NCBI GenBank assembly: GCA_020850535.1
Contig: JADZEM010000010.1
Span: 1-36,119 of the forward strand
Reading direction: 5' to 3'
From: Chloroflexota bacterium
GTDB taxonomy: Bacteria > Chloroflexota > UBA6077 > JACCZL01
Length of the DNA: 36,119 bases
The notes under the pieces were generated by a model that saw nothing but the letters and a program-made list of their open reading frames with translations, was not told the origin of the DNA and searched no databases. A program made the translations under genes and the position numbers. Shown here one piece after another: positions 1 through 36,119 of this stretch. Numbering within the stretch: position 1 is the stretch's first letter; the number at the start of each line of letters is the position of its first letter.

Positions 1-77
1 CCTTCGCTGCGCTCAGGACGACAATAGAGAGTTGCGTGCTTGCTATGAGCGTGCGGCGCATGTCAGGCAGCATGCTT

Positions 78-126
78 CCACGATCCACGATCCACGATCC
101 ACGATCCACGATCCACGATCCACGAT
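78..126. repeat. Heptanucleotide tandem repeat, 7 copies
   Basis: Seven perfect head-to-tail copies of CCACGAT lie eight bases beyond the stop codon of the selenium-binding-protein gene. The copies are identical, so the array is recent or kept uniform by slippage. Nothing suggests that it is translated. The first ~22 bases of the window (CCTTCGCTGCGCTCAGGACG and following) resemble one arm of the palindromic element at 14772-14890 and may be the edge of another such repeat. Confidence 0.9.
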
Positions 127-134
127 CGTCGGCA

Positions 135-1526
135 CTAGCTTGGGAAGCAGTACGAATCTGACGACGAGTCGCCGCCCTGCAGGCGCACCTGGTGCGGGCG
201 CTCCTTGCCGAAGTCGATCAGGAACTCGGGATCGACCGTCAGGCCGCCATTCGAGTCGGCGTGGAGCAGCGCCGCCCACCCGTCGATGCCGCCAGGGTAG
301 AACTGGGTATCCCAGGCGGCGTACAGCGAGTTCGTCAGGTAGACGCGCTTGCCGTCGCGGCTGACCTCGACCATCTGCGGGCCGCCGTTCAGCTCGGCTT
401 TGTTGCCGTGCCCGGCCTTCCGCACGATGCCGCCCAGGTGGACCGACCCCGTCAGCTTCGGGTTGAACGGGTCCGAGACGTCGTACTGTTGGAACTCGCC
501 CGTGCCCCAACAGGAGACGTAGAGGAACTTGTCGTCCAGGCTCAGGTTGATGTCCGTCACCAGCGGCGGGACCGCGCCGAACCCCTGCAGCAGCGGCGGC
601 AGGACCGAGGCGTCGGCCGGCTCGGCGGGAATGGTGATGACCTTCTGGATCTTGAACGTGCCGTTCTCGCGGTGCCAGAGCCAGATCGAGGCCGAGAGGT
701 CTGCGAGGCTCGTCACGACGCCCACGAAGCCGTACTGGTTGTTCGGGTTGTGAGACGGGCGGATCTCCAGCACCATCTGGTGCTCGGCCCCGAGGTCGAG
801 CGTCTCCAGGTGGGTGCGCTTTCGCATGTCCCAGATGTGCAGCGCGTGGCCGTACTTCGCGCCCAGCAGCAACTCAGGGTTGACGCCGTTCTCCACCATG
901 TTCGGCGTGCCCCACTCGCTGGTGATCATCACGTCGTGCCCGAGGTGCCACCAGAAGTCGTAGGCCAGCTGCTGCGGCCCACGATCCTTCTCCCACTGGC
1001 CGGTGATGTTGAACGTACTGTGGTCCATCTGAAAGATGCCGCCGGGGCCATTTCCGTCGGGCGCACCCAGCGCACTCACGTAGATGGCATCTGGCCCGCA
1101 GTGGATCGTGTGCGGGCGGCTGTAGCCGCTCTTCGCCTTCAGCTCGTCCGGCTCGATGGTCTTGACGATCTTCGGATGCTTCGGGTCGGGCTGTGTGTCC
1201 ACGATGTACATGCGCGAGGAACGCAGGCCCGGCACCAGCAGGTAGCGCCGCTCGACGTGCGGATGCGGCATGTTCGGGCAGAGCGCGGCGCTGCAGGCGT
1301 TCCAGCCGAAATGGTGCAGCTCGTCGCCGATGTTCGGGAGATCGAGCCGCCCGACCGTCTGCCGGTACGAACCCGAGGCCGGATCGACGTCCAGGACGGC
1401 CAGCGCGTCCGGCCTGTTGCTCCCGGCAGGGTTCAGAATCGCGACATACGCCAGCTCTTCGCGCGGCGCGTCCATCGCCATCTTCGGCGACGGGTAGAAG
1501 CTCGGGTCTGGTGTCCAGGTCGCCAT
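135..1526 (-). CDS. Selenium-binding protein 56 family / methanethiol oxidase-like protein
   Basis: This 463-aa protein belongs to the SBP56 family, seven-bladed propellers whose bacterial members include the copper-dependent methanethiol oxidase MtoX. Family landmarks are the early GWNACSAALC segment, followed by PGLRSSRMYIVDT (in human SBP56, GWNTCSSCFG and SLISSRIYVVDV), and the C-terminal GGDSSSDSYCF, which matches the usual GGDCSSD ending with Ser for the first Cys. Length is typical. I chose the ATG at 1526 because MATWTPDPSFYPSP is a natural family start and a GGGGA Shine-Dalgarno lies just upstream; the frame stays open for 62 more codons without homology. There is no signal peptide, so it may be cytosolic or exported late. 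The gene diverges from the thiamine-diphosphate enzyme at 1781. Substrate (methanethiol versus another thiol) is inferred from family only. Confidence 0.9.
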   Translation of the reverse strand: MATWTPDPSFYPSPKMAMDAPREELAYVAILNPAGSNRPDALAVLDVDPASGSYRQTVGRLDLPNIGDELHHFGWNACSAALCPNMPHPHVERRYLLVPGLRSSRMYIVDTQPDPKHPKIVKTIEPDELKAKSGYSRPHTIHCGPDAIYVSALGAPDGNGPGGIFQMDHSTFNITGQWEKDRGPQQLAYDFWWHLGHDVMITSEWGTPNMVENGVNPELLLGAKYGHALHIWDMRKRTHLETLDLGAEHQMVLEIRPSHNPNNQYGFVGVVTSLADLSASIWLWHRENGTFKIQKVITIPAEPADASVLPPLLQGFGAVPPLVTDINLSLDDKFLYVSCWGTGEFQQYDVSDPFNPKLTGSVHLGGIVRKAGHGNKAELNGGPQMVEVSRDGKRVYLTNSLYAAWDTQFYPGGIDGWAALLHADSNGGLTVDPEFLIDFGKERPHQVRLQGGDSSSDSYCFPS

Positions 1527-1600
1527 GTTCGATGTCCCCTTCCACTTCGTCAGCACGCCCCTGACAGGTCGCCGCGCGCCGACGTCCCTCCCAGTTTCCC

Positions 1601-1627
1601 TTAATAGTTGATCCGATATCAAAACAA
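1601..1627 (-). promoter_or_regulatory. Candidate promoter with inverted repeat upstream of the SBP56 gene
   Basis: This is an AT-rich island in GC-rich DNA. Read on the minus strand it holds a -10-like TATTAA (1601-1606) and a -35-like TTGTTT (1622-1627) with a 15-bp spacer, shorter than ideal. Between them is the inverted repeat TTGAT-N5-ATCAA (1608-1622), placed where an operator would block polymerase. It lies ~75 bases before the SBP56 start, in the 254-bp divergent region shared with the gene at 1781. Inference only. Confidence 0.35.
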
Positions 1628-1780
1628 CATGGTTCCACAGCGAACGTCGCAGGTGTTCGGCGGGGAACACCGGGTGGCAGACCGTCCGACGTTGTGCCGG
1701 CCCGCCCCCCAATTGACGGAGCCGCTATCATGCTCTCCTTCCGGCCGCTGTCGGCCGGACGCTGGACAAGGAGGGACACC

Positions 1781-3436
1781 ATGCCGCGAATGACCGGCGG
1801 GCAGGCGCTCGTCGCGTCGCTGAAGCGCGAGGGAGTCGATACCGTCTTCGGGCTGCCGGGCATTCAGCTCGATTACCTGTTCGACGCGCTCTACGCCGAG
1901 CGCGCGAGCATCAACGTCGTCCATACGCGGCACGAGCAGGCAACGGCCTACATGGCGGACGGCTACGCCCGCACGACCGGCAAGGTCGGCATCTCGGTGG
2001 TGGTGCCGGGGCCGGGCGTCCTCAACGCCGCCAGCGCCATCGCTACGGCCTACGCGACCAACTCGCCGGTCCTCTGCATCACCGGGCAGATCCAGTCCGA
2101 GTTGATCGACATCGGGCGCGGCGTCCTGCACGAGGTGTACGACCAGCTCGGGATGCTCAGCCACATCACCAAGTGGAACGCCCGCGCGATGACGCCGAAC
2201 GAGGTGCCCATCGTCGTCCACGAGGCGTTCCGGCAGCTGCGGAGCGGCCGGCCACGGCCGGTCGAGATCGAGGTCCCGCCGGACGTGCTCGGCTGGGAGG
2301 CGGATGTCGAGCTGCGAAACCCGCTGCCGGTGGACAAATCGCCGGGCGATCCGGCGCTGCTGGAGCAGGCCGCGACGCTGCTCGGTGGGGCCAGGCGACC
2401 GCTGATCCTGGCTGGCGGCGGCGTGATGTCGGCCGAAGGCTGGGACGACCTGCGGGCAGTGGCCGAGCTGCTCGACGCGCCGGTGGTGATGACGCCGAAC
2501 GGTCGCGGCGCACTCTCGGATCAGCATCCGCTGGCGGCGGTGCAGCTGGCCCTGACCGAGCTGTTGCCCACCTCAGATGTGGTGCTCGCCGTCGGGACGC
2601 GGGCGCTCGGATTCGGCAGCGTCCCGATGAAGCCGGCGGTCGGTGCATCGGTCATCCGCATCGACGCCGATCCGACGCAGTTAAGCCGGACGATCGTCCC
2701 GACGGTCGCCATCGCCGCCGACGCGAAGCTGGCCCTGGCGCAGCTTGCCGAGTCCATCGGGAGGCACAACGTCTCGCGTGACTCGCGCCGCGAGGAGCTG
2801 GCCGGCATCAAGAAGATCCTCAGCGATACCCTCAACTCCGTCAATCCGCAGGCCTCGCTGGGACTGGCGCTCCGCAACTCGGCGCCCGACGACGCCATCT
2901 TCGTGGACGAGAGCACGCAGGTCGCGTACTGGGCGCGGTCCGGCCTGCCGATCTACGGGCCGCGCACCTACGTGACCTCTGGCTATCAGGGCACGCTCGG
3001 CTACGGCTTCCCGACGGCGCTCGGGGCGAAGGTCGGGAACCCGGACCGAAAGGTCATCTCGATTAGCGGCGACGGCGGCTTTATGTTCAACGTGCAGGAG
3101 ATGGCGACGGCCGTCCAGCACAATATCGGCGTGACCATCGTGGTGTTCGACGACGGGGCGTTTGGCAACGTTCGCCGCATCCAGCAGGAGTCGTTCAACG
3201 GCCACACCATCGCTTCGGACCTCAGGAACCCGAGCTTTGCCGACCTCGGCAAGACGTTCGGGATGCCGAGCGTCCGGGCGGACGGCGCGGATGCCCTGGC
3301 CGGCGCCCTGCGCGAGGCGATGACCGAGGATGGCCCGGTGATGATTCACGTGCCGGTCGGCGTGATGCCGAACTTCCAGCGCGAGCTGCGCGAGGCGCTC
3401 GCGGCCGGCCGGAGCCTGGTCGGATCGTCAGGGTAG
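1781..3436 (+). CDS. Thiamine-diphosphate-dependent enzyme, acetolactate synthase-like
   Basis: This 551-aa protein has the three-domain layout of the acetolactate synthase / benzoylformate decarboxylase superfamily: N-terminal PYR domain with the ThDP-activating glutamate E52 (HTRHEQATAYMADGYAR), a middle domain, and a C-terminal PP domain with the GDG metal/diphosphate motif at 430-432. The motif ends in Asp-Asp (457-458) rather than Asn-Asn, so D458 would take the metal-ligand place. This is common in uncharacterised ALS-like subfamilies. The ATG at 1781 is preceded by AAGGAGGG at 1769-1776, a strong ribosome site, which excludes the longer upstream reading. No regulatory small subunit is nearby, so a role in branched-chain amino-acid synthesis is unlikely. 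A 2-oxo-acid decarboxylase, carboligase or oxalyl-CoA-decarboxylase-like activity is possible. Specific substrate is not visible. Confidence 0.85.
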   Translation: MPRMTGGQALVASLKREGVDTVFGLPGIQLDYLFDALYAERASINVVHTRHEQATAYMADGYARTTGKVGISVVVPGPGVLNAASAIATAYATNSPVLCITGQIQSELIDIGRGVLHEVYDQLGMLSHITKWNARAMTPNEVPIVVHEAFRQLRSGRPRPVEIEVPPDVLGWEADVELRNPLPVDKSPGDPALLEQAATLLGGARRPLILAGGGVMSAEGWDDLRAVAELLDAPVVMTPNGRGALSDQHPLAAVQLALTELLPTSDVVLAVGTRALGFGSVPMKPAVGASVIRIDADPTQLSRTIVPTVAIAADAKLALAQLAESIGRHNVSRDSRREELAGIKKILSDTLNSVNPQASLGLALRNSAPDDAIFVDESTQVAYWARSGLPIYGPRTYVTSGYQGTLGYGFPTALGAKVGNPDRKVISISGDGGFMFNVQEMATAVQHNIGVTIVVFDDGAFGNVRRIQQESFNGHTIASDLRNPSFADLGKTFGMPSVRADGADALAGALREAMTEDGPVMIHVPVGVMPNFQRELREALAAGRSLVGSSG

Positions 3437-3466
3437 GCTCTCAGGAGCGTCGTGCCGCCAGGACGT

Positions 3467-3494
3467 GCAGCGGGGGGACAAGCCCCCACGCTGC
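3467..3494 (+). terminator. Intergenic hairpin between convergent genes
   Basis: The arms GCAGCGGGGG and CCCCCACGCTGC pair around a short loop (one bulged base), midway between the stop of the gene ending at 3436 and the stop of the minus-strand GntR gene at 3523. There is no U-tract, so it may be a bidirectional stem-type terminator or a stray relative of the GGGG/CCCC hairpins of the repeat family at 11547-11918. Confidence 0.45.
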
Positions 3495-3522
3495 CTCTGG
3501 CCGTCGTCGGCCTGTCGTGATC

Positions 3523-4188
3523 CTACGACGCGTGCCCCATCAGCCGTTCCACCAGCTCGCGGCCTTCGGCCTGCAGATGGGCGACGGTCTGCCGGCCGGC
3601 CTCGCCAGCGTCGCGCGCTTCGAGGGCCGTCACGATCAGCGCATGCTCAGCCTCGGCGGCGCGGCGGCGCTCGACGACCAGCCCCGTCGAGATCAACTGT
3701 GTGCGCAGCGCGTTGCGGTGGGTCTGAATGACCAGCGTGCTGCGCGTCCGCTGCGCCTGGTAGATCTCCAGGTGCAGTTGATCGTCCAGGTCCAGCAGAC
3801 GAGTCGGATCGTCGGGGCTCGCGTTCAGGTCGGCCAGCACGGTACGGACGCGCTCGACCGACGCCGTGTCATGCAGCGGCGTCGCGCGCTCGGCGGCCCG
3901 CCCTTCGAGCGTGGCGAGGATGTCGTAGATGTCGGCCACGTCCTCAGGCTGCAGCGTGACCACGACGGCCTTGCGACGAGGCAGTCCGCGAATCAGCCCC
4001 TCGAGCTCAAGGGCGCGAAACGCCTCGCGAACGGGCATGCGGCTCACACTGAGCTGATCGGCGATGTCACGCTGATTGAGGGTTGCGCCTGGAGGAAACT
4101 GTCCGCTGAGGATCGCATCGCGAAGTTGCTCGGTCACGATGTCGTTCAGGGTGCGATACGTTATCGGGGCCAGCGGCGTTCTGCTCAG
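3523..4188 (-). CDS. GntR family transcriptional regulator (FadR/FCD subfamily)
   Basis: This is an N-terminal winged helix-turn-helix (QLRDAILSGQFPPGATLNQ, then QLSVSRMPVREAFRALELEGL) followed by an all-helical FCD effector domain with the usual Asp and His metal-ligand pattern (DLDDQLHLEIY, AEHALIVTAL, VAHLQ). Such proteins repress neighbouring catabolic genes and release DNA when bound to an organic acid or sugar acid. The first ATG/GTG-type start is the GTG at 4137, but it lacks a ribosome site and cuts into the first DNA-binding helix. A CTG at 4188 follows GGGAGG and restores a typical N terminus (SRTPLAPITYRTLNDIVTEQLRDAI), so I extend to it (221 aa; 204 from the GTG). It diverges from the TIM-barrel and dehydrogenase genes, its probable targets. 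Confidence 0.85.
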   Translation of the reverse strand: MSRTPLAPITYRTLNDIVTEQLRDAILSGQFPPGATLNQRDIADQLSVSRMPVREAFRALELEGLIRGLPRRKAVVVTLQPEDVADIYDILATLEGRAAERATPLHDTASVERVRTVLADLNASPDDPTRLLDLDDQLHLEIYQAQRTRSTLVIQTHRNALRTQLISTGLVVERRRAAEAEHALIVTALEARDAGEAGRQTVAHLQAEGRELVERLMGHAS

Positions 4189-4391
4189 GACGACCCTCCC
4201 GCAAGGAATCTGGAATCCCTGTCGGGAGTGTAGCCGCCAACGGGCACGCTGTCTACGTCGCTGCCGGACGATTCCGACGCCGCGGCCGGTTCGCCACTCG
4301 CCCGGGTGGCCGTCAATCCGCGGAAAGCAGCATCATGGGCACGGCGACGGTCGGACAGCACGCGCGCAAGGAGCGCTGGGTTTCGCGGCGT

Positions 4392-5237
4392 ATGCGACTC
4401 GGATTCACCACCTGGAGCACGGTCACCATGCGGGCCGAAGAGGCCATCCCACTGCTGGCCGGCATCGGGTACGACTGTGTAGAGCTTGCCGTGGTGCCGG
4501 GCTGGCGGGACGGCGTCGATCTGCTGACGCCGGCCCGTCGCCGCCGCATCAAGCAGCTGCTGGCCGAGTACGATCTGCCGCTGGTGGCCGTGGCGGCCAA
4601 CACCGACCTGCTGGCCGACGACGCCGACGAGTTCGCCGAGAACTGGCAGAACCTGACCGACACCGTCGATCTGGCCGTCGAGTGGGCCGGGCGGGAGGGG
4701 CCGCCAGCCGTCGACACCTACATCGGCGGCGCATCGGGCGAGTGGGAGCAGCGGCGCGAGCAGGCGCTCGACCGGCTGGGCCGCCTCTGCGACTACGCGG
4801 CCGCCCGGGGCGTCCGGGTCGCCCTGCAGCCGCACATGGATGGCGCCCTCGATACGCCCGACAAGGTGCCCGGGCTGGTGGCGGCCGTTGCGCGGCCGAA
4901 CCTCGGCATCACCCTCGACATCAACGATTTCTCGGTGCAGGGCATGCACGTCGAGGACGTGGTGGCCCAACTGGGCGGGTTCATGGTGCTGGCGCAGGTC
5001 AAAGACGAGCGCGGCCAGCAGCCAGACTACCAGTTCGCCGTGCCCGGCGATGGCGAGTTCGACTACGTGCGCTTCCTGCGCGTGCTGAAGGCGGCTGGCT
5101 ACGCGGGATCGGTCTGCGTCGAGATCAGCCTGCGCGTGCAGCGGCGGCCGGGCTTCGATCCGACGGCCGCGGCCGTGCAGTCGTACGCGGTGCTGGCGGC
5201 GGCGTTCCAGGCCGCCGGCGTGCATCGGCGTGGCTGA
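4392..5237 (+). CDS. Sugar phosphate isomerase/epimerase-like TIM barrel protein
   Basis: This 281-aa protein resembles the AP-endonuclease-2-type TIM barrels that include xylose isomerase-like, IolE/IolI-like and hydroxypyruvate isomerase-like enzymes. Visible features are the N-terminal strand MRLGFTTWSTVTMRAEEAIPLLAGIGYDCVEL, the mid-barrel strand VALQPHMDG, NLGITLDINDFSV (Asp metal-ligand strand), MVLAQVKDERG, and the C-terminal strand GSVCVEISLRV with its conserved Glu. Start: the ATG at 4392 gives the standard family N terminus. An in-frame ATG at 4335 would add 19 residues without homology, but the AAGGAG at 4369 is rather far from 4392, so the start is not certain. It is followed after 60 bp by the Gfo/Idh/MocA gene and diverges from the GntR gene, which points to catabolism of a sugar, polyol or sugar acid. 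Confidence 0.8.
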   Translation: MRLGFTTWSTVTMRAEEAIPLLAGIGYDCVELAVVPGWRDGVDLLTPARRRRIKQLLAEYDLPLVAVAANTDLLADDADEFAENWQNLTDTVDLAVEWAGREGPPAVDTYIGGASGEWEQRREQALDRLGRLCDYAAARGVRVALQPHMDGALDTPDKVPGLVAAVARPNLGITLDINDFSVQGMHVEDVVAQLGGFMVLAQVKDERGQQPDYQFAVPGDGEFDYVRFLRVLKAAGYAGSVCVEISLRVQRRPGFDPTAAAVQSYAVLAAAFQAAGVHRRG

Positions 5238-5252
5238 GCGGGCGGCCCGCGA

Positions 5253-5258
5253 TATACT
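5253..5258 (+). promoter_or_regulatory. Possible -10 element upstream of the Gfo/Idh/MocA gene
   Basis: TATACT lies 40 bp before the dehydrogenase start in the 60-bp gap after the TIM-barrel gene. No convincing -35 is visible. The gene may therefore have its own promoter as well as read-through. Confidence 0.25.
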
Positions 5259-5297
5259 ACGGGGCCGCTGGGATCCCAGACGGCAGTGGGAGGCAGC

Positions 5298-6575
5298 ATG
5301 GCGCCGAGAGTCAAGTACGCCGCTGTCGGGTGTGGCGGGATGGGCCGCCGGCACCTGCGCGGCATGGCCGAACTGTACAGGTCGTCGCAGTGCAACATGG
5401 AACTGGTCGCCGTCTGCGACCTGAAGGCCGAGCAGGCGAACCTGCTGGCCGACGAGGCCGAGCAGCTACTCGGGACACGCCCCGGCGTGTTCACGGACAT
5501 CGCTCAGATGGCCCGCGAGATGCCCGAGCTCGAGGCCGCGGATGTTACCGTTGAGAGCGGCTTTCACCATTCGGTGGCCATCGCCTGTCTGGAGGCCGGC
5601 CTGCATGTGATGGTCGAGAAGCCCATCGCGGTGTCGATGCGGGGCTGCAACCTGATGATCGAGACAGCGGCGCGGACCGGCAAAGTCCTGTCGGTGGCCG
5701 AGAACTTCCGTCGCGACCCGATCCACCGGCTGGCGCGCGCGCTGATCCATGACGGGGCCATCGGGACGCCGCGCCTGTTGATCCAGACGACCATCGGCGG
5801 CAGCGACAAGATCTCGATGACGCCCTGGCGGCACATGAAGCACACGGCGTCGATGCCGGTGGACGCCGGCGTCCACGAGGCCGACCTGATCCGCTTCTAC
5901 ATGGGTGAGTTCGCATCCGTCTGGGGCCAGACGCGGCTGCATGAGAAGATCCGCCACAAGACCGACTCAACCGGCCCGGGCGGCTTCTACGGCGGCTACC
6001 TCGCCACGATGCCGGACACTATCGAGCCGACCGGCGACGATGCCCTCTACGCCCAGATCACGTTCGAGAGCGGGGCCGTCGGCCAGTGGATCGACGATCA
6101 CTCCGGCCATGGCATGCGAAAGAACGAGCGGTTGGTGTACGGCTCGAAGGGGTCGCTGCAGGTGTTCGGCAGCCGGAATGGCAACCCCGTCGAGCTGACC
6201 CTGAGCGACGGCACGATCGTCAAGGACGAGCGCATCCTCGACTTCGCGCCGAGCTACCGCCTGAACGGTATCGCGTCTGAGCTGTTCGGCGGCGAGCGCG
6301 TCTGGACGTACAGCTTCCCGTTCGTGGACACCGACTCGAAGATCCTGGCCTCGGAGTACCATGAGCTTGGCGAGTGTGTGCGGACCGGCCGCGCCCCGGA
6401 GATGACCGGCGAACAAGGCCGCGCGGACGTGGCTCTGACCTACGCACCGTTCGAGGCTGGCCGCCTCGGCCGCCCCGTGACGCTGGACGACATGGTCTCG
6501 ATGCGGGCCTACGTCTACCAGGCGGAGATCGACGAGATCCTGGGCCTGACGCAGGCTAACCCGATCCCCGCCTGA
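5298..6575 (+). CDS. Gfo/Idh/MocA family oxidoreductase
   Basis: This 425-aa NAD(P)-dependent dehydrogenase is of the glucose-fructose oxidoreductase / inositol dehydrogenase family. The Rossmann fold shows VGCGGMGRRHL near the N terminus, the family EKP motif (MVEKPIAVSMRG), and the catalytic-region pattern DAGVHEADLIRFY (D-x-G-x-H-x-x-D). The C-terminal alpha/beta domain follows (for example GAVGQWIDDHSGHGM and YGSKGSLQVFGS). It probably oxidises a hydroxyl of a sugar, inositol or sugar-acid derivative in the cytoplasm. The ATG at 5298 is chosen because GGGAGG at 5288-5293 sits 4 bp upstream; an ATG four codons earlier would overlap that site. It is downstream of the TIM-barrel isomerase/epimerase, and the pair probably acts in one pathway under the divergent GntR. 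Exact substrate cannot be told. Confidence 0.88.
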   Translation: MAPRVKYAAVGCGGMGRRHLRGMAELYRSSQCNMELVAVCDLKAEQANLLADEAEQLLGTRPGVFTDIAQMAREMPELEAADVTVESGFHHSVAIACLEAGLHVMVEKPIAVSMRGCNLMIETAARTGKVLSVAENFRRDPIHRLARALIHDGAIGTPRLLIQTTIGGSDKISMTPWRHMKHTASMPVDAGVHEADLIRFYMGEFASVWGQTRLHEKIRHKTDSTGPGGFYGGYLATMPDTIEPTGDDALYAQITFESGAVGQWIDDHSGHGMRKNERLVYGSKGSLQVFGSRNGNPVELTLSDGTIVKDERILDFAPSYRLNGIASELFGGERVWTYSFPFVDTDSKILASEYHELGECVRTGRAPEMTGEQGRADVALTYAPFEAGRLGRPVTLDDMVSMRAYVYQAEIDEILGLTQANPIPA

Positions 6576-6599
6576 CCCACCGATCTCCTCCACACGCTC

Positions 6600-6633
6600 G
6601 CGGCCCCCGCGTCACTCGTGATGCGGGGGTCGC
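6600..6633 (+). terminator. Strong hairpin after the GntR/isomerase/dehydrogenase cluster
   Basis: A 15-bp stem (GCGGCCCCCGCGTCA with TGATGCGGGGGTCGC, two G-U pairs) encloses a CTCG loop, 24 bp past the dehydrogenase stop. The poly-U run is missing, as in most hairpins in this window. Confidence 0.65.
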
Positions 6634-6775
6634 TGCGTACTCTCCCGCACGCACGCCCGGCCGGCCAGCCCGACACTGACAGAGCAGGCGGGCCTGGACG
6701 GTCGATGCGCCCGCCGTACGGGTACTCACCGGTAGGCCGCTCCGAGTAGGTGAGCGGCGTTCGGGAGGAACGGCG

Positions 6776-8866
6776 ATGGCGGAGCGAAGCGGCAGGAGAC
6801 GTACGAGATCGGGACCACGTGGCGCGCGCTCTGGAGCGCCGCCGGCGAGGGCCGTCGAACCGCTGGCGACGCGCCCGGAGGCCGCCGAGCGCCGGCCGGA
6901 GCCGCGCGACGCCACCGCCGACCGGCAGATGGGCAGACGGCTCGACGCCATGCCCGACCGCGTGGATGCCCGCGACTACCTGTACCGTCCACGGCTCAGC
7001 TCGCTGCCGGCCGAGCTGGTCAACAGCGCACTCGGTCAGGAGATCCTCGACCAGGGGACGGATGGCGCCTGCACCGGCTTCGCGCTGGCGGCGGTGATCA
7101 ACTTCCTGCTGGCGCAGCAGGGTCGGGCCGGCGAGCAGGTCAGCCCGCGCATGCTCTACGAGATGGCCCGCCGCTACGACGAATGGCCGGGCGACTCGTA
7201 CGAGGGGTCGTCTGCGCGCGGGGCGATGAAGGGCTGGGTCCGCCACGGAGTCTGCTCGCGTACGGCATGGTCAGACGACAAGGTCGGCCCGGAGCACCTG
7301 TCGTCCGACGTGGCGCAGCAGGCGATGGCCACCCCGGGCGGGGCGTTCTACCGGGTCAGCCACCGGGACGTGCGCGACGTTCACTGCGCGCTGGCCGAGG
7401 TGGGCGTGCTCTACCTGACGCTGATGGTGCACGAGGGCTGGGCCGAGCCCGGGCCGATTGAGCGGGAAGTCACCTGCCATGACGGTTCAGGCAACTCCGT
7501 GAAGCGGCGGCTGCCCGTCATCCGCCGGGTCGGGCGTGCCGACGCCGGCCACGCTGTCGCCATCGTCGGCTACACGCGCGAGGGCTTCGTCATCCAGAAC
7601 TCGTGGGGGACGGACTGGGGCGCGGAGGGCTTCGCGCTGCTGCCGTACGAGGACTACATGCTTCACGCCACCGACGTCTGGGTGGTACAGCTCGGCGTGC
7701 CGGTCGACGTCGACCTCTGGCAGAGCGCCGACGGCGCGGCAACATCAGCGGGCCTCCAGCGCGCGACGCCGGCGATCCCGCTGGCGAAGATTCGGCCGTA
7801 CGTCGTGGACGTCGGCAACAACGGCGAGCTGTCGGATCGCGGCAACTACTGGACGACCGAAGACGACGTGAAACGGCTCTTCAGCGAATACATCCCCGCT
7901 GCTACGGCCGGCTGGGCCAAGAAGCGCATCCTGCTCTACCTGCATGGCGGCCTGAACAGCGAGTCGGACGTGGCCCGGCGCATCGTGTCGTTCGGCGACG
8001 TGCTGCGCGACAACCAGATCTATCCGATCCACATCATGTGGGAGACGAACTGGGACGACACCATCCGCGGCATCCTCGAAGATTGCATCACCGACGTGGA
8101 CGAGCGGGCCGGCAACTGGTTCGCCCGCTTCCGCGAAGGGCTGGTCGACGCCCGCGATTGGACCATCGAGCAGACGGCGTCGTGGCCGGGCACGCGGCTC
8201 TGGTCCGAGATGAAGGAGAATGCACGGATCTCGTCAACCCACCCGGATGGGCGCGGCGGCATGCAGATCCTCCACCGCTACGCGAGCGAGGCCATCGCCA
8301 GCGTGCCTGACGCGGAGCGCGACGACTGGGAGCTGCACGTCGTCGGGCACAGTGCGGGATCGATCTACGCGGCGCACGCCGTGGCGAACTTGTCGCAGTT
8401 GGGCGTGCCCTTCAAGACGATGCAGTTCATGGCGCCCGCCATCCGTTCCGATCTGTTCAAACACTTGCTGCTGCGGCGCATCCGCAATGGCGAGTGCCCG
8501 CTGCCGACCCTCTACCTGCTGTCCGAGAAGGGCGAGCTTGACGACGACCTGGGGCCGTATGGGAAGTCGCTGTTGTACCTCGTCAGTAACGCCTTCGAGG
8601 ACGGGCGCGAGACGCCGCTCCTGGGCATGCGGCGGTACGTCGACGGCGAGCGCGCCGACGCCGACCTGACCGAGCTGTTCGGCGGGACCGTGGACGGCCG
8701 GGCGGCGCTGGTGATCGCCGGGGCCAGCGAGGAGGCCGGCAACTGCTCGAAGAGCCGGACCCACGGCGGCTTCGACAGCGAGCCGGAAACGTTGAACTCG
8801 GTGCTCGTCCGCATCCTCGGCGGGCCGCCAGTGCGCCCGTTCGACACCCGCGACCTCCAGTTCTGA
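6776..8866 (+). CDS. C1 (papain-like) peptidase fused to an alpha/beta-hydrolase domain
   Basis: This 696-aa protein has two enzyme domains. After a ~60-residue Arg/Pro-rich tail comes a papain-fold peptidase: oxyanion Gln and nucleophile in DQGTDGACTGFA (C99), GHAVAIVGY (H259) and NSWGTDWG (N275), a full catalytic set. From about residue 380 a second domain begins with LLYLHGGLNSE (H390-G-G oxyanion type), has the nucleophile elbow GHSAGS (S526) and a late THGGFDSE whose H663 is a plausible catalytic His. There is no signal peptide or membrane segment, so it appears cytosolic. GGGAGGAA at 6763-6770 supports the ATG at 6776. It stands alone: terminator-like hairpin upstream, and 117 bp to the next gene. 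A physiological role is unknown. The C1 assignment is firm; esterase/lipase activity of the second half is inferred from motifs. Confidence 0.85.
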   Translation: MAERSGRRRTRSGPRGARSGAPPARAVEPLATRPEAAERRPEPRDATADRQMGRRLDAMPDRVDARDYLYRPRLSSLPAELVNSALGQEILDQGTDGACTGFALAAVINFLLAQQGRAGEQVSPRMLYEMARRYDEWPGDSYEGSSARGAMKGWVRHGVCSRTAWSDDKVGPEHLSSDVAQQAMATPGGAFYRVSHRDVRDVHCALAEVGVLYLTLMVHEGWAEPGPIEREVTCHDGSGNSVKRRLPVIRRVGRADAGHAVAIVGYTREGFVIQNSWGTDWGAEGFALLPYEDYMLHATDVWVVQLGVPVDVDLWQSADGAATSAGLQRATPAIPLAKIRPYVVDVGNNGELSDRGNYWTTEDDVKRLFSEYIPAATAGWAKKRILLYLHGGLNSESDVARRIVSFGDVLRDNQIYPIHIMWETNWDDTIRGILEDCITDVDERAGNWFARFREGLVDARDWTIEQTASWPGTRLWSEMKENARISSTHPDGRGGMQILHRYASEAIASVPDAERDDWELHVVGHSAGSIYAAHAVANLSQLGVPFKTMQFMAPAIRSDLFKHLLLRRIRNGECPLPTLYLLSEKGELDDDLGPYGKSLLYLVSNAFEDGRETPLLGMRRYVDGERADADLTELFGGTVDGRAALVIAGASEEAGNCSKSRTHGGFDSEPETLNSVLVRILGGPPVRPFDTRDLQF

Positions 8867-8983
8867 CGGGGGCGTCGCGGATCCTGGCGCGGATCGTGCA
8901 GGCATGGCGGGCCGCACGGTCCGCGTCGCCGGGGACCGTACCTCGTTGGCCGACACCGCGTCGGAGTCGGCCGGAGCGTACAG

Positions 8984-11536
8984 GTGCCGATCTCTTCCGC
9001 TGTGCCGCGAAGCCTCCGACAGCACCGACTCGCCGCTCTCATCGCGCTTCTGTGTGGCTTCCTCGCCGCCTCGACCTGGGAGAATCGCCCGGTCATCGGA
9101 GCGGAGCTGCCCACCGTCAGCGGCCCCAGAACGGTGTGGCAGCCGCTGACCATCTCGTTCGCGGGGCCGGCCGCCGCGCAGGCCGGCGGCGCACCGAATC
9201 CGTTCCTCGACTACCGCCTGACCGTTCATCTGCAAGGCCCATCTGGAAAGACCTACAGCGTGCCGGGCTACTTCGATGGTGACGGAAACGGCGGCCCGAG
9301 CGGGGCGGTCTGGCGCGCACGGTTTACGCCAGACGCGAGTGGTGCCTGGAGCTACCGGGCGTCGTTTCGGGCCGGCCCGAACGTAGCCGTGAGCCTCGAC
9401 GCGGCGGCCGGCACGCCGGCCGCTTTCGACGGCGTCACCGGCTCGATCTCGATAGCGCCACGCGACTCCGCTGCGCCAGGCTTCCTGCGGTCTGGACGCC
9501 TGGAGTACGTCGGCGGCCACTACCTGAAGCTGCGCGACGGGCCGTATTGGATCAAGACCGGTGCCAACAGCCCCGAGAACCTGCTTGGCTACGCAGGCTT
9601 CTCGAACACACCGGCCGCCCACCACACCTACGCCCCGCACGTCCGAGACTGGCGGGCCGGCGATCCGATCCTGCTGTCGTCGAGTCCTGACGTCGGCAAG
9701 GGCCTGATCGGAGCGCTGAACTACCTCTCCAACCAGGGCGTCAACGCCGTCTACTTCATGCCGATGAATGTCGGCGGGGACGCGCGCGACACCTGGCCGT
9801 TCGCCGGCTCGATTGTGCCGACCGGCGCGGCGGCAAACGACAACCGCCACTACGACCTGGCCAAACTCCGGCAGTGGGAGACCGCCTTCGAGTATGCTCA
9901 GCGGCGAGGTGTCGCGTTGCACATGGTGCTGGGCGAGGCCGAGGAGGCGAACAAGCTCGAGCTGGATTCGGCCACTCTCGGAGTCGAGCGCAAGCTGTTC
10001 TATCGAGAGATGGTCGCTCGTTTCGGCCACCACAACGCGCTGATCTGGAACGTGACAGAAGAGTACGACCACCAGTTGCCGCTGGCTCCAGAGCGTGTGA
10101 AAGAGTTCGCCCAGTACATCGCCGATCTGGACCCGTACGACCACCCGGTGACCGTCCACCACTGGAACAACCCCGACACAGCCTGGATGCCGTTCGTTGG
10201 CGACCGGCGATTCTCGATCGCGTCCCTGCAATATGCGGGGTCGGTCGCGCGGCACGGCGACGAGGTCGAGGAGTGGCGTGGTCGCACGGCGTCGAGCGGA
10301 CGGCCGATCCCCATCTCACTGGACGAGGTCCGCTCGTCCACGCCGACCAACGCAGAGGCTCAACGGCGCGAGATCCTCTGGCCGACGCTGCTGTCGGGCG
10401 GTTCACTTGAGTGGTACGTCGGCAGTCAGGATCAAACACTCGAAGACTTCCGGACGATTGAACCGCTGTGGACCGCCAGCCGCCACGCGCGAGCGTTTGT
10501 CGAGGCGCTGCCGTTCTGGGAGATGTCGCCGGACGATTCGCTGGTGGTCGGGGCCGCCACGACGGACGGCGGGGTGCAGGTGTTCGCAAAGGGCGGTGAG
10601 GTCTACGCCATCTATCTGCCATCGGCCAGTCCGTCAGGGCGGCTGCGCCTGCCGGCCGGCGAGTTCGAGCGCCGCTGGTACGACCCACGGACCGGCGCCT
10701 ACTCGGCGGCAGCGCGCCTGAGCGGTGGCGGCGAGGTCGCCCTCGGGTCGCCGCCGTCCCAGGCCTCGGCAGACTGGGCGATGGTCGTGACGCGCGTCGG
10801 CGCGGGCGGGCCAACGCTCACCCCCGCGCCGACGCGCGTCAGCACGCCCACCGCTACGCCGGGCGCCGGTGCGCCACGCGTCACGGGATTCGTCGGTGCG
10901 GCCGATGGCGGCGTCCTGCGCGGGAACGTCGTCGTCGAGGCGACCGTGGCCGGAGCTGACGTTCGGCGCGTGGAGTTCACGCTGGCTGGTGGGCGCCCGG
11001 CCACCTGGGCCGAGACTGCCGCGCCCTACTATTTCCAGGGCGACACGAACGGCACGCCGCGCGGCTGGGATACGCGCCAGTATCCGGACGGCCAGTACGT
11101 CCTGACGGCCACCGCCGTCGATGGCGCGGGGAGAACCGGGGCCGCCGAGATTCGCATCCACGTTGCGAATCTCGCGGCGACGCCCACTCGCACGCCAGCA
11201 GCCACACGCACGCCAACGCCGGCAGCCGGACCGATGGTGACAGGTTTCTCGGGCGTCGCCGATGGGCAGACGCTCGGCGGGCGAGTCGCTATCGCTGCTC
11301 TGGTCAGCGGTGCGGGCATCCAGCGCGTGACGTTCACGCTGATCGGCCCGCAGTCGATCACCGCGACCGAAACGCAGACGCCGTACTACTTTCAGGGAGA
11401 CACGAACGGCGTCCCGCATGGTTGGGACACACGTACCGTGCCCAACGGCGAGTACACGCTCACTGCCGAGGCCCGCGACGTGACGGGCCGCACGCACAGT
11501 CGGCAGGTGCGCCTCAGGATCGACAACTCGACGTAA
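8984..11536 (+). CDS. Secreted glycoside-hydrolase-like protein (DUF5060/DUF4038-type) with two C-terminal Ig-like repeats
   Basis: This 850-aa protein has an N-terminal signal peptide (RQHRLAALIALLCGFLAAS), a DUF5060-like beta domain (~40-150), then an apiosidase/DUF4038-like TIM barrel (~165-490) and a collagen-binding-like beta domain (~500-600). Candidate catalytic acids are E359/E360 in LIWNVTEEYD (strand 4) and E448 in ISLDEV (strand 7), as in retaining barrels of this clan. Two Pro/Thr-rich linkers (TPAPTRVSTPTATPG and ATPTRTPAATRTPTPA) lead into two ~100-residue Ig-like repeats (~630-725 and ~749-850) that share PYYFQGDTNG-x-P-x-GWDTR and end in GRT. It probably degrades plant or microbial polysaccharide outside the cell. 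The GTG start at 8984 follows a GGAG. Substrate is not predictable. Confidence 0.8.
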   Translation: MPISSAVPRSLRQHRLAALIALLCGFLAASTWENRPVIGAELPTVSGPRTVWQPLTISFAGPAAAQAGGAPNPFLDYRLTVHLQGPSGKTYSVPGYFDGDGNGGPSGAVWRARFTPDASGAWSYRASFRAGPNVAVSLDAAAGTPAAFDGVTGSISIAPRDSAAPGFLRSGRLEYVGGHYLKLRDGPYWIKTGANSPENLLGYAGFSNTPAAHHTYAPHVRDWRAGDPILLSSSPDVGKGLIGALNYLSNQGVNAVYFMPMNVGGDARDTWPFAGSIVPTGAAANDNRHYDLAKLRQWETAFEYAQRRGVALHMVLGEAEEANKLELDSATLGVERKLFYREMVARFGHHNALIWNVTEEYDHQLPLAPERVKEFAQYIADLDPYDHPVTVHHWNNPDTAWMPFVGDRRFSIASLQYAGSVARHGDEVEEWRGRTASSGRPIPISLDEVRSSTPTNAEAQRREILWPTLLSGGSLEWYVGSQDQTLEDFRTIEPLWTASRHARAFVEALPFWEMSPDDSLVVGAATTDGGVQVFAKGGEVYAIYLPSASPSGRLRLPAGEFERRWYDPRTGAYSAAARLSGGGEVALGSPPSQASADWAMVVTRVGAGGPTLTPAPTRVSTPTATPGAGAPRVTGFVGAADGGVLRGNVVVEATVAGADVRRVEFTLAGGRPATWAETAAPYYFQGDTNGTPRGWDTRQYPDGQYVLTATAVDGAGRTGAAEIRIHVANLAATPTRTPAATRTPTPAAGPMVTGFSGVADGQTLGGRVAIAALVSGAGIQRVTFTLIGPQSITATETQTPYYFQGDTNGVPHGWDTRTVPNGEYTLTAEARDVTGRTHSRQVRLRIDNST

Positions 11537-11546
11537 GCGGTCGGGG

Positions 11547-11739
11547 CCATCGCATGTACGCTGGTGCTCCCAAAGCATCACGACACGAGCGGTCGGGGAC
11601 TGAAGTCCCCGCCTACACGCATTCAGTCGCTGCGCGACGGCCGTCGGGAATGGCAGGCACTGGTGCGACTGGAGCGTCGCGCAGCGACTGCAGGATCATA
11701 GGCGGGGCTTTCAAGCCCCGACGCGGCGGCACGACGCAG
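11547..11739 (+). repeat. Structured intergenic repeat, unit 1 of a tandem pair
   Basis: This unit has three parts. First a diverged lead module (GCATGTACGCTGGTGCTCCC and following). Then a GGGGACT/AGTCCCC hairpin (11595-11610). Last a core bounded by the perfect inverted repeat GTCGCTGCGCGAC / GTCGCGCAGCGAC and closed by a GGGGCTT/AAGCCCC hairpin (11704-11719). From the first hairpin through the closing hairpin it is almost identical to unit 2, exactly 195 bp later. It is noncoding by composition, although one frame stays open through both units because 195 is a multiple of three. The gap between 11537 and 12024 contains nothing else but the short promoter region of the next gene. Confidence 0.9.
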
Positions 11740-11918
11740 GGCGATTGCATGTTCATCGGTGTACCCGAAACACCGTCAAATGAGCAGGCGGGGACTTCAG
11801 TCCCCGCCTACACTCATTCAGTCGCTGCGCGACGGCCGTCGGGAACGGCAGGCACTGGTGCGACTGGAGCGTCGCGCAGCGACTGCAGGATGGTAGGCGG
11901 GGCTTTCAAGCCCCGACG
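11740..11918 (+). repeat. Structured intergenic repeat, unit 2
   Basis: This begins with the module GGCGATTGCATGTTCATCGG, seen again at 20858-20966 and at the right window edge. It continues with a GGGGACT/AGTCCCC hairpin (11790-11805), the GTCGCTGCGCGAC core and a GGGGCTT/AAGCCCC hairpin. The terminal inverted module found on the copy at 20858-20966 is absent here, so the right end is truncated about 11918-11925. It lies 107 bp upstream of the D-aminoacylase start. Confidence 0.9.
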
Positions 11919-12024
11919 ACGCTGCGCGACCCGCCCACCGTGGGATTGGCCTGCGGGGAGATCGCTTCGGCACACGCCGGGGTCGCCGGTCGGCTACCAT
12001 CGCGCTCAAAACTCGGAGGGCACG

Positions 12025-13602
12025 ATGTTCGACTTGATCTTGCGTGGTGGCCGCGTGCTGGACGGCACCGGCAACTCAGACACTCGTGCCGACGTGGCCG
12101 TCGCGGGCGGCAAGATCGCCGCCCTCGGGCAACTGGGCCACGCCGAGGCCCGCGAGAACGTCGACGTGACCGGCCACATCGTGTGCCCGGGCTTCGTCGA
12201 TCCGCACTGCCACTCGGATGCGCTCCCGTTCGCTGCCGACCCGCTGCCGGCCAAGATCCTTCAGGGCGTCACCACCGAGGTCAACGGCAACTGCGGCTCG
12301 ACAGCGTTCCCATTGCTGCCGGAGACGGCCGAGCTGCTGAAGGAGCACCAGGCCGGGCTGTTCGCTGATACGCCCTGGGATTGGATGTCCTGCGCCGAGT
12401 TCTTTGCCAGCCTGCAGCGAGTCGGACCTGTCAGCAACATCGCGCAACTGGTCGGGCACGGGGCGCTGCGGGTAGCCGCCTTCGGCTTTCAGAACCGCCC
12501 GCCCACCGACGACGAGCTGAAGGTGATGCGGCGACTGCTGGCTGAGTCCCTGGAGGCCGGCGCGGTCGGCCTCTCGTCTGGCCTGATCTACTCGCCGGGG
12601 TTCTACTCGCAGACCGCCGAGCTGGTGGCCCTGGCCGAAGTCTTGCAAGGGACCGCGCGACCGTACTGTTCGCACGTTCGGGGCGAGACGGCGACGCTCT
12701 TCCAGGCCCACCGTGAAGCTATCGAGATCGGGGAGCGCAACGGCGTCCCGGTCCAGCACTCCCATTTGAAGGCGGCCGGCGGCGCGAATCATGGGCGGGC
12801 CGGCGAGCTGTTGGCCCTGCTGGACGAGGCTCGATCGCGCGGCGTCGAGGTCAACGGCGACGCCTACCCCTACGATGCCGGGAGCACGCGCATGGCGGCG
12901 CTGCTGCCGCCCTGGTCGCAAGAGGGCGGACGCGATCTGCTGCTGGAGCGCCTGACCGTGCCGTCGGAGCGCGACCGCATCAAGCAGGACTTCCGAGACG
13001 GCATTCCAGGCTGGGAGAACCTCGCCGGCGCGGGCGGCTGGCATCGCGTGCGGGTCGCCAGCGTCCAGACCAACGAGGGCTACCTCGGCAAGTCGATTCA
13101 GGAGATCGCCGACGAGCAGGGCAAGGATCCTGTCGATGCTCTCTGCGACGTGCTGCTGGATGAGCGCGCCCGCCCGACCATAGTGGTCACCATGATGGAC
13201 GAGGCGGACGTGCAGCGGATCCTGGCGCATCCGCTGGTGATGATCGGGTCGGACGCGATCGTCACCCGGGGCAAGCCGCATCCGCGCACCTGGGGCACCT
13301 ATCCACGCGTGCTGGGCCACTACGCGCGCGAGGTCGGGATCTTCTCGCAGGCCGAGGCGGTTCGGAAGATGACCAGCCTGCCCGCGCAGAAGTTCGGGCT
13401 GTGGGATCGTGGATTGGTGCGTCCGGGGCTGGCCGCTGACCTGGTCGTCTTCGATCCAGCCACCGTCATCGACCGTGCGACCTACGCCGATCCCGAGCAG
13501 TCGCCGCTGGGGCTGCCGCACGTCATTGTGAACGGGCAGTTCGCGGTGCGGGACGGCACGTATACGGGCGTGCGCGCGGGACAGGTGCTGCGAGCGCGCT
13601 GA
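12025..13602 (+). CDS. N-acyl-D-amino-acid deacylase (D-aminoacylase), amidohydrolase family
   Basis: This 525-aa zinc amidohydrolase is of the D-aminoacylase/dihydroorotase-like group. It removes acyl groups from N-acyl-D-amino acids to release the D-amino acid. Metal-site landmarks are DPHCHSD (H61, H63), NGNCGS (C90, the bridging Cys typical of D-aminoacylases in place of carboxylated Lys), HVRGETATLFQAHREAIEIGER, QHSHLKAAGG and MIGSDAIVTRGKPHPRTWGTYPRVLGHYARE near the C terminus. Family members are usually ~480-530 aa. The ATG at 12025 has GGAGGG at 12015-12020, so the long upstream open frame through the repeats is not part of the gene. The ACC deaminase gene follows after 85 bp. Substrate range is unknown; dipeptide or hydantoin-like substrates remain possible for this broad family. 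Confidence 0.9.
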   Translation: MFDLILRGGRVLDGTGNSDTRADVAVAGGKIAALGQLGHAEARENVDVTGHIVCPGFVDPHCHSDALPFAADPLPAKILQGVTTEVNGNCGSTAFPLLPETAELLKEHQAGLFADTPWDWMSCAEFFASLQRVGPVSNIAQLVGHGALRVAAFGFQNRPPTDDELKVMRRLLAESLEAGAVGLSSGLIYSPGFYSQTAELVALAEVLQGTARPYCSHVRGETATLFQAHREAIEIGERNGVPVQHSHLKAAGGANHGRAGELLALLDEARSRGVEVNGDAYPYDAGSTRMAALLPPWSQEGGRDLLLERLTVPSERDRIKQDFRDGIPGWENLAGAGGWHRVRVASVQTNEGYLGKSIQEIADEQGKDPVDALCDVLLDERARPTIVVTMMDEADVQRILAHPLVMIGSDAIVTRGKPHPRTWGTYPRVLGHYAREVGIFSQAEAVRKMTSLPAQKFGLWDRGLVRPGLAADLVVFDPATVIDRATYADPEQSPLGLPHVIVNGQFAVRDGTYTGVRAGQVLRAR

Positions 13603-13624
13603 CAGTTCCCGCCTGACCGGCGGG

Positions 13625-13630
13625 TAGAAT
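13625..13630 (+). promoter_or_regulatory. -10-like TAGAAT upstream of ACC deaminase
   Basis: GGGTAGAAT lies 57 bp before the acdS start. The same GGTAGAAT octamer occurs upstream of the genes starting at 20783 (-) and 24084 (+). No -35 at standard spacing is evident. Confidence 0.35.
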
Positions 13631-13687
13631 CCAGACCAGTCCATCTCATTGAGCAGCCGTCAGCGCAGCCGGTGGCGAGGAGTCACT

Positions 13688-14695
13688 ATGCCGATCTCCG
13701 ACTTCCCACGCTATCCCCTGATGTTCGGGCCAAGCCCGATCCATCCTCTCGACCGGCTGAGCGCCCATCTCGGCGGGGCTCGCATCTGGGCCAAGCGCGA
13801 GGATGTGAACAGCGGCCTCGCCTATGGGGGGAACAAGATCCGCAAGCTGGAGTACCTCGTGCCCGATGCGCTCGCACAGGGCGCGGACACGCTGGTGTCC
13901 ATCGGCGGCTACCAGTCGAACCACACCCGGCAGGTCGCAGCGGTGGCGGCGAAGCTCGGTCTGAAGGCCGTCCTGGTGCAGGAGAACTGGGTTGACTGGC
14001 CCGACGCGCTCAACGACCGGGTCGGCAACATCATGCTCTCGCGGATCATGGGGGCCGAAGTGCGGCTCGATCCGGCCACGTTCGGCATCGGGTTCAAGTC
14101 GAGCTGGGAGCGGGCCATCGCCGACGTGACCGCACGCGGCGGCAAACCGTATGCGATCCCGGCCGGCGCTTCCGATCACCCCCTCGGCGGGCTGGGCTTC
14201 GCCAACTGGGCCGACGAGGTCGAGGCGCAGGAGGCCGAGCTCGGGGTCTTCTTCGACACGATCGTCGTCTGCACGGTGACCGGTTCCACCCACGCTGGCA
14301 TGATCGCCGGCTTCGCCGGTCAGTCGCGCCCGCGACGCGTGATCGGCATTGACGCCTCGGCCACGCTCGAGGAGACTCGCGATCAGGTGGCCCGGATCGC
14401 CCGCCGCACGGCGGCGCTCATCGGCCTGAACCGTGACCTGCGAGACGACGAGATCGTCGTGCTGGAAGGGTGGGCCGGCGATCTGTACGGCATTCCGGTC
14501 GAGTCGACGCTCAACGCGATTCGGCTGCTCGGCTCACTCGAAGGGGTGATCGTCGACCCGGTGTACGAGGGCAAGTCGATGGCCGGGCTGATCGACCTCG
14601 TGGCGAGCGGCGAGATCCCGCGTGCGAGCAACGTGCTGTACGCCCATCTCGGCGGCCAGCCGGCGCTGAACGCCTACAGCGCGCTCTTTCGCTAG
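13688..14695 (+). CDS. acdS: 1-aminocyclopropane-1-carboxylate deaminase
   Basis: This 335-aa PLP enzyme splits ACC into 2-oxobutanoate and ammonia. It aligns with the characterised pseudomonad enzyme at a constant offset of one residue: PLP lysine K50 ([10 protein letters not shown]), nucleophile S77 ([10 protein letters not shown]), Y267, Y293 and E294 (DPVYEGKSM) and L321 ([10 protein letters not shown]). The Glu and Leu are the residues that separate true ACC deaminases from D-cysteine desulfhydrases of the same fold, so the specific name is justified. The ATG at 13688 follows GAGGAG and gives the family start [16 protein letters not shown]. The D-aminoacylase is 85 bp upstream with a -10-like motif between, and a long palindromic repeat lies downstream. 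In soil bacteria the enzyme provides nitrogen and lowers plant ethylene. Confidence 0.93.
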
Positions 14696-14771
14696 TGGCT
14701 CGGCAGGCGTGAATCGCAGGGTCACTCGGTGCCCATCGTCAACCTGACAGCAGCGAGGAACGACCTCCCGT

Positions 14772-14890
14772 CCGTCATCCCGACTGTAGCGAGGCACGAG
14801 CGGAGCGGAGGGATCTTCCCCAGGTGAGGGATGACTGACGAGGAAGATCCCTCGACTGCGCTCGCACGCTCACATCGCTCGGGATGACGG
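14772..14890. repeat. Long imperfect palindrome (REP/MITE-like element)
   Basis: This 119-bp element has outer arms CCGTCATCCCGA (14772-14783) and TCGGGATGACGG (14879-14890) that pair perfectly. So do inner arms GAGGGATCTTCC (14808-14819) and GGAAGATCCCTC (14842-14853). The middle of each arm is GC-rich and imperfect. It occupies the 337-bp gap between acdS (ends 14695) and the gene at 15033, where I see no other gene. It could act as a terminator, but its form is that of a dispersed bacterial palindrome. The first ~22 bases of the window resemble one of its arms. Confidence 0.85.
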
Positions 14891-15032
14891 GGGAAGCGTC
14901 GAGTGACCCCGACCCGGTCGTTCACGACGGACAGGCCACGAGCGTCACTGGCACGACGTTTCAGGAACGGTCGGTCGCTACGCGCCCTCCCAGCAATGTG
15001 CCATCATGGTGCATCCCTGGGAGGGTGCTTGC

Positions 15033-15446
15033 ATGATCGATCTGAGCGACGTCGCGGAGTACGTGGACCGCTCCGGGCCGGACGGTTACCCGATGCTGGT
15101 GGCGACGGCCTCGAAGGCCGGTGCGCCGAACCTCGCCTTCAAGGGCAGCGTCATGGTCTGGGACAAGGATCACCTTGCGTTCTGGGAGCGCGCGCACGGC
15201 GAGACGCTGGCGCACCTGCTGGAGAATCCGAAGATCGCCCTGATCTACCGAAACAAGGAAGCCGGCAAGATGTGGCGCTTCTGGGGCGAGTGCGAGCTGC
15301 TGCGCGACGGCGACCTGCGCGATGGGATCATGGCCCGGACGTTCCAGCCGGAGCTTGACCGCGACCCTGAGCGCAAAGGCGTGGCCGTGCTGATCCGCGT
15401 TGACAAGGTGAGCGGCGCCGGCGTCACCCAGACCCGCGACGCCTGA
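15033..15446 (+). CDS. Pyridoxamine 5'-phosphate oxidase-family (split-barrel flavin/F420-binding) protein
   Basis: This 137-aa protein has the small split-barrel fold: an N-terminal helix, then GYPMLVATASKAGAPNLAFKGSVMVWDKDHLAFWER, typical of strands that cradle FMN or F420, and later LLENPKIALIYRNKEAGKMWRFWGECELL. Such proteins are FMN- or F420-dependent oxidoreductases or flavin carriers. True PdxH activity is unlikely because the protein is far shorter than PdxH (~210 aa). GGGAGGG at 15019-15025 fixes the ATG at 15033. It is convergent with the OsmC gene, 64 bp away. Substrate is not known. Confidence 0.8.
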   Translation: MIDLSDVAEYVDRSGPDGYPMLVATASKAGAPNLAFKGSVMVWDKDHLAFWERAHGETLAHLLENPKIALIYRNKEAGKMWRFWGECELLRDGDLRDGIMARTFQPELDRDPERKGVAVLIRVDKVSGAGVTQTRDA

Positions 15447-15510
15447 CCGCCAGCCCGAGCAACTGGCAAGCTCCCTCTTTCTGACCCCAGGCAGAGGGAT
15501 GCCCTGCCGC

Positions 15511-15966
15511 TCAGTCGGCGGCCACCACCGCTTCGGCGGCCGGCTGCTCGACCACCACCCGGTGATGGACCAGCCCGCGCGGCAGCGTCGCCGCCACCGA
15601 GCAGTACTTCTCCTCGACCAGCTCCACAATTCGCTCGACGCTCTCCCGGTCGAGCTTCTCACCCTGGACCGTGTGCGTCATCTCGATGGACGTGTACGGG
15701 CTGGGCGCGACCTGCGAGCGCTCGCCACGGATGGCGATGCGATAGGCGGTTAGCCCGCTGCGCTGCTTCTCCAGAATCTGCACGACGGTCACCGCCATGC
15801 AGCCGGCCAGCGCCTGGAGCAGCAGCGTCATCGGCGAGAAGCCGTGGCCGCTGCCGCCCTTCGCCAGCGGCATGTCGAGCTGGAGGATGTCGCCGCCGGG
15901 GCTGGTGGTCTCGAAGAGGGTGCCGCCAGTCCAGGTCAGACTGGTCTCAGTGGGGAGGACGGCCAT
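15511..15966 (-). CDS. OsmC/Ohr family protein
   Basis: This 151-aa protein is of the OsmC-like peroxidase fold. The two conserved redox cysteines are present: one in LLQALAGCMAVTV at the start of the central helix and one in EEKYCSVAATL. OsmC/Ohr proteins reduce organic hydroperoxides with thiol donors. The sequence has the form of the general OsmC/YhfA branch rather than clear Ohr. GGAG lies just before the ATG at 15966. It is 52 bp downstream of the MFS exporter gene in the same direction and may be co-transcribed. Confidence 0.87.
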   Translation of the reverse strand: MAVLPTETSLTWTGGTLFETTSPGGDILQLDMPLAKGGSGHGFSPMTLLLQALAGCMAVTVVQILEKQRSGLTAYRIAIRGERSQVAPSPYTSIEMTHTVQGEKLDRESVERIVELVEEKYCSVAATLPRGLVHHRVVVEQPAAEAVVAAD

Positions 15967-16018
15967 CGGGAAGACTCCAGGGGGAACGGTGGGAAGCCGA
16001 AGCGGCCGGCGGCGGCGA

Positions 16019-17227
16019 TCAGCCGGCGGCCTGTCGCGTTTCAGGGAGCAGGAAGACCAGCGGCAGGGGCAGCGCCGACAGCAGCATGGTGGTGGAGAGC
16101 GTCGGACCCAGGCCGACGGCGTCCGCCACGAAGCCGACGGCGACGGTCGCCAGGATAGTGCCCTCCAGGCCGAGGAACATCATGATGCCCATCGCCGAGC
16201 TACGGTTGTCTGGGAGCAATTCCTGGACCAGCACCATCTGAACTGGCGCGCCGGCAAAGGCGACCAGGCCGGCCACCGCCAACAGTGCGAGCTGGGCCGC
16301 GCCGTTCGGGACCATGAAGACCGCCCACAAGAGCGGCCCGGTGATCGCCGTGCTGACCGCCAGCACCCAGCGACGACCGAAGCGGTCGGACAGGGTGCCG
16401 CCGGCAAAGGCGCCGGCCGCGCCGGCCAGCTCAAAGACCGTGATGGCGAACGCCGCGAAGGCCAGCTCGCCGCCGATACCGGTCACGTAGGTTGGGAAGA
16501 AGAACGTGAAGCTGGCGCTGCCGAGGTTCCGCAGGATGATGATACCGGCCAGGATCGCGAGCGGCCGGCCAGCCTGGCGGACGGCCCCCCAGAGGTTCGG
16601 CGGCTTGTTCCCGACCTTCAGGCGTCCGCCGCCGCCGATGCGCCAGTACAGCAGCAGCGACGCCACGATGGCCGGTCCGATGGCGATCCAGGTGGCCTCC
16701 AGGCCGACGGCGCTCACGACCGCGACGATGAAGACCGGACCGACCGCCCGGCCAAGCTCGCCGCCGGTCATCCAGAAGGACGTGCCCATGCCCCAGTTCT
16801 TGCCGCTGAACCGGGTGACCTGCGCGCCGCCGGCCGGGTGAAAGGCCGCGTGACTGAGGCCAGCGAGCGTCAGCAACACCACCAGCGCCAGGTAGTTCGG
16901 CGCGAGGCCGAGCAGACTCATCCCCAGCGCCGTGACGGTGGGCGCGAGGATGATCCAGTACCGAGCATCCTGCCGGTCGGCGATGACGCCGAGGAACGGC
17001 TGGATCAGCGCTGACCACCGCAATACGCTGAGCAGGATGCCGGCTGCGCCGAGCGTCAACCCGTGTTTCTCGATCAGGAGCGGGAGGAGCGGGCTGAGAA
17101 AGGCCGGATAGACATCGTGGACGAAGTGGCCGGCTGACATGGTTGTGACGGCAGCCGTATCGAACTTCTCGGACTGGCCACTCTGACGGGCGGACTCGGG
17201 TGCGGGTGCGGCGACAGCTCCAGCCAT
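16019..17227 (-). CDS. MFS transporter, fosmidomycin-resistance (Fsr)-like
   Basis: This 402-aa polytopic membrane protein matches the Fsr-like group of the major facilitator superfamily. Its first helices read HFVHDVYPAFLSPLLPLLIEK and LLSVLRWSALIQPFLGVIADR. Later come LSHAAFHPAGGAQVTR and a central GGTLSDRFGRRWVL loop, the MFS motif A repeat at the start of the second half. Twelve helices are expected. It probably exports a small drug-like or polar compound. The frame is open far upstream, but MAGAVAAPAPESARQ at 17227 is the first start that gives a sensible short cytosolic tail. It lies 98 bp after the beta-lactamase-fold hydrolase and 52 bp before OsmC, all on the minus strand. The substrate is unknown; fosmidomycin resistance should not be assumed. 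Confidence 0.85.
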   Translation of the reverse strand: MAGAVAAPAPESARQSGQSEKFDTAAVTTMSAGHFVHDVYPAFLSPLLPLLIEKHGLTLGAAGILLSVLRWSALIQPFLGVIADRQDARYWIILAPTVTALGMSLLGLAPNYLALVVLLTLAGLSHAAFHPAGGAQVTRFSGKNWGMGTSFWMTGGELGRAVGPVFIVAVVSAVGLEATWIAIGPAIVASLLLYWRIGGGGRLKVGNKPPNLWGAVRQAGRPLAILAGIIILRNLGSASFTFFFPTYVTGIGGELAFAAFAITVFELAGAAGAFAGGTLSDRFGRRWVLAVSTAITGPLLWAVFMVPNGAAQLALLAVAGLVAFAGAPVQMVLVQELLPDNRSSAMGIMMFLGLEGTILATVAVGFVADAVGLGPTLSTTMLLSALPLPLVFLLPETRQAAG

Positions 17228-17325
17228 GCTCGATCCAGTGCAAAGGTAGATGATGACTGTCGGCAACGGTAGCACACCGGCCGCCGGGGTGCGACCGCCG
17301 CCCTCAGCTGGCAGACCGCGCGGGA

Positions 17326-18438
17326 CTACGTGTGCAGGGCTGCCAGCACCCGCTTCACAAAGCCGTCGAACGCGGGGCCGTCGATCCAGCGGACAACCGC
17401 GACCAGGTCGTGCTCGGGATCGACCCAGATCAGGTTGGAGCCCCAGCCGATGGCGAAGAAACTCGACGCCGGCGCGCTCGGGTAGCGGACGCGATCCGTG
17501 TTGAGCCACCAGAGGCAGCCGTAGCCCGCGTTCACGCTGCACGGCGTCGTCGCCGTCTCGACCCAGGCCTCGGACACGATCTGCCGGTCACCCCAGCGGC
17601 CTCGGTTCAGGTGGAGCAGGCCAAAACGGGCGTGGTCGAACGTGTTGATCCAGATGCCGCCACCCCAGTGGCCGCCGCCGCTGACCGACTGGACCGGCTG
17701 CCCGTCGATCTCGACGTACGAGTTACGGTAGCCGTGCCACTGCCAGGTGTCGGACGCGCCTATCGGGTCCATGATCTCATCACGGAGCACCGCCGGCAGT
17801 GGACGCCTCCAGACGCGCAGCAACGCCAGCGCCAGCCGATTGACGCGAACGTCGTTGTACTCCCAGTAACTGCCAGGGTCGCGCATCAGGCGCGGCGTGC
17901 CTTTGGCTTCGGTGTTGGCGTCGCCGCCGACCGCCCGGTTGTGATCGACGCTGTCCGGCTTGCCCCAGAGCGTGCCCGACCATTCGCTGGTGAGCTGGAG
18001 GAGGTGTCGCCAGCGGATCTTGCTGTTGCGCGGCGGGTCGAAGCCGCCGTCGTCGGCGTACTCGCGGACCGGATCGTCAATGCCGCGGATCAGGCCGCGG
18101 TCGAGCGCCAGCCCGGCCAGCGTCGCAAGGTAGCTCTTGCTGATACTGAACGTCATGTCGACGCGGTCAGGATCGCCCCACTCGGCCACGATGTAGCCGC
18201 GTCGCACGACCAGCCCGCTCACGCCGCCACGCGCCTTGACCGGCCCGATAACCTCGCCGTTCGGGCCTTCGGCGGCGTTGCTCTGCGCCAGTGCAATGTT
18301 GAGATCGGTGGGCCAGGACGTCTCGTGTGCAACCGAGTAGTCGATGGCCTGGGAGAGAGCGGCGGCGTCGAAACCTGACTGCTCAGGCGTGCGACGTTCC
18401 CAGGGCCGGCCTGGCAGCGGGAGGTAGGGCAACGACAT
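17326..18438 (-). CDS. Serine hydrolase, class C beta-lactamase/penicillin-binding-protein fold
   Basis: This 370-aa protein is of the beta-lactamase-related hydrolase family. The nucleophile motif S-x-x-K is S98-I-S-K101 (MTFSISKSYLATLAG), and the second motif is in SYWEYNDVRVN (Y194). HLLQLTSEW precedes it, as in esterase/peptidase members. C-terminal GGGHWGGGIWINTFDHARFGLLHLNRGRWGDRQIVSE is typical of this group. There is no signal peptide, so a cytosolic esterase, amidase or D-aminopeptidase-like role is more likely than antibiotic resistance. MSLPYLPLPGRPW from the ATG at 18438 is preceded by a somewhat distant GAGGA. Its upstream neighbour on the same strand is the tmRNA with its own hairpin terminator, so transcription probably starts within 18439-18584. 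Confidence 0.85.
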   Translation of the reverse strand: MSLPYLPLPGRPWERRTPEQSGFDAAALSQAIDYSVAHETSWPTDLNIALAQSNAAEGPNGEVIGPVKARGGVSGLVVRRGYIVAEWGDPDRVDMTFSISKSYLATLAGLALDRGLIRGIDDPVREYADDGGFDPPRNSKIRWRHLLQLTSEWSGTLWGKPDSVDHNRAVGGDANTEAKGTPRLMRDPGSYWEYNDVRVNRLALALLRVWRRPLPAVLRDEIMDPIGASDTWQWHGYRNSYVEIDGQPVQSVSGGGHWGGGIWINTFDHARFGLLHLNRGRWGDRQIVSEAWVETATTPCSVNAGYGCLWWLNTDRVRYPSAPASSFFAIGWGSNLIWVDPEHDLVAVVRWIDGPAFDGFVKRVLAALHT

Positions 18439-18584
18439 CTGACCATGATCCTCACAGAGTGGCGTGGCGCTGGCCGCCACGGGAGTGGTCCTGGCGCGTC
18501 GGCAGGGTACCACGTTGGGGAGCGACGCCATGCCCCGGCGGGCGGGTCGTCAGGTGTGCGCGTGCTCGCCCGCCGACATGCAAT

Positions 18585-18612
18585 GTGGCCTGCCAGTTCG
18601 CTGGCAGGCCAC
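18585..18612 (-). terminator. Hairpin terminator of ssrA
   Basis: A perfect 12-bp stem, GTGGCCTGCCAG with CTGGCAGGCCAC, closes a 4-base loop (CGAA on the minus strand). It begins three bases after the CCA end of the tmRNA. It is followed by ATTG rather than a full U-run. Confidence 0.75.
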
Positions 18613-18615
18613 AGG

Positions 18616-18969
18616 TGGTGGAGACGGAGGGGAATCGAACCCCTCGTCCAGAGCGACTCAATCCGAGAGTACTACAGGCTTAGTCGAAGCTCTTTCATGT
18701 CGCGCCCAGGACCCCTGTCGACCGGGTTCCAGGGAGCCAGTCCGCTGATCTTAAGCACACCCTAGCAGACGGTCCGATGTGCAGCACTTCGGCTTTGGTG
18801 ACGCCTTTTACCGCCCCACCGAAACGAGGGCGGGAAGACGCTCGCTGGGATTAAGCAGCGAGAGCGTACTGTGGTTCGGCTGTTATGCCGTGCCGATTGA
18901 TTAACGAGGGCACCGGCACCTCGGCCTGCACTCTACGAACCTCCTCCCCTGTCGAAACCTAGCGTCCCC
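18616..18969 (-). ncRNA. ssrA: tmRNA (transfer-messenger RNA)
   Basis: This one-piece tmRNA of ~354 nt rescues stalled ribosomes together with SmpB. The 5' GGGGACG and the 3' CGTCTCC pair as a 7-bp acceptor stem (one G-U) followed by ACCA at 18616. The T-arm GGGGTTCGATTCCCC is intact near the 3' end. The D-like segment shows GGTTTCGACAGGGG, the conserved TTCGAC of tmRNAs. The tag reading frame ends ...YALAA-TAA at 18851. Pseudoknot-like stems follow, for example the GCTTCG/CGAAGC type. The 5' end lies inside the last codons of smpB: the smpB stop TAG occupies tmRNA positions 9-11. Exact 5' end could shift by one G. Confidence 0.95.
18851..18880 (-). other. tmRNA proteolysis-tag reading frame
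   Basis: Read on the minus strand the codons GCC GAA CCA CAG TAC GCT CTC GCT GCT TAA give A-E-P-Q-Y-A-L-A-A-stop. The ALAA ending is the standard ClpXP-type degron. The resume codon is inferred as GCC because Ala is usual at this position. A resume one or more codons earlier would give a longer tag. Confidence 0.75.
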
Positions 18970-19498
18970 CTGCGTACGCTTCCTTCACAGCCCGGTCAAG
19001 CTCGCGCTTGGATTCCCGCTCGGCAATCGCCACGCGCTTGTCGTACTGTTTCTTGCCCCGTGCCACCGCGATCTCGACCTTGGCATGGCCGCCCTTCGCG
19101 TACATCCGGAGCGGGACCAGCGTCAGCCCCTGTGCCTGGCTCTGCTCGGCCAGTCTGCCGATCTCCTTCCGGTGGAGCAACAGCTTCCGCGTCCGCAACG
19201 GCTCGTGGTTCCAGATGTTGCCCTGTTCGTATGGAGAGACATGCATATTGTACAGCAGAACTTCGCCGTTCTGTACGCGTGCGTAGCTGTCCCGCAGGTT
19301 GACCTTGCCGGCCCGCACCGACTTGATCTCGGTGCCGGTCAGCGCGATGCCCGCCTCGACAGAATCCACGATCTCGTACTCATAGAAGGCCCGCCGGTTG
19401 GAGGCAAATGTTCGCTGGGCCGGCCTGTCGTCGGGCTGGCCTTTGCTCGACCGGCCGGACTGCCCGCCGCCGTCCGTCGGCACGCTCTTCTTCGCCAC
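18959..19498 (-). CDS. smpB: SsrA-binding protein SmpB
   Basis: This 179-aa protein binds the tRNA-like domain of tmRNA and takes it to stalled ribosomes. The core oligonucleotide-binding barrel is clear: NRRAFYEYEIVDSVEAGIALTGTEIKSVRAGKVNLRDSYARV, then the LRTRKLLLHRKEI and YDKRVAIAERESKRELDRA segments, with the basic C-terminal helix ending in KEAYAGGR. The start is the GTG at 19498, just after GAGGGG. This leaves a ~25-residue Lys/Ser/Gly-rich N-terminal extension relative to ~155-aa homologues. It starts 10 bases after the stop of the S41 protease gene. Its own stop is inside the 5' end of ssrA, so the three are almost certainly on one transcript. Confidence 0.95.
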   Translation of the reverse strand: MAKKSVPTDGGGQSGRSSKGQPDDRPAQRTFASNRRAFYEYEIVDSVEAGIALTGTEIKSVRAGKVNLRDSYARVQNGEVLLYNMHVSPYEQGNIWNHEPLRTRKLLLHRKEIGRLAEQSQAQGLTLVPLRMYAKGGHAKVEIAVARGKKQYDKRVAIAERESKRELDRAVKEAYAGGR

Positions 19499-19508
19499 GT
19501 TCGCCCCC

Positions 19509-20783
19509 TCAGCTTCCCAGCAGGTGCCGCACGGCGGCGTCGAGCTGCGGATCCTCGGCCCGTGTCGCCTCCGATGAGATCGTCGCGGTGGCCGGCATGT
19601 CCACCACCTGGTCAGGCGCCAGACCAACGCCCTGGATCGGATTCTCGGACGGGGTCAGCCACTGCGCGGTCGTGACCCGCAGGCCGGACTTGTCGCTCAG
19701 CTCGTGGACATTTTGCACGGTGCCCTTCCCGAACGACTTCTCGCCGATCAGGTACGCGCGCCCGTTGTCCCGCAGCGCGCCCGCCAGGATCTCGGACGCG
19801 CTGGCGCTGCCCTTATTCAGCAAGACGACGACCGGCAGTTGCGCCCCGGCGCCGCCGCCCTCGGTCCGGTAGGTCTTGCGGTCGCCGTTCCCGCTCTGCT
19901 GGTACAGGACGACGCTGCCAGGATTCATCAACTGCGCGGCGGCCTCCACCGAGGTCGAGAGGTAGCCGCCAGGATTGTTCCGCAAATCGAGCACCAGCCC
20001 GCGCGGCTGCTGGCTTACCAACTCCTTGACCGCCGCCGCCATCTCGGTCCCCGTTGACGCCGAGAACGAGCTGATCCGGACGTAGCCGACACCGTCATCC
20101 ATCATCCGAGCGCGCACGGACTTGAGCTTGATCTCGGCGCGGACCACGGTGATCGGGAACGGATCCGTCGTGCCGGCGCGCAGGACGGTCAGCGTGACCG
20201 GCGTCCCGCGCTGGCCTCGGATCAGGTTGACCGTGTCGTTGAGGGTCTTGCCGGCCAGCGACTTGCCGTCGACTTCTAGAACGACGTCGCCCGGACGGAA
20301 CCCGGCCGCCTCGGCCGGCGAGCCTTCGATGGGCGCGACGACGGTCAGACGGTTGTCCTTCAGATCGACCTGGATGCCGATGCCGTCGAACGAGCCGCGC
20401 AGGTCGGTATCGCTGACCTCACGCTGGGTGGGCGTCTGGTAGACCGTGTACGGGTCTCCGACGGCGTCCACCATGCCCTTGATCGCGCCGTAGATCAGCT
20501 TCTGGTGGTCGATCTGGTTCTGGTCGTAGAAGTCGCGCTCGACGATCCTCCAGGTCTCCCAAAAGACCCTGAAGCGCTGCTGCTCGTCGGCCGAGAGGAC
20601 GCCGTCCTCGGTGGCGCGAGCGGTCGAGGGCTGCAGCACGTCGAGGAACGCGAGCGGCCCACCCGCAGGCTCGGTGCGCCCGAACAGGTAGCCGCTGACG
20701 AACGCCATGGCGAAGGCTGCCAGCGCGACGATGCTCGTGATGACGATATTGGTGAGCCCTGGGAACGAGCGACGAGAATCCAC
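19509..20783 (-). CDS. S41 family carboxy-terminal processing protease (CtpA-like)
   Basis: This 424-aa protein has a short cytosolic tail, one N-terminal membrane anchor (NIVITSIVALAAFAMAFVSGYLFG), a PDZ domain (GIGIQVDLKDNRLTVVAPIEGSPAEAAGFRPGDVVLEVDG) and an S41 catalytic domain. The latter has GLVLDLRNNPGG, the nucleophile Ser in LNKGSASASEILAGAL and the general-base Lys in GEKSFGKGTVQNV. It should act outside the membrane, trimming or degrading exported proteins from their C termini. Start is a GTG at 20783; the nearby ATG at 20793 is out of frame. A TAGAAT -10-like motif lies ~35 bp upstream. It leads the ctpA-smpB-ssrA unit, an order that joins extracytoplasmic and ribosome-associated quality control. 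Confidence 0.93.
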   Translation of the reverse strand: MDSRRSFPGLTNIVITSIVALAAFAMAFVSGYLFGRTEPAGGPLAFLDVLQPSTARATEDGVLSADEQQRFRVFWETWRIVERDFYDQNQIDHQKLIYGAIKGMVDAVGDPYTVYQTPTQREVSDTDLRGSFDGIGIQVDLKDNRLTVVAPIEGSPAEAAGFRPGDVVLEVDGKSLAGKTLNDTVNLIRGQRGTPVTLTVLRAGTTDPFPITVVRAEIKLKSVRARMMDDGVGYVRISSFSASTGTEMAAAVKELVSQQPRGLVLDLRNNPGGYLSTSVEAAAQLMNPGSVVLYQQSGNGDRKTYRTEGGGAGAQLPVVVLLNKGSASASEILAGALRDNGRAYLIGEKSFGKGTVQNVHELSDKSGLRVTTAQWLTPSENPIQGVGLAPDQVVDMPATATISSEATRAEDPQLDAAVRHLLGS

Positions 20784-20816
20784 GAGCGACCATCCCTGCG
20801 GCGATGCCTGACAGGG

Positions 20817-20822
20817 ATTCTA
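20817..20822 (-). promoter_or_regulatory. -10-like TAGAAT upstream of the S41 protease gene
   Basis: The minus strand reads GGGGTAGAATCC here. A TTGACC lies upstream but with only an 11-bp spacer. The same octamer GGTAGAAT is found before acdS and the gene at 24084. Confidence 0.35.
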
Positions 20823-20857
20823 CCCCACCGTCCGGTCAACCTCACCCATTCTGAGGG

Positions 20858-20966
20858 CAGGGCAATCGCCTGTTGAGCGCGCCGTGCACGGTGGTCGGGG
20901 CTTTCAAGCCCCGACCGCTCGTCTGACGGCGTTTCGGGAACACAGACGAACATGCCATCGCCCTGG
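20858..20966. repeat. MITE-like element with terminal inverted repeats
   Basis: The ends CAGGGCAATCGCCTGTT and AACATGCCATCGCCCTG form imperfect terminal inverted repeats. Inside is a hairpin with GGTCGGGGCTT/AAGCCCCGACC arms around 20893-20916. From the hairpin to the right end the minus strand matches the lead module of the repeat at 11740-11918 (GGCATGTTC, CCCGAAAC, CCGTCA and GAGC blocks in the same order). The long GTCGCTGCGCGAC core is missing, so this looks like a shorter, complete family member. It lies in the 205-bp gap between the Xer recombinase stop and the S41 protease start. Confidence 0.75.
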
Positions 20967-20988
20967 AGACCGCGCCGCGAACGGCCGG

Positions 20989-22092
20989 TCAATCCAGGAC
21001 GGCGGCAGGCGGCTCGGCCAGCGCCCCGGCCAGCTCCTCGGCCGAGGCCGAGTACCGTTCGAAGACGTCCCGCAGATGCGACGTTTCGTAGTGTGCGTAG
21101 ATCTTCTTGGTCGTCTCGGGGCTGGCGTGCCCCAGGATGTCCTGCACCTCGGAGAGCTTGGCCCCGCGATTGAGCATCACGCTGGCCTTGGCGTGGCGGA
21201 AGTCGTGGGTGGTGGCGTCCACGCCGACGGCGGCGGCGTACCGCTTGACGATCTCCCAGACGCCCTTCGGCGAGAGACGCCAGCGCCGGCCGCCCGGCCC
21301 CGGCAGGCGGCCCCGGCCGAGATCGTGGCGCAGGAACAGGAACGGCAGGCGATCCGAGCGCACGTCGAGATAGGCGCGGATGGCGGCGAGCGCCGCGTCG
21401 TCGAAGAAGACGATGCGCTCCTTGCTGCCCTTGCCGGTGATCAAGGCCTGGCGGGCGTGCCCGTCCTGGACGTCGGCGCGGGTCAGGTTCGCGACCTCCT
21501 CGCGGCGCATGCCGGTCGTAAACAGGGTGCGGATCAGCGCGCGATCCCGCAGCACTTCCTGGTACGGCTGGCCGCCGTACTGGTCGGCCGGCGGCAACGG
21601 CAGAGCGTCAACGTGGGTCACGATCAGCACGAGCCGCTGGTCGATGCGCGGCGTCCGATACGACGACCGCCCCATGACTTCGCGGACGTTGTCGCGCAGC
21701 TCCTCGAAGGAGACGTTCGGCGCGAGCAGGTGGCGGCGGGCGCAGAAGCGCAGGAAGGCCCGTGCGCCGGCCACGTAGGTGGCGATAGTGAAACGGTCAT
21801 CCCGGCCGTAGGCGCGTGCCAGCCAGAGGTAGAGCTGTTCGAGCAGATCGCCGCCGAAGTCGACGACGCGGAGGGTCTCGATGGTCTCGCCTCGGCCCTC
21901 CAGGAACTCGTGCAGACGACCGAGCGCCGTCCGATAGGTGGCGACGGTGCGTGGCGACCGTCCCGCCAGACTCGCCAGAAACAGGCCCTCGGCCTGCCGC
22001 AGCGACGGCACGGGCGGCTCGGCCGCCCCCAGAAGGAGGCCGGGAGCGCCCCGGTCGCGCGGCATCGTCTCTCCCAGTCGGTCGATGGCCAT
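20989..22092 (-). CDS. Tyrosine recombinase, XerC/XerD-like
   Basis: This 367-aa site-specific recombinase has an N-terminal SAM-like core-binding domain (~30-135) and a C-terminal catalytic domain. All six catalytic positions are present: R196 (TTGMRREEVANL), K224 (GKGSKERIVFF), H296 and R299 (THDFRHAKASVML), H322 (ILGHASPETT) and Y332 (KIYAHY). It is somewhat longer than classical XerC/D (~300 aa), with an extended N terminus and an insert near 260-270 rich in Gly/Pro/Arg. GGAG lies before the ATG at 22092. It follows a glycosyltransferase gene by 47 bp. There are no phage genes nearby, so it may serve chromosome dimer resolution or be a lone integrase; a neighbouring att or dif site was not recognised. 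Confidence 0.88.
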   Translation of the reverse strand: MAIDRLGETMPRDRGAPGLLLGAAEPPVPSLRQAEGLFLASLAGRSPRTVATYRTALGRLHEFLEGRGETIETLRVVDFGGDLLEQLYLWLARAYGRDDRFTIATYVAGARAFLRFCARRHLLAPNVSFEELRDNVREVMGRSSYRTPRIDQRLVLIVTHVDALPLPPADQYGGQPYQEVLRDRALIRTLFTTGMRREEVANLTRADVQDGHARQALITGKGSKERIVFFDDAALAAIRAYLDVRSDRLPFLFLRHDLGRGRLPGPGGRRWRLSPKGVWEIVKRYAAAVGVDATTHDFRHAKASVMLNRGAKLSEVQDILGHASPETTKKIYAHYETSHLRDVFERYSASAEELAGALAEPPAAVLD

Positions 22093-22139
22093 GCGATGCG
22101 CTCCTGCTGGCTGGATCGCCCCGCCGGGCCAGCCGGAGA

Positions 22140-23711
22140 TCAGGGGCGTCGGTCGTAGAGGTAGATGCGGATGTTCTGGAAGGTCCGCTGACGGGCCGAG
22201 AAGCCGCGCCGCGAGAACCAGTTGCGGACGGCTTCCGACGTGTCACCGTCGAACGTCGAATCGTACTCGTGGGAAAGAACGAGCCAGACGCGTGGATGGC
22301 GCGCGGTGAAGTCGGGCAGGCGGGAGGTGCCAGACTCCAGCGTGCGGTAGTACGCCACCGAGTTGGCGAGATCGTCCCAGTTGAACCCTTCGAGGACGTC
22401 CGGCCGCACCGCGCCCGGCTTTCCGCCGCCGAGCCAGCCGGCGTAGTACTCGTAGCCGAGCTGCCCGCGCTTCGAGATGAAGATCCAGCCGTCGTCAGGC
22501 AGGGCGTTCTGCTCCAGGTACGCGGCGGCCCCGCGCCAGTTCTCGCTCTGGCGGATCTCCAACCCGGCCAGGAGGGGGAGTGCCGCCAGCCAGACCAGCG
22601 CCGCCGCGCCGACAGCCTGGACGAGCGCGGCCAGCGGCGGCCGGCGCAGCAGGCGCCCGAGCGCCGCCAGCCCGAGGGCCGCCAGGAGCGGAAAGGCCGG
22701 CATCGCGCCGAAAAGGTAGCGCTCCTTGAACATCGGCTTGACATAAGAGAGCACAAAGATGGTCAGCACCGGGACCAGCAGCCAGAACAGGGGGATCAGC
22801 GCCCGGCCGATCCCGCGCCGCGAGCGGTCGCGCAGCGCCGGCCAGAGCAGCGCCGCCGTGCCCAGGACGCCGAGCAGAGAGTAGGCCCCGAGGAGTGGCA
22901 GCGAGGCGCCGGCGAACAGCCGCAGCAGCGCAAGCAGGTCTGCCACGGTGCTGTTGCGGACGTGCAGGATCTGGCTGCCATCGCTGTTGACCACGAAGAA
23001 CGGCAGGAACGGCGTACAGAGCGCCGCCACGCAGATGCCACTGGCGACCAGGACGCGCCACTCGCGGACGTTGGAGCGGATCGCCACGATCGTGACCTGG
23101 GCGACGATGACAAAGACGGTGAAGAAGTGAGTGTAGAAGGCGATGGTCGTCCAGGCGACATAACGCAGCCACGCCTTGCGACCGCCGCCGTCGAAGGCGG
23201 CGAGCAGGGCGTCCCACGAGAGCGTGACCAGGACGGCCCACATCGAGTAGGCGCGGGCCTCCTGGGACATCTCGATGTGGTAGGCGTTGACAGCGGCGAG
23301 CAATGCCGCCAGCAGACCGGTCACCCGGCCATCCAGCCGATTGCCGAGCCGGTACAAGGCCCAGACGCCGGCTGCCCCAAAGAGGACCGACGGTATGCGC
23401 ACCCAGACCTCGCTGGCCGAGCCGCCGACCAGCCGCATCCAGGCGGCCATCACGAAGTAGTAGAGCGTCATGTTGGCTTCTTCGCCGTAGAGCACGGTCA
23501 GGATCGTGCGGAGATCCTGCACGGCGAGGCCGACGCTGAACAGCTCGTCAACCCACAGACTGCGGACGCCGAGATCGTGGGCGCGGAGCCAGAAGCCGAC
23601 GCCGACCACGATGGCCAGCATCGCGACCAGGACGATCCGTCGCCAACCTGGGCGTAACGCGCTCGGCAGCGTCGTCGGAGTCGCAGCCGGGGCCACGGCG
23701 CTGGCGGTCAT
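22140..23711 (-). CDS. Polytopic membrane glycosyltransferase (GT39/PMT_2, ArnT-like superfamily)
   Basis: This 523-aa protein has an N-terminal membrane helix (IVLVAMLAIVVGVGFWL) followed by the acidic first loop RSLWVDELFSVGLA and later SQEARAYSMWAVLVTLSWDALL, both typical of dolichyl-phosphate-mannose-type GT-C transferases. About ten hydrophobic segments alternate with short loops. The last ~100 residues are a soluble extracytoplasmic part. It would move a sugar from a polyprenyl-phosphate donor to a lipid or protein on the outer face of the membrane. I chose MTASAVAPAATPTT at 23711; no strong ribosome site is visible, and a GTG nine codons upstream is possible. It is divergent from a second membrane glycosyltransferase across a 372-bp region. 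Confidence 0.8.
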   Translation of the reverse strand: MTASAVAPAATPTTLPSALRPGWRRIVLVAMLAIVVGVGFWLRAHDLGVRSLWVDELFSVGLAVQDLRTILTVLYGEEANMTLYYFVMAAWMRLVGGSASEVWVRIPSVLFGAAGVWALYRLGNRLDGRVTGLLAALLAAVNAYHIEMSQEARAYSMWAVLVTLSWDALLAAFDGGGRKAWLRYVAWTTIAFYTHFFTVFVIVAQVTIVAIRSNVREWRVLVASGICVAALCTPFLPFFVVNSDGSQILHVRNSTVADLLALLRLFAGASLPLLGAYSLLGVLGTAALLWPALRDRSRRGIGRALIPLFWLLVPVLTIFVLSYVKPMFKERYLFGAMPAFPLLAALGLAALGRLLRRPPLAALVQAVGAAALVWLAALPLLAGLEIRQSENWRGAAAYLEQNALPDDGWIFISKRGQLGYEYYAGWLGGGKPGAVRPDVLEGFNWDDLANSVAYYRTLESGTSRLPDFTARHPRVWLVLSHEYDSTFDGDTSEAVRNWFSRRGFSARQRTFQNIRIYLYDRRP

Positions 23712-24083
23712 CGGCCGGCGCGGCGCAGCTCGAATCGCCACGGGAGCATGACAGCCAGGGCGGATCGTGCGAGCATATCGGCCAGGAGTATGCGTGGCAG
23801 GACTCAGATCGGGCCAGAAAGGCGGTCGGCCCGAAGCGGAGGCCGAGTGACGAACATAATTGTCAATATGTCGGGCACTCCATGCTGGACGAGGGCTGAC
23901 CTGGAGAGCATCGTCGACGCATCCATGCCTCACCGTCGGATCCGAACCGCCGCCACTGCCGTCAGATCCAGGAAGCAACCTGGGAAAGATCGGAGCTACC
24001 AGCCTGGCCTCTGGTAGAATCGGCCGGCCCCGGGGCAGCACGATTCCGCCGGGAGATCCGCCACCTCCGCGCCTGGAGCCGCC
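23712..24083. other. Divergent intergenic region between two glycosyltransferase genes
   Basis: No gene is supported in these 372 bp. An AT-rich patch at 23852-23870 (AACATAATTGTCAATATG) contains a perfect TTGACA on the minus strand (23861-23866) but no good -10 at the right spacing. On the plus strand a TGGTAGAAT motif precedes the gene at 24084. Confidence 0.5.
24012..24020 (+). promoter_or_regulatory. Extended -10 (TGG-TAGAAT) upstream of the gene at 24084
   Basis: TG-N-TAGAAT fits an extended -10 element and sits 64 bp before the start codon. No -35 is visible, which is acceptable for extended -10 promoters. Confidence 0.4.
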
Positions 24084-26108
24084 GTGACCGTCGCCGCCGA
24101 AGCCGCTGGGCTACGCTCGTCGCCTCAGGCTGAGCGGCGTGTCTGGCGCTGGCCGACCATCGACCTGGCACTGTGCGGGCTGCTGGTGCTGGCGGCCGGC
24201 CTGGCCCGGCTGCCGAACCTCGACCTCTACACGATCTCGTTTCCGGAAGGTATCCGCGCCGCGCAGCTTCAACTGATGGCGGCCGGCTACCGGCCGTGCG
24301 TCGAGATCTTCTGTAACCAGGGGCCGCTGCTCTTCTACGCTATCTACCCGAGCTATGCCCTTTTCGGCGGAACGGCCGCCGGCGGCTCACTCGAAGCGGT
24401 CCGCAGCGGCATCGTCATCTTCTCACTGATCGGGATCGCGGCGACCTACTGGGTCGGTCACCTGCTGGGCGGCCGAGTGGCGGCCGTGCTGGCCGGGCTG
24501 CTGGTGGCGCTCTCGCCCACCTACCTGAAGTTCTCCCGGCTGGCGCTGGCCGAGGTGCCCGCCGAGGCGCCGGCCATCCTGGCGGTAGGCGCGGCGCTGA
24601 TGTTCAGCCGCACGGGCCGCGACCGCTGGCTGATCGCTGCGGCGCTGCTGACGGCGTTCAGCCTGCTGCTGAAGCCGGTGACGCTGGCCGTCTGCGCGCC
24701 AGTCGGGCTGGCGGTGCTGCTGCGGGCCGAGCGACGCTGGCGGAACGTCGCGTTGCTGGTCGCCGTGACGGCCGCCGGCATCGTCCTGCCGACGCTGGTG
24801 ATCGGGTTCTCGGAGATCCTCGAACAGGTGGTGGCCTTCCGGCTCCGCAGTCGTTCCGCCGAGGGCCGTGGGATCGGCTGGAACTGGTCGCGCATCGTGG
24901 AGGAGCTGTCGGCGGACCGGCCCGGACTGTTTGCGTTTGCCGTCGCCGGCGGCATCATTTTGCTGGCTCGGCTGCGCGCCGCTGCCCTGCCGATCCTGAT
25001 CTGGCTGCCCGCCTCGCTGTTGCTGCTGCTGGTACACACCCCGCTGCACGGCAAGCACATCGTGACGCTGATCCCGCCGGCCGCCCTGCTGGCAGCCGGC
25101 GGCGCCGGACAGGCCTGGGCGCTGTTCCGTCAAGCGCGGCGGACTGGCCTTCCGTCAAACCAGCCGTGGCTGCCGCGCGCGGCTATCGGCCTGTCGGCGC
25201 TGGGGCTGGCTGCCTACCTCGTGTTCGCGCCGTCGGTCGTGGCGCGCAACGCCGATCTCCTGCTCGATCCGGACCCGCTGGAGAACGAGCCGCCGGCCTA
25301 CTGGTACCCCGAGGCGGCGTCCACCCTGCGCGCCATCACCGACCCGACCGAGATGATCGTCACGGATCATCCGTACATCACGTTCCGGGCCGGACGGCTC
25401 GTGCCGCCGCCGCTGGTCGAGTCGTCGGTGACGCGCGTCCTGGCCGGCTCCCTGACCCCCGAGGACACTATCGCCGAGGCGACGCGCTACAACGCGCAGG
25501 CTGTTCTGCTGTGGGCTGACAAGATCACGACGATGCGCGAGGTCAAGAGCTGGGTCGACCGTTCGTTTGTGGCGGTGCGCGCCTACGCGGCCGACGGCGA
25601 GGCGATCCCGACGCTCTACGTGCGCCCGGACCGCGTCGCGCGGGCAACGGCTGCACTGGCGAGCATCACACCCCGCCCGGTGCAGGCCGAGTACGAGGGT
25701 GGCATCCGCATCCAGGCGTTTGGCTTCGACCACCCCCAGCTTGCGCCGGGCGACGTCAGCGCCGTCAACGTCCAACTGGTCGCCGTGGGCAAGCCGGCCG
25801 CCAGCTACCGCGCCGTCTTCCAGTTGCGCGGCTCGGACGGCGACGCCTGGAAGAGCGACGAATTGGCGATCGGTGGCCTCGGGCCGGGGTCGGCCGGCTG
25901 GAGCGACGGCCGGACGATGTCGCTCGGCGCGCTGATGCGGTTGCCGCGCACGACGAAGCCGGGCGAGTACAGCCTCTCGATGCGCCTCTACGATCCGCGC
26001 GCCCGCCGGTTCATGGACTCGACAGTTCAGGGGGCCGAGCCCGGCCGCGACGACCCCAAGGGTGTGACGCTCACGACCGTCACGGTCGTCGCCTCGCCAG
26101 CACGTTAG
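24084..26108 (+). CDS. Polytopic membrane glycosyltransferase-like protein with soluble C-terminal beta domain
   Basis: This 674-aa protein has a GT-C-like membrane half (~25-390). First helix LALCGLLVLAAGLARLPNLDL is followed by a loop with FPEGIRAAQLQLMAAGYRPCVEIFCNQGPLLFYAIYPSYALFG, typical of PMT_2 family proteins where an acidic residue in this loop is catalytic; here it is Glu in FPEG rather than Asp-Glu. Many hydrophobic segments follow. Residues ~400-530 form a soluble region, and ~550-670 look like a beta-sandwich (IRIQAFGFDHPQLAPGDVSAVNVQLVAVG ... GEYSLSMRLYDP). The GTG at 24084 follows GGAG. Its 3' end overlaps the end of the convergent haem peroxidase gene by 29 bp. It probably glycosylates a lipid-linked or surface acceptor. 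Acceptor and donor are unknown. Confidence 0.75.
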   Translation: MTVAAEAAGLRSSPQAERRVWRWPTIDLALCGLLVLAAGLARLPNLDLYTISFPEGIRAAQLQLMAAGYRPCVEIFCNQGPLLFYAIYPSYALFGGTAAGGSLEAVRSGIVIFSLIGIAATYWVGHLLGGRVAAVLAGLLVALSPTYLKFSRLALAEVPAEAPAILAVGAALMFSRTGRDRWLIAAALLTAFSLLLKPVTLAVCAPVGLAVLLRAERRWRNVALLVAVTAAGIVLPTLVIGFSEILEQVVAFRLRSRSAEGRGIGWNWSRIVEELSADRPGLFAFAVAGGIILLARLRAAALPILIWLPASLLLLLVHTPLHGKHIVTLIPPAALLAAGGAGQAWALFRQARRTGLPSNQPWLPRAAIGLSALGLAAYLVFAPSVVARNADLLLDPDPLENEPPAYWYPEAASTLRAITDPTEMIVTDHPYITFRAGRLVPPPLVESSVTRVLAGSLTPEDTIAEATRYNAQAVLLWADKITTMREVKSWVDRSFVAVRAYAADGEAIPTLYVRPDRVARATAALASITPRPVQAEYEGGIRIQAFGFDHPQLAPGDVSAVNVQLVAVGKPAASYRAVFQLRGSDGDAWKSDELAIGGLGPGSAGWSDGRTMSLGALMRLPRTTKPGEYSLSMRLYDPRARRFMDSTVQGAEPGRDDPKGVTLTTVTVVASPAR

Positions 26109-27765
26109 CGTACCCGGCACCCTGTACGGCCACGACCGGGCGCGCCGTTTGTGGGATGGCGAACGGCCGGTTGCCGCCGGGTCCGACCAGTGGACGGTCG
26201 CCAAGCGGATTGACATCGCCGGCGAGCTGCAGCAGGCGCGGCATGGTGATGTCGGCGTCGGGAAAGAGCGTCGTCTGCCAGCCATCCGGCGCGGAGAGGT
26301 ACGAATCGGGATCGTTGCGGAGGAGGCCGGCAAACACCTGGGCCACGATGCGGCCGCCGACCGGGCCAAGCATCTGGCCGCCGCCCAGCACCTCCGCCTC
26401 TTTGAGTACGTAGAACCAGAGCGGCGTTTGCTCCAGCAGGCCGTGCGCGCGGAGCACCCGTCCAGCCGGGGAGTCGTCGCCAAGGTGCCCGGGGCCGAGC
26501 GGCCGAATCCCGTAGTGCGCCGCAACCGATTGGCCTGACGGCAGCCCCGCCCGCTGGCCGCGCACAAGGTTGCGGACCGGCAGCGCCGCCGACCGATCCG
26601 CTGGATCGTCGCTGGCGGGGTTCCCGACGTTGACCAGCCGGAACAGCGTCGGCGCGAGGAGCGGATCGAGCCTGCGGCTCAGGGTCGGGCGCGGCGCGCC
26701 ATCGAGCAGCCGCCCAAAATCGAAGAAGCGCCGCCAATCAATGATCCAGTCGCTGGGAATCGGCACTGGATCAGTACCGTCCCCCGAACGGCTCCCTGAG
26801 CGCCCCGAGAAGCGGAAGAGCAGGCTGAGCGTGGCCGGCGTCACGGCATCCGGCCCAAACCCGAAGACGCGATTGAAGTCGTACGCCTCGCGCACCATGC
26901 TGTGCCCGAAGCGGTAGGCCGCCATCGAGAACTCGACCGGGATGAACGGGTACGTTGCGTCGTCGTAGATCGTCGTCTCGGAGGTCAGCTCGGCCCGCAG
27001 CACGTCACGGTCGATCAGCCGCCCCAGGAAGTCGTGGACCACGACCCACTGGTAGTGCCAGACGACAAGCCGCCGCGCACGGTCGAAGACGGACTCGCCG
27101 GGGATGTCCTTCACGTCGATCTCGTCGCGCCGGATGCCGGCGACGACCCGATTGTGCAGCTTCAGCATCGCCAGGTGAAGCTGCGCGACGATCAGGTTTT
27201 CGTCGTTGCGCGGGTCCGCGATGATCGCCAGCCCGCTCCTGGCGCGGGGGAGATCGTTCGGAAACGGCGGCAGCGCCCGCAACGTCCGGTCGCCGCGCAC
27301 CTTCCAGGGGACCGTCTGCCCGATCTCGAACAGGTCGGTGTCGTCCGGCCGACGGCAGTAGAGGTACGGCTGGACGGCGCGGCCGCCCCCGTACACGCTG
27401 TCCAGGTCGAGGGCCGGCGTCCGGAAGTTCTCCAGGGCCAGCGGATCGACACGCCGCTCCTTCAGGGAGGTCGGATCGAAGGTGATATCGTGGTCGATAA
27501 ACTGGCCGAGGTAGGTGAACCCGGCCGCCACGCCAGCGTTGTCGCCGTCCGGATCGGTGCTGGCGGCCCCTTCGTTCATGGCGAGGCCAAGCTCGATCAG
27601 CGCACGCTCGTCGACCTCCAGGTGGTCGAGCTGCGGGAACATGCGCCCGAACTTGCCGCTGCCACCATCCGGCGGACGGCGCGTCGGGTTACCCGGCCGC
27701 TCCATCGAGCCTTCGCCGTGAGAGAACACGTCGGTCTGGATCGTCGGCCGGCGCGCATCTGGCAT
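26080..27765 (-). CDS. Animal-type haem peroxidase family protein
   Basis: This 561-aa member of the peroxidase-cyclooxygenase superfamily carries the distal haem motif GQFIDHDITFDPTS (D91, H92, with the Asp-Thr-Phe calcium-binding type continuation). DPRNDENLIVAQLHLAMLKLHNRVV places R186 as the likely catalytic Arg, and MAAYRFGHSMVREAY supplies the proximal haem ligand H288. It oxidises halides or organic substrates with peroxide. No signal peptide is seen, so it may be cytosolic or leave by another route, as for other bacterial members. The start MPDARRPTIQ at 27765 follows GGGAGG at ideal spacing; a longer frame to 27828 lacks such a site. Ends overlap tail-to-tail with the membrane glycosyltransferase. 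About 200 bp with no recognised feature separate it from fni upstream. Confidence 0.9.
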   Translation of the reverse strand: MPDARRPTIQTDVFSHGEGSMERPGNPTRRPPDGGSGKFGRMFPQLDHLEVDERALIELGLAMNEGAASTDPDGDNAGVAAGFTYLGQFIDHDITFDPTSLKERRVDPLALENFRTPALDLDSVYGGGRAVQPYLYCRRPDDTDLFEIGQTVPWKVRGDRTLRALPPFPNDLPRARSGLAIIADPRNDENLIVAQLHLAMLKLHNRVVAGIRRDEIDVKDIPGESVFDRARRLVVWHYQWVVVHDFLGRLIDRDVLRAELTSETTIYDDATYPFIPVEFSMAAYRFGHSMVREAYDFNRVFGFGPDAVTPATLSLLFRFSGRSGSRSGDGTDPVPIPSDWIIDWRRFFDFGRLLDGAPRPTLSRRLDPLLAPTLFRLVNVGNPASDDPADRSAALPVRNLVRGQRAGLPSGQSVAAHYGIRPLGPGHLGDDSPAGRVLRAHGLLEQTPLWFYVLKEAEVLGGGQMLGPVGGRIVAQVFAGLLRNDPDSYLSAPDGWQTTLFPDADITMPRLLQLAGDVNPLGDRPLVGPGGNRPFAIPQTARPVVAVQGAGYANVLARRRP

Positions 27766-27962
27766 CAGACGCCTCCCGCTCGCGGGCGGACGGACCGGCC
27801 GGCCACCCACTTCCTCGCGTGCCGCCATCCGCTCTGCGGATGATCCGCGGCGCTATCCTGGTTGGCACCAGGATAGCGCGATTCGGCAACACGGTGGTGT
27901 GCGGTCACCCCGCAGGACGGCCCTGAGCGGGTGCGGAAAGTGAGCGGGCGCGGCAAGAGCGG

Positions 27963-29075
27963 TCAGTCGCGCGGTACGAGCTGCCCCAGCCAGACGCCGG
28001 TCTCGCCCACGATCACCCGTGGCTGATGGCAAAGGTCGGGTGGCGTCCGCGAGCCGGTCAGGAACATCGCCGTCCGCAGCTCGATCAGGAACTGCTCGAT
28101 CCACGCCGCGACCGCCTCGTATCCCTGGAGCGCGGCCATCAGCAGCGGCCGCGCGACGCCGACAGCCGTCGCACCGAGGGCAATCGCTCGCGCGGCATCC
28201 AGGCCGGTCCGGACGCCACCGGTCGCGATGATGGGGAGGCCCGCCGGGGCCGCCTGCGTCACCGAGACCGCCGTGGGAATGCCCCAGTCTCGGAAGACCT
28301 CGCCGAGCTGGATGCCGCGCCGGTCACCCACCAACGCGGCACGAGCACCCTCGACCGCTGCGAACGAGGTACCGCCCAGGCCGCCCACGTCGAGCGCCTG
28401 CACGCCGCACCCACGCAGTGCCAGGGCGGCGTCGGTCGAGAGGCCGGCTCCGGTCTCCTTCCCGATGAGCGGGACCGTCATCTCGGATACCAGCGCGGTG
28501 ATGGCGTCGCGCACACCGCGCGCCTGCCGGTCGCCCTCGGGCATCACGGCCTCTTCGAGGATGTTCAGGTGAACGGCGAGCGCGTCGGCCTGGACCATCT
28601 CGACGCACGCCCGCACCTCCTCGACCGTCAGGCCGGGCGCGCCGTGCTGGGGGATCAACTGCGGCGCGCCGATGTTGCCGATGAGGAACGCGTCGGGGGC
28701 TTCCTGGCGGGCGACGGCGTAGGTACGCCGCTGGTGCGGGTCGCGCAGGGCCGCCCGCTGACTGCCGACGCCCATCGCCAGCCCGTACGCCTGCGCGGCC
28801 TTGGCCAATACCTGATTGATGGTGTAGGCATCCGGGTGGCCGCCGGTCATCGAGGCGATGACGAGGGGCGCACGCAACCGAAACCCGAGCAGTGGCGTCG
28901 TGAGGTCGATCTCGTCGAGATCGATCTCGGGCAACGCCTGGTGAATCAGCTTGATATCGTCCCAGCCGGGGCGCGTCCTGCTGGCAACGTCTTGCCCGGC
29001 GATGATCGACAGATGCTCACCCTTGCGGGCCGAGATCTCCGCACGCGCGTCCGCGCCGTCTCGCGAGTCGATCAC
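27963..29075 (-). CDS. fni: Type 2 isopentenyl-diphosphate delta-isomerase (FMN-dependent)
   Basis: This 370-aa enzyme interconverts IPP and DMAPP for isoprenoid synthesis using reduced FMN. Family landmarks in order are RKGEHL near the N terminus, PLVIASMTGG, MGVGSQRAAL, HLNILEEAVMPEGD, GKETGAGLS, DVGGLGGTSFAAVE and IIATGGVRTGLDAARAIALGA (FMN phosphate site). In characterised IDI-2 enzymes the segment reads HLNPLQE, where Gln is catalytic and Glu binds Mg2+. Here the Gln is Glu (E174) and the metal Glu remains (E175). The GTG start at 29075 has no clear ribosome site and no alternative. No mevalonate-pathway gene is adjacent. The fold is certain; activity with the changed residue is less so. 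Confidence 0.88.
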   Translation of the reverse strand: MIDSRDGADARAEISARKGEHLSIIAGQDVASRTRPGWDDIKLIHQALPEIDLDEIDLTTPLLGFRLRAPLVIASMTGGHPDAYTINQVLAKAAQAYGLAMGVGSQRAALRDPHQRRTYAVARQEAPDAFLIGNIGAPQLIPQHGAPGLTVEEVRACVEMVQADALAVHLNILEEAVMPEGDRQARGVRDAITALVSEMTVPLIGKETGAGLSTDAALALRGCGVQALDVGGLGGTSFAAVEGARAALVGDRRGIQLGEVFRDWGIPTAVSVTQAAPAGLPIIATGGVRTGLDAARAIALGATAVGVARPLLMAALQGYEAVAAWIEQFLIELRTAMFLTGSRTPPDLCHQPRVIVGETGVWLGQLVPRD

Positions 29076-29180
29076 CGATCTGGCCGTTGGTGAGGCTGGC
29101 CGTCGGCGCGCTCCACCACGCCGAGGGGCCGCAGGGCAAGTGTACCACGCCCCGCCAAGCCTGTGAACAATTGATGAACA

Positions 29181-30350
29181 TTACCGAGGCAAAGACTGCT
29201 TCGCGCGCTGGAGCGCGGACGTGTCGGTCAGGCGGGCCGGGTCAGGCTTCGGGTCGCCGGCCGCGTTGATCTCGCCCAGCAGCTCCACGACGCTCCGGAC
29301 GCCCGCCTGATCGATGTCGCCCTCGCGCGGGATGGCGTCGAGCATCTGGACGTACTGCTCGTAGACGATGGTCGCCTCGGCCTCGTTGGTCCCCAACGAG
29401 TCGGCCAGCAGCTTGATCGCCGCGCTCTTGTTGGATCGGTCGCCGATCCAGCGCTGGGCCTGGATCGTGGCGCGGATCAGGCGCGTCAGCGTGTCCTCGT
29501 TCTGTCGAGCCCAGTCCGGCCGCACGGCCAGCCCTTCAGCCTGGAAGTCCTTGACCGCGTCGCTCGCCTCGGCCAGCACCTTGAAGCCGGCGCTGCGCAG
29601 GCGGCCGGCCCGGACTGGATCGACAAACGACGCGCCAACGGTGCCGTTCGCCACCGCTGCGCCGACGACCCCCAGGTCGGGGAAGGCGATCGGCCGTGAA
29701 TCGTTCTCGGAGATCGCGCGAGCCTTGAGGAGCCGCTTGAGCACGGCCGCGGCGGCGCTCTTCTCGTCGAAGTAGCCAATCGGCCTGCCCTTGAGGCCAG
29801 CCAGGTCGGCCACGTCCTGCGCGGCGATCAGCGCGAACGGCGCCTTGTTCACCAGGCCGGCGACCATCACGAGGTTCTGGCCGTTCTTTCCGACCTGAAT
29901 CAGCCGATCCGTGGCCACCACGCCGATGTCGCGCTCACGCTTCTCGACGTCCTCGGCGGCCATTGTCGATCCCGGCTCAGTCTCTTTGCGCTCGACGACG
30001 ATCCGCTGGCCGGCCAGGAACCCCTGCTTCTCGGCCACATCGACGATCCAGCCGCCGAGCGACGCCGACGTGCCGATCTTGACGCGGGTAGGTGGCACCG
30101 CTGTCGGGCTGGGCGACGGCGAAGGTGATGGAGGCGGCGACGGTGACGGGGCGACTGCGCCCTGCGCCGGGGCGGCCGGCTGGCCGGGCGTCGCCTGGGG
30201 GGCAGCCGAGGTCGCCGAGCGCGTCGGGATCGTGATTGAGGGGACATCGCCGCACCCGGCGACGAGCATCACGGACAACAGCAGCCATCGCAGCGCCTTC
30301 AGCACGAATCGCGCTCCATCACGTTCGATTGAGTAGCTGGCGGACCACAT
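29181..30350 (-). CDS. ABC transporter substrate-binding lipoprotein (NMT1/SsuA-TauA-like)
   Basis: This 389-aa lipoprotein has a signal peptide ending in the lipobox LVAGC (Cys 33). A Ser/Pro-rich tether (SPSPPPSPSPSPSPTAVPPT) follows, then a two-lobed periplasmic-binding fold: RVKIGTSASLGGWIVDVAEKQGFLAGQRIVV, DIGVVATDRLIQVGKNGQNL, LKGRPIGYFDEKSAAAAVLKRLL, NGTVGASFVDPVRAGRL. This pattern is typical of NMT1/THI5-like binding proteins for sulfonates, nitrate or pyrimidine precursors. No permease or ATPase gene is next to it. The ATG at 30350 (MWSASYSIERDGARFVLK) is preceded by AGAAGG; a much longer upstream frame has no signal-like start. It is divergent from fabD across 189 bp. The thiamine operon lies ~3.5 kb away but a functional link is not shown. 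Confidence 0.82.
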   Translation of the reverse strand: MWSASYSIERDGARFVLKALRWLLLSVMLVAGCGDVPSITIPTRSATSAAPQATPGQPAAPAQGAVAPSPSPPPSPSPSPSPTAVPPTRVKIGTSASLGGWIVDVAEKQGFLAGQRIVVERKETEPGSTMAAEDVEKRERDIGVVATDRLIQVGKNGQNLVMVAGLVNKAPFALIAAQDVADLAGLKGRPIGYFDEKSAAAAVLKRLLKARAISENDSRPIAFPDLGVVGAAVANGTVGASFVDPVRAGRLRSAGFKVLAEASDAVKDFQAEGLAVRPDWARQNEDTLTRLIRATIQAQRWIGDRSNKSAAIKLLADSLGTNEAEATIVYEQYVQMLDAIPREGDIDQAGVRSVVELLGEINAAGDPKPDPARLTDTSALQRAKQSLPR

Positions 30351-30492
30351 GTGCACACCTTCTGAGAGGCTGCGCAGGGCCATCTTCGAGGGTAGCACGT
30401 CCGAGACAGAAGGTACGCACACGAGGCCCGGGAAACGGGCAGACCTGTGGGACAGCGTGCTCGCCGGCACGTCCCGCCGGCCACCGGCTGTG

Positions 30493-30498
30493 TACACT
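30493..30498 (+). promoter_or_regulatory. -10-like TACACT upstream of fabD
   Basis: CTGTGTACACTGA lies 42 bp before the fabD start in the divergent region with the lipoprotein gene. No -35 is recognisable. Confidence 0.25.
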
Positions 30499-30539
30499 GA
30501 CCCCTGTCCGGCGCAGCGGCGCACAAGGGAGAGCGGGTC

Positions 30540-31475
30540 GTGGGCAAGGTAGCGTTCCTGTTTCCAGGTCAGGGGTCAGCGGCAATCGGCATGGGTGAGG
30601 CGCTGGCTGAGGTCTCGCCGGCGGCGCGTCGGGTGCTCGACCGACTGCACGAGCTTGCGCCGGCGGTGCGTCAGCTGATCCACGAAGGGCCGAAGGACGA
30701 GCTGATCCGGACCTCGAACGCCCAGCCGGCGATCTTCGCGGTGGACTGCGCGGCGCTGGCCGCGCTGCAGGAGCGCGGCATCCAGCCGGATGTGACGGCC
30801 GGGCACAGTCTGGGCGAGTACGCGGCCCTGGTCGGGGCGGGCGTCCTGAGCTTTGACGATGGACTCCCGCTGGTGATCCAGCGTGGCGCGGTGATGGAGC
30901 AGGCGGCGGCCTCGACACCCGGCACCATGATGGCGATCCTCGGCTCGAACCCGGCGGCCGTCAACGCGCTCATCGCCGAGTGGGCGCGGCGCGGCGTCAT
31001 CGCCAACGCCAACGATAACGCCCCGGGTCAGGTCGTGATCTCGGGATCGGTGGAGACCCTGCAGGCGGCGGCCGCTGACTTCAAAGCGCTGGGTGCGCGG
31101 GTCATGGACCTGCCAGTCGGCGGGGCGTTTCACTCGCCGTTGATGGCCACCGGGCAGGAAGCGTTTGCCGCAAACCTCGAGGGGGCGCCCTTCACGAACG
31201 GCCGGGTTCCGGTCGTCTCGAACTTCACCGCGTCGCTCGCCGCCACGGCAGACGCGGTCCGCGCCGCGCTGCGCCCGCAGATCACCGGACAGGTGCGCTG
31301 GCGCGAGTCGGTCGATGCGATGCTGGCGTTCGGCGTGGACACCTTCGTCGAGGTCGGGCCGGGCAAGGTGCTCTCCGGCCTGGTGTCCCGCTGTACGAAG
31401 GGGCAGGCGGTGACGATCCTGAACGTCGAAGACCCGGCCTCGCTGGAGAAGACGCTGGCGGCGCTCGGAGCCTGA
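30540..31475 (+). CDS. fabD: Malonyl-CoA:ACP transacylase
   Basis: This 311-aa enzyme loads malonyl groups onto acyl carrier protein for fatty acid synthesis. All active-site parts are present: oxyanion GQGS (Q11), the nucleophile elbow GHSLGEY (S90), the malonate-binding Arg (R115 in VIQRGAVM), catalytic His (H198 in GAFHSPLM) and the C-terminal EVGPGKVLSGL loop. Length is normal. The GTG at 30540 has GGGAGAG upstream. It stands apart from other fab genes: the lipoprotein gene diverges on the left and a tandem repeat and convergent LuxR-type gene lie on the right. A polyketide-synthase-associated acyltransferase is less likely as no such genes are present. Confidence 0.94.
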   Translation: MGKVAFLFPGQGSAAIGMGEALAEVSPAARRVLDRLHELAPAVRQLIHEGPKDELIRTSNAQPAIFAVDCAALAALQERGIQPDVTAGHSLGEYAALVGAGVLSFDDGLPLVIQRGAVMEQAAASTPGTMMAILGSNPAAVNALIAEWARRGVIANANDNAPGQVVISGSVETLQAAAADFKALGARVMDLPVGGAFHSPLMATGQEAFAANLEGAPFTNGRVPVVSNFTASLAATADAVRAALRPQITGQVRWRESVDAMLAFGVDTFVEVGPGKVLSGLVSRCTKGQAVTILNVEDPASLEKTLAALGA

Positions 31476-31503
31476 CGTACCCGCCCGGCCACCCAGCCTG
31501 CCC

Positions 31504-31593
31504 GCTACAGGCTGAGCAGGCCACGGCTACAGGCTGTGAGCAGGCCACGGCTACAGGCTGAGCAGGCCACGGCTACAGGCTGAGCAGGCCACG
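31504..31593. repeat. Four tandem 22-24-bp repeats that include the 3' end of the LuxR-type gene
   Basis: Four copies of GCTACAGGCTGAGCAGGCCACG, cut as 31504-31525, 31526-31549 (with a 2-bp TG insertion), 31550-31571 and 31572-31593. The last copy contains the final codons and stop of the minus-strand gene: each copy read on that strand encodes the same ending R-G-L-L-S-L-stop. The array fills almost the whole gap between fabD and the convergent gene. Confidence 0.92.
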
Positions 31594-32208
31594 GCGCAGC
31601 CCGAGGTTGACGGCCTCCGTGCGGCTTTCCGCGCCGAGCTTGGCCAGGACAGCCGCCACGTGAAACTTGACGGTGTGATCGCTGACCGCGAGTCGCTGGG
31701 CGATGGCCTTGTTGGTCAGGCCCAGGGCGACGAGCGCCAGCACCTCACGCTCTCGCGCCGTGAGGTCGTCGACCGTCTCGACGGCCAGCCCGCCAGTCGG
31801 GGCGACCGGGAGAGCCCGCATCTGCTCGGCGCTCTCGCGGCCCATCACCGTGAGCCCCGACGCGACCGCCTGAAGCGCCATCTCGATCTGCTCGGCGTCG
31901 GCGTCGCGCGGCAGCAGGCCCCAGCCGACCCGCGGCCGCGCTGCCAGCATCTGCTGGACGAGGCTGCCACTTCCGAGCACGACCAGCCCGATCCCGGCTG
32001 CCTCCACGATCTCGATCGAATCGGCGAGCGGCTCGGCCTCAGCGCTGTCTACCAACGCGACGTCGGCCTCGTCGAGGAGCGGCGCGGCGGCCGGGTCGTC
32101 CAGCGCCCGCACGGACCCGAGCACACGCAGGCGGCCGCTCTCCCCGAGCATCGCCGTCAGCCCGGCTCGGACGGACGGCGTCCGGCCAGCCACGACCACC
32201 GCGATCAC
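31573..32208 (-). CDS. LuxR/NarL-type DNA-binding protein with degenerate receiver domain
   Basis: This 211-aa protein has response-regulator layout: a receiver-like N-terminal domain (1-125) and a C-terminal LuxR helix-turn-helix (~147-205; LTAREREVLALVALGLTNKAIAQRLAVSDHTVKFHVAAVLAKL). The receiver starts IAVVVAGRTPSVRAGLTAML, so the acidic pair that binds Mg2+ is replaced by Ala-Gly. An Asp is kept at the phospho-acceptor position (D54 in ALVDSAE), and the conserved Lys near strand 5 is not evident. It therefore probably does not use ordinary phosphotransfer. It starts with GTG 7 bases past the stop of the small trypsin-like gene, behind a GAGG, so translation is likely coupled. No histidine kinase is next to it. 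Confidence 0.85.
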   Translation of the reverse strand: MIAVVVAGRTPSVRAGLTAMLGESGRLRVLGSVRALDDPAAAPLLDEADVALVDSAEAEPLADSIEIVEAAGIGLVVLGSGSLVQQMLAARPRVGWGLLPRDADAEQIEMALQAVASGLTVMGRESAEQMRALPVAPTGGLAVETVDDLTAREREVLALVALGLTNKAIAQRLAVSDHTVKFHVAAVLAKLGAESRTEAVNLGLRRGLLSL

Positions 32209-32215
32209 GCCAGCC

Positions 32216-32803
32216 TCATGCCGCGGCGTACCCGACGTACGCCTGCACCAGCCGCTCGGCCAGGGTACTGGGTACGGCCAGGGCCATCCCGCCGCCGACC
32301 ATCGCGTTGATGCCGATGACGAACCCGTTGGCGTCGAGGAGCGGCCCGCCAGAGCTGCCCGGCCCGATAGGCACGTCCGCCTGGATCAGCGCGCGGCGGC
32401 CCGCCTCCCAGGGCTGGCCGGACGCCGCGATGATGCCGGTCGCCGCCGCGTAGCGCTCGCCGAACGGGTGACCGAGCGCCACCACCAGCTCGCCCACCCG
32501 CGCCGGGTTGGCCCGGTGTCGCGCGGCGGTGAGTCGCCGTTCGTCCACGACCACCAGCGCCAGATCGTTCGCCCCGTCGCGTGCCACGACCTGTCCGGTG
32601 AGCTGCCGGCCGTCCAGCAGCCCGACGGTCACGCTGCCTCCTGGCGCTACGTGGTCGTTGGTCACCAGCAGGCCGTCGGCCCGCCACACGATCCCCGATC
32701 CGATACCGTGTCCATGCCGCACCTCGACGACGCTCGGCCCGACCCGTTGAACCAGTTCGGCAAGGCCGCGCTCGACGATGCTTGAGAAACGTGTCAGTCC
32801 CAT
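32216..32803 (-). CDS. Trypsin-like serine protease domain protein (S1C-like, no PDZ)
   Basis: This 195-aa protein is a stand-alone chymotrypsin-fold domain. The triad is intact: H51 (LLVTNDHVA), D80 (ANDLALVVV) and S151 (GPGSSGGPLLD). GHGIGSGIVWRADG marks the first barrel. No signal peptide, membrane anchor or PDZ is present, so it should act in the cytosol, unlike DegP/HtrA. The ATG at 32803 gives MGLTRFSSIVERGLAELVQRVGPSVVEV. A GC-rich hairpin sits in the 56-bp gap between it and the related protease upstream. The two share the start of the fold but are only distant relatives. Confidence 0.88.
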   Translation of the reverse strand: MGLTRFSSIVERGLAELVQRVGPSVVEVRHGHGIGSGIVWRADGLLVTNDHVAPGGSVTVGLLDGRQLTGQVVARDGANDLALVVVDERRLTAARHRANPARVGELVVALGHPFGERYAAATGIIAASGQPWEAGRRALIQADVPIGPGSSGGPLLDANGFVIGINAMVGGGMALAVPSTLAERLVQAYVGYAAA

Positions 32804-32822
32804 CGCTTGTGCCCCGAGATCG

Positions 32823-32853
32823 GCCAGGGCGCAGCGCCGCGCTGCACCCTGGC
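32823..32853 (-). terminator. Intercistronic hairpin between two protease genes
   Basis: GCCAGGG-C-GCAGCG pairs with CGCTGC-A-CCCTGGC around a CCG loop; there is one mismatch in a 14-position stem. It occupies most of the gap between the two genes (stop at 32860, start at 32803). It could reduce read-through or protect the upstream transcript. Confidence 0.45.
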
Positions 32854-32859
32854 GTACCG

Positions 32860-33786
32860 CTATGAGTTTCGCTCGGCCACGGTGATGCTGAGGTCGCGCG
32901 GCTCGCCGCCTCGCAGGATCCGCATCGCCACCTGCTGGCCGACGCGCTCCGGCCCGAGCAGGTCGCGCAGCTCGCCGGGATCGTGCACGGCCTCGCCTGC
33001 GAACGCCACGACGATGTCCCCGATGACGAGGCCTGCCCGGTCAGCCGGTCCGCCACTCTCGACGGTCACGACCAGCAGTCCGGTCTCCTGCTCGGCGAGA
33101 CCAGCCCGCTCACGCAGGCCCGTTGGGAGTTGTACGGGCTGGCTGCCGATGCCAACGTAGCCGCTTCGCACCCGACCGTGTGCGCTGAGCGTCGCCACGG
33201 ATCGCTCAAGGGTTGCGTTCGGTATGACCACGCCGCTGCCGCGCCCGCCCCGGAAGTGGGAGGTGGCGAGTCCGACCGCCGCGCCGCTCCCGACGATCAG
33301 CGGCGCGCCGGAAAAGCCCGGGTAGAAGCCGGCGTCGGTGGCGATCAAGCCTTCCAGGCGCCCACCGCGCCGGGTCCGGATCGGGCCACTGACGGCGCTC
33401 ACAGTGCCCAGGCTGGCCATGATGTCGGGGCCGGGCCGCGCCACCAGCAGCGCCAGGCTGCCGACTCGCGCCGTGTCAGACCGGGCCAGCGGGGTAAGGT
33501 CTGCGGCATCGGCCTGGAGCAGCGCGAGATCGCTGCTCGGGTCGCGCCCGACCAGCCGCGCCCGCACGGTCCGGCCGTCTGGCAGGCCGACGCCCAGGTC
33601 GTCGTCGCGCTCGACCACGTGATCGGCGGTGACGATCAGGCCGCTCGCGCTCCACACGATGCCGCTGGCCGACTGCCGATGCCGGCCGTCCACCCGCACG
33701 ATAGACTGCCCGGCCTGGGCTACGGCGTCGGCGAGCGCATCCGAGAACGCGGCCAGCGCCGATGCGCCGCTCGATTCGGCACTCAT
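32860..33786 (-). CDS. Trypsin-like serine protease with PDZ domain (HtrA-like, no signal peptide)
   Basis: This 308-aa protein has an S1C protease domain and one C-terminal PDZ domain. The triad is H56 (LIVTADHVV), D86 (SSDLALLQ) and S159 in YPGFSGAPLI, where the usual GNSGGPL is altered but the nucleophile is kept. The PDZ spans ~205-300 (SGYVGIGSQPVQLPTGL ... GLLVVTVESGGPADRAGLVIGDIVVAFAGEAV). There is no signal peptide or membrane helix, so it is probably cytosolic. GAGGAG lies 7 bp before the ATG at 33786. It is first in the protease-protease-LuxR unit on the minus strand. Regulated degradation or sensing of misfolded proteins is a reasonable guess, not shown. Confidence 0.9.
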   Translation of the reverse strand: MSAESSGASALAAFSDALADAVAQAGQSIVRVDGRHRQSASGIVWSASGLIVTADHVVERDDDLGVGLPDGRTVRARLVGRDPSSDLALLQADAADLTPLARSDTARVGSLALLVARPGPDIMASLGTVSAVSGPIRTRRGGRLEGLIATDAGFYPGFSGAPLIVGSGAAVGLATSHFRGGRGSGVVIPNATLERSVATLSAHGRVRSGYVGIGSQPVQLPTGLRERAGLAEQETGLLVVTVESGGPADRAGLVIGDIVVAFAGEAVHDPGELRDLLGPERVGQQVAMRILRGGEPRDLSITVAERNS

Positions 33787-33873
33787 CTTCGATCTCCTCA
33801 GGAGCGCGCTCGGCGATGCGATGCGCTCAGGTGTTGAGGAGAGTGTGAGGGCGTCGGGGATGCCGTCACATCA

Positions 33874-33907
33874 GCCGAACGGGCAGGTAGGAGCCTGCCC
33901 GTTCGGC
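33874..33907 (-). terminator. Perfect hairpin terminating the thiamine operon
   Basis: The perfect 14-bp arms GCCGAACGGGCAGG and CCTGCCCGTTCGGC enclose a 6-base loop, 28 bp past the thiS stop and before the start of the next transcription unit on the same strand. No U-run follows. Confidence 0.7.
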
Positions 33908-33935
33908 CAGGGAGCATCGACGGGCGGGGCAAGTC

Positions 33936-34139
33936 TCAGCCCCCGCCGACCATCCGCACGATCTCAAGCTGGTCGCCCTGCGCGATCGACGTCTCGCCGA
34001 AGAGGGCGCGCCTGACAATGTCGCCGTTGCGTTCGACGGCGACGATGCGCGGATCGACGCCGATCTGTTCGAGCAGACCGAGCAGCGACTCCGGCTGCTC
34101 GACCTCGCGCTGCTTCCCATTGACCGTAAGCTGAATCAC
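33936..34139 (-). CDS. thiS: Sulfur carrier protein ThiS
   Basis: This 67-aa ubiquitin-fold protein carries sulfur as a C-terminal thiocarboxylate to ThiG for thiazole synthesis. It begins IQLTVNGKQREVEQPESLLGLLEQIG, holds VAVERNGDIVRRALFGETSIAQGDQLEIVRMVGGG and ends in the required Gly-Gly. The GTG at 34139 is chosen because AAGG stands before it and the product has normal ThiS length. An upstream ATG at 34181 lacks a ribosome site and adds 14 non-homologous residues. It is third in the thiG-thiE-thiS operon, 46 bp behind thiE. No thiF gene is in the window. Confidence 0.93.
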   Translation of the reverse strand: MIQLTVNGKQREVEQPESLLGLLEQIGVDPRIVAVERNGDIVRRALFGETSIAQGDQLEIVRMVGGG

Positions 34140-34185
34140 CGTTGAACCCTTCTCGATTCTCTGCGCGCAGCGGGACGACATCGGG

Positions 34186-34851
34186 TTAGTGCCGGCGGTG
34201 GAGCGGTGCGGTTGGCCACGCCTCGTTGACGGCCGCTGCGAGCCGTGCTGCCGCGTCCTTCGGATCGGCCGCCTGGGTGATCGACGTGATCGCCGCCACG
34301 CCGGCCGCGCCCGCCGCGATGACCTGGCGCGCGTTGTTCGCCGTGATGCCGCCGATGCCCACCAGCGGCAGCGTGGTCACTGCCGAGACCTTGCGAACGA
34401 GCGACGGTCCGGCCGGCGTCATCCCCGGGTGCGACCGCGTGGCGAACATCGTCCCGACGACCAGCAGATTCGCCCCGGCGCCCGCCGACTCCGCTGCGTG
34501 CGCCACGTCGTGAACCGAGCGGCCGATCAGCAGATCGGGCGCCAGCCGCCGGGCGATCTCGGTGGAGAGGCTGCCGCTGCCAAGCTCGACGCCGTGTGCA
34601 CCAGCCGCCAGGGCCACGTCGATGCGGTCGTTCACCAGCAAGACGGCTCGTGAGCCGCAGAGCTGCCGGAGGCGCATCGTCAGGCCGTACAGCTCGATGG
34701 CGGGCAGGTCCTTCTCGCGCACCTGGACGACATTCACGCCGCCGTCCAGGGCCGCCTCGACCACGTCCTCAAGCCGCCGGTCGTCGCACGCCCGACGGTC
34801 GGTGACCAGCATGATCGCTGGAAGGGGAAGGATTGCCCGCCGCCCACTCAC
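34186..34851 (-). CDS. thiE: Thiamine-phosphate synthase
   Basis: This 221-aa TIM barrel joins hydroxymethylpyrimidine diphosphate to the thiazole phosphate. Markers are [37 protein letters not shown] (diphosphate-binding Arg/Glu/Lys), [39 protein letters not shown] and [14 protein letters not shown] (phosphate-binding Gly loop). The GTG start at 34851 overlaps the thiG stop TGA by four bases (GTGA), so translation is coupled. The C-terminal tail PTAPLHRRH is short and basic. It is controlled through the riboswitch ahead of thiG. Confidence 0.94.
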
Positions 34852-35621
34852 CGAATGACGCCCTCCAACGGACTCGACGCACTCGCGTACGCCTTCTTCA
34901 CGATCCGTCCGGCCAGGAACGCGTTGCGTCCGCCTCGGACGCCTTCGGCGAAAGCCTGACCCATCAATGCCGGGTTACCGGCCTCCGCGATGGCCGTGTT
35001 GACGAGACAGGCATCCGCGCCCAGCTCCATCGCGATGGAGGCGTCGGACGGCACGCCCAGGCCGGCATCCACGACGACCGGCACGCTCGCCTGTTCGACG
35101 ATCACGCGGATCCGGCCGAAGAACGGGATGCCCTGGCCCGAGCCGATGGGCGAGGCCATCGGCATGACGGTCGCGCAGCCGGCGTCCTCAAGCTGTTTGG
35201 CCAGGATCGGATCGTCGGTCGTGTACGGCAGCACGACGAACCCTTCCTTGACCAGCAGGCGTGCGGCCTCCAGCGTGCCGACCGGGTCTGGCCAGAGGTA
35301 CTTCGGATCGCCGATCACCTCGAGCTTGACCCAATTCGAGCCGGTCAGCTCGCGACCCAGGCGGGCGCAGCGAACGGCTTCGTCCACGTTGTAGCAGCCG
35401 GCCGTGTTCGGCAGAATCGTGTACCTGGTCCAGTCGATCTCGTCGAGGAGCGTCTTCTTCGACGGATTGTCCAGATCCAGCCGCCGAATGGCGACGGTCA
35501 CGATCTCCGTCCCGGACGCCTCGTAGGCACTCCGCATCTCGTCGGCGTTGCGGAACTTGCCGCTGCCCAGCATCAACCGAGATCGGAACGTCTTGCCTGC
35601 AATCTCCAGCATGTCGCCCAC
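34848..35621 (-). CDS. thiG: Thiazole synthase
   Basis: This 257-aa TIM barrel makes the thiazole phosphate carboxylate from deoxyxylulose phosphate, dehydroglycine and ThiS thiocarboxylate. Typical segments are [19 protein letters not shown], the Schiff-base lysine K99 in [46 protein letters not shown] and [16 protein letters not shown] place the start at the GTG at 35621, six bases after AGGAGG. The ATG three codons later (35612) is an alternative, and the longer open frame to 35714 runs toward the riboswitch and is not coding. A TPP riboswitch ~105 bases upstream controls the operon. It is followed by thiE with a four-base overlap. Confidence 0.95.
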
Positions 35622-35727
35622 GTTCACCCTCCTGGGACTCGGCGCGCGCCACTGCACGCCGAGATAGCACGCCATGTCGTTGGCGTAAGACAACCGGAGC
35701 GGTCCCGCGGACACCTGGTGTCTCGGT

Positions 35728-35816
35728 CACCGCTTCCCTTCGCAGGTCCTAACCTGGTCAGGTTCAAAGGGTCGCCCGCCGTACCGGCGGACTCTCAGCC
35801 CGTGGCTCCCCTAGCA
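35728..35816 (-). promoter_or_regulatory. TPP riboswitch (THI element)
   Basis: On the minus strand the conserved boxes appear in order: TAGGGGAGCC, GGCTGAGAGT, a variable GC hairpin (CCGCCGGTACGGCGG), then CGACCCTTTGAACCTGACC, AGGTTAGGACCTGCGAAGG and GGAAGCGG. These are the helix junctions that bind thiamine diphosphate. It sits 107 bases before the thiG start. The segment between includes a short GACACC/GGTGTC inverted repeat, but the mode of control (termination or masking of the AGGAGG) is not clear. It should lower thiGES expression when TPP is plentiful. Confidence 0.96.
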
Positions 35817-35849
35817 TCGTCGTACCGAGTCTGCGCTCTTCGATTTTCA

Positions 35850-35870
35850 GGCGTCCGGTGGACGGACGCC
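35850..35870. other. Small perfect hairpin beyond the riboswitch
   Basis: GGCGTCCG and CGGACGCC pair around GTGGA, 34 bp upstream of the riboswitch in the thi direction. It may end a transcript entering from outside the window or overlap the thi promoter. No gene is visible between 35817 and the repeat starting at 35926. Confidence 0.45.
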
Positions 35871-35925
35871 CATCTACGATGGTACGCAGACCGCGACGAA
35901 TCGGTCAAGGGCAACGCCGGGCACG

Positions 35926-36119
35926 CCAGGGCGATTGCATGTTGATGTCGTCGTGCGGCGGCGTCGGGGCTTGAAAGCCCCGCCTACGATCCTGCAGTCG
36001 CTGCGCGACGCTCCAGTCGCACCAGTGCCTGCCGTTCCCGACGGCCGTCGCGCAGCGACGGAATGACTGTAGGCGGGGGTTTCAACCCCCGACCGCCCGT
36101 TCCATGATGCTTCGGGTAC
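35926..36119 (-). repeat. Structured intergenic repeat, inverted third copy, cut by window end
   Basis: This is the reverse complement of the units at 11547-11918. It begins with a terminal module CCAGGGCGATTGCATGTTGA (outer inverted repeat). Next come GGGGCTT/AAGCCCC, the core with GTCGCTGCGCGAC/GTCGCGCAGCGAC (36000 onward), a GGGGGTT/AACCCCC hairpin (~36076-36091) and part of the lead module (GATGCTTCGGGTAC) at the last base. The terminal module on the left shows that a full element has inverted ends. Confidence 0.88.

Follow-up and report, generated by a model that had tools for sequence, protein, structure and literature searches.

The repeats described here are very probably an ISAs1-type MITE whose hairpin variants are haplotypes passed between copies by recombination, and this is the best explanation of the data as a whole. 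The window, i.e. the whole stretch of 36,119 nt that was analysed, is the entire contig C10 of the host genome. The original prediction placed two tandem 195-bp units in it; both are present, but the true units are larger, with borders at about 11541-11736 and 11737-11953 that are set by terminal repeats. The repeat unit is a 217-bp non-coding element bounded by 17-bp terminal repeats, starting with CAGGGCGATTGCATGTT and ending with AACATGCAATCGCCCTG, and the features first described form the interior of this larger unit. Internally, a left hairpin (H1) is followed by a core containing the inverted repeat GTCGCTGCGCGAC/GTCGCGCAGCGAC and by a right hairpin (H2), and the element as a whole approximates a single long imperfect palindrome. 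The perfect core repeat and the hairpin versions GGGGACT/AGTCCCC, GGGGCTT/AAGCCCC and GGGGGTT/AACCCCC were found in the sequence just as predicted. The copies in the window and their parts are listed below; the hairpins and core arms carry no strand and were read from the sequence.

11541 to 11736, + strand: MITE copy A, first half of the dimer, with a decayed left terminal repeat and without the right terminal repeat (last 22 bp); nhmmer match 11544-11736, model positions 3-195, 186 bits
11594 to 11611: hairpin H1 of copy A, CGGGGACTGAAGTCCCCG
11626 to 11638: core arm GTCGCTGCGCGAC of copy A
11676 to 11688: core arm GTCGCGCAGCGAC of copy A
11703 to 11720: hairpin H2 of copy A, CGGGGCTTTCAAGCCCCG
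11737 to 11953, + strand: MITE copy B, full 217 bp, with a perfect left and a decayed right terminal repeat; nhmmer model positions 1-217, 201 bits
11737 to 11753, + strand: CAGGGCGATTGCATGTT, the terminal inverted repeat of copy B, which matches the ISAs1 end on G001:C70 exactly
11789 to 11806: hairpin H1 of copy B, CGGGGACTTCAGTCCCCG, with its loop flipped (TC for GA)
11821 to 11833: core arm GTCGCTGCGCGAC of copy B
11871 to 11883: core arm GTCGCGCAGCGAC of copy B
11898 to 11915: hairpin H2 of copy B, CGGGGCTTTCAAGCCCCG
20858 to 20965, - strand: complete short form of 108 bp that has a single hairpin and both terminal repeats
35927 to 36119, - strand: MITE copy truncated at the end of the contig; nhmmer model positions 25-217, 205 bits

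Copies A and B form a head-to-tail dimer (11541-11953), and its junction, cacgacg joined directly to cagggcg, recurs at other loci. The flipped H1 loop of copy B is a rare form that is present in other copies too. Both predicted relatives exist with adjusted limits: the one placed at 20858-20966 is the complete 108-bp element, and the one placed at 35926-36119 starts one base later and runs off the contig, reading H2-core-H1 on the + strand. Short forms of 107-109 bp numbered eight in the sampled DNA. The window also contains a TPP riboswitch aptamer at 35718-35822 (- strand), with the truncated MITE copy beginning about 105 bp upstream of it, and a tmRNA gene at 18616-18969 (- strand; Rfam RF00023, 167 bits).

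The host genome is a 7.65-Mb draft in 227 contigs, which are broken at repeats; the sample analysed in depth covers 1.28 Mb of it and is targeted, lying mostly around known copies. The search for further copies in the host, proposed at the outset, retrieved 588 terminal-repeat ends genome-wide with at most one mismatch, against none for the reversed pattern, and the MITE copies number roughly 300. Pairs of ends 196-226 bp apart occurred 94 times in the host genome and were absent from 28 genomes of the same class. Within the sample, 101 copies fell in the range 195-225 bp, the length being exactly 217 bp in 73 of these, and all 246 core stem-loops lay within copies. The corresponding search for copies in other genomes came back empty: none was detected by DNA search in 40 relatives, and none was found in the plasmids searched or in viral contigs searched by hairpin pattern.

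Exact 10-bp duplications flanked 26 of the 99 full-length copies, while each other length from 4 to 14 was seen once or not at all. Among solitary full-length copies (n=39), the match extended to at least 8 of the 10 flank bases in 31 and to 9-10 of them in 26. Many copies without a target duplication of their own are members of dimers. Of the dimers joined head to tail through a linker of about 10 bp, 19 in all, nine carried the duplication around the dimer and none carried it around either monomer. The linker GTAGCAGCAT was found at eight loci, and the dimers at L130, L101, L138, L105, L144 and others have a fixed 10-bp linker, either GTAGCAGCAT or GTTCGTGACT; such fixed-linker dimers moved as units of about 444 bp with their own target duplication. 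Duplications around dimers and not monomers, together with the recurrent linker, show that a founder dimer moved as a unit. Short and non-coding, with terminal inverted repeats, a 10-bp target duplication and many dispersed copies, the family has the defining features of a MITE. Two MITE copies at one locus (L098:2034-2484) have a core whose orientation is apparently inverted between the outer arms, and the hairpins where the exchange took place are hybrids, a configuration that recombination between H1 and H2 would give.

Genes were predicted with a home-made caller, whose calls are approximate. On these calls, 13 of 86 insertion points (15%) fell inside predicted genes, compared with 83% of random points. 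The intergenic insertions (14 convergent, 23 divergent and 34 tandem) were distributed close to the share of intergenic bases and, with these approximate calls, showed no preference for convergent gene ends. This pattern fits a mobile element filtered by gene damage, and a terminator role, which was considered from position and rejected, is left unsupported by it.

That the repeats are a transposase-dependent MITE, one of the three possibilities raised initially, is borne out by the ends, the copy number and the 10-bp duplications, and ISAs1 can now be given as the family of the transposase. At one end, the MITE is identical in 17/17 bases to the end CAGGGCGATTGCATGTT of an ISAs1 element with an intact transposase (397 bits) in G001, which belongs to a different genus of the same family; the ends of that element, CAGGGCGATTGCATGTT and CAGGGCGATTGCATGAT, are the sole two such ends in the G001 genome. 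This 17-bp identity with an intact ISAs1 of another genus marks the repeat as an ISAs1-type MITE. Similar ends, CAGGG..CGCA(T), were found in ISAs1 elements on Thiodictyon, Xanthobacter and Acidiphilium plasmids and in G004, and four of the elements examined in this set have 10-bp duplications, the same length as those of the MITE. Five terminal-repeat cores lay outside MITE matches in the 1.28 Mb, and three of these are ISAs1 ends. The likeness to the ISAs1 family (NCBIfam NF033564, Pfam PF13808) is confined to the ends and the duplication; the MITE differs from it in having no transposase gene, in its length (217 bp vs about 1.25 kb for the IS) and in its unrelated interior.

In the host genome, the PF13808 profile detected two ISAs1-family genes, on contigs C136 and C187, both incomplete. 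The C136 gene is interrupted, its parts lying at 27692-26857 and 21340-21230 and the outer ISAs1-type ends at about 21107 and 27870. As a side observation, this element (G000:C136:21107-27870) is interrupted by other DNA of about 5.5 kb, and both of its outer ends are still recognisable. No intact ISAs1 transposase was found in the draft host genome, where all copies found are truncated or interrupted, which leaves a source that is lost, unassembled or outside the genome; it is possible that an intact copy was lost or is unassembled in the draft. An intact autonomous partner in the same genome is usual for a MITE but is not required. Judging from the truncated and interrupted copies, we infer that the ISAs1 source now in the host genome is dead, and the ends and the duplication length indicate that the MITE was probably moved by an ISAs1-family transposase.

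In the mechanism that we propose, an ISAs1-family DDE transposase would act on the 17-bp ends CAGGGCGATTGCATGTT of the non-autonomous MITE and would cut the target with a stagger of 10 bp; both monomers and head-to-tail dimers have moved as units. The internal H1-core-H2 hairpins belong to the element, and the paired changes would correspond to a few hairpin haplotypes spread between copies by recombination or gene conversion. Broken stems would be excluded from the amplifying lineage, either through template-switch repair of the palindrome or through selection for mobility.

The covariation in the hairpins was assessed by linkage, singletons and pair counts. It is genuine but thin, and it does not consist of many independent compensations. 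Across 108 near-complete copies, pairing reaches 98.7% in H1, 99.7% in H2 and 98.5% in the core stem. Two base pairs vary in H1, with the joint states AC/GT in 73 and GT/AC in 29 of the 108 copies and mixed states being rare, and the rare changes in H2 mostly copy the H1 state. As the two H1 pairs do not change separately, the pattern is unlike step-by-step compensation; in place of independent compensatory changes across copies, we found two H1 pairs in two joint states among recombining copies. The signs of recombination are several. Among pairs of sites separated by more than 10 bp, 81-87% have all four gametes; linkage decays with distance, none of 1000 permutations giving a value as low; and r2 between the H1 sites and sites 11-13 bp downstream of the variable part of the hairpin is only 0.002-0.012. 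If the hairpins are left out of the tree, the type of H1 switches about 11 times along it, and only two of these switches are forced by well-supported branches.

Linkage inside H1 is nevertheless far above that of other pairs, with a mean r2 of 0.92 vs 0.19 for other pairs at 4-8 bp (largest 0.84), which argues that broken stems occur less often than would follow from block exchange alone. Given this linkage, some maintenance of the stem in the amplifying lineage is likely, and structural selection during amplification may contribute. The original prediction took the paired changes as evidence of selection on the structure; this goes too far, since the two varying pairs change together between two existing haplotypes, the copies recombine heavily and resident copies mutate as fast in the hairpins as in the spacers, even though pairing is tighter than linkage between neighbours. 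Divergence from the family consensus is 14% in spacers, 4-8% in terminal repeats and about 1% in core stems; that of the hairpins, for which the closest of three haplotypes served as reference, is also about 1%, so that no parts of the family are better conserved than the hairpins and the core stem. Singletons, in contrast, are spread evenly (29 of 6897 cells in stems vs 58 of 12766 in spacers, p=0.82), and they arose mostly after insertion. Conserved stems with evenly spread singletons point to constraint or repair in amplifying copies and to none in resident copies, which are without sign of structural selection.

For the covariation only, and compatibly with a MITE, a possible though somewhat doubtful explanation is that template-switch repair copies one arm of a palindrome onto the other, free of selection. 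Template switching, as described in PMC8794818, can change several bases at once in a compensatory way, and it can form or restore hairpins in the absence of selection. In agreement with it, some copies have a flipped loop (TTCA for TGAA) or a half-converted stem. On its own, however, it leaves unexplained both the conservation of stem sequence and the recurrence of two haplotypes on different backgrounds, the latter being explained by recombination. Selection for mobility would give the same pattern as template-switch repair here.

The high pairing of the stems in the 108 copies, and their low divergence relative to the spacers, could also be expected if the hairpins were selected as RNA or cruciform in every resident copy, as a terminator, mRNA stabiliser or protein-binding site, and the changes were truly compensatory. 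We consider this unlikely, as private mutations are equally frequent in stems and spacers, variation at any frequency is limited to two H1 pairs, which change jointly between two states, the rare H2 changes mostly following H1, and there is no bias of insertions to convergent gene ends. Moreover, no Rfam family matches the repeats at gathering score, the tmRNA and the TPP aptamer elsewhere being the sole matches in the window; below threshold, the repeats gave chance matches. The absence of an Rfam family and of a convergent-end preference likewise tells against the structured RNA suggested initially.

The REP/BIME-type element also suggested, in which H1 and H2 would be GTAG-tagged REPs (described in PMC3733652) moved by a RAYT (Y1) transposase, is highly improbable: H2 reads GTAGGCGGGGCTTTCAAGCCCCGAC, a GTAG adjoining a short palindrome, and the two tagged palindromes face inward as in BIMEs and REPINs, but no Y1 transposase was matched in the host genome by a search that was positive in five control genomes, the mobile units end at CAGGG (DDE-type ends) with 10-bp duplications, and the hairpins are practically never alone (286 inside the MITE, 1 outside), so that the palindromes are not free units. 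A RAYT/REP origin was rejected on the missing RAYT/Y1 gene, and the idea that the hairpins are an independent repeat captured by the MITE was dropped on the same hairpin count.

The ISAs1-type MITE can be compared with the bacterial MITEs Correia/NEMIS, ERIC, Nezha, Chunjie and QMITE (reviewed in PMC10969869), which are likewise short and non-coding, with terminal inverted repeats, a target duplication, a size ladder and up to hundreds of mostly intergenic copies. It differs from them in its ISAs1-type repeats and duplication, its paired internal hairpins and its dimers mobilised as units. In the openly searchable literature, which does not extend to ISfinder or subscription papers, no paper was found on the MITE end sequences in this context or on a link between ISAs1 and MITEs.

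GTDB species genomes were scanned for paired ends at similar spacing, and 57 stretches of 196-225 bp with CAGGGNGATNGCA ends were detected in other genomes of several phyla (L162-L218), including Chloroploca, Bradyrhizobium, Methylobacterium, Planctomycetota, Bradymonadaceae, Oxalobacteraceae and Capsulimonadaceae. The stretches are MITE-like, with CAGGGCGATYGCA ends and often palindromic interiors, although at least L163 and L174, judged by eye, resemble fortuitous matches within coding DNA. They are like the host MITE in their ends and 10-bp duplication, whereas their interiors are, by eye, unrelated to it. Among the 56 with usable flanks, the 10-bp duplication was exact in 20 and within one mismatch in 30, against 0.5 expected after shuffling. 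Seventeen of these genomes contained from 1 to 111 such ends each, with none in the control. A general design with two local hairpins is not claimed for the cross-phylum stretches: a crude test of low sensitivity was positive in 3 of the 57, with the host family's own copies scoring only 6/6. As a conjecture, held with low confidence, we advance that ISAs1-ended MITEs are one cross-phylum class and that in the host family the internal hairpins are required for amplification, so that selection would act on the structure while the lineage transposes and not in resident copies. In amplification, the hairpins could serve, for example, in extrusion that lets the ends of the 217-bp DNA pair, or in shielding from read-through transcription.

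These results illustrate that the signature classically taken to indicate a structured RNA can also arise in a repeat family, when paired and seemingly compensatory changes move as blocks between recombining copies. They also name the likely mobilising family and indicate that MITEs with ISAs1 ends are widespread, occurring in several phyla. With about 300 copies that comprise monomers, dimers and short forms, the family offers good data on whether internal hairpins matter in MITE amplification.
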